Assembly (NCBI GenBank): GCA_022703505.1
Contig: JAKLDN010000001.1
Location: forward strand, 283,389 to 347,388
DNA: 64,000 nt
Source: Spirochaetota bacterium
GTDB lineage: Bacteria > Spirochaetota > Spirochaetia > Treponematales > UBA12059
Direction of reading: 5' to 3'
Shown here in pieces: positions 1-64,000 of this stretch; within the stretch, counting starts at the first letter, position 1, and every line of letters starts with the position of its first letter. Made by a program: the position numbers and the translations under genes. A model generated the notes under the pieces. That model saw only the letters and a program-made list of their open reading frames with translations. It searched no databases and was not told the DNA's origin.

Positions 1-10
1 TCGATCCTGA

Positions 11-46
11 AATGAATCCGGGGGGCCTTCGCCCCCCGGATTCATT
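11..46. terminator. Strong hairpin downstream of the OmpA-family gene
   Basis: Perfect 16-bp inverted repeat (11-26 against 31-46) closed by a CTTC/GAAG tetraloop, beginning AATGAATCC and filled with a G/C run. It lies 46 bp past the stop of the minus-strand gene that ends at 93. There is no T-tract on either side, so it may act as a bidirectional or RNA-protecting hairpin rather than a classical intrinsic terminator. Confidence 0.65.
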
Positions 47-92
47 CGTTCCGCCGCGGCCCCCGAGTATCGGGCTCCTAGGCGCCGTGCCG

Positions 93-3000
93 CTACTCCC
101 GGATCAGGATGAACTCCACCCGCCGGTTCTTCCAGCGGTTCTCCGCGTCCTTGAAGTCCACCACGGGCTCGCTGGAGCCCAGGCCCCGCACCGACAGGCG
201 GCGGGCGTCCACGCCGAACTGGACCAGGAGCCTTCGCACCGCCTCCGCACGGTTCGTGGAGAGCGGGATCAGCTCCTCGGTCTCCTCCTTGTTCACCTGG
301 GCCGCCGAGTACCCGTAGATCTTTCCGATGCTGTTGGCGTGGCCCTCGATCCGGATCTTGTAATCCCGGAACCGGTTGAGGATCTGGGCGATCCGCCTCA
401 GGACCACCTCGTTCCGGTCGGTCTTTTCCTTGGGCAGGCCATCGAAATCCGCGCCGTTGGAGCGGAACACGATGGAGGGAACCTTGATCTTGAGCCGGTC
501 CCCGTCCCGGATGACCAGGACGTCCACGGTGACCTTTCCCTCGACCTTGGCCGAGTTGCCCCAGGCGTCCATCACGGCCATCGCGTAGGGATAGTCCGAC
601 GCGCCCTCGACCAGCTCGCCCTTGTTGGAGCGGCCGTCCCAGAGTATGCGCTCCGTGGGATTCCCCGTCCCCGACCAGGAGGTGAAGAGCCGGACCTTCG
701 CGGGACCCGCTCCCTCCTCCACGGAGGACTCGAAGATCTCGAACTGCCAGGTCTCGATCGGGCTGGCGTCCTCGATGGCGATGGCCACGGTCAGCTCGTC
801 GTCCACCCCGTCGTTGTCCGGGCTGAAGAGCTCCGGGCTGGTCCGCAGGCGGACCCGGGGGCCCTCGGTGTCCAGGACGAAGGATGCCGTCCGGGCCTGG
901 GGGGCGTCCCCCTTGGCGTAGACCACCGTGAACACCGCCGTATAGGTGCCCTGGGGCGCCGGGTTTCCCCGGTCGTCCTTGCCGTCCCAGACGAGTTCCC
1001 GGGGCAGGGAGGCGATGTTCGCACCCGAGTAGGTCTTGCGGGCCGTGCCGGCGGCGTCCGCCAGAGCGAGGTTCCAGGACTCCACCCCGTCCCGCAGGTT
1101 CACGATGGGGCTGAACAGGATGTCGTCGTAGCGGCCGTCCCCGTTCGGGCTGAAGCCCGCCCGGTTCGCGGTCACGAAGACCTGGACCGCCCGGGTATCC
1201 GCCGCGATTCCGTCGATCCGGTACTCGGCCTTGTTGCCCGCGGCGTCCTCGCTGGACAGCACGTAGGAATACCGGCCGTCCGACGCGGGATTCCCCTCGT
1301 CGTCCCGGCCGTCCCAGGAGACGGGGACAAGGGCGCCCCTCCAGGTCCAGGTGCGCACCGGCCGGCCGTTGGCGGCCAGGATGCTTCCCCGCCAATCGTC
1401 CCCGGGGGCCGCCGACTGGGTGATCACCACCTCGTCCTTGCGGCCGTCCCCGTTGGGGCTGAACAGCAGGGGCGCGGCGGATACCTGGGCCTTGGGCGCG
1501 ACGGTGTCCAGGATGATGACTCCGGAGGTGGCCACGGCGGTGTCCAGGTTGGCGAAGCGCACCGTCAGTTCCGCCTCGTACGAGCCGTCCGGGGCCTGGG
1601 TTCCCCCGTCGTTCCGGCCGTTCCAGACGAGTTCCCGGGGAACCGCGCCGGTTCCCTTCCAGGAGCGGACCGCGGCGCCGCCGGCCGAGGACTTGACGAC
1701 CACGTCCCAGGAGGCGGGGGCGTCGGAGGATCGGACTTCCGGAACGATGCGGACCGAGTCCTTGACCCCGTCCCCGTTGGGGCTGAAAGCCCGGGCGTCG
1801 GAGGATACGACGGCGGCCTTCTTCTCGGTATCCACCCGAAGGTTCACGGGCGCCGAGGAACCGGAGTTCCCGGCTCGATCCACGGACCGGAGCCGGAAGG
1901 CGTAGGCGCCGTCCGGGACGATCTTGCCGGATTCGTCTCGGCCGTCCCATTCGATACGGGCGTCCGGTTCTCCCGGGAAGGACCAGGTGCGCACGGCCTT
2001 GCCCGCGGCGTCGGTGACTTCCGCGGTCCAGGCGAGCTCCCGGCTGCCCGAGGCGGACAGGGCCGCCGCGTTCTGCCCCGCCGCGCCGGCGGGGTTGAAG
2101 GTCGGCCGCTCCACGGAAGCCCGGGCCGAGGGGGGCGTCACGTCCAGGAGGAAGAGGGGGGAGGTGGCGGAGGGAGCGTACCCGTTGACGTACCGCACCT
2201 CCAGGAAGGCCCGGTAGCTGCCCTCGGGCAGGGGCTTTCCCGCGGCGTCCTTGCCGTCGAAGGCCCAGCGCTCCGGCAGGGAGGCCGCGTCGGATCCCGT
2301 GCGGCTCCACCGCTCGGTCCGGCCCTCGTCCAGGACGGCCAGGCGCCAGGAGGCCAGGCCGGTCCGGATGGGGACCCCGGGCAGGAGGGCGACCGTGTCC
2401 CGGACCCCGTCCCCGTTGGGACTGAAGGCCGAGACGTCGATGGCCACCGTGATCGGCGGCTGCTGGGTGTTCACCACGATGTTGTCCAGGCGCCGGGAGA
2501 CGGTGTTGCCCGCCCGGTCCGTGGACTCCACCACGAAGGAGTACACCCCGTCGGGCACCACGGTTCCCGCGTCGTTCCGGCCGTCCCAGGTCAGGTCGGC
2601 GGGGGCGGAGGCCTTGTATTCCACGGTCTTCACCGAGGCGCCGGAGGCGTCCAGGACGCGGGCCGTCCAAAGATCCTCCTGGGAGCCGGTCTTGCGGATG
2701 GTCAGGGTGTCCTTGCCGCCGTCCCCGTCGGGGCTGAAGATCAGGTCCACCGCGTCCCGGGGCGCGGCGATCTCGACCCGGGGAGGCGTGGAGTCCACGA
2801 AGACCTCGTGGACCTTGCTGGTTCCCTTGTTCCCGTTGTCGTCCACCGCCTCCACGACGATCGTGTACCGGCCGTCGGGGACGGGCTTCCCGTCGTCAGC
2901 GAAGCCGTTCCACACGAGCTTGTCCGGCACGGGGATCCCCTTCTTGACGTAGGCCAGCCGGTCCCGGAAGCCCGCCAGGCCCGAGGTCTCCGGCCGGCTT

Positions 3001-4256
3001 TCCTTGTTGCCGATTACCCGCACCGCGGAACCCTCCGCGGGAACCGCGGGCGCGGCCTCCGGGGAAGCCGGCGCGGCCGATCCCGCGGGAGCGGGATCGC
3101 CTCGGTACACGGTCATGGTGTAGCCGGACAGGTAGCGGCGCTCCTTGATGGACAGGGGAAGCTCGATCTGGTCGTTCTTCCCGTCCGAGTTGGGGGAAAG
3201 GTAGTAGGCTCCCCAGGGGGTCTCCGGATAGGTCAGCTGGACGACGGGGGCCTCCCGGTCCACGACGCCCAGGGGGATGTTGATCCCCGCGGAATAGGCG
3301 TAGATCCCGTCGTACAGGGGTTTGACCGCCAAGCCCGGGCGGATCTCGCTGCGGTCCCAGCCCTGCTTGGAGATGAAGGATTCGTCGGACTTTCGGTTGA
3401 GCTCGAACTTCCCGAAGAGCCCGAGGGAAGGCAGGAGGGCGGCGGGGCTGTTCAGGATCTCGTGTACGTTGAGTCCCCAGCCCAGGCGCAGGATCACCTT
3501 TTCCCGGAAGGAGCCTTCCAGCCCCGCGTTGACCAGGAGGTTCTGGAAGCTCGGGGCTGCGAGGTCGAGGGAGGCTCCGGCCCGGAATTTCTCCGTCTGG
3601 ATGAAATCCCCGCGCCCCCCCAAGGTCAGGGTATAGGGACCCGGGAAGGCCGTGGCGGCGCCGCCCGCGGCGCCGAGCCCGGCCGGGACGTAGGGCTTGC
3701 CCAGGCCGGAGAGCACGGCGCCCCATTGGAAATTCTTGAAGAACAGGAAGTCTCCGACCTTGCGCAGGATGCCGAGGTCCGCGGCCAGGCCCCAGTCGTC
3801 CCCGATGACCAGGCCCGCGCCGATGCCGGCGTACAGGTTGGGGTACAGGTCCTTGGCGATCGATCCCTCCACCCGGAAGGCCGTGCCCAGGGGCAGGCTG
3901 GTCAGGGAGTCCGGTATGGACAGGAACTGGGCGGAAGCCGTCCAGACCCCGTAGGGCTTGGGTATGGTCAGCCCGAGGTTCAGGGCCGAGCCCCAGCCGG
4001 TCTGGGCGTCCATGCCCACCACGGCCGCGTAGTTCGCGTCCAGGACCACCCTCTGCTGGCCCGCCGAGGCCGCGGGATTGAGGTAATCCGAGGCGGGTGA
4101 CTCCGTGGAGGCCGCCCAGGAACCCCCGGCCAGGAGGAAGGGCGAGGTCAGGAGCTGGGCGTATTCGCCTCCCCGGGGCGGATCGTAGGCCGGGGCGGAA
4201 AGGACCGCGAGGGCCGCGAACAGGATCGCCGGGAACGCGGGACGGAAGGTTTTCAT
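93..4256 (-). CDS. Giant outer membrane protein: PorV/UPF0164-like N-terminus, FlgD-like Ig repeats, C-terminal OmpA domain
   Basis: 1387 residues starting MKTFRPAF with a signal peptide; this ATG has a GGAG Shine-Dalgarno sequence, unlike the further upstream in-frame ATG at 4379. Residues about 25-350 look like a beta-barrel of the PorV/UPF0164 type. Residues about 354-1240 carry eight tandem units of about 110 residues, each with a Ca-site-like FSPNGDGxxD motif and a WDGRDxxGxxxPDGxY strand followed by DxxGN, as in FlgD and gliding-motility Ig domains. The unit near 2050-2110 is degenerate (FNPAGAAGQ). Residues about 1250-1387 are an OmpA peptidoglycan-binding domain (TNRAEAVRRLL, ending NRRVEF). 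The likely role is anchoring the outer membrane to peptidoglycan, with a long periplasmic or surface Ig stalk. The organisation is seen directly; the role is inferred. Confidence 0.9.
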   Translation of the reverse strand: MKTFRPAFPAILFAALAVLSAPAYDPPRGGEYAQLLTSPFLLAGGSWAASTESPASDYLNPAASAGQQRVVLDANYAAVVGMDAQTGWGSALNLGLTIPKPYGVWTASAQFLSIPDSLTSLPLGTAFRVEGSIAKDLYPNLYAGIGAGLVIGDDWGLAADLGILRKVGDFLFFKNFQWGAVLSGLGKPYVPAGLGAAGGAATAFPGPYTLTLGGRGDFIQTEKFRAGASLDLAAPSFQNLLVNAGLEGSFREKVILRLGWGLNVHEILNSPAALLPSLGLFGKFELNRKSDESFISKQGWDRSEIRPGLAVKPLYDGIYAYSAGINIPLGVVDREAPVVQLTYPETPWGAYYLSPNSDGKNDQIELPLSIKERRYLSGYTMTVYRGDPAPAGSAAPASPEAAPAVPAEGSAVRVIGNKESRPETSGLAGFRDRLAYVKKGIPVPDKLVWNGFADDGKPVPDGRYTIVVEAVDDNGNKGTSKVHEVFVDSTPPRVEIAAPRDAVDLIFSPDGDGGKDTLTIRKTGSQEDLWTARVLDASGASVKTVEYKASAPADLTWDGRNDAGTVVPDGVYSFVVESTDRAGNTVSRRLDNIVVNTQQPPITVAIDVSAFSPNGDGVRDTVALLPGVPIRTGLASWRLAVLDEGRTERWSRTGSDAASLPERWAFDGKDAAGKPLPEGSYRAFLEVRYVNGYAPSATSPLFLLDVTPPSARASVERPTFNPAGAAGQNAAALSASGSRELAWTAEVTDAAGKAVRTWSFPGEPDARIEWDGRDESGKIVPDGAYAFRLRSVDRAGNSGSSAPVNLRVDTEKKAAVVSSDARAFSPNGDGVKDSVRIVPEVRSSDAPASWDVVVKSSAGGAAVRSWKGTGAVPRELVWNGRNDGGTQAPDGSYEAELTVRFANLDTAVATSGVIILDTVAPKAQVSAAPLLFSPNGDGRKDEVVITQSAAPGDDWRGSILAANGRPVRTWTWRGALVPVSWDGRDDEGNPASDGRYSYVLSSEDAAGNKAEYRIDGIAADTRAVQVFVTANRAGFSPNGDGRYDDILFSPIVNLRDGVESWNLALADAAGTARKTYSGANIASLPRELVWDGKDDRGNPAPQGTYTAVFTVVYAKGDAPQARTASFVLDTEGPRVRLRTSPELFSPDNDGVDDELTVAIAIEDASPIETWQFEIFESSVEEGAGPAKVRLFTSWSGTGNPTERILWDGRSNKGELVEGASDYPYAMAVMDAWGNSAKVEGKVTVDVLVIRDGDRLKIKVPSIVFRSNGADFDGLPKEKTDRNEVVLRRIAQILNRFRDYKIRIEGHANSIGKIYGYSAAQVNKEETEELIPLSTNRAEAVRRLLVQFGVDARRLSVRGLGSSEPVVDFKDAENRWKNRRVEFILIRE

Positions 4257-4464
4257 CTTCGGCTCCTTTTTGAGGTCGTGAGGATCCGGGCATCGGGAGT
4301 GAGCGATCTCGAGCACGGGTAAAAAATAACCTTTACCTCGGGACTCGGCAAATCGACGGCGCGGCGGACTCGAAAACACACCTAAAGAACGCTGGAACGT
4401 CGAGTTGGTTACGGTCCCGGGGTTCCCCTATGAGTATACCATCATCCGGCGTCCGTCACCCGCG

Positions 4465-5517
4465 TCACTGGTACATGATCAACACGGGAGCCGGAGCGAG
4501 CCCCAGGACCTCCTGGGGGGTCATGAGGGGCTCGTCGAAGCCGGCCCCGGGGTACCCGCTCTTGAAGAAGAGCTTGAATCCCTTGAGGGGCAGGTTCGCG
4601 GCCCGGGAATTCAGGGCGTAGGAATACCGTTTGAGCGCCGGGGGGCCGAAGCCGTCCATCACGTGCACGGGAAGCACCCGGTCGAAGTCCGCCCGGACCC
4701 GGGACCGGTCCTGGATCATCTTTTCCGTGAACTGGTGGAAGACCAGGATTCGCACCCCGGGCAGACCGTGCTCCGTCAGGTAGGCCTGCATGAGCTCCTG
4801 GGCGCGGTTGATCTCCGCGGCGGTCACGGAGCCGATCTCCTTCATGGGCTGAAGGGTCCTCCACTCGGGATCCAGGGCGAGGTGCACGTTCGGATACCGG
4901 AGGAAGGGCAGGAGCCTCCGTACCGACTCCTCCACCGTGTACTTCCCGATCTGATGGTCCAGGAAGACCAGCATGCCCCGTTCCGCGGCGAAGCGGACGT
5001 ATTCTTCCACGGTCTTGGAGGAAAGGTAGCCGATCTCGCCCTCGGGCCAGCAGGTTCCGTAGATCAGGTGGAAGGCAGGAATCACATCCCGGTCTCCGTT
5101 GGCCGCGTCGAAGAGCTGGGCGTAGCCGGACAGAAGGCTCGTGAGCTGGTCCTTGGGATATTCCCCGAGGATGCCCATGCGCCGCGAGGTGGGGTGGCCG
5201 TAGAACGACAGGATGTCGGAGTTGGCCAGGACGGGCACCCGCTGTCCCTGGGACCGGGCGGCGGCCTCGCGGGCCGCGTATTCCGCCTCGTCGGGCACGT
5301 GGTGATCCGCGGGGCCTGCGGAGACCGCCGGAGCAGGGTCCGGCCGGTAGGCCCGGGGGAAGAGCCGGTACGGCTCGGACCGGGCCGTACCGGGGACGCC
5401 CGAGAGGCCGGGCCGGGCGGGGTCGCCCAGGGAGGTTCCGCCTTCCGCGAAGATCGCGGCCGCGGCCGCCGCCGCGGCCAGGGATGCCAGGGCCGTTCGC
5501 ACGAGCTGGGAGCGCAT
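4465..5517 (-). CDS. Secreted protein of unknown function, TIM-barrel-like
   Basis: 350 residues. An Ala-rich signal peptide (residues 1-25, ending IFAEGG) follows an ATG with an AAGGA Shine-Dalgarno sequence. The mature part contains regularly spaced beta-strand/loop motifs ending in polar residues (SFYGHP, PAFHLIYG, VFLDHQIG, LALDPEW, VFHQFT, VHVMDGFG), the pattern of a beta/alpha barrel with active-site residues at strand ends. I do not recognise a named family. It lies on the same strand as the OmpA-family gene, 208 bp upstream of that gene's start, and could be co-transcribed with it. A glycoside-hydrolase-like barrel is a reasonable guess only. Confidence 0.7.
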   Translation of the reverse strand: MRSQLVRTALASLAAAAAAAAIFAEGGTSLGDPARPGLSGVPGTARSEPYRLFPRAYRPDPAPAVSAGPADHHVPDEAEYAAREAAARSQGQRVPVLANSDILSFYGHPTSRRMGILGEYPKDQLTSLLSGYAQLFDAANGDRDVIPAFHLIYGTCWPEGEIGYLSSKTVEEYVRFAAERGMLVFLDHQIGKYTVEESVRRLLPFLRYPNVHLALDPEWRTLQPMKEIGSVTAAEINRAQELMQAYLTEHGLPGVRILVFHQFTEKMIQDRSRVRADFDRVLPVHVMDGFGPPALKRYSYALNSRAANLPLKGFKLFFKSGYPGAGFDEPLMTPQEVLGLAPAPVLIMYQ

Positions 5518-5735
5518 AGGTGTCCTTGCGAATGGGATGCGAGAAGGGCGCCTTCACCGTCTTCCGACCGTTTCGGACAGCCCCTTCCAGTATCGGAGCC
5601 TCCCCGGCGGGTCTGTAGGGCACCCTCGATTTCCCGTGGAATCTTTCCGATGGTATATATGTACGCCCGGCCCTCGACGCGGATCGCCCCCCGTCCTGCC
5701 GCCGGAGACGCCATCCTGAATCGCCGCGAGGTTCC

Positions 5736-7091
5736 ATGACCGTGCGCGCCCGAATGGGATTCCTGCTCCTGGCTTTTGTCTCGGCCCTGCCCCTGTCCGC
5801 CCAGGTCGCCCCTCCCCTGGGAGGGGACCTGCCCCTGGAATCGATCCCGGAGAGCGACGACCTGCGGGTCCGCTGGATGGCGGAGCTCATCGAGGCTCCC
5901 CGGGAACGCGCCCTGGGATTCCGGACCCGTACCGAGGAAAACGCCTCGGGCCGCTGGAGACTCGAGACGATCCAGGGTCCCCGGGCCTTCTACATCGCCG
6001 TGGTCCCGGACCGGGAGGTGCTCTACGGCCAGGGTGCGTGGATCATCAAGCGGGACCTCTCGACCGGCCGGTTCGTGCAGGCCAAGGTCTTCCTCCGGAA
6101 CGACCCGAACACCTTTCTGAGGCTCTATCCCTTCGGGGACCGGACCAAGCTGGACCTGGTCATCTACCGCGGGGTGGTACGCCACGACGTCGTCCTGCCC
6201 GTGCCCTTTCGGAAACTCCTGACCTCCCCCCTCCGGGACATCGTGGGATGGACCCGGGACTCCGTGGACTGGGAGCTCCTGTCCCCGGTGCCGGGGCTCT
6301 ACGGGAATCTACGATCCCTGGCCCAGGCCGTGCGGGAACGGCTGGGAGGTCTCCGATACGGCGACGACGGCGCCCTGGACGAGACGGGCAGGCCGGTGCT
6401 CATCGCCGGGGGCGTGCCCGCCGGGGATCCCGGGCTCAACTGTTCCGGATTCGCGAAATGGGTCGTGGACGGGATGCTCAAGCCCGTCACAGGTACCTGG
6501 CTCTCCGTGGAAGCCCTCAAAGAACGCCATGAGGATCTCCGAGGCTCCTCCTTCACCCAGCCCTACGAGAAGGCGCGGGATCCCTTCTTCGGGCTGGACT
6601 GGGCCTGGAACCTGGGCAAGGCGGTGGCCGACGCCCTGTACCCCAGCCGCCGCAACCGCGTCACGGACAACGACGTCCGCGTACCCGCCTTCGCCCTGGT
6701 GGACCGGGGCAGTTCGGAGCCCGCCAACGGGAGCCAGACCTACGAGCCCTACCCCGCCAATTTCGAGATCGGCGGGTACCGGGTGGACGGTCTGCGTCCC
6801 CTGCTCTACGTGCTGGCCATCCGGGAACCGGGGAACTTCTACATCGCCTCCTTCAACCGCAGGATGGGCGAGAGCGTCACGCTCCGGCAGTACTTCCACG
6901 AAGCCCTGCTGTTCCCCTACTTCGACGCCGGCGGGGAGTTCCGGGTAGCCGTCTTCGAAAGCGCCGAGGAGACCAGCCTGGAGGCGGTCCTGCGGCGGTA
7001 TCCCTCCGAATTCGCCCACCTGGTCCGGATCCCCGCCCTGCCGGACTTCGATCCCCCGGCACTGCCGGTGCCGTCCTCGGCGGGCCCGTGA
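5736..7091 (+). CDS. Secreted protein with an NlpC/P60-like NCSGF motif
   Basis: 451 residues. A signal peptide (residues 1-22, ending LPLSAQ) is followed by about 200 residues without recognisable motifs, then the sequence GLNCSGFAKWVVDGM with Cys236, which resembles the catalytic CSGF box of NlpC/P60 cysteine peptidases. Candidate His partners lie further on (for example in QYFHEALL) but are not arranged as I would need to be sure. The ATG is preceded by GAGG. It is transcribed divergently from the barrel-like secreted protein. A cell-wall or exported hydrolase is plausible; the function is otherwise unknown. Confidence 0.65.
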   Translation: MTVRARMGFLLLAFVSALPLSAQVAPPLGGDLPLESIPESDDLRVRWMAELIEAPRERALGFRTRTEENASGRWRLETIQGPRAFYIAVVPDREVLYGQGAWIIKRDLSTGRFVQAKVFLRNDPNTFLRLYPFGDRTKLDLVIYRGVVRHDVVLPVPFRKLLTSPLRDIVGWTRDSVDWELLSPVPGLYGNLRSLAQAVRERLGGLRYGDDGALDETGRPVLIAGGVPAGDPGLNCSGFAKWVVDGMLKPVTGTWLSVEALKERHEDLRGSSFTQPYEKARDPFFGLDWAWNLGKAVADALYPSRRNRVTDNDVRVPAFALVDRGSSEPANGSQTYEPYPANFEIGGYRVDGLRPLLYVLAIREPGNFYIASFNRRMGESVTLRQYFHEALLFPYFDAGGEFRVAVFESAEETSLEAVLRRYPSEFAHLVRIPALPDFDPPALPVPSSAGP

Positions 7092-7116
7092 CAAGCCGGC
7101 GCCCGGGGATTAGAAT
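7088..7116 (+). promoter_or_regulatory. Promoter of the chemoreceptor gene, GTGACA-17-TAGAAT
   Basis: The -35 box GTGACA (7088-7093) overlaps the stop codon of the preceding gene. A 17-bp spacer is followed by TAGAAT (7111-7116). Both boxes match the sigma-70 consensus at five of six positions. The predicted transcript has a leader of about 45 nt and a good AAGGAG Shine-Dalgarno sequence. Confidence 0.6.
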
Positions 7117-7166
7117 GTTCCTATATTCCGGCCCAACCGCGGAATACCTCGCATAAGGAGCAGGTT

Positions 7167-9473
7167 TTGGCAAAATCGAACCATGGAAAAACGGTCCCCC
7201 TCCTCGTCCTGATCATGGTTCCGACGGTGCTGTCCTTCCTCCTGGCCGTGGGTACCGTCGTCCTGAGCTCCGTCCAGGCCGGCCGGAAACTCGTGCGGGA
7301 ATCGTCCATCTCCCTGACCTGGAAGACCGCGGGAGAGATCGACGCCCGGCTCGCCGGGTACTTCACCGCGGCCCGGTCCATACTGTCCGGACTGGAGGCG
7401 GCCGTGGAGTCCGGGAACCTGGACTTGAGGGATACCGCGTCCCTCCGGACCCTCCTCTATCAGTTCGCCGGCATCACTCCCGCCGCGTCCACCCTGTACT
7501 ACGGGGACCGTTCCGATCGGACGGTCCTGGTGAGCCGGAACGCGGACGGGGGCGGGCTGGTCTGCATCCGGGACGAGACCACCGGGGGCAAGCTGAACTT
7601 CTACGACCTCGGCCAGGACGGCTCCGTGGGCGCCTTCCGCGAGGCCGCCGATTTCGCTCCGACCACCCGGGGCTGGTACAAGGCCGCGGCGGAATCCGGC
7701 GAGCCCGGTTGGACGGAGATCTACGTGGATTTCGTCTCGAAAGGCCTGGTCATTACTCCCTACGTTCCCGTGAAGGATTCCTCGGGAGCCGTGGTCGGCG
7801 TCCTCGGGGCGGACGTGCCCCTGGACGCCCTGAAGACCCTGATCACCGAGGCCGCCCAGGGATCCGGTGCGGACGCCGCCCTCCTGGACGCGGGGGGCAG
7901 CCTCATCGCCCTGTCCCGGGATTTCCCGGTCACCCGGGACGTAGGCGGAACGCCCGAGCGCATACCCGGCCGGGAGAGCGGGGACGGCGTGGTGGCCGCC
8001 GCGGCGGCCCACGAGACCGTGGACGCCGTCAGCGCCTCCTCGGAAACCTCCTCCACCTGGTACGACGAGATCCGGGCGGGATCCGGATCCTGGTTCATCA
8101 GCTCCAGCCCCCTGTCCAAGAACGTCGGCATCGATGGGACGATCCTGGTCTACACCTCCGTCGAGGAGCGCATGGGCCGCCTGTACGCGGCTTTGGCCGG
8201 GGGCGGGGCCGTCGCCGCCGCGGCCTTCCTGTCGGGCATCCTGATCATCCTGGTCGTGACCCGCAGAGTGTCCGCCCAGGTCCGGGAACTCCGGGACGTG
8301 CTCACGGCGGTGTCCACCGGGGACCTCTCGGTATCCGCGGTCAAGCGGTCCGCAAGCGAGGTAGGCCAGATCCAGGCCGCGGTCCAGGCCTTGACGGACC
8401 GGCTCTCCGCCATCGTGGAGGACATCCAGGGGGCGGCGGAGAAGAGCGCCTCCGCGGCGGAAACCCTGGCGGCCCACTCCTCGGAGACCGCGGCCACCAT
8501 CACCCAGATGTCCGCGGGCATAGCCTCCATGAAGCACCAGACCGAGGCCCTGGACGTCGCGGCGGGGGAAACCGAGAAGGCCCGGCAGGAGATCTCCTCG
8601 GCGGCCCAGACCGTGCTGTCCGCCATCCGGGACCTGGAGAACGCCGTGGAGGGCACCCGGGGGCTGATCGGCGAGATCGGCACGGAGCTCCGGACCCTGG
8701 CGGAACGGGCATCCCGGCAGAAGGAGACGGCCCTGCGGGTTTCCGGCCTGGGGGCGGACGGACGGGAACGGGTGGAAGCCGCGGCCTCGGCCATGGAGCG
8801 GATGGAGGCCAGCGCCCGGCGCACCCTGGAACTGGTGGACATCATCAACGGCATAGCCGAGCAGACGGGCCTCCTGGCCATGAACGCCGCCATCGAGGCG
8901 GCCCACGCGGGCGAGTCGGGCCGGGGCTTCGCGGTGGTGGCCGAGGAGATCCGCAAGCTCTCCGAGAGTACCGCGGAAAACGCCCAGGGCATAAGCCGGA
9001 CGATCGAGGAGACCGCGGAGGCGATCCGGAACGCCGCGGAGTCCACGGAAACCGCGAACGGGGCCATCGGGTCCGTCATCGACGGCCTGGAGGAGCTGAT
9101 GGGCGAGCTGGCCTCCACCTCCGACGCCCTCCAGGACGCGGCGTCCCGGAGCCGGGAGGTCGTTTCCGCCCTGGAGGGCCTGGCCGGCACCAGCCAGGCC
9201 CTGTCCACGGCGTCCGGGGGCCTCGAGTCCGGGACGGCCGTGATCGGCCGCACCGTGGAGGACGTCCGCCGGCTCTCCGCGGAAAACCGCAGCGCCGCCC
9301 AGGAGATGACCCTCGGCATCTCCGAGATCGACCGTTCCGCCACGGAGCTTTCCGACCTTTCCCGCCAGAGCGCGGATACCACCAGCTCCATACGGGAGGC
9401 CGCCGCGCAGTTCCGGACCCGGGGCCGGACGGTGACCGAACGGGGCGTGGACATCAAGCGCGATCCCGCGTGA
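7167..9473 (+). CDS. Methyl-accepting chemotaxis protein with a Cache-type sensor
   Basis: 768 residues. The start is TTG, fixed by AAGGAG six bases upstream. A transmembrane segment (about 12-34) is followed by a roughly 300-residue periplasmic region of the double-Cache type, a second membrane segment (about 335-362), a HAMP linker and a long coiled-coil signalling domain. The conserved hairpin tip ([20 protein letters not shown], then [10 protein letters not shown]) lies near residues 563-598. It would sense a small periplasmic ligand and control CheA. There is no NWETF-type CheR/CheB tether at the C-terminus. No che operon is nearby, though cheD is found about 28 kb away. Its stop overlaps the start of the next gene by four bases. 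Confidence 0.95.
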
Positions 9474-10258
9474 GGGCCGTCTTCCTGGGGACCGGTACGA
9501 GCCACGGCGTCCCCGTCGTGGGTTGCCCCTGTCCCGTCTGCCGCTCCGAGGATCCCCGGGACTCCCGGTACCGGGCCTCCCTCCTCATGCGCGGGGACGG
9601 CGGGGAACGGATCCTGGTCGATCCCGGACCCGAGTTCCGCCTCCAGGCCCTCCGCGCCGGGATCGACCGGCTGGACGCGGTCCTGGTGACCCATGCCCAC
9701 GCGGACCACATCCACGGCCTGGACGACGTGCGCCCCCTCACGAGGGAAGGCCCCCTTCCCGTCTGGGCGAACCGGGAGGCCCGGGCGGAGCTGGAAGTCC
9801 GTTTCTCCTACGCCTTCGACCCTCCCCAGAGGGGCGGCGGGGTGCCCCGGATCCGGCTGCCGGAGCTCCCCCCGGAGGGCGTCCGGATCGGCGGGATCCG
9901 GGTCCTGCCCGTGCCCGTGCTGCACGGGATCCTCCCGATCCTGGGCTTCCGGCTCGGGAACTTCGCCTACCTGACCGACTGCTCCGGTATCCCCGAATCC
10001 AGCCGCCCGATCCTGAAGGGCGTTGAAATCCTCGTCCTCGGAGCCCTCCGGGAACGGCCCCACCCCACCCACTTCTCGATTTCCGAGGCCGCCGACGCGG
10101 CCCGTTCCCTGGGGGCCCGGGAGGCCTGGATCACCCATATCTGCCACGACCACTCCCACGAAGAATTGGAAGCAATCTGCTCGGGGCTGTCCTCCCCCGG
10201 GTTCGACCTGCGGCCGGCTTTCGACGGGCTGGAGCTGGACATCGGGCCCGCGAGCTGA
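9470..10258 (+). CDS. PhnP-like metallo-beta-lactamase-fold hydrolase
   Basis: 262 residues. It starts at GTG within the chemoreceptor stop (GTGA overlap), indicating translational coupling. The N-terminus [18 protein letters not shown] and the metal-binding [13 protein letters not shown] box are typical of the PhnP/RNase Z-like branch of the metallo-beta-lactamase fold. Further ligands are supplied by VPVLHG, the YLTDCSG strand and a C-terminal HICHDHSH. PhnP itself cleaves cyclic phosphoribosyl phosphates, but no phosphonate genes are present here, so the substrate is unknown. Co-translation with a chemoreceptor is an unexplained pairing. Confidence 0.85.
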
Positions 10259-10290
10259 GCTCCGATTCGGCCGTCGGCGGCCGGATGCGC

Positions 10291-10319
10291 TTGACGACAG
10301 TGTTACTTTGTATTACTTT
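10291..10319 (+). promoter_or_regulatory. Probable znu promoter region with a TTACTTT direct repeat
   Basis: TTGACG at 10291-10296 is a good -35 box. It is followed by two exact TTACTTT copies (10303-10309 and 10313-10319) at a 10-bp period, that is, on one face of the helix. The -10 box is not clear (TACTTT at 17-bp spacing). The repeat could be a binding site for a zinc-responsive regulator; this is inference. Confidence 0.4.
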
Positions 10320-10355
10320 CATCGTACCCTCGATTCCGATCTCTCGGGAGGCACC

Positions 10356-11276
10356 GTGCGATCATCCGAACCTAGGACTCCTTTCTTCCTCCGGGCGGCG
10401 GCCCTGGCGGTCCTGACCCTGGCCGGCGCGGCCGCGGCGGCCCAGGCCCCCCGGGTAGCCGTGAGCATCCTGCCCCAGAAGTACTTCGTGGACCGGATCT
10501 CCGAAGGCGGCGCCCGCGTCCTGGTCCTGGTAGGACCCGGCCAGAACCCCCACTCCTACGAGCCGACCCCCCGGCAGATGGCGGACCTGGGTGCCGCGGG
10601 AGCCTGGCTCACCATCGGGGTGGACTTCGAGAAGGGGCTCCTTCCGAAGGCACGGAACCTGTACCCCCGTCTTCGGCTCCTCGACACCACCGAGGGGCTG
10701 AGGTTCCGCGCCCTGGAGGCCCACTCCCACGAAGAGGATGAGGACAGCCATGAGGAGGCCGGCGAGGACGGCGACCACGAAGGGGAAGGCGGCCGGGACG
10801 TCCACGTCTGGCTGGGCCGGGAAGGCGCGAAGGCCCAGGCCCGCCACGCTCGGGACGCCCTCTCGGCCCTGGACCCCGGGAAGGCCGCCCTGTACTCCCG
10901 GACCCACGAGGCCCTGGTCCGGGACATAGACGCGGTCTTCGACGACCTGGCCGAGAGCCTGGCCCCCCTGCGGGGCAGGCCGGTGTTCGTCTACCACCCC
11001 GCCTTCGGGTATTTCCTGGACGAGTTCGGGATCGAGCAGGTCGCCGTGGAGGCGGGAGGCAAGGAACCCACCCAGAAAGGCCTGGCGTCCCTGGTCGAGA
11101 AGGCCCGCAGGGAGGGCGCCCGGGTCGTCTTCGTCCAGCCCCAGTTCTCGAAGGCCGCGGCCCGGGCCGTGGCCCAGGCCATCGGGGGAGTCGTGGTCGA
11201 GATCGACGACCTGGCCCCGGACTGGCTGGCCAACCTTCGGAAGATGGGGGACGCGCTCAAGGCCGCCGCCCGGTGA
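10356..11276 (+). CDS. znuA: Zinc ABC transporter, substrate-binding protein ZnuA
   Basis: 306 residues, GTG start preceded by GGGAGG. A signal peptide ending AAAAAQ is followed by the cluster A-I metal-binding fold: His66 in NPHSYEP, a histidine/acid-rich flexible loop (about 122-150, HSHEEDEDSHEE and onward) characteristic of zinc-specific members, then VHVW and YHPAFGYFLDEF carrying the remaining His ligands. It captures periplasmic zinc for ZnuB/ZnuC. It is the first gene of znuACB, with 89 bp between its stop and znuC. Manganese specificity is less likely because of the His-rich loop. Confidence 0.92.
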   Translation: MRSSEPRTPFFLRAAALAVLTLAGAAAAAQAPRVAVSILPQKYFVDRISEGGARVLVLVGPGQNPHSYEPTPRQMADLGAAGAWLTIGVDFEKGLLPKARNLYPRLRLLDTTEGLRFRALEAHSHEEDEDSHEEAGEDGDHEGEGGRDVHVWLGREGAKAQARHARDALSALDPGKAALYSRTHEALVRDIDAVFDDLAESLAPLRGRPVFVYHPAFGYFLDEFGIEQVAVEAGGKEPTQKGLASLVEKARREGARVVFVQPQFSKAAARAVAQAIGGVVVEIDDLAPDWLANLRKMGDALKAAAR

Positions 11277-11365
11277 GGCGCCGCCCGGTACTGCGCTGCA
11301 CGGGCTTTATCACACGGCCGTGCCCGCTTGCCCTCCGGACCCGGAGGGTCTAGGATGGGGATGCC

Positions 11366-12202
11366 ATGACCGCAAACCGCGACCGAGTCGCCTCGGCCCT
11401 CGTCCCCGGATCCCCCCACGGCCACGGACGCCCGATCGCCGTCCGCTTCGAGGGGGTGTCTTTCGCGTACGGCTCCGACCCTATCCTGGAGGACGTCTCC
11501 TTCCATATCCACGAGGGCGAGTTCGCGGCCCTGATCGGGCCGAACGGCTCAGGGAAGACGACCATCCTCCGTCTCCTCCTGGGCCTGGCCGCCCCCGCCT
11601 CGGGGCGCATCGAGGTCCTGGGGGCGCCTCCCCACACCGCCCTGGAATCCCTGGGCTACGTGCCCCAGAACGCCGCCTTCGACCCCGCCTTCCCCATCTC
11701 CGTGGCCGAGGTGGTGCGCATGGGTTGCCTTCGGGGCGGCAGCAGCCGCTACTCCCGGGAGGACCTGCGCGCCGCGGACGCCGCCCTGGAGCAGGCGGAC
11801 GTGGCGGAACTGCGGGACCGTCCCTATTCCGCCCTGTCCGGGGGACAGAGGCGCCGGGTCCTCGTGGCTCGCGCCCTTGCCGCGAACCCCCGACTCCTGG
11901 TCCTGGACGAGCCCACGGCCAACATGGACGCCGAGAGCGAGACCCGGCTCTTCCGGGCCCTGGGCGAGCTCCGGGGCCGGACCACGGTCCTCGTGGTCAC
12001 CCACGACACCCTCTTCGTGTCGGACCTGACGGACGCAGTACTCTGCGTCGGGGACCGGGACGGGCGGCCCGGATCCGTGGTGCGCCACGCCTCCATCCCG
12101 GTGGCCCGGGGCCTGGCCCCGGGGGTCTTCGGCGGGGGGGCCCGGCAGGTCCTCCACGACACGGAGATCCCTCCCGAAGCCTGCTGCGGGGAGGGGGACT
12201 AA
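11366..12202 (+). CDS. znuC: Zinc ABC transporter, ATP-binding protein ZnuC
   Basis: 278 residues. Walker A GPNGSGKTT, Q-loop VPQNAAF, signature LSGGQRRR, Walker B LLVLDEP and switch VVTHD are all present in order. The protein has a C-terminal extension of about 40 residues after the ATPase core (RGLAPGVFGGG and onward) of the sort seen in metal-type ABC ATPases. It energises zinc import through ZnuB; the stop is two bases before the znuB start. Its neighbours fix the metal assignment. Confidence 0.92.
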   Translation: MTANRDRVASALVPGSPHGHGRPIAVRFEGVSFAYGSDPILEDVSFHIHEGEFAALIGPNGSGKTTILRLLLGLAAPASGRIEVLGAPPHTALESLGYVPQNAAFDPAFPISVAEVVRMGCLRGGSSRYSREDLRAADAALEQADVAELRDRPYSALSGGQRRRVLVARALAANPRLLVLDEPTANMDAESETRLFRALGELRGRTTVLVVTHDTLFVSDLTDAVLCVGDRDGRPGSVVRHASIPVARGLAPGVFGGGARQVLHDTEIPPEACCGEGD

Positions 12203-12204
12203 AG

Positions 12205-13080
12205 ATGAGCTTCCTGGACGCCCTCCTGGACCCCGCCCTGCCCTTCGTACGGAACGCCTTCCTGGCGGGGATCCTGTCCTCGGTCCTCTTCGGGGTACTC
12301 GGTTCCGTGGTCACGGTCAAGCGGATCGCGGGGCTGGCGGGGGCCATCTCCCACGCCGTCCTGGGCGGCATCGGCTTGGCCCTGTTCCTCTCCGCCCGGG
12401 GGCTGGCGCCGGGCCTCCCCCCGATCGCGGGAGCCCTGGCCTTCGCGGTCCTGTCCGCGGCCCTGATCGGCGTCGTATCCCTCAAGGCCAAGCAGAGGGA
12501 GGACACGGTCATCAACGCCATCTGGGCGGTGGGCATGAGCGTCGGGGTCCTGTTCATCGCCAAGACCCCGGGCTACGCCGACCCCATGAGCTACCTCTTC
12601 GGGAACATCCTCCTGATCTCCGGCCGGGACCTGGTCCTGATGGCCGTCCTTTCCGCCCTGGTCGTGGCCGGGGCCTGGCGCTTCTACCCCCAGATCGAGG
12701 CATCCGCCTTCGACGAGGAGTTCGCCCGGACCCGGGGGGTCCGCACGGACGCGGTCTTCCTGGCCGTCCTGGCCGTCGTGGCGGTCTCGGTGGTGCTCCT
12801 CCAGACCTTCGTGGGCATCGTCATGGTCATCGCCATGCTCACCCTGCCCGCCGGAACCGCGGGGTTCGCGGCCCGGAATCTCCGGGGGATGATGGTCCTG
12901 GCGTCCCTGTTGTCCGCGGTCTTTTCGGTGGGCGGCCTGGCCCTGTCCTGGGAGACCGACCTGCCCTCCGGAGCCGTCGTCGTGGTCCTGTCGGGAGCCG
13001 TCTTTCTGGGGGCCTCGGGAATCCGGATGCTGGTCACCCGTACATCCCGGCCGAAGGCGGAGCGTCCGGACGGGAAATAA
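12205..13080 (+). CDS. znuB: Zinc ABC transporter, permease ZnuB
   Basis: 291 residues with about eight hydrophobic segments and the ABC-3 family pattern, including VTVKRIAGLAGAISHAVLGG near the N-terminus, the metal-path GISHA-like motif in variant form (AISHAVLG), and TLPAGTAG near residue 215. It starts two bases after the znuC stop. It forms the membrane channel of the ZnuABC importer. It is the last gene of the operon; no T-tract terminator follows. Confidence 0.93.
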   Translation: MSFLDALLDPALPFVRNAFLAGILSSVLFGVLGSVVTVKRIAGLAGAISHAVLGGIGLALFLSARGLAPGLPPIAGALAFAVLSAALIGVVSLKAKQREDTVINAIWAVGMSVGVLFIAKTPGYADPMSYLFGNILLISGRDLVLMAVLSALVVAGAWRFYPQIEASAFDEEFARTRGVRTDAVFLAVLAVVAVSVVLLQTFVGIVMVIAMLTLPAGTAGFAARNLRGMMVLASLLSAVFSVGGLALSWETDLPSGAVVVVLSGAVFLGASGIRMLVTRTSRPKAERPDGK

Positions 13081-13162
13081 TTTCCCACCGGGGTGGAAAA
13101 ACTTCCCGGAACAATCGTACGAAATACTAAAAAAGCGCTTGATCACGCCAATTTCTCAGGAT

Positions 13163-13304
13163 AATCAGAACAGGATGATCATGATTTCATATAGATTAAC
13201 ATGATTCTTATTCTCTCTCATGTTTATATTTTTATTCCATTTCTATAAATATTTAGATTCTTAATCTTGTTAATCCTGTACATCATGAAAATCCTGTTCT
13301 GATT
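13163..13304. repeat. AT-rich inverted-repeat island in the znuB/13.4-kb intergenic region
   Basis: A sharply AT-rich block within GC-rich DNA. The ends are a perfect 14-bp inverted repeat, AATCAGAACAGGAT (13163-13176) against ATCCTGTTCTGATT (13291-13304), extending imperfectly inwards for about 40 bp (TCATGAT, GATTAACA-type words). There is no coding potential and no transposase. The whole znuB-to-next-gene gap (13081-13412) is otherwise unremarkable apart from the sigma-54 promoter. It resembles a MITE-like or AATCCTGTT/ATCATG-type dispersed repeat, or an upstream activator region. Confidence 0.7.
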
Positions 13305-13321
13305 TTTTCAAAAAATTCGAC

Positions 13322-13338
13322 TTGGCACGGCGATTGCA
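13322..13338 (+). promoter_or_regulatory. Consensus sigma-54 (RpoN) promoter
   Basis: The sequence TTGGCACGGCGATTGCA matches YTGGCACGRNNNTTGCW at every fixed position, with GG at 13324-13325 and GC at 13336-13337 exactly ten bases apart. Transcription should begin near 13350, giving a leader of about 60 nt with two stem-loops (13347-13369 and 13368-13385) before the start codon. Confidence 0.8.
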
Positions 13339-13412
13339 ATATATAAGGTGTCGGAAGGAAACCGGCACCGATCCTTGAGGATCGGGACTGAGTGAACCAC
13401 AAGGAGTTCCAT

Positions 13413-13880
13413 ATGAAGCGCGCAATCATCGTAGTCCTGGCCGTCGCCGTCGCGGCCTCCGCCGTGTCCGCCCAGGGATGGGCCCCGGGCTTCCGCGGCC
13501 CCGGCCCCGGCGCCTACGCCGCCCCCGCGGCCCCCGCCGAGACCGTAAAGATCGAAGGCAAGCTCGCCCTGGTCAACGCCCACCCCGCGGTGGTCGTGAA
13601 GGACAAGACCTACTACGTGGGCATCCCCGGCCGGCTCTTCGGTTTCGTGGACGGCCTCAAGGAAGGCGCCCAGGTCAAGCTCGAGGGGTACGAGCAGCCC
13701 CTGCCGTACGCGACGAACGTCGCGATGTTCCACGTCGTCAAGTTGACCGTCGGCGGCCGGGAGATCGACCTCTCCCAGTCCTTCGGCTACGGCCGCGGGA
13801 TGATGGGCGCCTACGGCCCGGCCGGCGACTACGGCCCCATGGGCCGGGGCATGATGCCCGGCGGGCGCGGCCGCTGGTAA
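13413..13880 (+). CDS. Small secreted protein of unknown function under sigma-54 control
   Basis: 155 residues beginning MKRAIIVV. The start is chosen because AAGGAG lies six bases upstream; an in-frame GTG at 13392 lacks this. A signal peptide is cleaved after AVSA. The mature part has an Ala/Pro/Gly-rich linker, then a compact beta-rich segment (KIEGKLALVNAHPAVVVKDK, YYVGIP, LKEGAQVKLEGYE) suggestive of an OB-like or SH3-like fold, then a Gly/Met/Tyr-rich tail (GYGRGMMGAYGPAG, GRGMMPGGRGRW). The tail could bind metal or another polymer; this is a guess. It is a single-gene transcription unit bounded by a sigma-54 promoter and a strong terminator. Confidence 0.8.
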   Translation: MKRAIIVVLAVAVAASAVSAQGWAPGFRGPGPGAYAAPAAPAETVKIEGKLALVNAHPAVVVKDKTYYVGIPGRLFGFVDGLKEGAQVKLEGYEQPLPYATNVAMFHVVKLTVGGREIDLSQSFGYGRGMMGAYGPAGDYGPMGRGMMPGGRGRW

Positions 13881-13918
13881 GCCGCTCCGGCGTCCCCGAC
13901 GACGCCGAACGAAGGTTC

Positions 13919-13954
13919 GACCCCGGCCGGGATCCCCGGCCGGGGTCCTTTTTT
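13919..13954 (+). terminator. Rho-independent terminator of the small secreted protein gene
   Basis: Twelve-base-pair GC stem (13919-13930 with 13936-13947), a 5-nt loop, then C and six T residues. It ends the sigma-54 transcript 39 bp after the stop. Confidence 0.9.
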
Positions 13955-13981
13955 GCCCGGGCCCGCCGTACCGAGGACAAG

Positions 13982-14009
13982 AAAAAAGCCGCCTTAAAAG
14001 GCGGCTTTT
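13982..14009. terminator. Bidirectional terminator between the 13.4-kb gene and rpmB
   Basis: Stem AGCCGCCTT/AAGGCGGCT flanked by an A-tract on the left and a T-tract on the right, so it works on both strands. It is the natural terminator for rpmB on the minus strand. Confidence 0.85.
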
Positions 14010-14028
14010 CACGCGGTCCGAGGCTCGA

Positions 14029-14220
14029 TCAGACGTACTTTACGATCTTGCCGGCCTTCAGACAGCGGGTGCAGACCTTGACCGTCAGGACGGTGCCCTC
14101 GATCAGCGTCCGCACCTGGACGAGGTTGGGTTTCCAGACCCGGTTGGTCCTGTTCTTGGCGTGGGACACGTTGTGTCCGAAGGTGGTGCCCTTCCCGCAG
14201 ATATCGCATCGTCTAGCCAT
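14029..14220 (-). CDS. rpmB: 50S ribosomal protein L28
   Basis: 63 residues, start [10 protein letters not shown] with GGAG upstream. The longer in-frame extension to 14397 is repeat DNA. It carries the L28 signature ([22 protein letters not shown], given here in part) and the zinc-ribbon form with paired cysteines (CDIC near the N-terminus and CTRC near the C-terminus). It is part of the large ribosomal subunit. It stands alone, without rpmG. A well-formed promoter lies just upstream. Confidence 0.96.
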
Positions 14221-14255
14221 ATCGGTCTTCTCCGGTTGTGCGAATTGGTTCGCGT

Positions 14256-14284
14256 AGTATAGCGATGAGGGCGGGGAGTGTAAA
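14256..14284 (-). promoter_or_regulatory. rpmB promoter, TTTACA-17-TATACT
   Basis: On the minus strand TTTACA (14279-14284) and TATACT (14256-14261) are separated by 17 bp. The predicted start is about 30 nt before the rpmB ATG. The -35 box is only 8 bp from the heptamer array that begins at 14293. Confidence 0.75.
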
Positions 14285-14292
14285 GTAGGTCC

Positions 14293-14418
14293 GTGGACGG
14301 TGGTCGGTGGACAGTGATCGGAAATGGCAGAAGACTGCGGAAACACACCCCGCCTTGGCGGGATTTCTGACCGAACCATCGTGTCGCTTCCGTCCACTGT
14401 TCACCGTCCACCGTTCAC
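14293..14418. repeat. Inverted pair of heptamer arrays between rpmB and ffh
   Basis: Left arm: four 7-bp units GTGGACG, GTGGTCG, GTGGACA, GTGATCG (14293-14320). Right arm: four units CGTCCAC, TGTTCAC, CGTCCAC, CGTTCAC (14391-14418), the reverse complement type. The arms are separated by about 70 bp containing GGAAATGGCAGAAG next to the left arm and a CCCGCC/GGCGGG hairpin. The right arm runs into the 3-prime end of ffh and encodes its last residues (SVNGGR). The layout suggests a long stem-loop. Confidence 0.85.
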
Positions 14419-15744
14419 CGACATCTTCGCCCACGCCTGGGCTTCCCGGCCCCGGCCCCGGGCCATCTTCTTCATCATGGTCCGGGTCTTCTCGAACTTC
14501 TTGAGGAGCCGGGCCACCTCCGCCACGGAGGTCCCGGAGCCCCGGGCGATCCGGGAGCGACGGGACGGCCCGATGATCAGATAGTTGGCCCGTTCCTTCC
14601 GAGTCATGGAGGTCAGGATGGCTTCCTCCCGCCGGAGCTCTCCCTCGTCGATCTGATCCTCCGAAATCTGGCCCGCGGCCCCGGGGATCATGTCCAGGAC
14701 CCCCTTCAGGGAGCCCATCTTCTTCATGCGCCGGAGCTGGTCCAGGTAGTCCTCCAGGGTGAGCCCCTCCTCGGACATCTTACGCTGGAGCTCCTCGGCC
14801 TCCCGGGCGTCGAACTGCTCCTGGGCCTTCTCCACCAGGGAGACGATGTCGCCCATGCCCAGGATTCGGCCGGCGATCCGGTCCGGATGGAAGGGCTCCA
14901 GGCCGTCGGGACGCTCGGAGACGCCGATGAACTTGACGGCCTTCCCGGTCACGCTCTTCAGGGACAGGGCCGCCCCGCCCCGGGCGTCGGAATCGAACTT
15001 GGAGAGTATGACGCCGGACACGCCCACCTTCTCGTCGAAGACCTTGGCGATGTCCACCGCGGCCTGGCCCGTCATGGCGTCCGCCACCAGGAGGGCCTCG
15101 TCGGGCTTGACGGCGTCCCGGATCCGGACCAGCTGGTCCATCATCGCCTCGTCGATCTCCAGGCGGCCCGCGGTATCCACGATCAGGGTGTCGAAGAGCC
15201 CCTTTTTCGCTCGATCCAGGGCCGCACGCGCCACCTTCACGGGGTCCTTGGCGCCGTCTTCCTTGTAGACCTCGACGCCGATCTGCGATCCCAGGACCGA
15301 GAGCTGTTCCACCGCGGCGGGGCGCACCAGGTCGCAGGCGGCCAGGAGGACCTTTCGTCCCTTGCCCTTGAGATGATGGGCCAGCTTGGCCGCAGTCGTG
15401 GTCTTTCCGGAGCCCTGGAGGCCCAGGAGGAGGATTACCGAGACGACGTCGGGGCCCCGGAGCTGGAGTTCCTGGCGGGTGTCCCCCAGGAGGGCGACCA
15501 TCTTGTCGTGGACGATCTTGACGAACTGCTGGCCCGGGGAGACCGCGCGGAGGACCTTCTCGCCCTTGGCTTCCTCGATGGTGGAATTGACGAAGCGGCG
15601 GACCACCCGAAGGTTGACGTCCGCCTCCAGGAGGGCCAGCTTGATCTGCTCGACCGCCTCCTCGATGTTCTTTTCGCTGATGGACGACTTGCCGCCGATG
15701 GTGCGGAGGACGTCCCCGAATTTCTGGGTGAGCCGTTCGAGCAT
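14401..15744 (-). CDS. ffh: Signal recognition particle GTPase Ffh
   Basis: 447 residues. N-domain helices are followed by the G domain (P-loop LGLQGSGKTT at 108-117, DTAGR, TKFD-like SKFD) and the methionine-rich M domain (MKKMGSLKGVLDMIPG, SRRSRIARGSG). It binds 4.5S RNA and signal sequences and delivers ribosomes to FtsY. The length is normal for the family. The final residues SVNGGR are encoded by the heptamer repeat array, so the natural C-terminus appears to have been extended or replaced by the repeat. No SRP RNA gene was seen nearby. Confidence 0.97.
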   Translation of the reverse strand: MLERLTQKFGDVLRTIGGKSSISEKNIEEAVEQIKLALLEADVNLRVVRRFVNSTIEEAKGEKVLRAVSPGQQFVKIVHDKMVALLGDTRQELQLRGPDVVSVILLLGLQGSGKTTTAAKLAHHLKGKGRKVLLAACDLVRPAAVEQLSVLGSQIGVEVYKEDGAKDPVKVARAALDRAKKGLFDTLIVDTAGRLEIDEAMMDQLVRIRDAVKPDEALLVADAMTGQAAVDIAKVFDEKVGVSGVILSKFDSDARGGAALSLKSVTGKAVKFIGVSERPDGLEPFHPDRIAGRILGMGDIVSLVEKAQEQFDAREAEELQRKMSEEGLTLEDYLDQLRRMKKMGSLKGVLDMIPGAAGQISEDQIDEGELRREEAILTSMTRKERANYLIIGPSRRSRIARGSGTSVAEVARLLKKFEKTRTMMKKMARGRGREAQAWAKMSVNGGR

Positions 15745-15822
15745 GGATTCCTCGCGGAAAGGGTATTGCCGGCGCGACGGCCGCGGCGGATGCGAGTATG
15801 TCCCGTCCCGGGCGGGCGCGTC

Positions 15823-15968
15823 TAGGAGCCTGTCGGATTTGTGGACTTTTTACGCCAGTAGGCGTAAAAAGTCCCGATTATCGGGCTCCTTTGGGAGTTT
15901 GCGAGGTAGGAAAATCGCAAGTATGCGATTTTCCTTTGGTTTTCGTGGGCGGGCCCGACAAACTCCTA
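15823..15968. repeat. 146-bp two-module palindromic element
   Basis: The ends are inverted (TAGGAGCCTGTCGG at the left, CCGACAAACTCCTA at the right). Inside are two modules. Module 1 (15824-15890) is AGGAGCC...GGCTCCT around a perfect 13-bp hairpin (15844-15856 with 15861-15873). Module 2 (15894-15966) is GGAGTTTG...CAAACTCC around a perfect 11-bp hairpin (15909-15919 with 15924-15934). Both inner hairpins have the same AGTA loop. It has no coding capacity. It lies between the ffh start and the HD-domain gene. A related TATCGGGCTCCT word occurs near position 66. Confidence 0.8.
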
Positions 15969-15988
15969 GCGCCCGGAGTGACCCGGGA

Positions 15989-16555
15989 TCACAAGGTTCC
16001 TTTAAGGCCCACCGCCTCCGAGGCGTCCCGGAGGGCCAGGATGGTCTCGCCGATGAGCTCGTCCAGGGAGAGGCCGAGCATCGCGGCTCCCTTCTCGATC
16101 ACGGACCGGTCCACCTTGGCGGCGAAGGCCGCGGCGCCCCACTTCTTCCGGACGCTCTTCACCTCCATGTCCAGGACGCTCCGGGAGGGCCGGACGAAGG
16201 CGCAGGCGGCGATGAAGCCCGTGAGCTCGTCCACGGCGTACAGGACCTTCTCCATGTCCGATTTCGGCTCCACGTCGGTGCAAAGGCCCCAGCCGTGGCT
16301 CTCCACGGCCCGGATGAAGTCCTCCGGGAGGCCCGCCCCGGCCAGGAGGGTCCGGGCATGCTTCAGGTGCTCCTCGGGCCAGCGCTCGTAGTCGATGTCG
16401 TGCAGGAGTCCCACCAGGCCCCACCAGTCCGGGTCCTGCCCGTACCGGACCGCGAACCGCCGGAGGGCCGCCTCCACGGAAAGGGCGTGCCGGAACAGGG
16501 ATTCGTCCTGATTGTGGGTCCTCCAGAGCCGGATGGCTTCGTCGCGGTTCAGCAT
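15989..16555 (-). CDS. HD-domain phosphohydrolase-like protein
   Basis: 188 residues. MLNRDEA start with a GGAGGAG Shine-Dalgarno sequence. The HD signature is intact: His23 (FRHALSVE), HD at 52-53 (LLHDIDYERWPEEH) and further His/Asp residues (AVDELTGFI). The family hydrolyses phosphate monoesters or diesters, mostly of nucleotides; this compact type, with HDIDYE and a downstream SHG, is widespread as a predicted hydrolase with no fixed substrate. It is transcribed in the same direction as ffh but from its own start, with the palindromic element between them. Confidence 0.85.
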   Translation of the reverse strand: MLNRDEAIRLWRTHNQDESLFRHALSVEAALRRFAVRYGQDPDWWGLVGLLHDIDYERWPEEHLKHARTLLAGAGLPEDFIRAVESHGWGLCTDVEPKSDMEKVLYAVDELTGFIAACAFVRPSRSVLDMEVKSVRKKWGAAAFAAKVDRSVIEKGAAMLGLSLDELIGETILALRDASEAVGLKGTL

Positions 16556-16626
16556 ATCTCCTCCGGGCCCCAGTGTACGATGCCCGGGTCCCGGGCGCAA
16601 GGGCGCCGGGCTCCCGCGGGCGGGGC

Positions 16627-16654
16627 TTGACGATCTCCGAAATCTCCATAAAAT
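16627..16654 (+). promoter_or_regulatory. Promoter of the lytic transglycosylase gene, TTGACG-16-TAAAAT
   Basis: TTGACG at 16627-16632 and TAAAAT at 16649-16654 with a 16-bp spacer, giving a leader of about 110 nt. It lies in the 216-bp gap between divergent genes. Confidence 0.65.
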
Positions 16655-16771
16655 GGGGACCCGTCGCGCGGGCCTCCGGGCCCCGATTCCTCCGGCCCCC
16701 CGGCCGGCCCTATTTCGAAATGCAGCGGGTCCCCTCGGGCCCGATTCCAAATCGTCAGGAGCATCGATCGC

Positions 16772-17512
16772 ATGCCCGTTCCCACTTCTCGAACCCTGTT
16801 TCGCAGTTTGGCGGTCCTGGCCGCGGCGTTGGCCGCCGCTTCCCTCACGGTCGTCGTATCGTCCTGCATGTCCTCCGTGACCGCCGTGGAACCGGAAGCC
16901 TACGTCCCCGAGGAGTTCCGTAAGTTCTCCTCCTACGACGAGACCGAGTACGTCCAGGCCTTCCGGAGCCACGCCCCCGAGGATTTCATCGCCGCGGGCT
17001 ACGGGAACCCCCTGTACCGGGAATCGGTCCTGGCCTTCTTCTCCAGCATCACCAAGTCCACCGAGATCGCCCAGGCCATCCTGGACAACGCCGTCGAGTA
17101 CTCGGTCCCCGTCTCCCTGGCCTTCGCCCTGGCCTTCGAGGAGAGCCAGTTCCACCCCCGGGCGATCAACCGCAACGCCGAGAGCGTGGACCGAGGACTC
17201 TTCCAGCTTAATTCCAAGTCCTTCCCGAACATGACCATCGAGCAGTTCTACGACCCCGTCCTGAACGCGAAGAAGGGGATCGCCCATCTGGCCTACTGCC
17301 TGGATGAGGGCGGGAACGAAGTGGCGGCCCTGGCCATCTACAACGCCGGGTACGGCCGGGTATCCAAGGGCGGCACGCCCCGGAAAACCCTCGATTACAT
17401 CTCCCGGATCACCAAGTACGCCTCGAATTTGGAGGCCCTCTTCGAGGCCCAGGTGCTGGCCCGGAGAATCGCGGCGGCGAAGGACGGGACGCGGGGGACG
17501 AAGGTGGAATGA
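16772..17512 (+). CDS. Lytic murein transglycosylase, SLT-type lipoprotein
   Basis: 246 residues. The signal sequence has a lipobox-like VVSSC, with Cys32 as probable lipidation site. The SLT domain spans about 105-240: catalytic Glu124 in FEESQFHPRAIN, then RGLFQLNSKSF and AALAIYNAGYGRV. It cleaves peptidoglycan glycan strands with anhydro-muramic acid formation, at the inner face of the envelope. The gene end (KVE then stop) runs straight into an octamer repeat array. It is convergent with lplA. Confidence 0.9.
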   Translation: MPVPTSRTLFRSLAVLAAALAAASLTVVVSSCMSSVTAVEPEAYVPEEFRKFSSYDETEYVQAFRSHAPEDFIAAGYGNPLYRESVLAFFSSITKSTEIAQAILDNAVEYSVPVSLAFALAFEESQFHPRAINRNAESVDRGLFQLNSKSFPNMTIEQFYDPVLNAKKGIAHLAYCLDEGGNEVAALAIYNAGYGRVSKGGTPRKTLDYISRITKYASNLEALFEAQVLARRIAAAKDGTRGTKVE

Positions 17513-17515
17513 AAG

Positions 17516-17635
17516 TAGGTGAATAGGTGAATAGGTGAATAAGTGAATGGGTGAATGGGTGAAGAGCCGGCCGATGGAGTTCATAGCTATTACCCCGACC
17601 GTCCTATTCACGATTCACTATTCACCCATTCACTT
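17516..17635. repeat. Inverted octamer arrays between the transglycosylase gene and lplA
   Basis: Left arm: six 8-bp units (TAGGTGAA three times, TAAGTGAA, TGGGTGAA twice; 17516-17563). Right arm: TTCAC-based units of 7-8 bp (TTCACGA, TTCACTA, TTCACCCA, TTCACTT; 17607-17635). The arms are complementary and enclose about 43 bp. The right arm contains the stop codon of lplA. Confidence 0.85.
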
Positions 17636-18391
17636 CCTTCTCCCTGTCCAGGCCTCGGTGCCGTACTTCTCCCGTGCAATACGGCGGCCCTCCTCGAGCT
17701 CCTCCGGGGAGGGCTGCGCGGGGTCCAGGACGACGTCCAGGGCGGCGGCGAACCCCGCGGCGAAGGCGGCGGCCGCCTCGGGAAGGCCCACGCTCCGGCC
17801 GAGCTGGTGACGCAGGCTCGTGACCCTCTGCTTCACGTCCTCGATCAGCTTCCCCTTCATCTTCTCCGAGGGCACCTTGAGAAGGGCGAACATCCGGTCC
17901 ACGTCCACGTCCAGGAGGATGGTCCCGTGCTGGAGGATGCAGCCCCGCTTCCGGGTCTGGGCGTTTCCGGAGACCTTCCGTCCCCCCACGAGGACGTCGT
18001 TGATGGGCGCGAACTCCCCGGACAGGCCGAGCCGGGCCAAGCCTTCCACGACCCCCGCGCAGAGAACCCGGTAGGAGTCCAGGATGCCCGGCCGGGCCCG
18101 GGGATGGCTCTCGGGCAGGACGATGCTATAGGTCAGCTCCGCGTCGTGGAAGACCGCCCCGCCCCCGGTGATCCGCCGGACGACATCCACGCCCATCCGG
18201 GCGCAGGCCTCCCGGTCCACCTCCTCGTCCAGTCCCTGGAAGTATCCCAGGGTCACGGTGGGGGGATTCCATCCGTACAGGCGCAGGGTGGGAGGCTGGC
18301 GGCCCTCCGCCACGGCGCCCAGGATCGCCTCGTCCAGGCCCATGTTGAAGGCTCCCGGGGAGACCCCGGTTTCAAGCAGGCGGAAGGTCAT
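17630..18391 (-). CDS. lplA: Lipoate-protein ligase A, catalytic subunit
   Basis: 253 residues covering only the large catalytic domain. RRITGGGAVFHD (72-83) is the lipoate/biotin ligase signature, and NDVLVGGRKVSGNAQ holds the catalytic Lys139. It activates lipoate to lipoyl-AMP and transfers it to E2 or GcvH lysines. The C-terminal accessory domain is absent here and is encoded by the preceding, overlapping gene. It is the last gene of tetR-lipA-lplB-lplA. The start lies 20 bp inside the upstream gene. The stop codon falls inside the octamer repeat. Confidence 0.9.
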   Translation of the reverse strand: MTFRLLETGVSPGAFNMGLDEAILGAVAEGRQPPTLRLYGWNPPTVTLGYFQGLDEEVDREACARMGVDVVRRITGGGAVFHDAELTYSIVLPESHPRARPGILDSYRVLCAGVVEGLARLGLSGEFAPINDVLVGGRKVSGNAQTRKRGCILQHGTILLDVDVDRMFALLKVPSEKMKGKLIEDVKQRVTSLRHQLGRSVGLPEAAAAFAAGFAAALDVVLDPAQPSPEELEEGRRIAREKYGTEAWTGRRK

Positions 18392-18659
18392 GGAGCATCT
18401 CCTCGAAGACGTCGGCCGCCGCGTCCGCGGAGAGGCCGAAGAGTTCCACGCCCTCCCGGGCGAGGGCGGCGGAAAAGGCGCTCCGGAACTCCCCGACGGG
18501 GATATCTACCAGGCTCTCCTCCGCCCGGTCGAAGCCCTCCTCCGGGTGGGCGAAGAAGTCCCCCCGGACGGCGACGGACTTCAGGACGCCGTTCTCGACG
18601 TCCGCGGTCAGCTTGAGGAGCTTCCCGGCGGGGATCTTCACGATCCTGCGGAGGGTCAC
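18372..18659 (-). CDS. Lipoate-protein ligase accessory subunit (LplB-like C-terminal domain)
   Basis: 95 residues, GTG start. It resembles the C-terminal domain of bacterial LplA and the separate LplB subunit of Thermoplasma: an opening strand RIVKIPAGKLLKLTADVENG, then DFFAHPEEGFDRAEESL (each shown in part) and a C-terminal helix. In the archaeal enzyme this domain is required for lipoate activation. It overlaps the lipA stop by four bases (GTGA) and the lplA start by 20 bp, so the three products are probably made in balance. The separate reading frame and start argue against a simple frameshift of a fused gene. Confidence 0.85.
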   Translation of the reverse strand: MTLRRIVKIPAGKLLKLTADVENGVLKSVAVRGDFFAHPEEGFDRAEESLVDIPVGEFRSAFSAALAREGVELFGLSADAAADVFEEMLHDLPPA

Positions 18660-19507
18660 GACACCTCCTCGAAGGCCTGGCGGGCGTGGTAGCTGGTCCG
18701 GGCCAGGGGACCGGACACCACGGCGGAGAATCCCCGGGCACGGGCTTCCCGGGCGTACTCGGCGAAGGTCTCCGGGGTCACGTACTCCGCCACGGGAACC
18801 TGGGAGGGCGTCGGTCGGAGGTACTGGCCCAGGACGACGCTGCCGCAGCCGATCCGGCGCAGGTCGTCCAGGACTCCGAGCACCTCCTCCCGGGTCTCCC
18901 CGAGCCCCAGGAGCAGGCTGGACTTGACCACCTCGATCCCCGCGGCGGCGGCCCGTTCCAGGGTATGGAGGGAACCTTCGTAGGAGGCCCGGGCGTCCCG
19001 GACCCGCTGGAGCCGGGGCACGGTCTCTACGTTGTGGGCCACCGCGTCGGGGCCCGCGGCCAGGACGAGGTCGATCTCACCCTCCCGGAAGTCGGGCACC
19101 AGGACCTCCACCCGGACGCCCGGGTTGCCCGCCTTGATCGCCCGGACGCAGGCGGCGAAGTGTCCCGCACCCCGGTCCGGCAGGTCGTCCCGATCCACGC
19201 TGGTCAGGACCGCGTAGGTCAGGCGAAGTTCCGCGACGGCCTGGGCCAGTTGGCCCGGCTCGTCGGGGTTGACCGAATCCCCGGTCCGACCGGTCGCGAC
19301 GGCGCAGAACCGGCAGTTCCGGGTGCAGGTGTTCCCCAGGATCATGAAGGTCGCGGTCCCGCAGCCCCAGCACTCGGCCTTGTTCGGACAGCGGGCGGAA
19401 TCGCAGACCGTGTGGAGGCCCCGCCGGTCCAGGAGCCGGCTCATGTTCCTCCATTCGGGGCCCGAGGGGATGGGCACCCGGAGCCAGGCGGGCTTCGGGC
19501 CGGTCAC
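18656..19507 (-). CDS. lipA: Lipoyl synthase LipA
   Basis: 283 residues, GTG start overlapping the tetR stop by four bases. It carries both iron-sulphur cluster motifs: the auxiliary cluster CxxxxCxxxxxC (Cys35, Cys40, Cys46) and the radical SAM CTRNCRFC (Cys61, Cys65, Cys68). The C-terminal RTSYHA corresponds to the conserved RSSY serine motif that ligates the auxiliary cluster. It inserts two sulphur atoms into octanoyl groups. Its presence together with a lipoate ligase means both synthesis and scavenging, or ligation of octanoate, may occur. No lipB is visible in the window, so the ligase may supply the octanoylation step. Confidence 0.96.
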   Translation of the reverse strand: MTGPKPAWLRVPIPSGPEWRNMSRLLDRRGLHTVCDSARCPNKAECWGCGTATFMILGNTCTRNCRFCAVATGRTGDSVNPDEPGQLAQAVAELRLTYAVLTSVDRDDLPDRGAGHFAACVRAIKAGNPGVRVEVLVPDFREGEIDLVLAAGPDAVAHNVETVPRLQRVRDARASYEGSLHTLERAAAAGIEVVKSSLLLGLGETREEVLGVLDDLRRIGCGSVVLGQYLRPTPSQVPVAEYVTPETFAEYAREARARGFSAVVSGPLARTSYHARQAFEEVS

Positions 19508-20097
19508 CGTTTCATCCCCTCCACGACCAGGTGCCCCGAGTCGACCAAGGTACCCGCCTCGGACTTGCCCAGGATGACGATCCGGAAGATCGCCGCCTCG
19601 ATCAGGGAATAGAGGAGGTCCGTGGCGGCCCGGACGGGAACCTTCCGGAATTCCCCGGCCTGGATGCCGGCGATCAGGAGCGTGGACAGGATGTGCCGCA
19701 TGCGGATGGTCCGGCGCCGGACCCTCTCGTCCGGGTCTCCCCCGGAACGTCGCAGGTGGTCCAGGTAGCCGAAGATGACGGTCAGGAGCCGCTTCTCCTC
19801 GGCACAGCGGGCCAGGACCATGTCCAGGATGGCGGAGATCTTCTCCGCGTTGGAGAGGTCCTCCCGGGTCGCGAACTCCCGGACGTCCGCCTCCAACCCC
19901 ACGGTGAACTGCTTGATGCTGTAGGAAAAGATCTCGCGTTTGTTCTTGAAATAGAGGTACAGGATGGTACGGGTGATCCCGCAGCGCTCGGCGATCTTCC
20001 GGAAGGTGGTATCCTCGTATCCCTCGTCCGTGAAGACGTCCAAAGCGCGCTCCAGGATCTCCTTCTTGCGCTTCTCGTGCTCTACGACGATTGACAA
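19504..20097 (-). CDS. TetR-family repressor of the lipoate operon
   Basis: 197 residues. TTG start with AGGAGG eight bases upstream. The N-terminal helix-turn-helix is typical (ALDVFTDEGYEDTTFRKIAE, then GITRTILYLYFKNKREIF, about residues 18-60). The C-terminal helical ligand domain has no recognisable specificity. It is the first gene of an operon with lipA, lplB and lplA, all overlapping, so it probably regulates lipoate metabolism in response to a ligand such as a lipoyl or acyl compound. A dyad in its own promoter suggests autoregulation. Confidence 0.88.
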   Translation of the reverse strand: MSIVVEHEKRKKEILERALDVFTDEGYEDTTFRKIAERCGITRTILYLYFKNKREIFSYSIKQFTVGLEADVREFATREDLSNAEKISAILDMVLARCAEEKRLLTVIFGYLDHLRRSGGDPDERVRRRTIRMRHILSTLLIAGIQAGEFRKVPVRAATDLLYSLIEAAIFRIVILGKSEAGTLVDSGHLVVEGMKR

Positions 20098-20118
20098 ACC
20101 GGGGCCCTCCTGTCACGT

Positions 20119-20148
20119 ACTATATACCAAGGTATTCTCCTTTGATAA
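20119..20148 (-). promoter_or_regulatory. tetR-lip operon promoter
   Basis: On the minus strand TTATCA (20143-20148) and TATAGT (20119-20124) are spaced by 18 bp, about 20 nt before the TTG start of tetR. Confidence 0.55.
20124..20135. promoter_or_regulatory. Putative TetR operator ATACC-AA-GGTAT
   Basis: A dyad of two perfect 5-bp arms with a 2-bp centre, located inside the -35/-10 spacer of the tetR-lip promoter. This is the usual place for an autoregulatory TetR-family site. The assignment is positional inference. Confidence 0.5.
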
Positions 20149-20194
20149 GACGGCACCGGGAAAAAGGGGCCTGTCCGGCCCGGTTCCCCCGTCG

Positions 20195-20200
20195 TATACT
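20195..20200 (+). promoter_or_regulatory. -10 box TATACT, six bases before an ATG
   Basis: TATACT followed by CCCCCC and the ATG at 20207. There is no Shine-Dalgarno sequence and no convincing -35 box. The identical string TATACTCCCCCCATGG precedes birA. Transcription would start at or next to the initiation codon. Confidence 0.5.
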
Positions 20201-20206
20201 CCCCCC

Positions 20207-20938
20207 ATGGAACGATATCCCGAGATCGACGCCTTGCGCGGGTTCGCCCTGGTCTGCATGGCCGTCTACCATCTTGCCTACGACCTGGTGATCTTCGGCG
20301 TCGCGGGCCTGGCCTTCTGGGAGGGCTTCTGGTGGTGGTTCCCCCGGTGCATCGCGGCGGCCTTCGTGACCCTGGCCGGGCTCTCGATGGCCCTGCGGAA
20401 GGCCAGGACGGGCGCCGGTCTACGGCCCTTCCTGGCTCGGGGGCTGCGTCTGGCGGCCGTGGCCGCGGGCATCTCGGCGGTCACCTATCTCGCCCTGGGC
20501 CCCGGGACCTTCGTCTTCTTCGGGGTCATCCACCTGATAGCCTTCGCCACCCTTGTCTCGTACCCCCTGGCGGACCGGCCCGCGGCCGCCGCCGCCCTGG
20601 GCGCCGCCGTCCTGGCCGGGGGTCTGGCCCTGGGGTCCCGGAGGTTCCCGGGCCCGGCCCTGGCCTGGCTGGGGTTGCGCCCCGAGGGCTACCACCCCGC
20701 GGACTACCTCCCGGTCCTGCCGTGGTACGCCTGGTTCCTCTTCGGGATCGCCGTCGCCGCCCTCCTCTACCCCCGGGGCCGGCGCAGCTTCGAGCCGCCC
20801 CGAACATTCCTGGATGTGCCCCCGATCCGGGCTTTGGCCTGGCTCGGACGCCGATCCCTGGCGATCTACCTGATTCATCTGCCGGTGTTGTACGGGATCG
20901 TGTGGGGTATCACGAGGGCGGGGGTTGCGGGAAGGTAA
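20207..20938 (+). CDS. DUF1624 / heparan-alpha-glucosaminide acetyltransferase-like membrane protein
   Basis: 243 residues with about seven transmembrane segments. MERYPEIDALRGFALVCMAV and a following HL motif (YHLAYDLVIFG) match the acyltransferase family that includes YeiB-like and DUF1624 proteins, in which the RG and His residues form the active site. C-terminal RSLAIYLIHLPVLYG is also characteristic. It probably transfers an acyl group to an envelope glycan; the substrate is unknown. It is divergent from the tetR-lip operon and lacks a Shine-Dalgarno sequence. Confidence 0.82.
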   Translation: MERYPEIDALRGFALVCMAVYHLAYDLVIFGVAGLAFWEGFWWWFPRCIAAAFVTLAGLSMALRKARTGAGLRPFLARGLRLAAVAAGISAVTYLALGPGTFVFFGVIHLIAFATLVSYPLADRPAAAAALGAAVLAGGLALGSRRFPGPALAWLGLRPEGYHPADYLPVLPWYAWFLFGIAVAALLYPRGRRSFEPPRTFLDVPPIRALAWLGRRSLAIYLIHLPVLYGIVWGITRAGVAGR

Positions 20939-20955
20939 GGCACACCCAAAAACGC

Positions 20956-21068
20956 CGAAGCCCCCAAACGGGGGCTTCGTTGCCGCGCCTACTGATAATC
21001 GACGAAGCCCCCATTGGGGCTTCAGCGCCGCGCCTACTGTAAATCAACGAAGCCCGAAGGGCTTCGTT
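20956..21068. repeat. Three tandem AACGAAGCCC hairpin modules
   Basis: Hairpins at 20956-20979 (10-bp stem, AAAC loop), 21004-21023 (8-bp stem) and 21046-21068 (10-bp stem, GAA loop) all share GAAGCCC/GGGCTTC. The spacers are also repeated: CGCGCCTACTGATAATC and CGCGCCTACTGTAAATC. The period is about 45-48 bp. A fifth-strand relative lies at 44559-44580. It sits between the convergent acyltransferase and livF genes. Confidence 0.85.
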
Positions 21069-21071
21069 GCC

Positions 21072-21110
21072 GTCATTCTGTTGGGCCGCAGCGCGGCCCA
21101 ACAGAATGAC
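21072..21110. terminator. 18-bp perfect hairpin at the end of livF
   Basis: Perfect 18-bp stem (21072-21089 with 21093-21110) and a 3-nt loop, starting GTCATTCTGTTGGGCC. It lies one base from the livF stop codon on the minus strand. There is no T-tract. Confidence 0.7.
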
Positions 21111-21111
21111 G

Positions 21112-21831
21112 CTACATCCCCATGTACGCCTTCCGCACTTCCGGGGACGCCAGGAGCTCCGAGGCGGTGCCCTGGTGGACGATGGCCCCGGTCTGGATGA
21201 CGTAGCCCCGGTCCGAGATCTCCAGGGCTTCCTGGACCAACTGCTCGACCAGGAGGACGGTGATACCCTGATTGCGGATCTCCACGACCGTCTCCAGTAC
21301 CTTCTCCACGATGCTCGGCTGGAGTCCCAGGGAGAGCTCGTCCAGCATGATCAGCTTGGGGTTCGACATGAGGCCCCGGGCTATGGCGCACATCTGCTGT
21401 TCGCCCCCGGACATGGTCTCCGCGATCTGGCCGGCCCGCTCCTTCAGCACCGGGAAGAGCTGGAAGGCCCGGTCCAGGCGGGCGGCGATCTCGCCCCGGT
21501 CCTTGACCGTGAAGGCCCCCATCTCCAGGTTCTGGCGCACCGAGAGCTTGGAGAAGAGCCGCCGCGCCTCGGGCACGTAGGCCAGGCCCCGGGCCACGAT
21601 CGAGTAGGCCGGGGTCCTGGTGATGTCCGCTCCGTCGAAGCGGATGACGCCCGAAAGGGGATGCATGAGTCCGGCAATGGTCCGCATGGTGGTGGATTTG
21701 CCGGCCCCGTTGGCTCCGATGATGGCGACGATCTCGCCGGATCGGACCTCCAGGGATACTCCGTGGATCACGGGAACCCCGTCGTACCCGCAGCGGATGT
21801 CCTTGACTTCCAGAAGGATTTCGCCGCTCAT
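21112..21831 (-). CDS. livF: Branched-chain amino acid type ABC transporter, ATPase LivF (copy 1)
   Basis: 239 residues with Walker A GANGAGKST, Q-loop and YVPEARRLF segment typical of LivF, signature MSGGEQQM, Walker B LIMLDE and H-loop replaced by LLVEQLVQ as is usual in LivF (Gln). It is the distal gene of cassette 1. The start overlaps the livG stop by four bases (ATGA). Cargo could be branched-chain amino acids, amides or urea; the sequence does not decide. Confidence 0.93.
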   Translation of the reverse strand: MSGEILLEVKDIRCGYDGVPVIHGVSLEVRSGEIVAIIGANGAGKSTTMRTIAGLMHPLSGVIRFDGADITRTPAYSIVARGLAYVPEARRLFSKLSVRQNLEMGAFTVKDRGEIAARLDRAFQLFPVLKERAGQIAETMSGGEQQMCAIARGLMSNPKLIMLDELSLGLQPSIVEKVLETVVEIRNQGITVLLVEQLVQEALEISDRGYVIQTGAIVHQGTASELLASPEVRKAYMGM

Positions 21832-22577
21832 GCCCCGGCCCCCTTGTCCATGGTCTCCGCGTACTTCTTGCCGAGGTAGGCGGTGATCACCTTGGGATCC
21901 CGGACGATGTCCTTCGGGGCCCCTTCCGCGATCTTCTCCCCCGAGGCCAGCACGACGATCTTGTCCGCGATGGGCATGATGGCCTCCATGATGTGCTCCA
22001 CCATGAGGACCGTGAGCCCGTTGGCCTTGAGGCGCTTGATCACCTCCACCATCTCCCGCACCTCGGTGCTGGTGAGCCCCGCGACCGCCTCGTCCAGGAG
22101 GATCATCCTGGGCGAGGTGGCCAGGGCGCGGGCGACTTCCAGGCGCTTCTTGTTGCCGATGGTCATGTCCCCCGCCGGCCAGTCCCGCCATTCCTGGAGG
22201 AAGCAGATCTCCAGGCACTCCTCGGCGACCTTCCGGGCGTGCTTGTTGTCCGGGTGGCCGAGGTAGGCCCCGACCAGGATGTTCTCGAAGACCGACATCT
22301 CCTTGAGGGGCCGCACGACCTGGAAGGTCCGGGCCAGGCCTTTGCGGGCCACCTTGTACGAGGGCAGGCCCGCGATCTCCTCGCCCCGGAACCGGATGGA
22401 ACCCGCGGAGGGTTTGTAGAATCCGGCCACGCAGTTGAACAGGGTGGTCTTTCCCGCCCCGTTCGGGCCGATGAGGCCGACGATGGCCCCCTCCTCCACG
22501 TCGAAGGACACGTCCTTGTTGGCCAGGAGGGCGCCGAACTTCATGGAGACGCCCCGAACCTGCAGCATCTCGCTCAT
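21828..22577 (-). CDS. livG: Branched-chain amino acid type ABC transporter, ATPase LivG (copy 1)
   Basis: 249 residues. Walker A GPNGAGKTT, then the LivG-specific segment GLARTFQVVRPLKEMSVFEN, and H-loop VLMVEHIMEA. The helical-domain signature is degenerate: the usual SGGQ-like motif reads TIGNKKRLE, and the Walker B region reads MILLDEAVAGLTSTE instead of LDEPAAGLN. The start and stop overlap livM and livF by four bases each. Confidence 0.93.
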   Translation of the reverse strand: MSEMLQVRGVSMKFGALLANKDVSFDVEEGAIVGLIGPNGAGKTTLFNCVAGFYKPSAGSIRFRGEEIAGLPSYKVARKGLARTFQVVRPLKEMSVFENILVGAYLGHPDNKHARKVAEECLEICFLQEWRDWPAGDMTIGNKKRLEVARALATSPRMILLDEAVAGLTSTEVREMVEVIKRLKANGLTVLMVEHIMEAIMPIADKIVVLASGEKIAEGAPKDIVRDPKVITAYLGKKYAETMDKGAGA

Positions 22578-23584
22578 TTCGCGCCTCCTTCCGCGGCCAG
22601 GCGCGCCCGGAGCCGGGCCTGGCGCTTGCGGGAACCGGTCAGGATTCCCAGGATGCCGCCGGGCTGGTAGACCATCATGAGGATGATGATGAGCCCGAAG
22701 ATGATCAGGTCGACCCCCGAGCCGAGCTTGGCCAGGTAGGCCCGGCTGTACTCCTGCAGGGGGATGAGCACCAGGGCCCCCAGGAGGGGTCCCCAGAAGG
22801 TACCGATGCCGCCCAGGATGGCGACGAGGACGAATTTCATGGACATGTCCAGGCTCATCACCATGGGCGGGTCCACCCGGAAGTTGTACTGGGCGAAGAA
22901 GGCCCCGCAGAGGGCCGCCAGGAAGGCGGATAGGGCCATGGCCGTCAGCTTGACCCCCGTGGAGTTGACCCCCAGGGATTCGGCGGTCTCCTGCCCCTCC
23001 CGGACGGCCCGGAGGTAGTAGCCGAACCGGGAACGCTCGATGACCCGGGTGATCGTGAAGACCAGGGCGAAGAGGACCAGGGCACCCAGGTAGTAACCGC
23101 GCTTGTCCACGGACCAGGTGAAGTTGCGCCACCCGTCCTCCAGGATCGTGTAGTCCAAGCCCACGGCCCCGCCCACCCAGTCCCAGATCATGAAGACCCG
23201 GTTGAAGATCTCCACCACCGCGAAGGTGGCGATGGCGAAGTAGTGTCCCTTGAGCTTGAAGCAGGGATAGCTGACGATCACGGCGGTGACCGCCGCCAGG
23301 ACGGCCCCGACGATCATGCCCGGCCAGGGGCTGGTCTTGCCCACGCAGACCGCGAAGGCCGCTCCGTAGGCCCCGATCCCGAAGAAGACCGAGTGCCCGA
23401 AGGAGACCTGCCCGCCGTAGCCGCCGATCAGGTTCCAGGCCTGGGCCATGGCCGCTGTCAGAAGGACGGTGATCAGGACGTGGGAGGAGAACCCGGGTCC
23501 CACCAGGCCCGCCAGGGGCAGGGCGGCCAGGGCTACCAGCAGGAGGGGCCAACCGAACTTGGACAGCAGTTTCTTGTAGTCCAT
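22574..23584 (-). CDS. livM: Branched-chain amino acid type ABC transporter, permease LivM (copy 1)
   Basis: 336 residues with eight to ten hydrophobic segments. It carries LivM landmarks: AWNLIGGYGGQVSFGHSVFFG near residue 50, VSYPCFKLKGHYFAIATFA, and a C-terminal GGIGTFWGPLLGA. The basic tail (KRQARLRARLAAEGG) is cytoplasmic. It pairs with LivH to form the membrane pore. Confidence 0.94.
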   Translation of the reverse strand: MDYKKLLSKFGWPLLLVALAALPLAGLVGPGFSSHVLITVLLTAAMAQAWNLIGGYGGQVSFGHSVFFGIGAYGAAFAVCVGKTSPWPGMIVGAVLAAVTAVIVSYPCFKLKGHYFAIATFAVVEIFNRVFMIWDWVGGAVGLDYTILEDGWRNFTWSVDKRGYYLGALVLFALVFTITRVIERSRFGYYLRAVREGQETAESLGVNSTGVKLTAMALSAFLAALCGAFFAQYNFRVDPPMVMSLDMSMKFVLVAILGGIGTFWGPLLGALVLIPLQEYSRAYLAKLGSGVDLIIFGLIIILMMVYQPGGILGILTGSRKRQARLRARLAAEGGAK

Positions 23585-23587
23585 GGC

Positions 23588-24445
23588 TCACCACCCGAAG
23601 AGGCCCTTGGGCCGGATGAGGATGACGACGAGGTAGATCCCGAAGACCGCGATGTACTTGTAGACCGGGCCGATGTAGAAGCCCGCCAGGGACTCGATGA
23701 GGCCCACCATGACCGCGGCCACCAGGGCTCCGGGCACGCTTCCGAACCCGCCCATGGCCACGATCATGAAGGCGATCAGGCTGAAGAGGGTTCCCACGTC
23801 CGGGTGCGTGGCCAGGTAGGAGGGCAGGAGCCCTCCCGCGATCCCCACGCAGGCCCCGCCGATGCCGAAGACCAGGAGGAAGATCTTCTCGGTGTTGACC
23901 CCCATGAGCCGGGCGGCCTCCCCGTCCAGGGCCGTGGCCTGGACGGCCCAGCCGAACCGGGTCCGGGTCAGCATCCAGTAGAGGAGTCCCAGGACCGCCA
24001 GGGCGAAGAGGGAGGTCACGAACTGGGGCAGGGGCACGATCACGTCCCCGACCATGAAGGACCGTCCCTCCAGGATGGTGGATTCCAGGATCCGGAAGTT
24101 CGGGGAGAAGCGGTTGAGGACGAGGTTCTTCACCATCATGGAAAGCCCGAAGGTGGCCAGCAAGGGCGCCATGGCCTTGCCCAGGATCCGGGAGATGACC
24201 AGCTTGTAGGTCAGCATCCCGAACAGGAAGAGGAAGATCCCGGAGGCGACCCAGGACACCAGGGGATCCGCCTTGAAGAGGAAGCCCAGGAAGAAGGAGA
24301 CGTACATGCCCACCATGAGGAAGTCGCCGTGGGCGAAGTTGAGCACGTCCATGACGCCCCAGATGAGGCTCAAGCCCGCGGCGATGAGGCCGTAGAGCAG
24401 ACCGGCCCATAGGCCGTCCAGTATGACCTGAAAGAATAACGACAT
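23588..24445 (-). CDS. livH: Branched-chain amino acid type ABC transporter, permease LivH (copy 1)
   Basis: 285 residues. GLLYGLIAAGLSLIWGVMDV and NFAHGDFLMVGMY at the N-terminus and GGFGSVPGALVAAVMVGLIES near residue 215 are diagnostic of LivH. It starts 78 bp after the livK stop, on the far side of a T-tract hairpin, so its expression is probably lower than that of the binding protein. It is three bases from livM. Confidence 0.94.
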   Translation of the reverse strand: MSLFFQVILDGLWAGLLYGLIAAGLSLIWGVMDVLNFAHGDFLMVGMYVSFFLGFLFKADPLVSWVASGIFLFLFGMLTYKLVISRILGKAMAPLLATFGLSMMVKNLVLNRFSPNFRILESTILEGRSFMVGDVIVPLPQFVTSLFALAVLGLLYWMLTRTRFGWAVQATALDGEAARLMGVNTEKIFLLVFGIGGACVGIAGGLLPSYLATHPDVGTLFSLIAFMIVAMGGFGSVPGALVAAVMVGLIESLAGFYIGPVYKYIAVFGIYLVVILIRPKGLFGW

Positions 24446-24481
24446 AGTCCGTGAACCTCGCCGGATAGGATGGTTGCGCGG

Positions 24482-24510
24482 AAAAATGGGGCCGGCCTTC
24501 GGCCGGCCCC
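24482..24510 (-). terminator. Intra-operon terminator between livK and livH (copy 1)
   Basis: On the minus strand a 10-bp stem GGGGCCGGCC/GGCCGGCCCC (24488-24510) with a GAA loop is followed by CATTTTTC. This is an intrinsic terminator that would be read through only partly, giving excess binding protein over permease. Confidence 0.85.
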
Positions 24511-24522
24511 CGGTACCTCAGA

Positions 24523-25755
24523 TTACCACTTCGGGATCGGATAGATCGGAGCCGCGTCCTTGTACTCGTAGGGGAACACGGTCTTGTAGGCCCCGTCCTG
24601 GAGCTGGGAGATCACGCTTCGGGCCATGATGTTCTGTCCGCCGGGGGACTCGAACTTGACCTTGCCGCCCATGGACAGGGGGCTGTCGAAGGTGGCGGTG
24701 CGCAGGACCTCGGCGACCTTCTCGGTGTCCAGGGTGCCGGCCTTCTCGATGGCCAGGGCCAGGACGTACATGGCCACGGCTTCCTGGATGGAGTTGGAGT
24801 CGAAGGGCACCCCGACCTTCTTCATGAAGTACGCCTCCACGGGGGCGACGCCCTTCATGAACCGGGAGCCGAACTCGGGGGTGTAGCCCGCGGAACCCAT
24901 GAAGCCCCAGCCGTCCTTGCCCAGCTGCTCGTTGATCTTCTGGTCCTGGTAGCCGGAGCAGAAGTTGATGGCGATCTTCGGCTTCCACTTGAACTGCTTC
25001 ATGGTCCGGACCATCAGGGAGTAGTCCGCGCCCAGGACCGCGCCGAAGAGGGCGTCGGGGTTGGCGGCCTTGAGTTTCTGGATCTCGGAGTTCAGGTTGG
25101 TGGCTCCGACCGTGAAGGGGACGTCCGCCACGACCTTGTAGCCGGCCTTCTGGGCGTGGGCCTTGGCCTCGTCCGCGGCGTGCTTGCCGAACTCGGTGTT
25201 CTCGTAGATGACGCCGACGGTCTTGATCCCGGCCTTCTTGGACTTGTTGAGCTCGTCGAACCAGTGCACGAACTCGATGGCCTCGATCCGGTCCGTGGGG
25301 GCCAGGCGGAAGAAATACTTCAGGTCCCGCTCGGTGAGGGCCGCGGAGGAGGAGGCGCCGCACATGAAGATCTTCTGGAGGCGCTCGGCCACGGCGCTGG
25401 CGGGCTTGGAGGCGGAGGAGTTGTAGGAGCCGATGACGGCGAAAACGCCCTCCTGCCCGTAGAGGCGCTCGGCCTCGGACTTGGCCACGTCGGGCTTGCC
25501 CTGGTGGTCCGCCTTCACGAGCTCGATCCTGTATCCGTCCAGGAGTCCCGCCTTCTTGGCGATGGGCAGGTCCAGGTCCGGGTACACGCCGTTGATGATG
25601 TCCACGATGGTCTCGACCGCCGCCTGGCACCTCTGGCCGGCGGTGGCGACGGGACCCGTCATGGGGAAGAGGGTCCCGATCTTGATGACCTTGTCCTGGG
25701 CGCCCGCGGATGCGATCAGGGCGAGCGCGAGGATGACGGCGGCGATTTTCCGCAT
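24523..25755 (-). CDS. Liv-type ABC transporter, periplasmic substrate-binding protein (copy 1)
   Basis: 410 residues starting MRKIAAVI, preceded by GGAGG. It has a signal peptidase I type signal (ASAGAQ) and no lipobox, unlike the second copy. It is a type I periplasmic binding fold: IKIGTLFPMTGPVATAGQ, VFAVIGSYNSSASKP and VGVIYENTEFG are ligand-contact strands. It delivers cargo to LivHM. It is the first gene of cassette 1, with a hairpin terminator after it. Branched-chain amino acids are only one of several possible cargoes. Confidence 0.92.
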   Translation of the reverse strand: MRKIAAVILALALIASAGAQDKVIKIGTLFPMTGPVATAGQRCQAAVETIVDIINGVYPDLDLPIAKKAGLLDGYRIELVKADHQGKPDVAKSEAERLYGQEGVFAVIGSYNSSASKPASAVAERLQKIFMCGASSSAALTERDLKYFFRLAPTDRIEAIEFVHWFDELNKSKKAGIKTVGVIYENTEFGKHAADEAKAHAQKAGYKVVADVPFTVGATNLNSEIQKLKAANPDALFGAVLGADYSLMVRTMKQFKWKPKIAINFCSGYQDQKINEQLGKDGWGFMGSAGYTPEFGSRFMKGVAPVEAYFMKKVGVPFDSNSIQEAVAMYVLALAIEKAGTLDTEKVAEVLRTATFDSPLSMGGKVKFESPGGQNIMARSVISQLQDGAYKTVFPYEYKDAAPIYPIPKW

Positions 25756-25965
25756 CGAAGCCTCCATGGGACGCGAAGTCCCCCGTTGAAAGTGTCCGGG
25801 AATCCCAGGATTCCCGTGCCGGACATGGCAGTACCCCCCTACGATGTTTCTTTGAGGAGAATAGGCCATGTGACGTAAAAGTATCTTCACCTGATATATT
25901 AGAACTGTCAAGGTAAAAAATGGACGAATTGGACGGATCTGTCCCGCCCGACGTCACCGGAACTT

Positions 25966-26014
25966 CGCCGAGCGAGGCTCGGCGCCGCGATGTCGAGCGA
26001 GGCTCGACATCGCG
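25966..26014. repeat. Two adjacent perfect hairpins with the same CGAGG loop
   Basis: CGCCGAG-CGAGG-CTCGGCG (25966-25984) and a 12-bp stem CGCGATGTCGAG with loop CGAGG (25986-26014). The AGCGAGGCT core is shared by both, one base apart. Confidence 0.8.
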
Positions 26015-26017
26015 GGA

Positions 26018-26047
26018 TTGGACACCCCGCCCCCCTTCGGCTATGAT
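26018..26047 (+). promoter_or_regulatory. Promoter of the GH13-type gene, TTGGAC-18-TATGAT
   Basis: TTGGAC at 26018-26023 and TATGAT at 26042-26047, 18 bp apart. The start is about 13 nt before the ATG at 26067, with a G-run as the only possible ribosome binding site. Confidence 0.5.
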
Positions 26048-26066
26048 CGGAGACGGGGGGAACGCC

Positions 26067-29000
26067 ATGACCCAGCGCTACGGTATAGTCCTGCGGCTCT
26101 CGGCCTTCGAAGGCGCGGATACGGAGGCGGCCCGGCCCCACGGTCCGGAGATGGAGTTCCACGTGCGCCGGACAGTGCGGGCGGAGCACAAGCTCGAGGA
26201 ATCCCTGTTCTCCCTCTCGGGCAACGTCGTCTTCCCGAACTTCTACGCCTCCCGGGTCCTGGCCCGATCCCTGAACGCCCGGCCCTCCGTACAGGCCCAC
26301 CCGGAACGCTCGGTGAAGGCCGGGCGCCTGAACGCCATGGGGCTGGTGGACGAGATCCTCCACTTCGTCTGCGCCAAGTTCCGGGAATCCGTGGCCCCCG
26401 ACGCCTTCGTCCGGGCCCTGGCCGCCGTGGAGAAGGCCGTGGGCAAGGCCCAGACCGACGCCCTCCTCCTGGCCTTCACCAAGGAATTCCCGCCTCGGGA
26501 CGTGTACCGGGGCAAGGCGGACGAAGGCGCCTGGCTCGCCGGGACGACCGAAGGGGTACCCAACAGGGTCCTGGCCCTGGAGGAACTCCTCCTCCTCAAG
26601 CTGGCCAACGACAACCCCGCCTTCGAACCCTTCAAGGAACTCTTCGACGATACGGCCTTCCGGGGCGCGACGAAGTACCTGCCGGTCCTGGAAAGCCTGG
26701 AGACCTTCTTCGACGGGCTGCCGGTCTTCGGCCCGGAAAAACGCCCCCTGGTCAAGCTCCTCCGCTGTCCCGTGGAGGCCTCGCCCTATTCCCTGCCCGG
26801 TCAGCTGGACTACATGCGCCGGAACTGGGGCCTCCTCCTGGGGCCCCTCCTGGCCCGGATCCTGGGCGGCCTGGACATGATCAAGGAGGAGGAAAAGCCC
26901 TTCTTCCCGGGCCCCGGGCCCTCCCGGGTCTACGTCTACGAGGGCATGGAGCACGAGTACGAGCGCTTCACCGAGGACATGGACTGGATGCCCCGGGTCG
27001 TCATGCTGGCCAAGAGCGTCCTGGTGTGGCTGCACCAGCTGTCGGTGACCTACGGCCGGACGATAGACCGCCTGGACCTCATCCCCGACGAGGAGCTGGA
27101 CCTCCTGGCCTCCCGGGGCTTCAACGCCCTCTGGCTCATCGGCCTGTGGGAGCGTTCCGACGCCAGCCGCCGCATTAAACAGCTCTGCGGGAATCCCGAG
27201 GCCGCGGCCAGCGCCTACAGTCTCTTCGACTACGAGATCGCCGGGGAGCTGGGGGGCTGGTCCTCCCTGCACCAACTCCGGGAGCGCTGCGCCTGGCGGG
27301 GCATCCGCCTGGCCGCGGACATGGTCCCCAACCACACGGGCATCGATTCCGAGTGGGTGCGGCACCGGCCGGACCTCTTCGTCCAGGCGGGGCATCCCCC
27401 CTTCCCGGGCTACACATTCAACGGGGAGAACCTTTCCGCCGACCCCTCCGTGGGGATCTGGCTGGAGGACCACTACTACAACCGCTCCGACGCGGCGGTG
27501 GTCTTCAAGCGCGTGGACTTCCGTACCGGGGACACCCGGTACATCTACCACGGCAACGACGGGACCGGGATGCCCTGGAACGACACCGCCCAGATCGACT
27601 TCCTCAAGCCCGAAGCCCGGGAGGCGGTGGAAGAGCGGATCCTCCACGTGGCCCGGGCCTTCCCCATCATCCGCTTCGACGCGGCCATGGTCCTGGCCAA
27701 GCGGCACTTCCGCCGCCTCTGGTACCCCGAACCCGGATCCGGGGGGGACATAGCCTCCCGGGCGGAACACGCCCTGTCGCGCAAGGACTTCGACGTGCGG
27801 ATGCCCGAGGAGTTCTGGCGCCAGGTGGTGGACCGAAGCGCCCGGGACGCCCCGGACACCCTCCTCCTGGCCGAAGCCTTCTGGATGATGGAGGGCTACT
27901 TCGTCCGGACCCTGGGCATGCACCGGGTGTACAACTCGGCCTTCATGAACATGCTCAAGAAGGAAGAGAACGCGAAGTTCAAGGAAACCATCAAGAACAC
28001 CCAGGAGTTCGATAAGCGCATCCTCAAGCGATTCGTCAACTTCATGAACAACCCGGACGAGGAGACCGCGGTGGCCCAGTTCGGCAAGGGGGACAAGTAC
28101 TTCGGGGTCTGCACCCTGATGGCCACCCTGCCGGGCCTGCCGATGTTCGGGCACGGCCAGGTCGAGGGCTTCGAGGAGAAGTACGGGATGGAGTACCGCC
28201 GCGCCTACCGGGACGAGGCCCCCGATTCGGGCCTCGTGGCCCGGCACGAGCGGGAGATCTTCCCGATCCTGAAGCGGCGCCACCTCTTCTCCGGAGTGGA
28301 CGACTTCCTGCTCTACGACCTCTGGGACGAGCACGGAACGGTCAACCAGAACGTCTTCGTGTACTCGAACGGGGCCGGGGGCGAGCGGGCCCTGGTGGCC
28401 TATAACAACGCCTACGGGCGGGCCTCGGGATGGGTCAAGGACTCCGCCTACTACGCCGAGATCCTTCCGGACGGAGGCAAGCGCCACGTCCAGAAATCCC
28501 TGGCCGAGGCCCTGGGGCTTTCCGGCAAGGAGGGCCGCTTCCTGGTCTTCCGGGAACAGCGGAGCGAGCTCTGGTACCTGCGTCCCTCCAAGGACGTGGC
28601 CGCCAAGGGCCTGCACCTGGCCCTGAACGGCTACGAGAGCCAGGTCTTCCTGGACGTCCACGAGGTCGAGGACGACGCGACGGGCCGCTACGGCACCCTC
28701 TGCCGCAGACTGGGCGGGGCCGGGGCGCCGGACCTGTCCGCGGCCCTCCAGGACATCGACCTGGCGGAGCTCTACGCGGCCTTCGCGGCCCTGCTCTCGC
28801 CGGAGTTCCTGGCCGCCCTGCGGCTCCCCCCCGGCACCTCGGAGAAAGCCGGCCCGGTGCCGGGGGCACCCGCGTCGAAATCGAAGCCCGGGAAGCCGGG
28901 CAAGGCCGAGGCGGGCACCGCCGCGGAGACGAGGGCCGCCCCGGACCTGGACCCCGAGACGTCCTCGGCCTTCGCCGCCCTGCCGGAGCGGTGCCGAGCC

Positions 29001-29717
29001 TTCGCCCGGACGGCCCTGGTCTTCCTGGAAGATTTCGACGGAGGCGCCGAGGCGTTGACCGAAAGGCCCGAGGAGGCCGGGATCAAGGCGAAAAAGCCGC
29101 CGGCCGGATCCGCCCCGACGGACCCGGCGGAGCGGACCGCGGGTGCCCTGGCCGCAGGATTCCAAATTCTGACGTCCTTCCTGGCGGAAGCCCGGTCCGG
29201 CGGACCGGATTCCTTCCCCGCCTCCCTGGCCGCCGCCTTCCCCGCGGCCGCCCAAGCCGCCGCGGCCCTGGTCGTCCTGGGTTCCCTGCGCGCCCTCCTC
29301 GGACCCGAGGCCCGGGGCCCGGACGCCCGGGCCCTGGCGGACCACTGGTGCCTGGACCGCAAGCTCCGGGAAGCCCTCCAGTCCGCGGGGATGCCCGGGG
29401 ACGAGGCCTGGCGCCTGGCCCACGCGGCCAAGACCGCCGCGGCCCTCCATCCGGATAAACCGGCGGTCCGGGAGCTCTGGAAGGCCTGGACCTCGGACGA
29501 GGACGGCGGACGCATCCTGGGGGTGAACACCTGGGACGGGGTCGAGTGGTTCCGGGCCGAGGGTTTCGACCTGTTCGCCCCCGTCTCGGCCCTGGCCGCC
29601 CTCTTCGCTCCCGGCGGCGGGACCTACAAGACCCGGGAGGCCGCGGCCGCCAAACTGTATTCCGACCTCCGGAAGATGGAGGCGAAGTCGGGGTACAAAG
29701 TGGACGGTGGACTGTAA
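26067..29717 (+). CDS. Very long GH13-type (alpha-amylase family) protein with large N- and C-terminal helical regions
   Basis: 1216 residues, no signal peptide. Residues 1-350 are helix-rich and unlike amylase domains. The catalytic barrel follows: region I DMVPNHTG (about 418), region II IIRFDAAM with nucleophile Asp538, region III LLAEAF with acid/base Glu603, and a region IV position reading NNPDE with Asp664, where a His normally precedes the Asp. An amylase-like beta domain ends near 950. The remaining 260 residues are Ala-rich helices with a Pro/Lys linker. It probably acts on a cytoplasmic alpha-glucan or trehalose-like substrate; specificity is unknown. The last residues KVDGGL are encoded by a heptamer repeat. 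Confidence 0.85.
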   Translation: MTQRYGIVLRLSAFEGADTEAARPHGPEMEFHVRRTVRAEHKLEESLFSLSGNVVFPNFYASRVLARSLNARPSVQAHPERSVKAGRLNAMGLVDEILHFVCAKFRESVAPDAFVRALAAVEKAVGKAQTDALLLAFTKEFPPRDVYRGKADEGAWLAGTTEGVPNRVLALEELLLLKLANDNPAFEPFKELFDDTAFRGATKYLPVLESLETFFDGLPVFGPEKRPLVKLLRCPVEASPYSLPGQLDYMRRNWGLLLGPLLARILGGLDMIKEEEKPFFPGPGPSRVYVYEGMEHEYERFTEDMDWMPRVVMLAKSVLVWLHQLSVTYGRTIDRLDLIPDEELDLLASRGFNALWLIGLWERSDASRRIKQLCGNPEAAASAYSLFDYEIAGELGGWSSLHQLRERCAWRGIRLAADMVPNHTGIDSEWVRHRPDLFVQAGHPPFPGYTFNGENLSADPSVGIWLEDHYYNRSDAAVVFKRVDFRTGDTRYIYHGNDGTGMPWNDTAQIDFLKPEAREAVEERILHVARAFPIIRFDAAMVLAKRHFRRLWYPEPGSGGDIASRAEHALSRKDFDVRMPEEFWRQVVDRSARDAPDTLLLAEAFWMMEGYFVRTLGMHRVYNSAFMNMLKKEENAKFKETIKNTQEFDKRILKRFVNFMNNPDEETAVAQFGKGDKYFGVCTLMATLPGLPMFGHGQVEGFEEKYGMEYRRAYRDEAPDSGLVARHEREIFPILKRRHLFSGVDDFLLYDLWDEHGTVNQNVFVYSNGAGGERALVAYNNAYGRASGWVKDSAYYAEILPDGGKRHVQKSLAEALGLSGKEGRFLVFREQRSELWYLRPSKDVAAKGLHLALNGYESQVFLDVHEVEDDATGRYGTLCRRLGGAGAPDLSAALQDIDLAELYAAFAALLSPEFLAALRLPPGTSEKAGPVPGAPASKSKPGKPGKAEAGTAAETRAAPDLDPETSSAFAALPERCRAFARTALVFLEDFDGGAEALTERPEEAGIKAKKPPAGSAPTDPAERTAGALAAGFQILTSFLAEARSGGPDSFPASLAAAFPAAAQAAAALVVLGSLRALLGPEARGPDARALADHWCLDRKLREALQSAGMPGDEAWRLAHAAKTAAALHPDKPAVRELWKAWTSDEDGGRILGVNTWDGVEWFRAEGFDLFAPVSALAALFAPGGGTYKTREAAAAKLYSDLRKMEAKSGYKVDGGL
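29700..29713. repeat. Two heptamer units at the end of the GH13-type gene
   Basis: GTGGACG and GTGGACT, which encode the C-terminal VDGGL and the first bases of the stop region. Same family as the arrays at 14293 and 30226. No inverted partner is visible within the 17 bp before the next gene. Confidence 0.7.
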
Positions 29718-29730
29718 CCAAGGAGTGACC

Positions 29731-30243
29731 ATGCCCTTCGAATCCGTCGACCTCGAGAACCTTTCGGACAATCCCTGGAAGCTCATCGGCAAGGACTGGA
29801 TGCTGGTGACCGCGGGGAACCTCGCCTCCTGGAACACCATGACCGCCAGCTGGGGCGGCCTGGGGGTCCTCTGGCACCAGAACGTGGCCTTCGTCTTCGT
29901 CCGGCCCTCCCGGCACACCTTCGAGTTCATGAACCGGGGCGACCGTTTCACCCTCTCCTTTTTCCCCGAGGAACGGCGGGAGATCCTTTCCAAGTGCGGG
30001 AGCGTCTCGGGGAGGGACGCGGACAAGGCGGCCCTCACGGGCCTCGACCCGTTCGAGCCCGAACCGGGGGTCGTCTCCTTCCGCCAGGCCCGGCTCGTCC
30101 TTTCCTGCCGCAAGCTCTACGCCCAGGATCTGGGCCCCGGCCATATCGTGGACCCCGATGTCCTGAAAAACTACGCCAACGGGGACTGGCACCGGATGTA
30201 CGTCGCCAAGGTGGAGGGAGCGTGGGTGGACGGTGGACGGTGA
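29731..30243 (+). CDS. Flavin reductase-like FMN-binding protein
   Basis: 170 residues, ATG with AAGGAG five bases upstream. The split-barrel flavin reductase pattern is seen in LITAG-like VTAGNLASWNTMTASWGGLG and VRPSRHTFEFMNRGDRFTLSFF (each in part), which would contact FMN phosphate and isoalloxazine. Such proteins bind FMN and serve as reductases or oxygen-stress flavoproteins. The C-terminal WVDGGR and stop lie within the heptamer array. It follows the GH13-type gene by 13 bp, likely in one transcript. Confidence 0.85.
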   Translation: MPFESVDLENLSDNPWKLIGKDWMLVTAGNLASWNTMTASWGGLGVLWHQNVAFVFVRPSRHTFEFMNRGDRFTLSFFPEERREILSKCGSVSGRDADKAALTGLDPFEPEPGVVSFRQARLVLSCRKLYAQDLGPGHIVDPDVLKNYANGDWHRMYVAKVEGAWVDGGR

Positions 30244-30349
30244 ACGGAAATGTACGGCAGAACACTTGAATCATACGACCGTTTAACGATACGCGGGATC
30301 CGGGCGGAAGCTTCGCCTCGGTTCACTGTCCGCTGTCCACCGTTCACTT
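30226..30349. repeat. Inverted pair of heptamer arrays upstream of the AddB-like gene
   Basis: Left arm: GTGGACG, GTGGACG, GTGAACG (30226-30246). Right arm: TTCACTG, TCCGCTG, TCCACCG, TTCACTT (30322-30349), reverse-complement type. The word CGGAAATG followed by GGCAGAA adjoins the left arm exactly as at the rpmB/ffh copy. The left arm contains the stop codon of the flavin reductase-like gene. Confidence 0.85.
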
Positions 30350-30360
30350 CCCTCTGACCT

Positions 30361-33036
30361 ATGCCGTCCTTCATCGAATCCGTCCTGGCAGCCCGGCTTC
30401 CCGACCCCTCGGTCTCCTTCGTCTTCCCCAGCGAGGTGGCCGCGGCGTCCTGGGCGCTGCGGGCCCTGGACCTGGGGCCCTCCCCGGCGGTCTTCACGGA
30501 CCGCTTCCTGGGCTGGGACACCTTCAAGGCCCGGCTCCTCTCCCGGAAGGCCGAGGGCCGGGCCGCGGACGACCGGACCCGTCTGCTCTGGGCCGCCTCC
30601 GCCCTGGAGGCCAACTCCCGGTCCCCCTTCCTGGAGACCCTCCTGCGGCCGGCCTATCGTTCCGAGTACGAGGGCTACGTTCCCTTCGTGGCCGGGATCC
30701 TCCCGGCCCTGCGCAGGATCGCCGGCCGGGCCGGATCCCGACCGGAAACCGGCAAGCTCCGGGATTTCGGGGCCCTGTACGCCCGGTACCGGTCCTTCCT
30801 GTCCGAGCGGGGCCTCTTCGAACCGCCCTGGGAACCCCTGCCCTCCCCGGAGCCCGGCCTGCGCTACGACCTCTTCTGCCCGGAGCTCGCCCGGGACTTC
30901 GAGGAGTACCGGACGGCCCTGTCCGCGGGGACGGCGTTCCGCATCCTGCCGCTCCCGGAAGCCCCGGACTGCCCCCCCCTGGCGGAATTCCCGAACCTGT
31001 ACGAGGAGCTCCGCTGGATATTCCTCTCCGTAGCCCGGGACCTGGATTCGGGGCTGCGCCCCGAGGAGATCGCGGTCACGGTCCCGGACCTGGACGAGAC
31101 CGCCCCCTGGGTGGAGAAGGCCGCCGCCCTGGCGGGGGTGCCCGCGGAGATCCGGAGCGGCCGGCCCCTGGCCCGGCATCCGGTCGGCCGCTTCCTGGCC
31201 GCCCTGGGCGCCTGCTCGGAGAGGGACTTCGACCTGGAATCGGTCACCGCCCTGCTCCTGGACCGCTTCCTGCCCTGGAAGGAGCCGGACCGGGCCCGTT
31301 CCCTGGTGCGCTTCGGAATCCTGCGGCACGCCTATGCCCCCTACGCCGCGGACGGCCGGAAGCGGGATCCCTGGCTGGAAAGCTTCCGGATCTGCGGTGT
31401 CCCGGAACCCGGCCTGGACTCCTTCTACCGCAGGCTCAAGTCCGGCGCCCGGCAGGTCACCGGGGCCGCGGATTTCCGGAGTCTGGCCCGGGCCTTCGTC
31501 GCCTTCCGCAGGGAATTCCTGGACGAGGACCGCCTTTCCGAGGAGGACGCCCGGTCCTTCCAGCGGGCCATGGACGAGCTCTCCGCCTATTCCCGCGTCG
31601 AGTCCGACCTGGACCTGGCCGCCCCGGAGGGTTCCGCCTTCTCCCTCTTCCGTACGGTGCTGGCGGACCAGCGCTACGTCCACCAATCCTCGGTCCCCGC
31701 CGTGTCCGTGTACTCCTACCGGGTCTCCGCCCTCCTGGCCGTCCGCAGGCACTACGTGGCCGGGGCATCCCAGGAAGGCCTGCGGGTTCGCTTCGTCTCC
31801 GCCCCCGGACTCGGGGAGGAGGAGAAGGAGGACCTGGGACTCCCGGACCGGGACGCCTCCGGGGAGTACGCCCGGGCCTACGCGTCCACGGGAATGACGG
31901 TCTTCAGCTTCGCCGTCGAGGGCTTCCGGGGCTGGAACCTCCCGTTCCCCTGGTTCTCCCGGGCCGGCCGGGTCGGAGTCCCGCCGGACGGGGAGGCCCT
32001 CCGGGGCTCGGACCCCTGGTCCCGGGAGGAGCGGGCTTGGCGGGGCGAGGACTTCCCCCCCGTACTGCTGGCGGATCAGTCCCGGGCCTTCCGGTCCGCG
32101 GCCCGGTCCCTGGGGCCCCCGGCCTCGGACTATCGCCGGGACCGGGCCTCCCCCCAAGCCGCCGGGGCGATCCTGACCCGGGTCACCCGGGCGGACGGGC
32201 GCCTGCGCCTCTCGGCCACCCAGGTTTCGGAGCTGCTGTCCTGCCCCTTCGCCTGGCTCCTGGCCCGGGGCCTGGCCCTGGAAGCGGAGGTGTCCGGGGT
32301 GGGCTTCTTCGACGCCCTCCTGGCCGGGGAGATGGGCCACGAGACCCTCCGAGTTTTGTACGGCCGGATAGCCGCTTCCGGCCCCTTCGACGGACGCCGG
32401 ATCCCGGAGTACCTATCCTGGATCCGGCCTTCCATGGACGAGATCCTCCCCGCGTTCGAGTCCCGGCACGGCCCCTTCCTCCGGCCCATGTTCGAAGCCT
32501 ACATGCCCAAGCTGGGAGACCGGATCGAGCGCCTCCTACGGGAGGAGGCCCGGGTCTTCCAGGGCTGGGAGGTCGAGAGCCTGGAGGGCGACCTGGAGAA
32601 GGACTACCCGGACCTGGAGGCGGTCCTGGTCGGGCGCCTGGACCGCCTGGCCCGCCGGGACGGGGAGCACGGGATCATCGACTACAAGAAGCGCTCGATC
32701 CCGGGCAAGGACGACGTCCGGCCCGACGCGAACGGATACCTGGCGGCACCCCAGATGGCCGCCTACATCCTTCTGTGCGAGGCGGCGGGCCGGACCGTAT
32801 CCCGGGCCCGGATCTGGTCCCTGGAGGACGCCAAGGCCCTGGACGTTGTAGGCCCCGGAGCCGGGACCCGAGAGGACTACGGTCCGGCCCTGGCGGCCTT
32901 CGAGGACGGCCTGCGGAAGACTGCGGAACGGCTCCGGGCCGGGGACTTCCGTCCTCCCCGTCCGGAGGAGCGGGACTGCGGGAACTGCGGCTGGGCCTCG
33001 ATCTGCCGGACCGGCTACGCCACGGAGGGACGATGA
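30361..33036 (+). CDS. AddB-like recombination nuclease subunit
   Basis: 891 residues, shorter than typical AddB (about 1150) and lacking a clear Walker A motif. The C-terminus has a PD-(D/E)XK nuclease: VGRLDRL followed by GIIDYKK (Asp774, Lys776). The iron-sulphur staple is complete: Cys628 (LLSCPFAW), then Cys873, Cys876 and Cys882 (DCGNCGWASIC). The partner AddA-like helicase overlaps by four bases (ATGA). Together they resect double-strand DNA ends for RecA loading, with Chi-type regulation in known systems. The start has no Shine-Dalgarno sequence and directly follows the repeat array. Confidence 0.87.
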   Translation: MPSFIESVLAARLPDPSVSFVFPSEVAAASWALRALDLGPSPAVFTDRFLGWDTFKARLLSRKAEGRAADDRTRLLWAASALEANSRSPFLETLLRPAYRSEYEGYVPFVAGILPALRRIAGRAGSRPETGKLRDFGALYARYRSFLSERGLFEPPWEPLPSPEPGLRYDLFCPELARDFEEYRTALSAGTAFRILPLPEAPDCPPLAEFPNLYEELRWIFLSVARDLDSGLRPEEIAVTVPDLDETAPWVEKAAALAGVPAEIRSGRPLARHPVGRFLAALGACSERDFDLESVTALLLDRFLPWKEPDRARSLVRFGILRHAYAPYAADGRKRDPWLESFRICGVPEPGLDSFYRRLKSGARQVTGAADFRSLARAFVAFRREFLDEDRLSEEDARSFQRAMDELSAYSRVESDLDLAAPEGSAFSLFRTVLADQRYVHQSSVPAVSVYSYRVSALLAVRRHYVAGASQEGLRVRFVSAPGLGEEEKEDLGLPDRDASGEYARAYASTGMTVFSFAVEGFRGWNLPFPWFSRAGRVGVPPDGEALRGSDPWSREERAWRGEDFPPVLLADQSRAFRSAARSLGPPASDYRRDRASPQAAGAILTRVTRADGRLRLSATQVSELLSCPFAWLLARGLALEAEVSGVGFFDALLAGEMGHETLRVLYGRIAASGPFDGRRIPEYLSWIRPSMDEILPAFESRHGPFLRPMFEAYMPKLGDRIERLLREEARVFQGWEVESLEGDLEKDYPDLEAVLVGRLDRLARRDGEHGIIDYKKRSIPGKDDVRPDANGYLAAPQMAAYILLCEAAGRTVSRARIWSLEDAKALDVVGPGAGTREDYGPALAAFEDGLRKTAERLRAGDFRPPRPEERDCGNCGWASICRTGYATEGR

Positions 33037-36000
33037 GCGCCAACCCGATGTCGAGCCGGCTCGATCCGGACCAGCGGACCGCCGTGGAGCTCCGGAGGAA
33101 CGGAGCCGTGTCCGCGGGGGCCGGGAGCGGGAAGACCACGGTCCTGGCCGCCCGGTACCTGGACCTGGTCCTGCGGGACGGGGCGGACGTCCGGTCCATC
33201 CTGGTCCTGACCTTCACCCGCAAGGCCGCCGCGGAGATGTACGGACGCATCCACCGGGAGCTCCTGGCCTCCGGCGAGCCCCGGGCCCTGGAGCAGGTGG
33301 ATCGCTTCTCGGAGGCCCAGATCTCCACCCTGGACTCCTTCTGCTCCCTGGTCCTTCGACCGGAGGCCCAGGAGTACGGATATCCCCCGGACTTCCGGGT
33401 GGACGACGAGGAATGCGGCCGCATCGCCCGCGCCCAGGCCCTGTCCTTCCTCCTGGAGCGCCGGGAGGATCCCGCCCTCCGGGAGGTCTTCGCCCGGCTG
33501 GGCTTTGAGAGGGCCTGGAAGGAGCTCTTCGCGGACGCGGCCGCCCGGCTCTGGACCCCCTCCGCCGCCCCGGACATCCCGGCCATGCTCCGGCTCCAGG
33601 CGGATACCGCGGAGCGGACCCTACGGGAACAGGCGGCGCTCATCCTGGAGGAAGCCCGGGCCGTCCGCGAGGCGGGCGCCGGGTCCCTTTCCGCCAAGGC
33701 CGCCTCCGTCCTGGACGCCTTCGCGACCCTACCCGCGGGCTTCGCGGCCCTGCCCACGGACATGATCGCGGCGGCCCTGGATCCCGTCGTGGCCTTCAAT
33801 CTCCAGGGCTTCGGGCGTTCGGACGCCGAGACCCGGATCAAGGAAGCCGCGTCCGCGGCCCGGGACGCGGCCCGCCGGATCCTCAAGGCCCGGGAAATGG
33901 AAAAGCTGGCGCCCCTTACGGGTTCCGTCCTGGGCCTCCTGGCCGAGCTGGGGGAGCGGGTCCGCCGGGCCAAGCGGGGAGCCCGGGTGATGGGGTTCCG
34001 GGACGTGGCGGAAGCCGCGGTGGACCTCCTGTCCCGGAGGCCCGGGGTCCGGGCCGGGTGGAAGAGGCGGTTCCGGTACATCATGATCGACGAGTTCCAG
34101 GACGACGACGAGCTGCAGAAGGACCTGCTCTACCTCCTCGCGGAGCGCGCGGACCGGACGGATCCCGGGGTCCCGGAGGTCCGGGACCTGGACCCGGACA
34201 AGCTCTTCTTCGTGGGGGACGAGAAGCAGAGCATCTACCGCTTCCGGGGGGCCGACGTCTCGGTCTTCCGGGGCCTGGCGGAAGACCTGGGGGCGGAGGG
34301 TCCCGCCCTGAGGACGAACTACCGCTCCGAGCCCGAGCTGGTTTCCTTCTTCAACGAGACCTTCGAGCGGGTCCTGGGGGACGCCGTCGAGCCCTGGGAG
34401 GCCCGGTTCGCCCCGATCCTCTCCCGCCCCGCCGCCCCCGGGGGCTCGCCCTCGATCCGGTACCTCCTGAAGCCCCGGCGTCCCGCCGCGGAACGGGAAG
34501 GCTACCGGAGCGACGACGAGGCCCTGGCCTGCGGGGTCGCGTCCTTCGTCCGGAAATCCGTGGAAGGCGGGGAGTTGAGGGTTCCGGATCCGGGCGCCCC
34601 GGGAGGCCCCGGTTGGAGAGCGGCGCGGTACGACGACTTCGCGGTCCTTCTCCGGAGCACCGGCAAGCAATACCTCCTGGAGAAGTACTTCCGACTCCTG
34701 AAAGTCCCCTACTCGGCCGGGGACGTCTGCGGCCTCTTCACCGAGTCCCCGGCCAACGACGTCTATCAGGCCCTCCGCCTGGCGGTCCATCCCGAGGACG
34801 GGCCCGCCTACGCGGCCTTCCTCCGCTCCCCCTTCGTCCGGATCTCCGACGACGCCTTCGTCCGCATCCTGGCCCCGGGCCTGCCTCCCTTCGATCCCGA
34901 GGCCCGGTGCGCCGCGGACCTCTCCGAGGACGACGGGGCCCGGTTCGACCGGGGCCGCGAGATCCTGGATCGGCTTAGGGCCGGTGCCGACCGCCTTCCG
35001 CACTCCACCCTGGTCCGATCCCTGTGGTACGAGGAGGGCCTGCGCCTGGGCCTTGTCCGGAAACCCGACGCCCATCCCTTCCTGGAGCACTTCGACTACC
35101 TCTTCCGCCTGGCGGCGGACGCGGACGCCCGGGGGCTGGCCCTGGCTTCCTTCGTTGCCGAGCTGGAGCCCCTGACGGGCACCCCGGAACGGGTCCCGGA
35201 CCTGGACGCCCCCCGGGAGGCCGGGTCCGGCCTCCGGATCCTGACGGTCCACAGGTCCAAGGGCCTGGAGTTCCCGGTGGTCATCCTGCCCTTCCTGGAC
35301 AACGCCGTGAAACCCGGAGGGAACGGAAAGGCCTGGTACCTGTCCCGGAACCACGGGATCACTCTGAACCTCAAGCCCTGGGACGATCCGCAGGCCAAGA
35401 CCGTGAACCTCTTCTACGACCTGGCCCGGGAGGAGGAGTCCCGGCAGGAGGCCGCGGAGCTCAAACGGCTCTTCTACGTGGCCTGCACCCGGGCCTCCGC
35501 CCATCTGGTCTTCGCCTCCCTGGAGCCCGTGCGCGCGGACAATCTGGGTTCCTCCTTCCATACCCTCCTGGCGGGAGAGGACGGCCTGCGGGACCCGGGG
35601 ACCGGTTTGTTCCCGCATATGCCGGCCGGCGTCCGGGAGGTCCGGGTTCCGGACCTGGGCGAGGAGGACTACGGAAAACTTTTCGCGGGGGGTAGGGGCG
35701 CCTCGCTCGAGACCCTGGCGTCCCGGTACGAGGAGGCGCGGATCGTCCGGAGGGACTGGGAGCCCCGGACGGTCTCGGCCACCGCGGTCAAGGCGGCCTG
35801 GGAGGTGACCGGGAAGGAAGCCTGGGAGGACCTTCCCTCCCTGTACTTCGACACCGTCGCAGAGGAGGTTCCGGAGACGGTCTTCGGGGAGCTCTGCCAC
35901 GCCGCGATCCAGGCCCGGCTGGACCCCTCCGGCGTCGGGACGGAGGACTTCGAGGCCCTCCTGTCCGGGATGCCCGAGGCCCATCGGGACGCCCTGGCCG

Positions 36001-36452
36001 GGGAAGCCCGCCGTCTGGCGGAGGGCTTCCTGGGCTCCGAGCTCGGGCGGGCCGCCGCGGAGGCCGCCGCGGCCGGGACGCTGCGGTCGGAGGCGCCCTT
36101 CCTGTACGCGCCGGAGGTGGATGCCGGGACGGACCGTGTGGCGGCCGTCCCCGTGGTCTCGGGGCGCATGGACCTGTGTTTCCGGACCGGGAACCGGGTG
36201 GAGGTGGTGGACTTCAAGAGCGACCGCCGCCGCCGGGACGGGGTCTACGACGGCCAGCTGGCGGTCTACCGGGCGGCCTGCCGGGGTCTCTACCCCGGGG
36301 CCGAGGTGCGGACCCGGCTCTTCTGGCTCCGGGCGGCCCGGGCGGAGGAACGGGTCCCCGCCCCCGGGGAGGAAGCCCGCCTGGCCGAAGCGGCCCGGCG
36401 GGCGGCCGCCCCGGGTACCGGCCCCGCGCCCGGGGCCCCGGGAGATCGATGA
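33033..36452 (+). CDS. AddA-like UvrD-family helicase-nuclease
   Basis: 1139 residues. Helicase motifs run from VSAGAGSGKTT (about 27-37) through TFTRKAAAEM, motif II IDEFQDDD (about 352-359), ADVSVFRGLAE-type motif III region, and SKGLEFPVVILPF. The C-terminal nuclease begins with ELCHAAIQ and has SGRMDLCF and VVDFKSD (about 1058-1064), the PD-(D/E)XK core. It unwinds and degrades double-strand ends with the upstream subunit. The start overlaps the AddB-like stop (ATGA). It is convergent with the next gene. Confidence 0.92.
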   Translation: MSANPMSSRLDPDQRTAVELRRNGAVSAGAGSGKTTVLAARYLDLVLRDGADVRSILVLTFTRKAAAEMYGRIHRELLASGEPRALEQVDRFSEAQISTLDSFCSLVLRPEAQEYGYPPDFRVDDEECGRIARAQALSFLLERREDPALREVFARLGFERAWKELFADAAARLWTPSAAPDIPAMLRLQADTAERTLREQAALILEEARAVREAGAGSLSAKAASVLDAFATLPAGFAALPTDMIAAALDPVVAFNLQGFGRSDAETRIKEAASAARDAARRILKAREMEKLAPLTGSVLGLLAELGERVRRAKRGARVMGFRDVAEAAVDLLSRRPGVRAGWKRRFRYIMIDEFQDDDELQKDLLYLLAERADRTDPGVPEVRDLDPDKLFFVGDEKQSIYRFRGADVSVFRGLAEDLGAEGPALRTNYRSEPELVSFFNETFERVLGDAVEPWEARFAPILSRPAAPGGSPSIRYLLKPRRPAAEREGYRSDDEALACGVASFVRKSVEGGELRVPDPGAPGGPGWRAARYDDFAVLLRSTGKQYLLEKYFRLLKVPYSAGDVCGLFTESPANDVYQALRLAVHPEDGPAYAAFLRSPFVRISDDAFVRILAPGLPPFDPEARCAADLSEDDGARFDRGREILDRLRAGADRLPHSTLVRSLWYEEGLRLGLVRKPDAHPFLEHFDYLFRLAADADARGLALASFVAELEPLTGTPERVPDLDAPREAGSGLRILTVHRSKGLEFPVVILPFLDNAVKPGGNGKAWYLSRNHGITLNLKPWDDPQAKTVNLFYDLAREEESRQEAAELKRLFYVACTRASAHLVFASLEPVRADNLGSSFHTLLAGEDGLRDPGTGLFPHMPAGVREVRVPDLGEEDYGKLFAGGRGASLETLASRYEEARIVRRDWEPRTVSATAVKAAWEVTGKEAWEDLPSLYFDTVAEEVPETVFGELCHAAIQARLDPSGVGTEDFEALLSGMPEAHRDALAGEARRLAEGFLGSELGRAAAEAAAAGTLRSEAPFLYAPEVDAGTDRVAAVPVVSGRMDLCFRTGNRVEVVDFKSDRRRRDGVYDGQLAVYRAACRGLYPGAEVRTRLFWLRAARAEERVPAPGEEARLAEAARRAAAPGTGPAPGAPGDR

Positions 36453-36492
36453 CCCGCCCGGGCCCGCGGTTGCCGCTCCGGCGGCCCGGACC

Positions 36493-37023
36493 CTACTTCG
36501 ACAGGGCCACCCGAACGGTTATCCTGCCCGTCCCGGCGTCGTAGATCGCGGACCGGGCCCAGACCCTGCCGGCGGTCCAGCGGGAATCCGAAGCCGCCCG
36601 GGCGCAGGCCCAGGCCGCCGGAACCCCGGACCAGGATCCCCCCCGGGCCAGGAGCTCGTCCAGGGTGAAGGTGACCGTGACCGTCCGGGAAGGCCGGGGT
36701 TCCCGGCCGGGGTCGGCCAGGAGCACGGAAATCCGCTCGAGGGTGCCGGAAGGCCGGGAGGCCAGGGTCTGCCGGCCGCGCTCCAGGATGCCGGACGAGG
36801 ACTCCGACTGGAAGCTGAGGCGGCCGTCCCGTGCGGAGAAGGCCACGGGGGACAGGAACCGGGCCGCCGCCGGGAGGTCCATGTAGCGGAAGCGTTCCTC
36901 CCCGGAGCCCCCGGAGAGCCGAACCACCAGGACGTCGACCTCCCGCTCCGCTGCGGCGGCCGCCGCGGACAGGACGGCCAGGAAAAAGGCGGGCAGGGCC
37001 CGCACGAACCGTCTTCGTTCCAT
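36493..37023 (-). CDS. Small secreted protein of unknown function
   Basis: 176 residues starting MERRRFVRALPAFFLAVLSA (signal peptide, cleaved after AAAAA region). The mature part alternates strands (VDVLVVRLSGG, RLSFQSESSSG, SRTVTVTFTLDEL, GRITVRVALSK) and looks all-beta. No family recognised. It stands alone: convergent with the AddA-like gene, and upstream of it lies the tRNA-Thr gene on the opposite strand. A periplasmic or outer-membrane-associated role is likely from the signal peptide only. Confidence 0.7.
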   Translation of the reverse strand: MERRRFVRALPAFFLAVLSAAAAAAEREVDVLVVRLSGGSGEERFRYMDLPAAARFLSPVAFSARDGRLSFQSESSSGILERGRQTLASRPSGTLERISVLLADPGREPRPSRTVTVTFTLDELLARGGSWSGVPAAWACARAASDSRWTAGRVWARSAIYDAGTGRITVRVALSK

Positions 37024-37067
37024 GACCGAGAAGATAGCGCGGCCCCGGGCGGGATTCCCGGTTCCCC

Positions 37068-37096
37068 TTGATTCTTTGACCCTCTTCCGGTATAGT
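37068..37096 (+). promoter_or_regulatory. tRNA-Thr promoter, TTGATT-17-TATAGT
   Basis: TTGATT at 37068-37073 and TATAGT at 37091-37096, spacer 17 bp, ending 11 bp before the mature 5-prime end of the tRNA. Confidence 0.75.
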
Positions 37097-37107
37097 CTCG
37101 ACCGCCC

Positions 37108-37180
37108 GCCGAGATAGCTCAGATGGCAGAGCGGCGCACTCGTAATGCGCAGGTCAGCGGTTCGATTCCGCTTCTCGGCT
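37108..37180 (+). tRNA. tRNA-Thr (anticodon CGU)
   Basis: 73 nt cloverleaf. Acceptor stem GCCGAGA/TCTCGGC with discriminator T, D-arm AGCTCAGATGGCAGAGC, anticodon stem GCGCA/TGCGC around CTCGTAA, T-arm with TTCGATTC. No CCA is encoded. Anticodon CGT reads ACG, a common codon in GC-rich genomes. It ends four bases before the cheD stop codon on the other strand. Confidence 0.97.
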
Positions 37181-37184
37181 TTAG

Positions 37185-37775
37185 CTAGAAAAGAATGATC
37201 GCTCCCTCCCGCTCCTCGGGCCTCTCGATCTCCCGTTTCCACAAGCCCAACTCCCGCCGCTCGATCCGGATGGTCTGGGTCTTGGGTATGAATTTGCGGA
37301 AGACCTGGAAGGTGTCCGTATGGAAATGGATCACCCGGCCCAGCTCCCCTCCCAGGTCCTCGGAGACGATCCGAATGCCCTCGGCGGCCAGGAATTCCCG
37401 GATGAAGCGCTGGTTCACGTCCCCGACGCAGAGAAAGTGGGAGTCCGCCCCCTCGTCCAGGATGGCCCCTCCCCCGAAGACCTTGGCCTGCAGACGGGAC
37501 CGCTGGGCCCCGAGCTTCATCATGTCGTTGATCAGGAGCTCCATGGCGTGGATCCCGTACCGTCCGGCCTCGGTGACGTTCAAGGGCATGCTTCGGGCGT
37601 ACCGTCGGTTGGCCAGAAGGAAGTGGTTCATCCCGGACACCCGGGCCGCAGGATCGTAGAGACAGGCGGCCACGCAGGATCCCAGCAGGGTCGAGAGGAC
37701 CGTCGCGTCCGTGGTGGCCCGATGGTCCCCGGGCCGAAGGGTGATTCGCTGGTGCAACGGAACCGAGTATCCCAT
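37185..37775 (-). CDS. cheD: Chemoreceptor glutamine deamidase CheD
   Basis: 196 residues, with a GGGAG Shine-Dalgarno sequence. Catalytic Cys34 lies in LGSCVAACLYD and His51 in GMNHFLLA, the Cys/His pair of the CheD fold; Thr is expected nearby. CheD deamidates receptor glutamines and binds CheC. The receptor 28 kb upstream is a possible client. It is not in a che operon; the flanking genes are tRNA-Thr and a chromate transporter pair. Confidence 0.93.
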   Translation of the reverse strand: MGYSVPLHQRITLRPGDHRATTDATVLSTLLGSCVAACLYDPAARVSGMNHFLLANRRYARSMPLNVTEAGRYGIHAMELLINDMMKLGAQRSRLQAKVFGGGAILDEGADSHFLCVGDVNQRFIREFLAAEGIRIVSEDLGGELGRVIHFHTDTFQVFRKFIPKTQTIRIERRELGLWKREIERPEEREGAIILF

Positions 37776-37944
37776 ACGTCTCCCGTTCGGTTTCCGGATT
37801 CCCGTACCGCGGCCGGGCGCAGGCCCGCGCGTGGATAGTACTCTTTTCTACAAATATAACGGTCCCGAGTCCGCGGGTACAAGGGAAGCCGCGTTCCCCG
37901 CCGCCCGGCACGATGCCCGGCGGACCTGGGGGGGGATCCGCTTC

Positions 37945-37973
37945 TTTACAGCCGCCCCGCCCCCCTGTATGAT
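37945..37973 (+). promoter_or_regulatory. Chromate transporter promoter, TTTACA-17-TATGAT
   Basis: TTTACA at 37945-37950 and TATGAT at 37968-37973. The predicted leader is about 65 nt and ends with GGAG before the ATG. The rest of the 269-bp cheD/chr gap shows only GC-rich dyads. Confidence 0.65.
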
Positions 37974-38044
37974 GGGGCGGCTCCGGGAGCCGGCCGTGGA
38001 CCTCCGGCCGATGCCCCCTCGAATCCAGCCATTCCGGAGATACC

Positions 38045-38599
38045 ATGGAAGGCACCTCGCCCACCCCGCCCGCCCCGAGCCCCGGCGACATCTTCTGGAC
38101 ATTCTTCCGCATCTCCGCCGTGACCATCGGCGGGGGCTACGCCATGGTCCCGGTCATCGGCAAGGAGGTGACCGCCAAGCGGTGGATGGAGGAGAAGGAG
38201 TTCTACGACCTCTTCGCCCTGGCCCAGTCCTTCCCGGGTCCCATCGCCCTGAACACGGCCCTTATCGTGGGGAGGAAGATGGCCGGCATGGCCGGCTTCT
38301 GCCTCGCCCTGGCCGGCATCCTGGTGCCCCCCTTCGTCTCGGTCCTGGTGGTGGCCCTCCTTCTGGACGGCTTCGGGAACCTGGCGCCGGTGCGGGGCTT
38401 CCTGGGCGGGGCGGCGGCGGTGATCCCCGGCTTGGTGGGCGCCCTGCTCTGGCGCATGACCCGGACGCGCACCTGGACGGTCTGGCGGATCGCCTGCACC
38501 CTGTGCGCGGCGGCCGCGGTCATCGCCTTCCGGTCCTGGGCCATCCCCCTCTTCTTCGCATCCGTCCTGGTGGCCCTGGCCGGGGAGGTCCGCTCGTGA
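38045..38599 (+). CDS. Chromate transporter, first half-size subunit
   Basis: 184 residues, about six transmembrane segments. The N-terminal sequence FFRISAVTIGGGYAMVPVI and the following QSFPGPIALNTA are the CHR family motifs (GGG and PGP). It is one half of a short-chain CHR pair; the second half follows with a GTGA overlap, so a heterodimer is expected. Members export chromate or act as proton-coupled anion transporters; many are of unknown substrate. Confidence 0.9.
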   Translation: MEGTSPTPPAPSPGDIFWTFFRISAVTIGGGYAMVPVIGKEVTAKRWMEEKEFYDLFALAQSFPGPIALNTALIVGRKMAGMAGFCLALAGILVPPFVSVLVVALLLDGFGNLAPVRGFLGGAAAVIPGLVGALLWRMTRTRTWTVWRIACTLCAAAAVIAFRSWAIPLFFASVLVALAGEVRS

Positions 38600-39117
38600 A
38601 CCTGCTTAGCCTGGCCTGGGTCTTCTTCAAGATCGGCATCGCGGCCTACGGGGGCGGTTGGACCATCGTCGGCATCATCAAGACCGAGATCCTCGGCCGG
38701 GGCTGGATCACCGAGGCGGGGTTTTCCGATCTCGTGGCGATCTCCCAGGTGACCCCGGGCCCGGTGGCCCTGAACGCTGCTACCCTGGTGGGGTACCGCC
38801 TGGCGGGGATCCCGGGGGCGGCCGTCGCGACCCTGGCCGTGGTGGCCTTCCCGATCCTGTCCATCCTGGCGGCCACGAGTCTCCTGGCCCGGCTGGGCAA
38901 GGCCCGAGGCATGCTCCAGGAGGCCTTGAAGACGGGTACCATCGCCCTGGTGGCCATGACCCTCTGGACCTTCCTGCCCGCGGCGGCCTCGTCCTGGACC
39001 TCCGGGGTCCTGGCTGCCGGAGCCTTCGCCCTGGCCGCCTTCACCAAGACCCACCCCCTGTTCATCATCCTGGGCGCGGGGGGGATCGGACTGGTCCTCT
39101 CCCTCCTTGTCCCTTGA
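38596..39117 (+). CDS. Chromate transporter, second half-size subunit
   Basis: 173 residues, GTG start inside the stop of the first subunit. It carries FFKIGIAAYGGGWTIVGII and ISQVTPGPVALNAATLVGYR, the second set of CHR motifs. The two subunits are expected to have opposite membrane orientation. It is followed 36 bp later by the receiver/GGDEF/EAL gene. Confidence 0.9.
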   Translation: MNLLSLAWVFFKIGIAAYGGGWTIVGIIKTEILGRGWITEAGFSDLVAISQVTPGPVALNAATLVGYRLAGIPGAAVATLAVVAFPILSILAATSLLARLGKARGMLQEALKTGTIALVAMTLWTFLPAAASSWTSGVLAAGAFALAAFTKTHPLFIILGAGGIGLVLSLLVP

Positions 39118-39153
39118 CCCGGGGCAACGAGGGAACGATACTTCCAGTACGCC

Positions 39154-41220
39154 ATGAACAACGAGAAGATACTGATCGTCGAGGACGAGAAGATCATCGC
39201 CCTGGACCTCCAGCGCAGGCTGGAGCGCTTCGGGTACACGGTGGTCGGGATGGCCAGCGAGGGCGAGACGGCCGTGGAGCTGGCCCGCCAGGCGGGCCCG
39301 GACATCGTCCTCATGGACATCTACCTGGCCGGCACCATGGACGGCATCGACGCCGCGGGGATCATCCGCAACCAGCTGGGCCTGCCGGTCATCTTCCTGA
39401 CCGCCTATACGGACGAGAGGACCCTGGAGCGGGCCAAGGAAGTCGAACCCTACGGCTACATCCTGAAGCCCCTCAAGGAACGGGAACTCTACACCACCAT
39501 CGACATCGCCCTGTACAAGTACGGGATCGAGAAGCGCCTGCGGAAGCAGGAGCGGCTCTTCTCGGCCATCCTCCATTCCATCAACGACGGGATCGTGGCC
39601 ACGGACATGAACCTCAACATCCAGTTCATGAACACCGTGGCGGAGGAGATCACGGGGTACCGGGAGGAGGCCGTCCAGGGCGCCTGCCTGACCCGCATCC
39701 TGACCCTCTTCGACCCCCGAACCCAGAAGGACCTCCTGGGCAGCGGAGCGCCCCCGGTGGAGGAACGCCCCTACTTCTTCCACGAGGTGTCCATCAAGAA
39801 CAACCTCAACCAGACCATCCTGGTGGACGGCTCCATCACCCGGATCCACGAGAAGGAGAACGCGACGGAGGGCTACCTCCTGGCCCTGCGGGACATCACC
39901 GAGATGAAGCGGATGTCCGAGACCATCAACTACCAGGCCAGCCACGACATCCTGACCGGACTGTCCAACCGGGAGGAGCTCTCCTTCAAGCTCGGGGAGG
40001 TGCTCAAGAACATCCAGCAGACCGGAGACAGCCACGGCCTTCTGATCCTGGACGTGGACCGCTTCAAGGCGGTCAACGACACCTGCGGGGCCCTGGCGGG
40101 GGACGAGCTCCTGCGGCAGGTGGCGTCCCACATCCAGGCCAACATCCAGCGGAACGACATCTCCGCCCGGATCGGGGGGGACGAGTTCGCCTGCATCCTG
40201 ATGAACTGCGCCGTCCAGGACGCCTTCAACGTGGCCAAGCGCCTCCAGGAGGCCGCGGCCAACCGTAAATTCATCTGGCAGGGGACGGTGTTCCCGGTCA
40301 CCATGTCCATCGGAATCGTCCCGCTGACCCGGGAATCCGGGGACATCCACGCCGTCCTGGCCGCGGGGGACGACGCCTGCCACATCGCCAAGGAATCCGG
40401 GGGCAACAAGATCAGCATCTTCCAGGTGGAGGACACGGTCTTCCAGCGGCGCCGGGGCGAGATGGAGTGGATCGGCAAGATCAACCGCGCCATCGACGAG
40501 AACCGCTTCCTGCTCTACTACCAGCCCATCGTCCCCCTGGATCCCGTGAAGGGATACTCCAAGAAGATCGAGATCCTCATCCGCCTGGTGAACGAGGACG
40601 GGGGGATCGCCCGTCCCACGGACTTCATCCCCTCCGCGGAGCGGTACAACCTGATGCCCCAGATCGACCGCTGGGTGATCGAAAACGCCATGCGGTCCTT
40701 CCGCACCCTCCAGGACCGGAGGAACCCCCTGGCGGACTCCATCTTCTCGATCAACCTGTCCGGGCCGTCCCTCCTGGACGAGACCCTGGTCGACAAGATC
40801 CTGGCCACCCTGGCCCAGTACAGCCTGTCCGCCACCTCTTTCTGTTTCGAGATCACCGAGACAGCGGCCATCCAGAACCTCGCCTACGCCACCCGCTTCA
40901 TGAAGCGGCTCAAGGAGGAGGGGTTCACCTTCGCCCTGGACGACTTCGGCTCGGGGTTCTCATCCTTCGGCTACCTCAAGAACCTGCCCGTGGACTACCT
41001 CAAGATCGACGGGTCCTTCGTGCAGAACATCGACGAGAGCCTGGTGAGCTGCACCATGGTGGAATCCATCAACTCCGTGGGCCACGTCATGGGGCTCAAG
41101 ACCATCGGGGAGTTCGTGAAGTCCGACAAGATCTGGAAGAAGCTGGTCGAGCTGGGGGTGGACTACGGCCAGGGCTACATCTTCGCGGAGCCCCGGCCCC
41201 TACTCTCCGATCCCGTCTAG
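39154..41220 (+). CDS. Response regulator with PAS, GGDEF and EAL domains (cyclic-di-GMP turnover)
   Basis: 688 residues. Receiver domain 1-125 with phospho-acceptor Asp55 (IVLMDIYLAG) and ILKPLKE. PAS 140-250 with ATDMNLNIQFMNTVAEE. GGDEF domain with RIGGDEFACIL (341-345). EAL domain from about 435, where the signature reads EILIRL (473 onward) in place of EAL, followed by intact FEITETAAIQ, DDFGSGFSSFGYL and LKIDGSFV. Both synthase and phosphodiesterase activities are possible; the Ala to Ile change in EAL is unusual but Glu and Leu are kept. There is no adjacent histidine kinase. Confidence 0.93.
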   Translation: MNNEKILIVEDEKIIALDLQRRLERFGYTVVGMASEGETAVELARQAGPDIVLMDIYLAGTMDGIDAAGIIRNQLGLPVIFLTAYTDERTLERAKEVEPYGYILKPLKERELYTTIDIALYKYGIEKRLRKQERLFSAILHSINDGIVATDMNLNIQFMNTVAEEITGYREEAVQGACLTRILTLFDPRTQKDLLGSGAPPVEERPYFFHEVSIKNNLNQTILVDGSITRIHEKENATEGYLLALRDITEMKRMSETINYQASHDILTGLSNREELSFKLGEVLKNIQQTGDSHGLLILDVDRFKAVNDTCGALAGDELLRQVASHIQANIQRNDISARIGGDEFACILMNCAVQDAFNVAKRLQEAAANRKFIWQGTVFPVTMSIGIVPLTRESGDIHAVLAAGDDACHIAKESGGNKISIFQVEDTVFQRRRGEMEWIGKINRAIDENRFLLYYQPIVPLDPVKGYSKKIEILIRLVNEDGGIARPTDFIPSAERYNLMPQIDRWVIENAMRSFRTLQDRRNPLADSIFSINLSGPSLLDETLVDKILATLAQYSLSATSFCFEITETAAIQNLAYATRFMKRLKEEGFTFALDDFGSGFSSFGYLKNLPVDYLKIDGSFVQNIDESLVSCTMVESINSVGHVMGLKTIGEFVKSDKIWKKLVELGVDYGQGYIFAEPRPLLSDPV

Positions 41221-41224
41221 CCGG

Positions 41225-42271
41225 TCAGGGATCCCCGCCCGGCAGGGCGGCCGCGTCCCGCCGCACCCGGGCGGCCGCCTCCTCGAAGGCCGGGACGTCC
41301 GCCAGGCTCTTCACCGGGGAAAGCTCCTCCGGCAGGGCCGCGGCCAGGAGGCGTACCAAGCGTCCTTCGGCCAGCCGGGCGTCCACGTTGTCCAGGGCGA
41401 ACTCCCTCCCGGCCGGATCGTTCCCGGGAATCGAGTAGCCCTCCCCGTCTTTCCAGTGCTCGGCCCGGATCGTCTCGCACAGGGCGAGGAGGGACGGGGC
41501 CTTGTAGGCCCGCAGGCCCACGTTGGCCCAGCCCGAGGAGGACCGGACCGCGGTTCCGGAGAGCTTGGCGTGGCCGAAGGAAGCCGGCCGTCCGAGGCCG
41601 TCCAGGGTTATCGGGTACGCCGGTCGTTCGAAGCGGGCGGCGGGAAGCAGGAGGCCGACGGGCTCCCCCAGGGAGACGAGGGCGTCCAGGACGACCAGGG
41701 CGGCCCGGGCCGTGAAGGGGCTCGACGCGTCCCCCCCGAAATTGACCAGGACGTACTCCGCGTCCTTCCAGAGGTCCCGGCACTGCCAGACCGCGTCCCC
41801 GTGGCCCAGGGGCTTGCCCAGGGGGGCCTCCTGGGTGAAGAAGCGCCGCTCCTCCGGGGAGACACCTAAGGGTTCCAGGATCTCCCGGTCGATCTCGGCT
41901 TCCCAGCCCCGGACCACGATCACCCGGCTCCCCAGGCCCCGGAAGGCGTCCACCGCGTAGGCCGCGATGGGGACGGGATCCGGCCCCCGGCCCAGGGCGT
42001 TGCGCACCGGGAAGAGGCCCCGGGGCCGGGCGGGATCGAAGCGGAGGTCCCGGCCCTCGGCGGCGGCCTGTCTCAGGGAGTCCACCCATCGGGACCCGGC
42101 TCCCGCCAGGAGGGTCAGGCAGACCGTCCGTCCCGCCAGGTACTCGAGGTACTCGGGCAGGGAACGGATCCCCCTCCGGTTCTCGGAGAGGGCCCGGGCC
42201 AGGAGGGTATCCCGAAGTCCGAAGACCTTGTCGTGATCGGTTCCCGTGAGCCGTACCAGGGAGGATGTCAT
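41225..42271 (-). CDS. Nucleotidyltransferase-like protein, substrate unknown
   Basis: 348 residues. VCLTLLAGAGSRW resembles the nucleotide-binding loop (LxAGxGxR) of sugar-nucleotidyltransferases. LGKPLGHGDAVWQCRDLW and VLVNFGGDASSP correspond to the conserved GHGxA and NGD segments of that fold. The C-terminal third is unlike GlmU or UgpB. It may be a divergent sugar-1-phosphate nucleotidyltransferase. The ATG lies six bases after a TATACT box and lacks a Shine-Dalgarno sequence. Confidence 0.6.
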   Translation of the reverse strand: MTSSLVRLTGTDHDKVFGLRDTLLARALSENRRGIRSLPEYLEYLAGRTVCLTLLAGAGSRWVDSLRQAAAEGRDLRFDPARPRGLFPVRNALGRGPDPVPIAAYAVDAFRGLGSRVIVVRGWEAEIDREILEPLGVSPEERRFFTQEAPLGKPLGHGDAVWQCRDLWKDAEYVLVNFGGDASSPFTARAALVVLDALVSLGEPVGLLLPAARFERPAYPITLDGLGRPASFGHAKLSGTAVRSSSGWANVGLRAYKAPSLLALCETIRAEHWKDGEGYSIPGNDPAGREFALDNVDARLAEGRLVRLLAAALPEELSPVKSLADVPAFEEAAARVRRDAAALPGGDP

Positions 42272-42277
42272 GGAAGC

Positions 42278-42283
42278 AGTATA
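42278..42283 (-). promoter_or_regulatory. -10 box TATACT, six bases before the ATG at 42271
   Basis: On the minus strand TATACT-GCTTCC-ATG. No convincing -35 box; probable leaderless transcript. Confidence 0.45.
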
Positions 42284-42296
42284 GTGCGGAACGGAC

Positions 42297-43169
42297 CTAG
42301 GCTCTATAGACCCGGTATTTCTTCACGAACCCGAAGGGACGGTAGGTCATCTTGGCCTGCCTAAGCCCCTCGTCCCCCAGGTCCTGTTCCCGGTTCACGA
42401 TCCGGAAATACGCGGGCAGGGTCTGGGCGAAGGCCTGGTTGATGAACTGGTAGATCCCCTTGTACCCGTCCACGGCCTTCTCGAAGTGGACCGCGAACAT
42501 CCGGGCCTTGGAGATGGGTTCTCCGAGGACGTAGCCCGCGGGGCGGCCGTCGGCGTAGTACACCGCTCCCCGCATCCCCAGCTCCTCGAAATACTCCAGG
42601 GCCTCCCGGGAGGCGGCGTAGTCCCCCTCGACCCCCTTGGCCTCGCGCCACCGGTCCAGGACCTCAACGGCGTCCGCCACGTTGGCCTTGGTCAGGGGCC
42701 TCTGTTCGCAGGCGCAGGTGCCCAGGAAGGCGTTCACCAGGTTCCGTTTCTTGTGGTAGGCCTTTCCGGAGAGCTCCGCCAGGTCCGTCCTGTGGTAGAG
42801 GTAGTCGAAGTTGTCCCGGTCCTCCTGGATGCGGTAGCCCCACTGCTCCAGCTCCACCCGGTGGACCTGGGATTGGCTCTCGGAGAGGTTCTTGAGGTAC
42901 AGATGGTCCTTGAAAAGGTCCTCAAGGTGCTCCCGGTCCGGCACCGCGCAGGGGGTCAGGAAGAAGGGCTCCCCGTTCTTGACCCCCCTCAGGACCAGGG
43001 TCTGGCCGGGGATGCGGGACACCTTGTAGCCGTAGGCGTGCCGGAAGAGGAAGAGATTGGAGAAGGTGAACTCCGAGATTCCGTCGGAAAGAAGGTTCAG
43101 GCTGGGGTACATCTCGTCCCGCATGTCCAGGGAGATCGGGGCGAAGTCGGGGTATTCGGGTATTGCCAT
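42297..43169 (-). CDS. DUF2156 (phosphatidylglycerol lysyltransferase C-terminal-like) protein
   Basis: 290 residues starting MAIPEYPDF. It has the tandem GNAT-like fold of DUF2156: FTFSNLFLFRHAYGYKVSRI near the N-terminus, KKRNLVNAFL, and a C-terminal YQFINQAFAQ followed by VNREQDLGDEGLRQAK, which is diagnostic. In MprF this fold transfers lysine from tRNA to lipid; stand-alone members are of unknown substrate. The start sits seven bases after a well-spaced promoter, so it is probably translated from a leaderless transcript. It is divergent from pepT. Confidence 0.85.
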   Translation of the reverse strand: MAIPEYPDFAPISLDMRDEMYPSLNLLSDGISEFTFSNLFLFRHAYGYKVSRIPGQTLVLRGVKNGEPFFLTPCAVPDREHLEDLFKDHLYLKNLSESQSQVHRVELEQWGYRIQEDRDNFDYLYHRTDLAELSGKAYHKKRNLVNAFLGTCACEQRPLTKANVADAVEVLDRWREAKGVEGDYAASREALEYFEELGMRGAVYYADGRPAGYVLGEPISKARMFAVHFEKAVDGYKGIYQFINQAFAQTLPAYFRIVNREQDLGDEGLRQAKMTYRPFGFVKKYRVYRA

Positions 43170-43176
43170 CGGGAAG

Positions 43177-43205
43177 AATATATCGATTGCCCCTCCCGGG
43201 GGCAA
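43177..43205 (-). promoter_or_regulatory. Leaderless promoter TTGCCC-17-TATATT-7-ATG (DUF2156 gene)
   Basis: TTGCCC at 43200-43205 and TATATT at 43177-43182 on the minus strand. Only seven bases separate the -10 box from the ATG; no Shine-Dalgarno sequence fits. Confidence 0.75.
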
Positions 43206-43233
43206 GGCCGCGACCGTCCGGTCGCCTCCGTAC

Positions 43234-43262
43234 TTGCCCAATCCCGGAAACCGGGACATACT
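43234..43262 (+). promoter_or_regulatory. Leaderless promoter TTGCCC-17-CATACT-7-ATG (pepT)
   Basis: TTGCCC at 43234-43239 and CATACT at 43257-43262, ATG at 43270. It faces away from the DUF2156 promoter, 29 bp apart, with the same -35 box and spacing. Confidence 0.75.
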
Positions 43263-43269
43263 GCCGGGC

Positions 43270-44526
43270 ATGGACAACTACAAGGAAGCGCTTTCGGACC
43301 CCTTCGCCGGGGAGCTGGCCGAGCGCCTTACGCGCTACGCCCGGATCGAGACGACCAGCGACCGGCATGTGGAGGACATCCCCTCCACCCCGACCCAGTG
43401 GGACCTGGCCCGGGTCCTCCAGAAGGAACTCCAGGACCTGGGGTTCTCCGACGTCACCCTGGACGACCACTGTTACCTTTCCGCCCGGCTCCCCGCGACC
43501 CCCGGGTACGAGGGCAAGCCCTCCGTCGGGTTCATGGCCCACATGGACACCGCCAGCGACGTCACGGCGAAGGACGCCAAGCCCCGGGTCGTCCCGGACT
43601 ACGACGGGAAGGCCCTGAAACTGTCCGACGAGCATACCCTGGACCCCGCGGCCTACCCGGACCTGGCGGACCACGCCGGGGACACCCTGATCGTCACGGA
43701 CGGGACGACCCTTCTGGGGGCGGACGACAAGGCGGGGGTGGCGGAGATCCTGACCGCCCTGGGGCACCTCATCGCCCACCCGGAGATCGCCCACGGCCCC
43801 GTCGAGGTCTTCTTCACCCCCGACGAGGAGACCGGCAAGGGCATGAACCTCTTCCCCCTCGCGAAGGTCCGCTCGGTGGCCTGCTACACCCTGGACGGCG
43901 GCAAGCTGGGGGAGATCGAGGCGGAGTGTTTCACCGCCTATTCGGCCAAGCTGACCTTCAAGGGGTACGTGATCCATATCGGGTCGGCCCGGGGCAAGCT
44001 GGCCAACGCCACCGCCATGGCCGCCTCCTTCATCTCGATGCTGCCCCGGGCGGAGAGCCCGGAGTCGACCGACGGCTGGTACGGCTACTACTGCCCCATC
44101 GAGGTCCAGGGGACCCTGGAGAGCGCCTCCGTGGAGGTCTTCCTCCGGGACTTCACGGACGAGGGGATGAACCGCCGGATCGAGACGGTCAAGGCCCTGG
44201 CCAAGGCCGTGGAAGCCCAGTTCCCGGGCGGCTCCGTGCAGGCGGACATCAAGAAGCAGTACGTGAATATGCGCAGGAAGCTGGACGAGCGGCCCGAGGT
44301 CCTCGAGCGCCTGGTCCGGGCCTGCAAGGACGTCGGGATCCCGCCGGTGATCAAGCCGATCCGGGGGGGCACCGACGGGGCCCGGCTCACGGAGATGGGC
44401 ATCCCCACCCCGAACATCTTCACCGGGGGCTACAACTACCACTCCCGCTACGAGTGGGCCAGCCTGTCCGAGATGGTCCTGACCGTCCGGACGGTGCTCC
44501 GCCTGATCCGGCTCTGGGCCGCATAG
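43270..44526 (+). CDS. pepT: Peptidase T (tripeptide aminopeptidase)
   Basis: 418 residues, M20 metallopeptidase. MAHMDTASD supplies the first metal His/Asp, LLGADDKAGVAEI the bridging Asp, and FTPDEETGKG the catalytic Glu pair. The C-terminal YNYHSRYEW holds the last His. Length and motif order are those of PepT. It removes N-terminal residues from tripeptides in the cytoplasm. The start is fixed by the leaderless promoter; the reading frame extends further upstream but without a signal for translation. A hairpin at 44528 ends the gene. Confidence 0.95.
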   Translation: MDNYKEALSDPFAGELAERLTRYARIETTSDRHVEDIPSTPTQWDLARVLQKELQDLGFSDVTLDDHCYLSARLPATPGYEGKPSVGFMAHMDTASDVTAKDAKPRVVPDYDGKALKLSDEHTLDPAAYPDLADHAGDTLIVTDGTTLLGADDKAGVAEILTALGHLIAHPEIAHGPVEVFFTPDEETGKGMNLFPLAKVRSVACYTLDGGKLGEIEAECFTAYSAKLTFKGYVIHIGSARGKLANATAMAASFISMLPRAESPESTDGWYGYYCPIEVQGTLESASVEVFLRDFTDEGMNRRIETVKALAKAVEAQFPGGSVQADIKKQYVNMRRKLDERPEVLERLVRACKDVGIPPVIKPIRGGTDGARLTEMGIPTPNIFTGGYNYHSRYEWASLSEMVLTVRTVLRLIRLWAA

Positions 44527-44527
44527 C

Positions 44528-44554
44528 GTTGGGGACCACGTTGTGGTCCCCAAC
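44528..44554 (+). terminator. pepT terminator hairpin
   Basis: Perfect 12-bp stem GTTGGGGACCAC with its complement and a 3-nt GTT loop, directly after the stop. No T-tract follows. Confidence 0.7.
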
Positions 44555-44558
44555 GGCA

Positions 44559-44580
44559 ACGAAGCCCCTAGGGGCTTCGT
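44559..44580. repeat. 22-bp perfect palindrome of the AACGAAGCCC family
   Basis: ACGAAGCCCC/TAGGGGCTTCGT-type palindrome with TA-containing centre. Same core as the three modules at 20956-21068. On the minus strand it contains the last codons and stop of the amidotransferase gene (stop 44568-44570). Confidence 0.8.
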
Positions 44581-45284
44581 CGAGTTTCCCGGAGTTGGCC
44601 TACCGTCCGGAGCATCCGGAGCATGGATGACTTCACCTCGGCGTGGGCGGCCTCGTTCGCGGCCACGGCGGCGGGGTCCTGCCGGACCGGGCTGGGGGCC
44701 GGCAGGGACGCGGCGTCCCGGGTGACCATGGACCGGAGCTGGTCCCCGGAGAACTCCAGGTGGAACTGCAGGCCGAAGGTCCGGTCCCCGTAGGAAAAGG
44801 CCTGGTTCGGGCAGTGCTCCGTCCGGGCCAGGCGCACGGCCCCGGAGGGCAGGTCGAAGGCGTCGTTGTGCCACAGGAATCCGAGCAGGGGCTCGGGCAG
44901 GCCCTCGAACAGGACCGAGCTCCGCCCGGCCTCGGTCCGCTCGATGGGCCAGTAGCCGAACTCGGGCACCGGGGTCTTGTAGACCCGGGCCCCCAGCAGG
45001 CGGGCCAACAGCTGGCCTCCCAGGCAGATCCCCAGGAGCGGGACCCCCGCCTTGATCGCGGACTCCATGTACCCCAGCTCGTCCCGGATCCAGGGGTACT
45101 TGTCGTCCTCGGTGGCGTACATGTAGCCCCCGAACACGACCACAGCGTCGTAGGCGGCCGGGGCGGCGGGGCGGTCGCCCTCCGATAAGAGGACCGTATC
45201 GAGGCGGGCGCCGGAGGCGGCCAGGTCGGCCTCGAAGTTGTAGGGCGAGCGGGGGGGACCGTGCCGGACCAGGAGGTATCTCAT
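44568..45284 (-). CDS. Class I glutamine amidotransferase-like protein
   Basis: 238 residues. The catalytic triad is present: Cys87 in LGICLGGQ and His175, Glu177 in LQFHLEF. It resembles the GMP-synthase-type amidotransferase domain without the ATP pyrophosphatase, as in stand-alone GATases that hydrolyse glutamine or gamma-glutamyl compounds. It is transcribed divergently from aspS. The C-terminal residues ETRRSP are encoded by the palindromic repeat. Confidence 0.88.
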   Translation of the reverse strand: MRYLLVRHGPPRSPYNFEADLAASGARLDTVLLSEGDRPAAPAAYDAVVVFGGYMYATEDDKYPWIRDELGYMESAIKAGVPLLGICLGGQLLARLLGARVYKTPVPEFGYWPIERTEAGRSSVLFEGLPEPLLGFLWHNDAFDLPSGAVRLARTEHCPNQAFSYGDRTFGLQFHLEFSGDQLRSMVTRDAASLPAPSPVRQDPAAVAANEAAHAEVKSSMLRMLRTVGQLRETRRSP

Positions 45285-45292
45285 GGCCGCGG

Positions 45293-45321
45293 ATTATACC
45301 GGCCCCCGGAACCCGGGGCAA
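45293..45321 (-). promoter_or_regulatory. Leaderless promoter TTGCCC-17-TATAAT-8-ATG (amidotransferase)
   Basis: TTGCCC at 45316-45321 and a perfect TATAAT at 45293-45298 on the minus strand, eight bases from the ATG at 45284; no Shine-Dalgarno sequence. Confidence 0.8.
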
Positions 45322-45345
45322 GCGGAGCCGGAACGGCGGCCTCCC

Positions 45346-45375
45346 TTGCGCGCCCCCGGCGGGCAAGTATACAAT
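45346..45375 (+). promoter_or_regulatory. aspS promoter, TTGCGC with TACAAT eight bases before the ATG
   Basis: TTGCGC at 45346-45351; TACAAT at 45370-45375 (spacer 18) or TATACA at 45368-45373 (spacer 16). ATG at 45384. No Shine-Dalgarno sequence; leaderless or nearly so. Confidence 0.6.
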
Positions 45376-45383
45376 GCCGCCTC

Positions 45384-47201
45384 ATGGAATACCTCAAGCG
45401 CACCACCACCTGCGGGGCCCTTCGCAAGGGCGACGCGGGGCAGATCGTCGCACTGAACGGCTGGGTCCACCGCAAGCGGGACCACGGCGGAATCTCCTTC
45501 ATCAACCTCCGGGACCGCTACGGGATCACCCAGGTCGTGGTGGACGCGGACGCCGAGGCTGCCCTGAAGGCCTCGGCGGCGGAGCTCAAGAACGAGTACT
45601 GCCTGTCCGTCCGCGGCAGGGTCCGCGCCCGACCCGATTCCATGGTGAATCCCGACATGCCCACCGGGGAGATCGAGGTCGTGGTGAGCGAGCTCCAGAT
45701 CCTGACCCGCTGCGAGACCCTCCCCTTCCAGATCGACGAGCGGTCCGACGCCAAGGAGGAGACCCGCCTCAAGTACCGCTACCTGGACCTGCGGTCCGGG
45801 GCCATGCAGTACCGGATGCGCCTGCGCCACGAGGTCGCCTTCGCGGTGCGGGAGCACCTGGCCTCCGAGGGCTTCTACGAGATCGAGACCCCCACCTTCA
45901 TCCGCTCCACCCCCGAGGGCGCCCGGGACTACCTCGTGCCCTCCCGCCTCTACCCCGGGAAGTTCTACGCCCTGCCCCAGAGCCCCCAGCTCTACAAGCA
46001 GATCCTCATGGTCTCCGGGATGGACAAGTACTTCCAGATCGCCCGGTGCTACCGGGACGAGGACGCCCGGGGGGACCGCCAGCCCGAATTCACCCAGATC
46101 GACATCGAGATGTCCTTCGTCAAGCGCGACGACGTCCTTTCCATGGTGGAGCGGCTCTTCGGCCATGTCTTCCGCAAGACCCTGGGGGAGGAGCTGCCCG
46201 CGAACTTCCGCCGCATCTCCTACGACGAGTCCATGGAGCTGTACGGGACCGACAAGCCCGACCTCCGCTTCGGCCTCGCGATGAAGGACATCGGGGACCT
46301 CGCCGCCCGCTCGACCTTCCAGGCTTTCAAGGACGCCCTGGCCGCGGGGGGCGCCGTCAAGGCCCTGGTCGCCCCGGACAAGGCCGACTACTCGCGCAAG
46401 CAGATCGAGGAGCTCGAGGCGGCCGCCAAGGTATACCGCGCCAAGGGCATGGCGTGGTTCAAGGTCGCGGCCGGAGAAGGCGGCGCGGCCGCGCAACTCG
46501 AAGGCGGGGCTTCAAAATTCTTCGCCGGCGAGGGCGCCCCGGCGGGACTCGCCTCGGACCTGGTCGCGGCCCTGGGGGCGAAGTCCGGGGACCTCGTACT
46601 GATGGTGGCGGACGCCAAGCGCAAGGTCGCCTGCCAGTCCCTGGGGGCCGTCCGTTCCAAGCTCGGCAAGGACCTCGGTCTCTGCGACCCCAAGCGTTTC
46701 GAGTTCGCCTGGATCGTCGACTTCCCCATGTTCGAGTGGAACGAGGACGAGAACCGCTGGGAAGCGGCCCACCACATGTTCACCATGCCCCAGGAGAGGT
46801 TCCACGCCACGATGGAGTCCGACCCCGGCTCCGTGAAGGGCGACCTCTACGACCTCGTCCTCAACGGGTACGAGCTCGCCTCCGGTTCCATCCGGATACA
46901 CGACCCGGACCTCCAGAAGCGGGTCTTCAAGATCGTGGGCTTCTCCGAAGAGGACGCCCAGAAAAAGTTCGGCTTCCTGACCGAGGCCTTCAAGTACGGC
47001 CCCCCGCCCCACGGCGGCATCGCCCCCGGTCTGGACCGCCTGGTCATGCTCATGGCCGGGGACACTTCCATCAAGGAAGTCATCGCCTTCCCCAAGAACT
47101 CCTTCGCCGTGAGTCCCATGGATGATTGCCCCAATGAGGTGGACCAGAAACAGTTGGACGAATTGCACATAAAGATTGTGGAGAAGGCGGAATCCAAGTA
47201 G
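45384..47201 (+). CDS. aspS: Aspartyl-tRNA synthetase, bacterial type
   Basis: 605 residues. N-terminal anticodon-binding OB fold (GWVHRKRDHGGISFINLRDR), class II catalytic core with ARDYLVPSRLYPGKFYALPQ-SPQLYKQ (motif 2 region shown in part), the bacterial GAD insertion between about 290 and 420, and motif 3 GGIAPGLDRLVML. It charges tRNA-Asp; whether it also charges tRNA-Asn cannot be told from the sequence alone. The last 25 codons use AT-rich codons unlike the body and are repeated 97 bp downstream as a gene fragment. Confidence 0.97.
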   Translation: MEYLKRTTTCGALRKGDAGQIVALNGWVHRKRDHGGISFINLRDRYGITQVVVDADAEAALKASAAELKNEYCLSVRGRVRARPDSMVNPDMPTGEIEVVVSELQILTRCETLPFQIDERSDAKEETRLKYRYLDLRSGAMQYRMRLRHEVAFAVREHLASEGFYEIETPTFIRSTPEGARDYLVPSRLYPGKFYALPQSPQLYKQILMVSGMDKYFQIARCYRDEDARGDRQPEFTQIDIEMSFVKRDDVLSMVERLFGHVFRKTLGEELPANFRRISYDESMELYGTDKPDLRFGLAMKDIGDLAARSTFQAFKDALAAGGAVKALVAPDKADYSRKQIEELEAAAKVYRAKGMAWFKVAAGEGGAAAQLEGGASKFFAGEGAPAGLASDLVAALGAKSGDLVLMVADAKRKVACQSLGAVRSKLGKDLGLCDPKRFEFAWIVDFPMFEWNEDENRWEAAHHMFTMPQERFHATMESDPGSVKGDLYDLVLNGYELASGSIRIHDPDLQKRVFKIVGFSEEDAQKKFGFLTEAFKYGPPPHGGIAPGLDRLVMLMAGDTSIKEVIAFPKNSFAVSPMDDCPNEVDQKQLDELHIKIVEKAESK

Positions 47202-47297
47202 GCCGATGGTAATCGTCGTGCGGCATCCCGCGCAGCGGGTGCCGCACACGATAATCACTTCCTCTCGATGAGCGCCGGGCCGCCAGGCCCGGCGCAC

Positions 47298-47384
47298 GAT
47301 TGCCCCAACGAGGTGGATCAGAAGCAGCTCAACGAGTTACACATAAAGATAGTAGAGAAAGTGGATTCCAGCGAACCGCGCTGA
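47298..47384 (+). pseudogene. Fragment of a second aspS (C-terminal tail, gene-replacement scar)
   Basis: 28 codons with stop TGA at 47382-47384 translate as DCPNEVDQKQLNELHIKIVE and a short divergent end, against DCPNEVDQKQLDELHIKIVE at the end of aspS (47124 onward). About 21 of 25 compared residues are identical, and at least nine of the thirteen codon differences are synonymous. There is no start codon or Shine-Dalgarno sequence. It is followed by its own hairpin. The pattern suggests the 3-prime end of a former full-length aspS. Confidence 0.8.
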
Positions 47385-47514
47385 CGCGCGGTTCGCTATA
47401 CGGTTCCGGGCCAAGCCCGGAACCGGCTCACCACAAGGACCAGGGGTCCCGCAGACGACAATAATTACCTCTCGATGAGCGAGGCGCCTACCGAGGAGCC
47501 CCGTTCATCATTTC

Positions 47515-47544
47515 TTGTAACGGACAGGGATATATGTTTATTAT
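47515..47544 (+). promoter_or_regulatory. Leaderless promoter TTGTAA-18-TATTAT-6-ATG (amidase)
   Basis: TTGTAA at 47515-47520, TATTAT at 47539-47544, ATG at 47551; the intervening TTTGGT has no ribosome binding site. Confidence 0.65.
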
Positions 47545-47550
47545 TTTGGT

Positions 47551-48570
47551 ATGAATTCCGATATCCCGGGCCGCTCGCCGAGGCCTGACGGCGACCGTCC
47601 GATCCTTCGGATCCTGGTCCCCGTCCTCCTTGCGGCGTCCGTCCTCGGAATCGCCGCGATCGGATTGTCGGGCTTCGCTCGGGCGAGGGACGCCTCCGCG
47701 ATGGCCGCGGTCGGAGTCCCGGAACCCCTTCGGGGCCTTCCCGGCTACTCCCTGGAAGCCCTGGAAGGGCCTATCAAGATCGGGATACAGCCCGGACACT
47801 GGAGGATCGACGAGCTCCCGGACGAACTTGCCCGGCTCCGGACCTCCACGGGCGCGGCCTTCGGCTCCCTCCGGGAACTGGACCTGAACCTCGCGGTCTC
47901 CCGCATCCTCGTCGACCGCCTGAACGCCGCGGGCTACTCGGCGGAGCTGGTGCCCGCCGCCGTGCCCGCGGGGTACCGGGCGGACCTCTTCGTCTCGGTG
48001 CACGCGGACCGGGCGGACCGGCCCGACCGGAGGGGCTGGAAACTCGCCCCGCCTTGGAGGCCGAGCCCGGAATCCCGGCGGCTCGCCGAGGCGATGGCCG
48101 ACGCCTTCCGCGCCTCCGGCCTGCCCGAGGACCAGGGCGGCGTCACGGCGAACATGCGCGGGTACTTCGGCTTCTCCTGGTGGAGGTTCTCCAACACCCT
48201 GTCCCCCTACACGCCCGCGGTCCTGGTGGAGATGGGCTTCCTGGGCAATCCCGAAGACCGGGCGCGGATGCGCGACAACCCCTCCCTCTACGCGGGGATC
48301 CTTCTCGAGGGCGTACGTACCTTCCTGGCCGAGTCCGACCGGGCGGACCTGGACGCCCTGGTGCCGGTCCTGTACCGGGGCGTTTCCGCGGGGCCGAGAG
48401 GGGCCGCGGGCCGAGCCTCGCCCTCCCTTGATTCCGCCGTGCTGGAGCGCTATCCCCCGGGACGCTACCTCAATCCCGTGGATTCCTCCGAAGGAGGCTG
48501 GTTCGAGGTGTTCTCCCGCCCCCTCCGGCGCGGCGTCTGGGTGCACGAGAGCGAGCTGGACGGGGAGTAG
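47551..48570 (+). CDS. N-acetylmuramoyl-L-alanine amidase (Amidase_3, AmiC-like)
   Basis: 339 residues. An N-terminal membrane anchor (about 22-44) is followed by the zinc amidase fold: IQPGHW (first His), RELDLNLAVSRILVDRL (Glu), FVSVHAD (second His) and VLVEMGFLGNPED (catalytic Glu). It cleaves the amide between muramic acid and the stem peptide. A small C-terminal domain (GGWFEVFSRP) of SH3-like or wall-binding type follows. Start set by the leaderless promoter. Confidence 0.9.
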   Translation: MNSDIPGRSPRPDGDRPILRILVPVLLAASVLGIAAIGLSGFARARDASAMAAVGVPEPLRGLPGYSLEALEGPIKIGIQPGHWRIDELPDELARLRTSTGAAFGSLRELDLNLAVSRILVDRLNAAGYSAELVPAAVPAGYRADLFVSVHADRADRPDRRGWKLAPPWRPSPESRRLAEAMADAFRASGLPEDQGGVTANMRGYFGFSWWRFSNTLSPYTPAVLVEMGFLGNPEDRARMRDNPSLYAGILLEGVRTFLAESDRADLDALVPVLYRGVSAGPRGAAGRASPSLDSAVLERYPPGRYLNPVDSSEGGWFEVFSRPLRRGVWVHESELDGE

Positions 48571-48577
48571 ACTTCCG

Positions 48578-48592
48578 GCCCGCGGCGCGGGC
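48578..48592. terminator. Short hairpin between the convergent amidase and LysE-type genes
   Basis: GCCCGC-GGC-GCGGGC between the two stop codons; too short and without T-tract to be sure. Confidence 0.4.
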
Positions 48593-49173
48593 TACAGAAA
48601 CAAGGACACCGCGCAGTAGACCAGAAGGACCGTCATGACCGCCCGGACCACCCCCGAGTGGCGGGAGAACAGCTTGAGGAAGAGGGCACCGAAGAGGGCC
48701 CAGAGCATGTTTCCCGTGAAGCCCACGAAGGCCAGGAGCAGGGCGAAGGCGACCACCTGCGCCGGGGCCGAGAAATTGGGCAGGATGAAGGAGGACATCG
48801 CCGTGATCCCGTAGATGAAGATCTTGGGATTCACGAACTGCAGGGCGAAGCCGTACCAATACCCGCCCTTGGCCTCCCGGTCGGAGCCGCGGGGAGCGGG
48901 CTTCAGGGTATTCCAGGCCAGGTACAGCATGTAGGCCGCGCCCAGGATCTTCATGGGCAGCTGGATCCTGGGGATCACAGCGTACAGGGCCGCGGAGAAG
49001 ACCGCGCAGAGGATCATCACCAGGGAGAAGGCGGACCAGATCCCCAAGTTGAAGGGAAATCCCTTGCGCAGGCCGAACCGGGCCGCGTTGTTCATGGACA
49101 TGAGGTTGTTCGGCCCCGGGGTGTAGGTGGTCAGGACGATATAGGAGAGGAAGGCCGCCCAGTTGAACGTCAT
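48592..49173 (-). CDS. LysE/RhtB-family amino acid exporter
   Basis: 193 residues, six hydrophobic segments. TPGPNNLMSMNNAARFGLRK at the N-terminus is the LysE/RhtB signature. It probably exports a small amino acid (such as homoserine, threonine or a cysteine derivative); the cargo cannot be told. It has a promoter ending five bases before the ATG. Confidence 0.9.
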   Translation of the reverse strand: MTFNWAAFLSYIVLTTYTPGPNNLMSMNNAARFGLRKGFPFNLGIWSAFSLVMILCAVFSAALYAVIPRIQLPMKILGAAYMLYLAWNTLKPAPRGSDREAKGGYWYGFALQFVNPKIFIYGITAMSSFILPNFSAPAQVVAFALLLAFVGFTGNMLWALFGALFLKLFSRHSGVVRAVMTVLLVYCAVSLFL

Positions 49174-49178
49174 GGGAG

Positions 49179-49208
49179 TCTATACGGGATTTGCCCGCCC
49201 GGGGTCAA
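49179..49208 (-). promoter_or_regulatory. Promoter TTGACC-18-TATAGA-5-ATG (LysE-type gene)
   Basis: TTGACC at 49203-49208, TATAGA at 49179-49184 on the minus strand, five bases from the ATG. A leaderless transcript is likely; the short distance makes the exact start uncertain. Confidence 0.5.
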
Positions 49209-49218
49209 GGCCTCGTCC

Positions 49219-49245
49219 AACGAGCGGGGCTTTGCCCCGCTCGTT
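49219..49245. terminator. Hairpin at the end of livF (copy 2)
   Basis: AACGAGCGGGGC-TTT-GCCCCGCTCGTT, 12-bp perfect stem. The livF2 stop codon (49244-49246) overlaps its edge. No T-tract. Confidence 0.7.
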
Positions 49246-49963
49246 AGCCGGCCGTATTGCTCTCGGTCCCCAGGTAGGCGGCGCGGACGGAGGGATCCGC
49301 CTTGACCTCGGCGGCGGGACCCTTTTTCACGATGCGGCCCTGCTCCAGGACGTAGGCCCGGTCCGCGGCGTCCAGGGCCTTGTAGGCGTTCTGCTCCACC
49401 AAAAGAATGGTCTTTCCCAGGGCCCGGATCTCAAGGATGATGTCGAAGACCGTCTGCACGAGGAGGGGCGCCAAGCCCAGGGAGGGTTCGTCCATGAGAA
49501 CCAGGTCCCCGTCGGTCATGAGGGCCCGGCCCATGGCCAGCATCTGCTGCTCCCCCCCGGAGAGGGTGCCCGCTATCTGGCGCTGCCGCTCCTTCAGACG
49601 GGGGAAGAGGCCGTAGACCTTGTCCAGGTCCGCGGCGATCGCCCCCTTGTCCCGGCGCAGGTAGGCCCCCATGCGGAGGTTGTCCTCCACGGTCAGGTTG
49701 GCGAACACCAGTCGCCCTTCGGGGACGTGGCAGATCCCGGCCTTGACCACCCGGTCCGGCCGCTTGGGCAGGAGCTTGTCCTGGTAGAGGATCTCCCCGG
49801 AACCGAGCTTCAGGAACCCAGAGATGGCGTTCAGGAGGGTCGACTTCCCGGCCCCGTTCGCCCCGATGATCGTGACGATCTCGCCCTTCTCCACCCGGAG
49901 GGAGACGCCCTTCAGGGCCCGGATGCCGCCGTAGGATACGTGGATGTCTCGCACCGTCAGCAT
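49244..49963 (-). CDS. livF: Liv-type ABC transporter, ATPase LivF (copy 2)
   Basis: 239 residues with GANGAGKST, CHVPEGRLVFANLTV, LSGGEQQM, LVLMDEPSLGLAP and ILLVEQNAYKAL. All motifs are consensus, in contrast with copy 1 where LDELSLGLQ replaces the usual DEP. One base separates it from livG2. Confidence 0.94.
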   Translation of the reverse strand: MLTVRDIHVSYGGIRALKGVSLRVEKGEIVTIIGANGAGKSTLLNAISGFLKLGSGEILYQDKLLPKRPDRVVKAGICHVPEGRLVFANLTVEDNLRMGAYLRRDKGAIAADLDKVYGLFPRLKERQRQIAGTLSGGEQQMLAMGRALMTDGDLVLMDEPSLGLAPLLVQTVFDIILEIRALGKTILLVEQNAYKALDAADRAYVLEQGRIVKKGPAAEVKADPSVRAAYLGTESNTAG

Positions 49964-49964
49964 G

Positions 49965-50735
49965 TCAGTTCCCTCCCGATCCCAGGTAGGCTTCCACGAC
50001 CCGCGGATCGCCCCGGATCTCGTCGGCGGTGCCCTCCGCCAGCTTCTGCCCGAAGTTGAGCACCACGATGCTTTCGCAGAGCCGCATCACCAGGTCCATG
50101 TGGTGCTCGATCACCAGGACCGTGAGCTTGAAACGCGTCCGGATCTCGGAGATCAGGCGCATGAGCTGCTCCGTCTCGTCGGGGTTCATCCCCGCCGCGG
50201 GCTCGTCCAGCAGGAGGAGCTTGGGATCCAGGGCCAGGGCGCGGACGATCTCCAGTCGCCGCTGGAGCCCGTAGGGCAGGTTGTTGGCCTGGACGTCCCG
50301 CCGCTCCGTGAGGCCCATGATGGATAGGAGGTCCTCCGCCTTGGCGCGGAGGGCCTTCTCCTCCCGCAGGTACCGGGGCAGGCGCAGGAGGGCCTCGGGA
50401 ATGGAGTACTTCGCGCTCATGTGGCAGGCGGTCAGGACGTTCTCGTACACCGTCAGGTTCTTGAAGAGCCGGATGTTCTGGAAGGTCCGGGTGATCCCCC
50501 GGTCCGCGATCCGGAAGGGCTCCATGTTCGTGATCTCGGAGCCCGAGAAGGAGACGGACCCCTCGGTCACCTTGTACACCCCGGTGATCAGGTTGAAGAT
50601 CGTCGTCTTGCCGGCCCCGTTCGGTCCGATGAGTCCGGAGATCCCGCCCTCCCGGACCGAGAAACTCACGTTGTCCACCGCGGCCAATCCGCCGAAGCGC
50701 TTGGTCAGGCCCTTCACCTCCAGGATGCCGCTCAT
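49965..50735 (-). CDS. livG: Liv-type ABC transporter, ATPase LivG (copy 2)
   Basis: 256 residues: GPNGAGKTTIFN, GITRTFQNIRLFKNLTVYEN, LPYGLQRRLEIVRALALDP, LLLDEPAAGMNPDET, VLVIEHHMD. Canonical LivG. The start overlaps livM2 stop by four bases. Confidence 0.95.
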   Translation of the reverse strand: MSGILEVKGLTKRFGGLAAVDNVSFSVREGGISGLIGPNGAGKTTIFNLITGVYKVTEGSVSFSGSEITNMEPFRIADRGITRTFQNIRLFKNLTVYENVLTACHMSAKYSIPEALLRLPRYLREEKALRAKAEDLLSIMGLTERRDVQANNLPYGLQRRLEIVRALALDPKLLLLDEPAAGMNPDETEQLMRLISEIRTRFKLTVLVIEHHMDLVMRLCESIVVLNFGQKLAEGTADEIRGDPRVVEAYLGSGGN

Positions 50736-51664
50736 CGCGAGCCCCCTTCGGCTTCCCGGGCGGCTTCCGCCCTCAGGGCCTGCCGGGCCCTCCGCTCCGC
50801 CAGGATCTTGCGGATCCCCGCGGGAGTCAGCTCCATGCCGCCCAGGAGGCCCTGGGGCCGGCTGATCATGATCAGGATGACCGCGGCTCCGTAGAACACC
50901 AGGCGCCAGATCTCGAAGAAGCGCAGGACCTCGGGCAGGGCGGTCAGGAGCAGGGCCCCCAGGACGGAGCCGGATATGGATCCCAGGCCCCCGAAGATCA
51001 CGATGATGATGAGCTCCGTGGACTTGGTCAGGTTGAAGATCTTGGGGTTGATGAAGGTGAGGTAGTCCCCCAGCAGGACCCCCGCGACCCCCGCCAGCAC
51101 GGCGCTGGTCACGAGGCTGACCATCTTGTACCGGAAGACGTTGATCCCCGTCACCTGGGCGGCCAGCTCCTCCTCCCGGATGGCGATCATGTTCCGGCCG
51201 TGCCGGGACCGGACCAGGTTGGCCACCAGGAGGATCGCGACGACGTCCACCAGGAGGATGACCCAGATGTCCTGGGGATTCCGGGTGGCGCCCAGGGGCC
51301 AGCCCCGGGATCCGCCGAAGCGCTGGACGTTGTTGAACACGAGGCGGATGGCCTCCCCGAAGCCCAGGGTGGCGATGCAGAAGTAGTCGCCCTTGAGGTT
51401 CAGGGTGATGCGGCCCACGAGCCAGCTGACGATGCCCGCGGCGGCCCCGCCGCCCAGGATGCCGACCACCAGGGGCAGGCCCAGGCCGGGCACGTCCCGG
51501 GCCGGGGACACCGTGAGGAAGGCCCCGACGTAGGCGCCGATGGCCATGAAGCCCGCGTGGCCGAAGGAGAAGAGCCCCGTGAAGCCCGTGAGCAGGGAGA
51601 GACCCAGCACGGCCACGAGGTTGATGCCCGCGAGCATCAGGATGCCCAGGATGTAACTGTCCAT
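50732..51664 (-). CDS. livM: Liv-type ABC transporter, permease LivM (copy 2)
   Basis: 310 residues; GLSLLTGFTGLFSFGHAGFM, LNLKGDYFCIATLGFGEAIR and GGLGSISGSVLGALLL are LivM landmarks. The C-terminus is basic and cytoplasmic. Eight bases after livH2. Confidence 0.94.
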   Translation of the reverse strand: MDSYILGILMLAGINLVAVLGLSLLTGFTGLFSFGHAGFMAIGAYVGAFLTVSPARDVPGLGLPLVVGILGGGAAAGIVSWLVGRITLNLKGDYFCIATLGFGEAIRLVFNNVQRFGGSRGWPLGATRNPQDIWVILLVDVVAILLVANLVRSRHGRNMIAIREEELAAQVTGINVFRYKMVSLVTSAVLAGVAGVLLGDYLTFINPKIFNLTKSTELIIIVIFGGLGSISGSVLGALLLTALPEVLRFFEIWRLVFYGAAVILIMISRPQGLLGGMELTPAGIRKILAERRARQALRAEAAREAEGGSR

Positions 51665-51672
51665 GCCTCCCC

Positions 51673-52551
51673 CTATGCCTTGTCCTCGACGGCCTTGCCC
51701 ATGATGCCCGTGGGCCGCACGATCAGGACCCCGATCAGGATGACGAAGGCGATGAGGTCGCGGTACTGCGACGAAAGGTACCCCGCCACCAGGGTCTCGA
51801 TGACTCCCAGGAGGACGGAGCCCAGGACGGCGCCCGGCAGGCTGCCGAGTCCGCCGAAGACGGCGGCTATGAAGGACTTGAGGGTGATGGCCCCGATGGT
51901 CGGGTAGACCATGTACTTCATGCCGTAGAGGACCCCGGCGACGCCCGCCAGGAAGCCTCCCAGGGCGAAGACCAGGATCACGACGCTATCCGTATTGATG
52001 CCCATGAGGGCGCTTGCTTTCATGTTGTATGCGGAGGCCTGGATGGCCTTGCCCAGGCGGGTGCGGTCGATGAACAGCACCAGGAGGGTCAGGCAGGCCG
52101 CTGAGACGATGAACATGATCAGGTCGAGGCGGCCCAGAGCCAGGTCGCCCAGGGCGATGGGCTCCCGGGGGATGATGGGCGGATAGGGCTTGGGATTCGG
52201 CCCGATCGTCGCGATGACGAAGTTCTCCAGGAACATGGAGGCGCCCATCGCGGAGATGATGAAGTACAGGAAGGGGGCCTTGCGGTCCCGCAGGGGCTTG
52301 TAGGCCACCCGCTCGACGACGATGGCGACCAGGGCGGTGCCGGCCGTGGCCAGGGCGAAGGCGGCCGCGAAGGGAAGCTTGAAGGTGGTGAGGCCGAAGA
52401 ATCCGAAATAGGCGCCCAGCATGATCACTCCCCCGTGGGCGAAGTTGGAGAAGTTCATGATGCTGTACACGAGAGAGTATCCGACGGCCATCAGCGCGTA
52501 CACGGAACCGATGGAAAGTCCGTTCGTGAGCTGTTGGAGGAATTGAGTCAT
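51673..52551 (-). CDS. livH: Liv-type ABC transporter, permease LivH (copy 2)
   Basis: 292 residues; GLSIGSVYALMAVGYSLVYS with NFAHGGVIMLGAY, and GGLGSLPGAVLGSVLLGVIE. A hairpin (52571-52617) lies between this gene and the binding protein gene, as in cassette 1. Confidence 0.95.
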   Translation of the reverse strand: MTQFLQQLTNGLSIGSVYALMAVGYSLVYSIMNFSNFAHGGVIMLGAYFGFFGLTTFKLPFAAAFALATAGTALVAIVVERVAYKPLRDRKAPFLYFIISAMGASMFLENFVIATIGPNPKPYPPIIPREPIALGDLALGRLDLIMFIVSAACLTLLVLFIDRTRLGKAIQASAYNMKASALMGINTDSVVILVFALGGFLAGVAGVLYGMKYMVYPTIGAITLKSFIAAVFGGLGSLPGAVLGSVLLGVIETLVAGYLSSQYRDLIAFVILIGVLIVRPTGIMGKAVEDKA

Positions 52552-52570
52552 GGCGCCCCCGTTCTCAATG

Positions 52571-52617
52571 GATAGGAAGAGGGCCGGCCCCTCGGTCTGT
52601 CCGACGGAACCGGCCCC
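52571..52617 (-). terminator. Intra-operon hairpin between livK2 and livH2
   Basis: Outer stem GGGCCGG/CCGGCCC around inner TCGG/CCGA pairs; no T-tract. Same position as the terminator in cassette 1, so partial attenuation or 3-prime end protection of the binding-protein mRNA is likely. Confidence 0.55.
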
Positions 52618-52629
52618 CGGGTCTGCCGC

Positions 52630-53787
52630 TTACTGGGCGGCGTAGTTCTCGAGGAACTTGTACTGGCCGTCCACGATCTTGATGATCGCGGCGTCCTTGC
52701 CCTCTGGGTTGTGGGTGGTCGGGCTGATCTTGATGCGCCCGGTGATACCCTGGATGTCCGTGCTCTCGAAGGCCTTGGCCAGGGCCTCTCCGTCCACCTT
52801 GCCGGCGCGCTGGAGGCCGTCGACCAGCATGAGGACCGCGTCGTGGACCAGGTAGCCGTTCAGCTCGGTCTCCTTGCCGTACTTGGCCTTGTAGCGGGCC
52901 TTGTAGTCCTGGACCGTGGGCTGGTCGTAGTCGAGGTGGTTCACGAAGATCCCGCCCTCGACGGCCTTGCCGCCGAGCTTGAACAGGTCGGGTGAAGGCC
53001 ATCCGTCGCCGCCCATGAAGGTGGCGGTGATGCCGAGCTCCCGGGCCTGGGTGGCGGACAGGGCCACCTCGGTGAAGAAGTAGGGCATGAAGATGACGTC
53101 GGGAGCGGCGGCCTTGATCTTGGACAGCTGGGCGCGGAAATCCTTGTCCCCGGCGGTGAAGCCTTCCTTGGCGACGATCTTCCCGCCCTTGCCCTCGAAG
53201 GACTTCACGAAGAACTCGGTGAGGCCCTGGGAGTAGTCGTCGGACACGTCGTAGAGGACGGCGGCCTTCTTGGCGCCGAGCTTGTCGAAGGCGTAGCCGG
53301 CGGCCACGGCGCCCTGGTAGGGGTCGATGAAGCAGACGCGGAAGTTGTAGGGCTTCACCTTGCCGTCCTGGACCGTGACCTTGGGGTTGGTCGCCACAGT
53401 GGCGATGTCCGGAACCTTGGCCTGCTCCAGGGTGGAGGCGATGGGGATGGCGTTGCCCGAGGCGTTGGGGCCGAGGATGGCCACGACCTTGTCCTGGGAG
53501 ACCAGGCGGTTCGTGACGTTCACGGCTTCCTGGGCGTCACCCTTGTTGTCGTAGCCGATGGCCTCGAGCATGTACTTCTTGCCGCCCACCTCGATGCCGC
53601 CCTTGGCGTTGTACTCCTCGAAGAGCATCTTGACGGTGTTGAACTCGTTCTCTCCCCACACGGCCTGGTCGCCGGTGAGGGCTCCGAACCATCCAACCTT
53701 GATGGTGTCGGCCTTCTGCTTGCCGCCGCAGCCGGCAAGAACCAACGCGATCGCCAGAACGACGAACGCAGCTTTCCGGAAGTTCAT
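52630..53787 (-). CDS. Liv-type ABC transporter, substrate-binding lipoprotein (copy 2)
   Basis: 385 residues, ATG with AAGGAGG. The lipobox LVLAGC predicts a lipidated N-terminus. The type I binding fold follows (IKVGWFGALTGDQAVWGEN, VVAILGPNASGNAIPIAS, AAVLYDVSDDYSQGL). It delivers cargo to LivHM2; the difference in anchoring from copy 1 suggests a different place in the envelope and perhaps a different cargo. Confidence 0.94.
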   Translation of the reverse strand: MNFRKAAFVVLAIALVLAGCGGKQKADTIKVGWFGALTGDQAVWGENEFNTVKMLFEEYNAKGGIEVGGKKYMLEAIGYDNKGDAQEAVNVTNRLVSQDKVVAILGPNASGNAIPIASTLEQAKVPDIATVATNPKVTVQDGKVKPYNFRVCFIDPYQGAVAAGYAFDKLGAKKAAVLYDVSDDYSQGLTEFFVKSFEGKGGKIVAKEGFTAGDKDFRAQLSKIKAAAPDVIFMPYFFTEVALSATQARELGITATFMGGDGWPSPDLFKLGGKAVEGGIFVNHLDYDQPTVQDYKARYKAKYGKETELNGYLVHDAVLMLVDGLQRAGKVDGEALAKAFESTDIQGITGRIKISPTTHNPEGKDAAIIKIVDGQYKFLENYAAQ

Positions 53788-53858
53788 GAAGCCTCCTTGA
53801 ACATACCTCTAAGAACCCTGACGTTTAAGCGCTTCCGTCCCTACGGACGGGCCGCACC

Positions 53859-53887
53859 AGTATATAGCCATGTCGGGAAGGATTCAA
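53859..53887 (-). promoter_or_regulatory. livK2 promoter, TTGAAT-17-TATACT
   Basis: TTGAAT at 53882-53887 and TATACT at 53859-53864 on the minus strand, about 70 bp before the start codon. The leader contains a CCGTCC/GGACGG hairpin (53835-53850). Confidence 0.75.
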
Positions 53888-53962
53888 TATAAAAAAGGTG
53901 ATTTTCTTTGTAGAAACACGGATGGAACGGAGTCGGGGCGGCCGAAAACCGCTCGACCGCCC

Positions 53963-54463
53963 TCAGGGACGATACTCCAGCACCGCGGGCAGGGAAAGGT
54001 CCCCCGGGGACTTGGCCTGGGCCGCGAAGTAGGCTAGACGCGCCGCGAGGGCTTCCAGGAAGGCCGCCGGATTCGAAAGCGCCGCGGGTACCTCCGCCAG
54101 GATCCAGTAGGCGGAATCCCGGAGAGCGAAGGCCGTATCCGGCGCCTCCCGGGTCCCTACGGTCCGGGAATAGGCCCGGATCCGGGTTCCCGGGGGTGAC
54201 CGGAAGGGGATCTCCTCCCATTCCGGGGTCAGGAACAGCTCTTCCCGGACCACCCATACCCGGACCGGAGCGGCATCCAGGCGGTATTCCCCGTACAGGG
54301 CCGGGACGGCGTTGGCCGGCAGGTGGGGCACCCCGCGGACCTGCAGGGTGCCCCGGACCAGGATCGCCCGGGCCAGGGCGGTCTGGGCGGAGGCGGGCGG
54401 AGAGAGCCCCGCGGCGCACACGGCGGCCGCCAGGACCCAAACCGCCCACCGGACGTTATTCAA
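53963..54463 (-). CDS. Small secreted protein of unknown function downstream of glmS
   Basis: 166 residues. Probable TTG start overlapping the end of glmS by eight bases; no better start is available, as the next in-frame GTG would cut into the signal peptide. Signal peptide ends PPASAQ. The mature part is beta-rich early (ARAILVRGTLQVRG, VRVWVVREELF) and Ala-rich helical at the end. No family recognised. Co-transcription with glmS is likely. Confidence 0.6.
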   Translation of the reverse strand: MNNVRWAVWVLAAAVCAAGLSPPASAQTALARAILVRGTLQVRGVPHLPANAVPALYGEYRLDAAPVRVWVVREELFLTPEWEEIPFRSPPGTRIRAYSRTVGTREAPDTAFALRDSAYWILAEVPAALSNPAAFLEALAARLAYFAAQAKSPGDLSLPAVLEYRP

Positions 54464-56279
54464 CGGTCACGCTCTTGGCCAGGTTCCGAGGCTGGTCCAC
54501 GTCCCGGTTGAGCTCCAGGGCGCAGAAGTACGCGAAGAGCTGGAGGGGGGCGGACATCAGGAAGGGATAGAACCGTTCGTCGATCTTCGGCACCCCGATG
54601 AAGTCGTCCGCCAGCTCGCGGACATCCTCGTCCCCCTCGACCCCGAAGGCTATGACGGGGCCTCCCCGGGCCTTGATCTCCTTCATGTTGCTCAGGGTCT
54701 TCTCCCGGAGGAAGTCGTCGGGCACCAGGAAGACGCTGGGGGTCTCGGGGCTCACCAGGGCGATGGGGCCGTGCTTGATCTCCCCGGCTCCGTAGCCCTC
54801 CGCGTGGATATAGGAGATCTCCTTGAGCTTCAGGGCCCCCTCCAGGGCCAGGGGGTACATCAGGTTGCGCCCCAGGAAGAGGAAGTCCCGGGCCTTGGCG
54901 TATTTCTTGGCAATAGCCTGGATCTGGTCCCGAAGGGTCAGGGTCCGGGCCACCTTGTCCGGCACGGACCTGAGGGCTTCCATGAAGCGCCGGCCCTCGG
55001 TGGGGCTCATGTCGTGCATGCGGGCCAGGAGGAGGGTCAGGGTATAGAAGGCGGCCAGCTGGCTGGTGAAGGCCTTGGTGGAGGCCACGGCGATCTCGGG
55101 CCCCGAGTGGACGTAGACTCCCCCGTCGCTCTCCCGGGCTATGGTGGAGCCCACCACGTTGCAGATGCCCAGGACCGTGCCGCCCTTACGCCGCACCTCC
55201 CGCATGGCGTAGAGGGTGTCCGCGGTCTCCCCGGACTGGGAAACCGCCAGGAAGAGGGTGTTCGGCTCCACCACGGGATTGCGGTAGCGGATCTCGCTGG
55301 CCAGCTCCGCGGCGGCCGGTATCCGGGCCACGCTCTCCAGGAGGTAGGCCCCGACCAGGCCCGCGTGCCAGCTGGTTCCCGCGGCGATGATCTTGATGCG
55401 CTGCATCGAATGAAGCTGCTGGGGGGTGAGGTTCAGGCCTCCGAGCTTCCCGGTCGCGAACTCCGCGTCCAAGCGTCCGGACAGGGCCCGCCCGATGGAC
55501 TCGGGCTGCTCGAAGATCTCCTTCTCCATGTAGCAGGAGAACCCTTCCTTCTCGATCTCCCCGAGGTCCCAGTCCACGCTGTCGATGCGCTTGTCCACGG
55601 GCCGGTCGTCCAGGTCCGTGATGGTGAAACCGTCCGGGCGGATGTCCGCGACCTCACCGTCGTTCATGTAGACCACCCGCTTGGTGTGGGCGACCATCGC
55701 GGTGACGTCGCTGGCCAGGAGCATCTCCCCCTCGCCCACCCCGACCACGAGGGGGCTGCCCTTCCGGGCGCCCACGATGCGGCCGGGCTCGTCGGCGTGC
55801 ATCACGGCGATCCCGTAGGTTCCCTCCAGGCGCTGGACCGCGGCCTTGACCGCCTTTTCCAGGTCCCCTTCGTAGTATCGTGCGATGAGGTGGGCGATGA
55901 CCTCCGTATCCGTCTCGCTCAGGAAGACCGCGCCCTTGGCCTGGAGCTTTTCCTTGATTCCCTTGTAGTTCTCCACGATCCCGTTGTGCACCAGGACTAT
56001 CTTGCCGGTGGGATCCCGGTGGGGATGGGCGTTGGCGTCGGTGACGCCGCCGTGGGTGGCCCAGCGGGTGTGCCCGATGCCGCAAGTTCCCGGCAGGTCC
56101 GCGGGAACGATGGCCTTGAGCCGGGCGATCTTTCCGACGGTCTTTATCACCTTGAGATCCGACCCCGACTGCACCGCGATGCCCGCCGAATCATACCCCC
56201 TGTATTCCAGTCTCTTGAGCCCCTCCACCAGGACGGGGGCCGCCCGCCGGGGCCCCGTATATCCCACGATTCCGCACAT
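54456..56279 (-). CDS. glmS: Glutamine-fructose-6-phosphate aminotransferase GlmS
   Basis: 607 residues. Nucleophile Cys2 (MCGIVGYTG), then the glutaminase domain (VHNGIVENY, SETDTEVIAHL) and two SIS isomerase domains (SWHAGLVGAYLLE, SQSGETADTLYAMR, GPEIAVASTKAFTSQL, EIKHGPIALV). The C-terminal KSVTVE ends the usual synthase. It makes glucosamine-6-phosphate for the cell wall. A GGAG sequence precedes the start. No glmS ribozyme-like structure was recognised upstream. Confidence 0.97.
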   Translation of the reverse strand: MCGIVGYTGPRRAAPVLVEGLKRLEYRGYDSAGIAVQSGSDLKVIKTVGKIARLKAIVPADLPGTCGIGHTRWATHGGVTDANAHPHRDPTGKIVLVHNGIVENYKGIKEKLQAKGAVFLSETDTEVIAHLIARYYEGDLEKAVKAAVQRLEGTYGIAVMHADEPGRIVGARKGSPLVVGVGEGEMLLASDVTAMVAHTKRVVYMNDGEVADIRPDGFTITDLDDRPVDKRIDSVDWDLGEIEKEGFSCYMEKEIFEQPESIGRALSGRLDAEFATGKLGGLNLTPQQLHSMQRIKIIAAGTSWHAGLVGAYLLESVARIPAAAELASEIRYRNPVVEPNTLFLAVSQSGETADTLYAMREVRRKGGTVLGICNVVGSTIARESDGGVYVHSGPEIAVASTKAFTSQLAAFYTLTLLLARMHDMSPTEGRRFMEALRSVPDKVARTLTLRDQIQAIAKKYAKARDFLFLGRNLMYPLALEGALKLKEISYIHAEGYGAGEIKHGPIALVSPETPSVFLVPDDFLREKTLSNMKEIKARGGPVIAFGVEGDEDVRELADDFIGVPKIDERFYPFLMSAPLQLFAYFCALELNRDVDQPRNLAKSVTVE

Positions 56280-56417
56280 AGATTCTCCATGGTTCCGGCT
56301 TTTCGGCCGTATAGTTCACGCTGAAGGCTCGTATAGCCCGCGTTCTGACAATATACGCGGAGATCGGGGGCCTGTACAGGGCGGAGGCGCGGGATTTGCC
56401 CGACGGCGGGCAGGGGA

Positions 56418-56515
56418 GTGAATAAGTGAATTGGTGAATAAGTGAATTGGGGGGATTGCATTCACCCATTCACCCATTCACCCATTCACCCATTCACCCA
56501 TTCACCCATTCACCC
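56418..56515. repeat. Inverted octamer arrays between glmS and birA
   Basis: Left arm: GTGAATAA, GTGAATTG, GTGAATAA, GTGAATTG (56418-56449). Right arm: seven identical ATTCACCC units (56460-56515). The arms are complementary in type and ten bases apart. The right array ends at the first base before the birA -10 box. Confidence 0.9.
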
Positions 56516-56521
56516 TATACT
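56493..56521 (+). promoter_or_regulatory. birA promoter formed by the octamer array
   Basis: TATACT at 56516-56521 with TTCACC, a unit of the array, at 56493-56498 exactly 17 bp upstream; ATG six bases after the -10 box. No Shine-Dalgarno sequence. Confidence 0.6.
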
Positions 56522-56527
56522 CCCCCC

Positions 56528-57292
56528 ATGGTTCCCATCCCCGTCCGCAACCCCTTTCCCGGCGCCGCCTGCTGGCTGATCCCGGAGACGGATTCCACCA
56601 TGGACGAAGCCCGTAGGCTGGCCGAGGCGGGCCGGCCCGAGGGCACGGTCATAGCCGCGGACAGGCAAACCGCCGGCCGGGGCCGGTTCCGGGACCGCGC
56701 CTGGGTCTCCGAGCCCGGCCGGGACCTCGCTTTTTCCCTCATGCTGCCGTCCGCCGCCTGCGGACTTCCGGGCCTGCCCCTGAGGGCCGGGCTGGCCCTG
56801 CACCGGGCAGTCGCGCAACTTGCGAAGGAGGCGGGGACCTCCCCGGCGCCGGAACTGGCCGTCAAATGGCCGAACGACCTCCTGGTCCGGGGGCGCAAGG
56901 CGGCGGGCATCCTCTGCGAGTCCTCCGGGGGGAGGTGCTGCCTGGGGATGGGCGTCAACTGCGGAACTCCGTCCGGCCGGGGATTCCGGACGGAGGCAAC
57001 CGGGCTCGCGGAGGAGCTGAAGGCGCCCGTGGACCGGTTCCGGGTCCTGGAACTCATCCTGGAACGCCTGGCCGAGGCCCTGGCGGAGGAAGGCTGGCGG
57101 GAAGAGGTTTCCCGAAGACTCTGGCTCCTGGACCGTCCCGCCCGGTTCCGCACGGGGTTGGCCGATCCCGGGGCGCCGGGGACGCGGATCCTGGAAGGGA
57201 TCGTGCGCGGAGTCGGCCCCTCCGGGGAGTTGATCCTGGAAACCGCGGAGGGCATCCGTGCCCTGGCCTCCGGGGAACTGTCCCGGGACTGA
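56528..57292 (+). CDS. birA: Biotin-[acetyl-CoA-carboxylase] ligase BirA, without repressor domain
   Basis: 254 residues. TDSTMDEAR, AGRGRFRDRAWVS (biotin and ATP binding GRGR loop) and KWPNDLLVRGRKAAGILCE (catalytic Lys) are the ligase core; the small C-terminal domain is present. No helix-turn-helix domain, so it is a group I enzyme. It attaches biotin to carboxylase carrier protein. The start is fixed by the leaderless promoter. Confidence 0.93.
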   Translation: MVPIPVRNPFPGAACWLIPETDSTMDEARRLAEAGRPEGTVIAADRQTAGRGRFRDRAWVSEPGRDLAFSLMLPSAACGLPGLPLRAGLALHRAVAQLAKEAGTSPAPELAVKWPNDLLVRGRKAAGILCESSGGRCCLGMGVNCGTPSGRGFRTEATGLAEELKAPVDRFRVLELILERLAEALAEEGWREEVSRRLWLLDRPARFRTGLADPGAPGTRILEGIVRGVGPSGELILETAEGIRALASGELSRD

Positions 57293-57326
57293 GGCGGGGG
57301 GACGGAACGGCTTTTCGTACCAGGGA

Positions 57327-57355
57327 TTGACGGCGGCCGGGACAGCCGGTAAGGT
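57327..57355 (+). promoter_or_regulatory. Promoter TTGACG-17-TAAGGT, eight bases before ATG 57364
   Basis: TTGACG at 57327-57332 and TAAGGT at 57350-57355. Start would fall on or next to the ATG at 57364, excluding the ATG at 57358. Confidence 0.5.
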
Positions 57356-57363
57356 TTATGCGT

Positions 57364-58926
57364 ATGGCCACGAAAAGCCCCGGACCCTCCGCGGCCGGAA
57401 CACCGTCCGAGACGGGCATCCTTGCGCGCATCCTTTCCATCTTCACGGGAGGGGATCCCGAGGCGGAGAAGAAGAAACTCCTGCGGTCCATCGGAAAGGA
57501 TCTTTCCCGGTCGCGGTACAAATTCTACAAGCCCAAGGGTTCCGAAGCCCTGCCGGGGCTCGGGCGCTTCTTCTACGAGATCTACAAGATCGTGGCCCCC
57601 GCCCAGATCCTCCTGACAAACGCCGCCGGTTCCGGAGTCCTCCGCTCCTTCGTCATCGAGAGCTTCCTGTCCCCGGAGCAGAAGGAGATCTCGGAACGCC
57701 TCACGGACGCGTGGATCCAGGAAAAGGCCAAGACCCTGTCGGTGAAGGAGCTCTCCGAACTGGTCAAGCAGGACATGATCCGCTTCATCTCGGTCTTCGA
57801 CGGGGACCTGACCGCCCGGATCGACACCGCCCACGCGACCCTCGTCGCCCTGGCCAACTTCGTGAACTTCGACTACTTCTTCCTGCTCAAGAAATTCGAT
57901 TCCAGCATCCCCGAGCGCAACTTCACCTACCACCCCAAGTTCGAGACGATCTCCGCGGACTACATCGTGGACGACCTCAAGGACTTCCTGGAGGTCTTCC
58001 TGGCCCTGAACCTGGAGGCGGACTGGAAACGAATCCTGGGCGCCCTCAAGGAATACCGCAACATCGACGTCCTGCCCGTGGATCCCTGGATCAAGCTGAC
58101 CGGGGCCCTGAACGAGGTCCGCCAGAGCCGCATCCTGGAGCAGGTCGTCCGGCACGCACAGAAGGATCCCTACTGGACCGCCGCACCCCGGTCCCAGGCG
58201 GACCGGATCGTGGAGCCCTTCCTGGAGAAGCTGCGCAGCCAGATGGAGATCCAGCTCCAGAAGATCGCCCAGGAACGCCGAAACTCCAAGATCGACGACC
58301 TGGCCAAGCAGGTCTTCGGCACCTCCGTGGTGGTCCGGATGAAAAACTACACGGACAAGGCCAACGTCGTCTTCGCCAAGAAGATGATGGGAGGCTTCAC
58401 CCAGACCGCTGCCCTCAACTACATCCGGGCCTTCCTGATCGACTTCTTCAAAAAGGACGTGCGGGAGCTCGTGGACCTCCTGATCATCCGGGGTCAGTGG
58501 ACCACCAGCATCCTCTCCCAACAGCTTTCGGACGCCTACCACGCCCTCCTGGAGCTCTCCGACGAGATCATCCGTTTCGACGATTCCCTCGGGGACGACG
58601 GGGACCTGGGAAACAAGCTTCGGAACGTCCTGGCCAAGAGCGACCGGGACAAGGAACAGCTCAAGTACCTGCGCAACCTGCTCAAGGACACGAACGACCG
58701 GGCCTCGGGCATGGTCAACCGCTCCGCCCTGAACCTGATCTCCGTTGGCAAGCACCTAAAGAGCCTGATCGAGGACCTCTCCCGCCCGCACCACGAGGTC
58801 GTGCTCAACTGGAAGGAGATCGAGAACTCCGCCGCCCATCCCGTCAAGGAATGGATGCTGGGCACCTACAAGAAGATCTACTACCTGGTCCAGCTCCTGC
58901 AGTTCTTCGTGTCGAAGGAGCAGTAA
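57364..58926 (+). CDS. DUF5312-like protein, spirochaete-associated, function unknown
   Basis: 520 residues. An all-helical, charged cytoplasmic protein with no signal or membrane segment. Recognisable segments are YKFYKPKGSEALPGLGRFFY near the N-terminus, NFVNFDYFFLLKKFDSSIPE, and WKEIENSAAHPVKEWMLGTY near the C-terminus. I recall this architecture from spirochaete genomes (DUF5312); the match is from memory. The ATG at 57364 is chosen over 57358 because of promoter spacing. It is followed 10 bp later by the convergent hflX stop. Confidence 0.75.
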   Translation: MATKSPGPSAAGTPSETGILARILSIFTGGDPEAEKKKLLRSIGKDLSRSRYKFYKPKGSEALPGLGRFFYEIYKIVAPAQILLTNAAGSGVLRSFVIESFLSPEQKEISERLTDAWIQEKAKTLSVKELSELVKQDMIRFISVFDGDLTARIDTAHATLVALANFVNFDYFFLLKKFDSSIPERNFTYHPKFETISADYIVDDLKDFLEVFLALNLEADWKRILGALKEYRNIDVLPVDPWIKLTGALNEVRQSRILEQVVRHAQKDPYWTAAPRSQADRIVEPFLEKLRSQMEIQLQKIAQERRNSKIDDLAKQVFGTSVVVRMKNYTDKANVVFAKKMMGGFTQTAALNYIRAFLIDFFKKDVRELVDLLIIRGQWTTSILSQQLSDAYHALLELSDEIIRFDDSLGDDGDLGNKLRNVLAKSDRDKEQLKYLRNLLKDTNDRASGMVNRSALNLISVGKHLKSLIEDLSRPHHEVVLNWKEIENSAAHPVKEWMLGTYKKIYYLVQLLQFFVSKEQ

Positions 58927-58935
58927 GGACTCCTG

Positions 58936-60210
58936 TCACCTTCTATACCCCCCGTACTTCTCCCGCAGGTCCTCGGGCATCCGGCAGCGGACGATCGTGG
59001 CGTCGTCCTCCCGGCTTTCGGAGACCACCGCGGCCCGCCGGTGAAGCAGGGCCACCAGTCCGTACTCGGCGTCGGGGATGCGGACGGTCCACTCCTCCCG
59101 GTCCGCGGTCAGGAGCTCCTCCAGCCGGGCCAGGAGCTCCGGGATGCCCCGGCCGGTCTTGACGGACAGGAAGACCGCCCCGGGGAAGCGCTCCGCGAGG
59201 AGGTCCAGCCGCGCCGGGTCCGTCACCAGGTCGGTCTTGTTGAAGGCCAGGAGGGTCGGCTTGTCCCCCGCCCCGATCTCCCCCAGGACCTTCTCGGTGG
59301 TCTCCAGGAAACGTACCGGCTCGGCCTCCGAGGCGTCCACCACGTGGATCAGGACATCCGCCAGGACGGCCTCCTCCAGGGTCGCCTTGAAGGCCTCCAC
59401 GAGGCCGTGGGGTAGGTTCCGCACGAAGCCCACGGTGTCGGTGGCCAACAGGCCCCGTCCCGGGGCGTAGAGGATGCGGCGGGTCGTGGTGTCCAGGGTC
59501 GCGAAGAGCTTGTCCTCCGCCAGGGCGTCGGCGTTCGTGATCGCGTTCAGCAGGCTGGACTTCCCGGCGTTCGTGTAGCCCACCACCGCCGCCCGGGGCA
59601 GGCCCGCCCGCTCCCGGCGCCTCCGCTGGACCGCGCGCTCCATCCGGACCTTCTTGAGGTCCTCCTGGATGTCCCGGATCCGGGCCTCGATCTTGCGCCG
59701 GTCCAGCTCCAGGGCCTTCTCGCCGGATCCCTTGGTGCCGTAGCGCCCGCCCTTCTGGCGCATCAGGTCCTCCCGGGAATGGGCCAGCCGGGGAAGGGCG
59801 TACTGGAGCTGGGCCAGCTCCACCTGGAGCCCCGCCTCCCGGGTCAAGGCCCGGCCCGCGAAGATCTTCAGGATCAGTTCGCTGCGGTCGTAGACGACCC
59901 GGCCCGAGTCCTCCTCCCAGTTCCTCTGCTGGACCGGGGACAGGGGGTGGTCGAAGATGATGGAGTCCGCGTCCTCGGCCTCGGCGGCACGGACGAGCTC
60001 CTGGACCTTCCCCGAGGACAAGAGGTGGGAGGCCGTCCGGTCCCGGATCCGCACCAGGATCCGCCCCGCCTCCTGGATCCCCTGGGTCTTCGCGAGGCTC
60101 GCGAGCTCCGCCAGGAGGCTCTCCGCCTCGGGCTTGGGGATCGAGTCGGTCTGTATCCCTATGAGAAGCGCGCGCTCCGGGCGCGCCGCGGTTTCGGTCA
60201 GTTCGGTCAT
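58936..60210 (-). CDS. hflX: Ribosome-associated GTPase HflX
   Basis: 424 residues. An N-terminal nucleotide-binding domain, a glycine-rich linker (RQKGGRYGTKGSGEK) typical of HflX, and the G domain: GYTNAGKSS, DTTTRR, DTVGF and NKTD. A short C-terminal extension follows. It splits stalled or hibernating ribosomes in other bacteria. Shine-Dalgarno GGAAGGA. A possible TATACT -10 box lies about 40 bp upstream. Confidence 0.95.
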   Translation of the reverse strand: MTELTETAARPERALLIGIQTDSIPKPEAESLLAELASLAKTQGIQEAGRILVRIRDRTASHLLSSGKVQELVRAAEAEDADSIIFDHPLSPVQQRNWEEDSGRVVYDRSELILKIFAGRALTREAGLQVELAQLQYALPRLAHSREDLMRQKGGRYGTKGSGEKALELDRRKIEARIRDIQEDLKKVRMERAVQRRRRERAGLPRAAVVGYTNAGKSSLLNAITNADALAEDKLFATLDTTTRRILYAPGRGLLATDTVGFVRNLPHGLVEAFKATLEEAVLADVLIHVVDASEAEPVRFLETTEKVLGEIGAGDKPTLLAFNKTDLVTDPARLDLLAERFPGAVFLSVKTGRGIPELLARLEELLTADREEWTVRIPDAEYGLVALLHRRAAVVSESREDDATIVRCRMPEDLREKYGGYRR

Positions 60211-60366
60211 GTCCTTCCTTCCGGCCGTCCCGCGGGACGGATCCGTGCCGCGAGTATACCCGCCCGGGCCCGGATTAGGTAAGCGGTCCGGGTGTCCCGG
60301 CCGCGGCCGCGGGCGGAAGGGCGGCCGGGCCGCGCCCCCCGCCGCGACGCCGCGCGGCCTCGATCC

Positions 60367-60395
60367 TTGCCCGGGGGCGGAAGGGGTGGTACAAT
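60367..60395 (+). promoter_or_regulatory. Aminotransferase promoter, TTGCCC-17-TACAAT
   Basis: TTGCCC at 60367-60372 and TACAAT at 60390-60395. This transcript has a leader of about 50 nt with GGAGG, showing that the TTGCCC promoter is not restricted to leaderless genes. Confidence 0.7.
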
Positions 60396-60452
60396 CCTCC
60401 CGACACGTCCCGGAATCCCCTATCGCCCTCAGCCGTGACCCAGGGAGGAGCC

Positions 60453-61808
60453 ATGCCCGTCCGCCTTGAAGACATCAGTCCCGCCGTCCGGGAAGCCGAA
60501 TACGCGGTCCGCGGCGCCATCCCCACCCGCGCCCAGGAGCTCGAGGCCCAGGGACGTCGCATCATCTATTGTAACATCGGGAATCCCCAGTCCCTGGGCC
60601 AGAAGCCCCTGACCTGGCTGCGCCAGGTCCTGGCCCTCTGCGAGTGGCCGGACCTGGCGGATCGGGCTCCACAGGCCTTCCCCGAGGACGTGCGCAGGAC
60701 CGCCCGGGAGATCCTTTCGGGCTCCAAGCACGGACTGGGGGCCTACTCGGAGAGCAAGGGCATGAAATTCGTGCGCCAGGCGGTGGCCGCCTTCATCCGG
60801 GAGCGGGACGGGATCGAGGCGGACCCCGAGGCGGTCTACGTCACCGACGGGGCGTCCAAGGGGGTCCAGGCGGTCCTGCGCATCCTGATCGCCGGCCCCG
60901 AGGACGGGATCATGATCCCCATCCCCCAGTACCCCCTGTACTCCGCGACCATCACCCTGTACGAGGGCAAGCAGGTCCACTACTACCTGGACGAGGAGAA
61001 CGGCTGGAAGTTGAACCGGTCCATGCTGGAGGAGAGCCTGGCCGAAGCCCGGCGCTACGGGGTCCGGGTCCGGGCCATCTCGGTCATCAACCCCGGGAAC
61101 CCCACGGGATCGGTCCTGGACGAGGAGAACATCGCCATGGTCCTGGACTTCGCCCGGGAGCACGGCCTTTCCGTCCTGGCCGACGAGGTCTACCAGAGCA
61201 ACGTCTACCGGGAGGGGGACCGCTTCGTGTCCTTCGCCAAGGTCCTGGAGGGCAAGGGGTACAAGGACGTATCCCTGTTCAGCTTCCATTCCTGCTCCAA
61301 GGGCTTTTTGGGGGAGTGCGGCCAGCGGGGGGGCTACCTGGAGATCCGGAACGTGCCCGCGGACGTGACGGCCCAGCTGACCAAGCTCCAGTCCATCAGC
61401 CTCTGCGCCAACACCGTGGGACAGGCCGCGGTCTATCTCCTGGTCCGGCCTCCTCGGCCGGGGGAGCCCAGCCGGGAGCTGTACGTGCGGGAGCGGGACG
61501 GGATCCTCGAGGAGCTGAGGTCCCGGGCGGAGCTCCTGGCCGAGGGGCTCAACCGGATCCCGGGCATCCGCTGCAACCCCATCGCGGGGGCCATGTACGC
61601 GTATCCCCGGATCACCCTTCCCGCGGGCAGGACGGACCAGGACTACTGCATGGCCCTCCTGGAGAAGACGGGCATCTGCGTGGTCCCGGGCAGCGGCTTC
61701 GGGCAGCTGCCGGGCACCGCCCACTTCCGGACCACCATCCTCCCGCCCACGGACCAGATCCGGGAGGTGGTCAAGGCCATCGGGGAATTCCAGGCGACCT
61801 ACCGATAA
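60453..61808 (+). CDS. Class I aminotransferase, alanine aminotransferase-like
   Basis: 451 residues, ATG with GGAGG. Fold type I PLP enzyme: YCNIGNPQSLGQKPLTWLRQ near residue 35, NPGNPTG, LADEVYQ, and the PLP lysine Lys283 in HSCSKGFLGECGQRGG. The GECG(Q)RGG tail and length are those of the alanine/glutamate-pyruvate aminotransferase subgroup (ALT/GPT-like) rather than AspC. It probably interconverts alanine and pyruvate. Confidence 0.9.
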   Translation: MPVRLEDISPAVREAEYAVRGAIPTRAQELEAQGRRIIYCNIGNPQSLGQKPLTWLRQVLALCEWPDLADRAPQAFPEDVRRTAREILSGSKHGLGAYSESKGMKFVRQAVAAFIRERDGIEADPEAVYVTDGASKGVQAVLRILIAGPEDGIMIPIPQYPLYSATITLYEGKQVHYYLDEENGWKLNRSMLEESLAEARRYGVRVRAISVINPGNPTGSVLDEENIAMVLDFAREHGLSVLADEVYQSNVYREGDRFVSFAKVLEGKGYKDVSLFSFHSCSKGFLGECGQRGGYLEIRNVPADVTAQLTKLQSISLCANTVGQAAVYLLVRPPRPGEPSRELYVRERDGILEELRSRAELLAEGLNRIPGIRCNPIAGAMYAYPRITLPAGRTDQDYCMALLEKTGICVVPGSGFGQLPGTAHFRTTILPPTDQIREVVKAIGEFQATYR

Positions 61809-61810
61809 GG

Positions 61811-61847
61811 GGGGTATCCAATAAGCGACCGGCTTAGTGGATACCCC
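61811..61847. terminator. Hairpin after the aminotransferase gene
   Basis: GGGGTATCCA/TGGATACCCC outer stem with TAAGC/GCTTA inner stem, one A-G mismatch, and GACCG loop, immediately after the stop codon. No T-tract. Confidence 0.6.
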
Positions 61848-62009
61848 GGCCTTGTCCGGGAGCCGGATACTCGATATATTCTACTCGATTGGAAACGACG
61901 CTCCGTCCACGGCCGATCCGGCGGGAGGGGGCGTCCCCGCCGGGGCCGTTCAAGGTCCGGCTACACCGCGCCCCGTAGGGGGGCGGACCCGAGCATCCAG
62001 GAGTCCGAC

Positions 62010-63086
62010 ATGGATCCCAGCGCCCTCTTCGGGGAACGCGTCCGTTCCCTCTTCCAGACCGCCGCCCGTTCCCGCCCCCTCGACATCCGCAGGACAGTCC
62101 GCCTCCTCCGAACCGCCGCCTTCCAGAAGTCCCAGGCCCGGCGCCGGGCCGAGGCCGCCGGGGAAGGCCGGATCGTGCCCGCGGTGCTCATCGCCAGCGT
62201 CACCCGCCGGTGCAACCTCGACTGCGCCGGCTGCTACTCCAAGGCCCTCCGGCCCGCCGCCGGGGCCCCGGGGGAGCTGTCCGACCGGCGCTTCCTGGAG
62301 CTTTTCCGGGAAGCCCGGGACCTGGGAGTCGGGGTCCTGATGCTGGCCGGCGGGGAACCCCTCCTCCGGCGGAACCTCCTGGAACAGGTGTCCCGCACGC
62401 CCGGCCCCCTGGTGCCGGTGTTCACGAACGGCCTCCTCGTCGACGGGGCCTGGCTCGAGCTCTTCGCTCGGGGAACCCTGGTCCCGGTGTTCAGCATCGA
62501 GGGCGACGCCTCCCAAACCCGGGAACGCCGGGGCGCGGGGATCCACGAGAAGGTCCTGGCCTCCATGCGGGCCCTTCGGGACCGGGGAGCCCTCTTCGGC
62601 GTCTCGATCACGGCGACCTCCCGGAACGCGGACACCCTCCTCTCGGACTCCTTCCTGGACGACCTGGAGGAGACGGGCGCCTCGGTCCTCTTCGTGGTGG
62701 AGTACGTGCCCGCCGCCCCGGGGACGGAGGACCTGGTCCTCACGGACGCCCAGAAGGCGGCCCTGAACTCCAGGAAGGCCTTCCGCGGCCGGACCTTTCC
62801 GGCCGTGATCCTGCCCGGCGACGAGGAGGACTACGGCGGATGCCTGGCCGCGGGCCGGGGCTTCCTGCACCTTTCCCCGGAGGGGGCCCTGGAGGCCTGT
62901 CCCTTCGCCCCCTACTCGGATACCGGAGTCTCGGACCGGTCCCTCCGGGAAGCCCTCGACTCTCCCCTCCTGGCGGCCATCCGGGCCCGGCACTCGGATC
63001 TGACGGAGACCAAGGGGGGCTGCGCCCTGTGGAACCGGGGCGGGTGGATAGCCTCCCTGGGCGCCTGCGCCGCCAAGGCCGGATGA
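62010..63086 (+). CDS. Radical SAM protein with a SPASM-like C-terminus
   Basis: 358 residues. RRCNLDCAGCYS carries the CxxxCxxC cluster; GGEPLLRRN is the SAM-binding GGE motif. The C-terminus has further cysteines (GGCLAAGRGFLHLSPEG, EACPFAPYSD, GGCALW) that could hold one auxiliary cluster. It resembles enzymes that modify peptides or proteins, but no precursor peptide or partner gene is evident nearby. The gap before it (61848-62009) shows no gene. Confidence 0.85.
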   Translation: MDPSALFGERVRSLFQTAARSRPLDIRRTVRLLRTAAFQKSQARRRAEAAGEGRIVPAVLIASVTRRCNLDCAGCYSKALRPAAGAPGELSDRRFLELFREARDLGVGVLMLAGGEPLLRRNLLEQVSRTPGPLVPVFTNGLLVDGAWLELFARGTLVPVFSIEGDASQTRERRGAGIHEKVLASMRALRDRGALFGVSITATSRNADTLLSDSFLDDLEETGASVLFVVEYVPAAPGTEDLVLTDAQKAALNSRKAFRGRTFPAVILPGDEEDYGGCLAAGRGFLHLSPEGALEACPFAPYSDTGVSDRSLREALDSPLLAAIRARHSDLTETKGGCALWNRGGWIASLGACAAKAG

Positions 63087-63162
63087 CGGCCTTTCTTCGG
63101 TACGCCGATCTTGGTATATTGAACCCGTCCCCTACCCTGGAAACCATCTCAAGGAGCGAACT

Positions 63163-63441
63163 ATGGAATGGAGAGCCAGCCACATACTCGTCAAGGACCG
63201 GGCCCAGGCCCAGGAACTTCTCAAGCGGATCAAGCAGGGGGCGGATTTCGCCTCCCTGGCCCGGGAGAACTCCACCTGCCCGTCCAAGTCCTCGGGAGGC
63301 GACCTCGGTTGGTTCGGCCCCGGCAAGATGGTGGCCTCCTTCGAGGCGGCCTGCAAGTCCCTGGGCGTCGGCTCCGTGTCCGACGTGGTCCAGACCCAGT
63401 TCGGCTACCACATCGTGAAGGTGACGGGCAAGCGGGACTAG
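63163..63441 (+). CDS. Parvulin-type peptidyl-prolyl cis-trans isomerase
   Basis: 92 residues, a single free-standing PpiC domain: SHILVKDRAQAQELLKRI, FASLARENSTCPSKSSGGDLG in part, and QTQFGYHIVKV. It is the small cytoplasmic Par10 type without a signal peptide. Shine-Dalgarno AAGGAG. A TATATT box lies at 63115-63120. The stop shares the palindrome CTAG with the stop of the convergent GGDEF gene. Confidence 0.95.
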   Translation: MEWRASHILVKDRAQAQELLKRIKQGADFASLARENSTCPSKSSGGDLGWFGPGKMVASFEAACKSLGVGSVSDVVQTQFGYHIVKVTGKRD

Positions 63442-64000
63442 GTTTCCGCCGGGCGGACGGAGTCCCGGCCGGAAGCCTTGGCCGCGTAGAGGGCCTGGTC
63501 CGCCGCCAGGACCAGGTCTCCCTGCCCCCGGGGCGCGGACGCCACCCCCGCGCTGATGGTGACGATCCGGAAGGGGGAGCTCTCGTGGGGTATGCCCAGG
63601 TTGCGGATTTCCGCAGCCGCGGAGCGGACCCGGACCAGGGCTCCCGCGGGGTCCGTGTCCGGAAGGAGCAGGGCGAACTCCTCCCCCCCGTACCGGGCGG
63701 CCAGGTCCCCGGGCCGGCGGGCGTGGGAGGAGAGGACGGCCGCGACCCGCTTGAGGCACTCGTCCCCCTCGAGATGGCCGTAGGTGTCGTTGTAGGCCTT
63801 GAAGTGGTCCACGTCGAACATCCCGATGGACAGGGTCGAGCCCGTCCGGGCGGCCCGGCGCCGTTCCTCGTCCAGGGCCGCCTCGAATCGCCTCCGGTTC
63901 GCGATTCCGGTGAGCCCGTCCGTCTCGGCCATGCGCCGCAGACCCTCGGCGGCCTCCGTCAGCTCCCGGGTGCGGTTCTCGACCAGGACCTCCAGTTCCT
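63438..64000 (-). CDS. Diguanylate cyclase, 5-prime truncated by the window edge
   Basis: At least 187 residues, open at the N-terminus. A coiled-coil linker (ENRTRELTEAAEGLRR) precedes a complete GGDEF domain: DGLTGIANRRRFE, FDVDHFKAYNDTYGH, and active-site YGGEEF. The inhibitory I-site RPGD lies five residues before GGEEF. It makes cyclic-di-GMP; sensory input would be encoded beyond 64000. Confidence 0.92.
   Translation of the reverse strand, partial: ELEVLVENRTRELTEAAEGLRRMAETDGLTGIANRRRFEAALDEERRRAARTGSTLSIGMFDVDHFKAYNDTYGHLEGDECLKRVAAVLSSHARRPGDLAARYGGEEFALLLPDTDPAGALVRVRSAAAEIRNLGIPHESSPFRIVTISAGVASAPRGQGDLVLAADQALYAAKASGRDSVRPAET

Follow-up and report, generated by a model that had tools for sequence, protein, structure and literature searches.

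The array of identical 8-bp units upstream of birA is most probably the right end of a short mobile-element copy that lacks a gene, from a class with PF05635 as its sole gene and inverted arrays of a short word as its ends (probability about 0.8). In the 64,000-nucleotide stretch of DNA that was analysed, termed the window, domain search assigned BPL_LplA_LipB and BPL_C domains to the product of birA (biotin protein ligase; 56528..57292, plus strand) and SIS and GATase domains to that of its divergent neighbour glmS (54456..56279, minus strand). The element comprises a left arm of four GTGAATnn units (56418..56447, plus strand; GTGAATAA GTGAATTG GTGAATAA GTGAAT; period 16 / 8 in Tandem Repeats Finder), a unique middle (56448..56459; TGGGGGGATTGC) and a right arm of seven perfect ATTCACCC units (56460..56515, plus strand; 100% matches, score of 114), which is inverted in relation to the left arm. 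The right arm is followed directly by TATACT (56516..56521, plus strand), the putative -10 box of birA, which is kept with its CCCCC-ATG context in two congeners, and birA has a leaderless-type start 6 nt past this box. A first-pass annotation of this DNA had described seven identical units ending at the TATACT box and a TTCACC placed 17 bp upstream of it; both were confirmed, the hexamer lying at 56493-56498. The window contains 10 copies of ATTCACCC, compared with 1.8 +/- 1.2 in shuffled sequences, where 10 was reached in 0 of 100. Folded as single-stranded RNA, the element is predicted to be more stable than 200 of 200 shuffles (z of -4.5). A search of a phage collection with the birA region returned no match. 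Elsewhere in the window, 20956-21055 consists of tandem 45-bp units, each with a GAAGCCCC...GGGGCTTC hairpin.

The first-pass annotation overlooked a genome-wide family of such arrays. The pattern GTGAATNNGTGAATNNGTGAAT, allowing at most one mismatch, occurs at 135 places in the 3.66-Mb genome, while the reversed pattern, used as a control, occurs at 1. Thirty fetched regions are built alike, with (GTGAAT + 1-2 nt)n, then some 10-80 bp of middle and then (ATTCAC + 1-2 nt)m. Inverted-array elements of the form (GTGAATnn)n - unique middle - (nnATTCAC)m occupy about 36 sites, two of them in the window, a lower bound derived from the listed places and the fetched stretches. All elements that were read have inverted terminal repeats (the arms) and lie between or beside protein genes, none of them in a 23S rRNA gene helix. 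The gene-less copies have middles that bear no relation to one another, and long middles are no more alike than shuffles. Among the 59 genomes of the relatives panel, the exact three-unit pattern is present in two, the home genome (G000) and its congener G001. The birA array is thus the right arm of a dispersed inverted-array element. Because the same arms are found at about 36 sites, including between convergent genes, the proposal of a device dedicated to birA is not supported.

The second GTGAAT-family element of the window (17516-17634) lies between convergent genes, and an element of a sister word family (GTGGAC / GTCCAC) is located at 14288..14420. Both are missing from a further congener, G002, whose empty sites are too diverged to establish a target-site duplication. 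The outer unit of element 17516-17634 provides the TGA stop codon of a minus-strand gene, and at the site of 14288..14420 G002 displays a different, hairpin-like stretch. The region 12000-20921 of the window is 98% identical to G001 contig C114, while the birA proteins of the two species are only 74% identical, making a recent exchange between them likely.

The sole PF05635 gene of the genome (23S_rRNA_IVP, an S23 four-helix bundle; C7:621644-621952) is bounded on both sides by GTGAAT arrays. Among 23 panel genomes of the home family, PF05635 was found in G000 and G001 only, the same two that carry the arrays. The gene-bearing element, 640 bp long, can be aligned with contig C4 of G001 (540 of 636 positions identical) exactly from the first GTGAAT to the last ATTCAC, and the C4 copy of the gene has an internal stop codon. 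The flanks of the C7 element match another place in G001, contig C104 (530 of 610 positions for the left flank), which holds a gene-bearing element of GTGGAC type. Since the alignment runs exactly from array to array while the flanks match elsewhere, the GTGAAT arrays are the ends of a gene-bearing unit that sits at different chromosomal places in the congeners. This unit has its GTGAAT ends in common with the gene-less copies of the same genome, and we infer that it is their autonomous partner.

The protein has a relative of known structure, 2GSC (E value of 4.9e-35). A domain search also gave a weak match of the PF05635 protein family to bAvd, a distant relative. PF05635 has no nuclease or transposase domain, no transposase domain was detected in the element, and a search for RVT_1 (reverse transcriptase) in the home genome gave no match. 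In the fragmented assembly of G002 no PF05635 gene was found, although GTCCAC arrays are present. A third PF05635 copy in G001 (L109; G001:C101:12119-12412) is associated with another word, ATGAAGG / CATCCTT.

Comparison of the birA site among the three species, based on one genome each, revealed that unit number is not constant, with seven right-arm units in G000, four in G001 and at least six in G002. The G001 site has an inverted element with GTGGAC/GTCCAC words, whose four right-arm units are followed by CC and TATACTCCCCCCATG, and the G002 site, at a contig end, has its GTCCAC units followed by CG and TATACTACCCCCATG. The -10 box with the leaderless-type start is kept in all three. At 15 of 15 further G000 sites examined, at least one congener has a GTGGAC-type element at the same position. 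Where G000 and G001 share a word, their copies are set apart by an integral number of units (16 and 8 bp for L052/L085, 8 bp for L057/L090), and turnover of units between congeners, in increments of 8 bp, is thus supported. At one and the same site, the middles of G001 and G002 are related (p of 0.0004 over seven sites; p of 0.16 in a both-orientation test with three usable sites). Middles of G000 are no closer to the same site in G001 than to other sites (p of 0.85, or 0.50 with both orientations), and for G000 and G002 the corresponding value was 0.93, with a weak signal in the second test (p of 0.04, four sites). Conversion in place with retained middles was rejected on these G000 values. 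The congener elements occupy the same sites with other words, and the G000 middles are unrelated to theirs, which indicates that the G000 elements were replaced or rewritten in place. Words and unit numbers thus turn over at fixed sites, while the arrays continue to adjoin the -10 box.

PF05635 genes of order-level relatives are mostly flanked by inverted arrays as well, built from other words (GTGGAC, GTGATTA, GTGAGGG, GTAGCAG and others). For a set spanning many phyla, archaea among them, 80 named PF05635 loci were retrieved and read, and 74 were given a score T for the best hexamer that the two 160-bp flanks have in common in inverted orientation. A score of T>=4 was reached by 48 of 74 loci, a count that misses arrays with degenerate words, compared with 2.9% of 869 shifted windows at the same loci. 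Mismatched flank pairs already reached this threshold in 18.9% of cases because GTG-type words recur, and the shifted windows are therefore the cleaner control. Inverted sharing (48) exceeded direct sharing (22), and the upstream word was G-rich at 43 loci and C-rich at 6. The words are 7-8 nt long and differ from locus to locus, with 50 different hexamers over 59 loci. About a third of the loci fall below the T threshold, and five loci (L101-L104 and L108) are without arrays by eye. Five cyanobacterial plasmid loci from an independent collection display the same array arrangement by eye; unit number is identical in two near-identical Trichormus plasmids. At their ends, these elements carry a 7-8 nt word in inverted arrays, with the G-rich word on the 5' side.

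Dispersed arrays carry the word of the genome's own PF05635 copy, as observed in two tested genomes outside the home genus. Over 13 genomes, GTGAGT arrays were present at 118 and 73 places in the two whose gene copy has GTGAGT and at 0-1 places in the 11 others; the reversed-pattern control is uninformative for this test, as the array itself satisfies the reversed pattern. At one of the five cyanobacterial plasmid loci, L254 (Anabaena sp. 90 plasmid pANA02), a four-helix-bundle gene with long GGTGACA/GGGAACA arrays has cas6 on one side and cas4 on the other, within a type I-D CRISPR locus. In an order-level relative (L094), a leucyl-tRNA synthetase gene apparently harbours a PF05635 element with word arrays, and the reading frame seems to stay open into the left array. 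A broader proposal is made tentatively, with slightly less than an even chance of being correct: minimal mobile elements with a single S23/Avd-like gene and word-array ends may be widespread in bacteria and archaea, their protein reading a 7-8 nt word and their arrays being rewritable in place, and they may be the source of many unexplained heptamer and octamer repeats.

The strongest alternative is that of the first-pass annotation, in which the units make up a -35 region of birA that is tunable or phase-variable and that the left arm blocks by cruciform formation. It is unlikely, although several observations favour it. TTCACN occurs 16-18 bp upstream of the box in 10 of 10 array-adjacent promoters of the home genome, cases that are not independent because the distance from array end to box is almost constant, and an 8-bp repeat has a roughly 3-in-8 chance of placing its hexamer in the 16-18 window. 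The genome has 14 TATACTnCCnCCATG boxes, and at eight of them a word array lies directly upstream (six of GTGAAT, one of GTCCAC and one of TCCTGACTCC), yet the same arrays also lie between convergent genes without promoters. Unit number does differ between species, at birA and at other loci. Against this alternative, 8-bp steps by geometry leave the spacing of the -35 to the -10 box as it was, and the hexamer is lost in the congeners with GTCCAC words. The unit-built box is itself weak, TTCACC agreeing with TTGACA at four of six positions and the orthologous GTCCAC words at about three of six, and boxes without arrays have no clear -35 either. At array-adjacent promoters the starts lie 6-8 nt past the -10 box, a distance that suits leaderless transcripts. 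The simplest reading is that the elements fill the short gap between the neighbouring gene and the -10 box, while a unit-built -35 box and phase variation at birA are possible. A third word family, GAGTCAGGA / TCCTGACTCC, adjoins another TATACTTCCCCCATG promoter of the home genome (L234; G000:C2:102231).

It is rather less likely still that a regulator binds the arrays and that selection amplified them, as proposed for the TAACTGA heptamers. Tandem words upstream of starts have been read in this manner in other bacteria (PMC4679880), and word arrays abut promoters at several genes. However, the words change at all examined congener sites while the promoters stay, many array sites have no promoter, and the arrays bound a gene-bearing unit at different places. 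Passive slippage repeats or an assembly artefact, with no mobile partner, are very improbable: perfect units are typical of replication slippage, and the G002 birA contig ends in such an array, but the inverted two-armed architecture, the word-matched gene and the sites kept in three assemblies argue against both. The least probable origin, in REP-type repeats mobilised by the genome's own RAYT (Y1) transposases, is contradicted by the five Y1_Tnp genes themselves, none of which is flanked by GTGAAT arrays. These five genes (L031-L035) instead have GGGGACAGAGCTC-type repeats nearby and represent a separate repeat system. A reverse-transcriptase (DGR-like) mechanism was rejected as the genome has no RVT_1, and ordinary MITE copying was rejected as the middles of the copies are unrelated.

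In the preferred reading, a PF05635-encoding element with gene-less relatives, the four-helix protein would recognise the word as DNA or RNA and, together with host enzymes, would maintain or spread the word arrays. Movement would have to borrow enzymes of the host, because the element has no transposase domain and the genome no RVT_1. Slippage or unequal exchange could then alter unit number and produce perfect tracts like that of seven units at birA, and the predicted hairpin of the birA element (z of -4.5) would suit a DNA or RNA stem-loop intermediate. As the middles of the gene-less copies are unrelated, unlike those of ordinary MITEs, the copies would not be simple duplicates of one source. 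The missing transposase and the unrelated middles weigh against this reading, as do the PF05635 loci below the T threshold or without arrays and the GTCCAC arrays of G002. The birA element would take up the space between glmS and birA as far as the -10 box, thus replacing the upstream promoter region, and its effect on birA transcription would probably be a by-product or a mild tuning rather than a dedicated switch.

To our knowledge, the S23 / 23S-IVP protein family is without known function, and the short tandem words of 7-8 nt described from several groups of bacteria lack a mechanism. If the two are connected, each acquires a role that can be tested, with the protein acting as a word-specific factor on the arrays as its ends, and dispersed words are predicted to match the resident gene. 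No description of a link between the PF05635 family and word arrays was found in the literature searched, the scope of which excluded most subscription journals and all preprints. The association of PF05635 genes with word-array ends points to a little-noticed class of mobile DNA, whose members can take over the region upstream of the -10 boxes of housekeeping genes such as birA.

Several known systems resemble parts of this arrangement. The STRR heptamers of cyanobacteria are tandem 7-nt words dispersed between genes, for which we know of no tie to a gene, while the cyanobacterial S23 genes described above are themselves flanked by words of the 7-nt type. Homology of PF05635 to Avd has been noted (PMC10053308); the likeness to Avd / bAvd of diversity-generating retroelements is weak at the protein level, and the home genome lacks a reverse transcriptase. 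PF05635 is also shown in a figure of associations with CRISPR adaptation (PMC10910872), and insertions like the one in the Anabaena cas locus might explain this association. MITEs, among them the minisatellite-bearing one of Porphyromonas gingivalis (PMC4596501), are likewise small gene-less elements with inverted ends, whereas the word-array ends described here change their word, the middles are unrelated and no transposase partner is known. The TAACTGA repeats of marine Beggiatoaceae, Cyanobacteria and Bacteroidetes, for which no link to a gene family was proposed, also occur as numerous arrays between genes, with a single short word in each genome and often immediately before start codons (PMC4679880), but those arrays are direct and the present ones inverted. 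S23p ORFs are known from intervening sequences (IVS) of 23S rRNA, which have been called selfish elements, and the solved relative 2GSC has been described as a pentameric ring (PMC4990558). In Coxiella burnetii, the IVS with an S23p ORF is accompanied by GACAGAT heptamers whose number varies between strains (PMC4990558). Such an IVS shares with the elements described here the PF05635 ORF (in this genome the C7 copy), the inverted-repeat ends and, in Coxiella, the tandem heptamers beside the ORF. An IVS stem is excised from the transcript by RNase III, and for the birA element a stem is predicted. In contrast, the present elements reside in intergenic DNA rather than rRNA, their very ends consist of arrays of 7-8 nt words, and the copy at birA is gene-less, one of many dispersed, word-matched copies.
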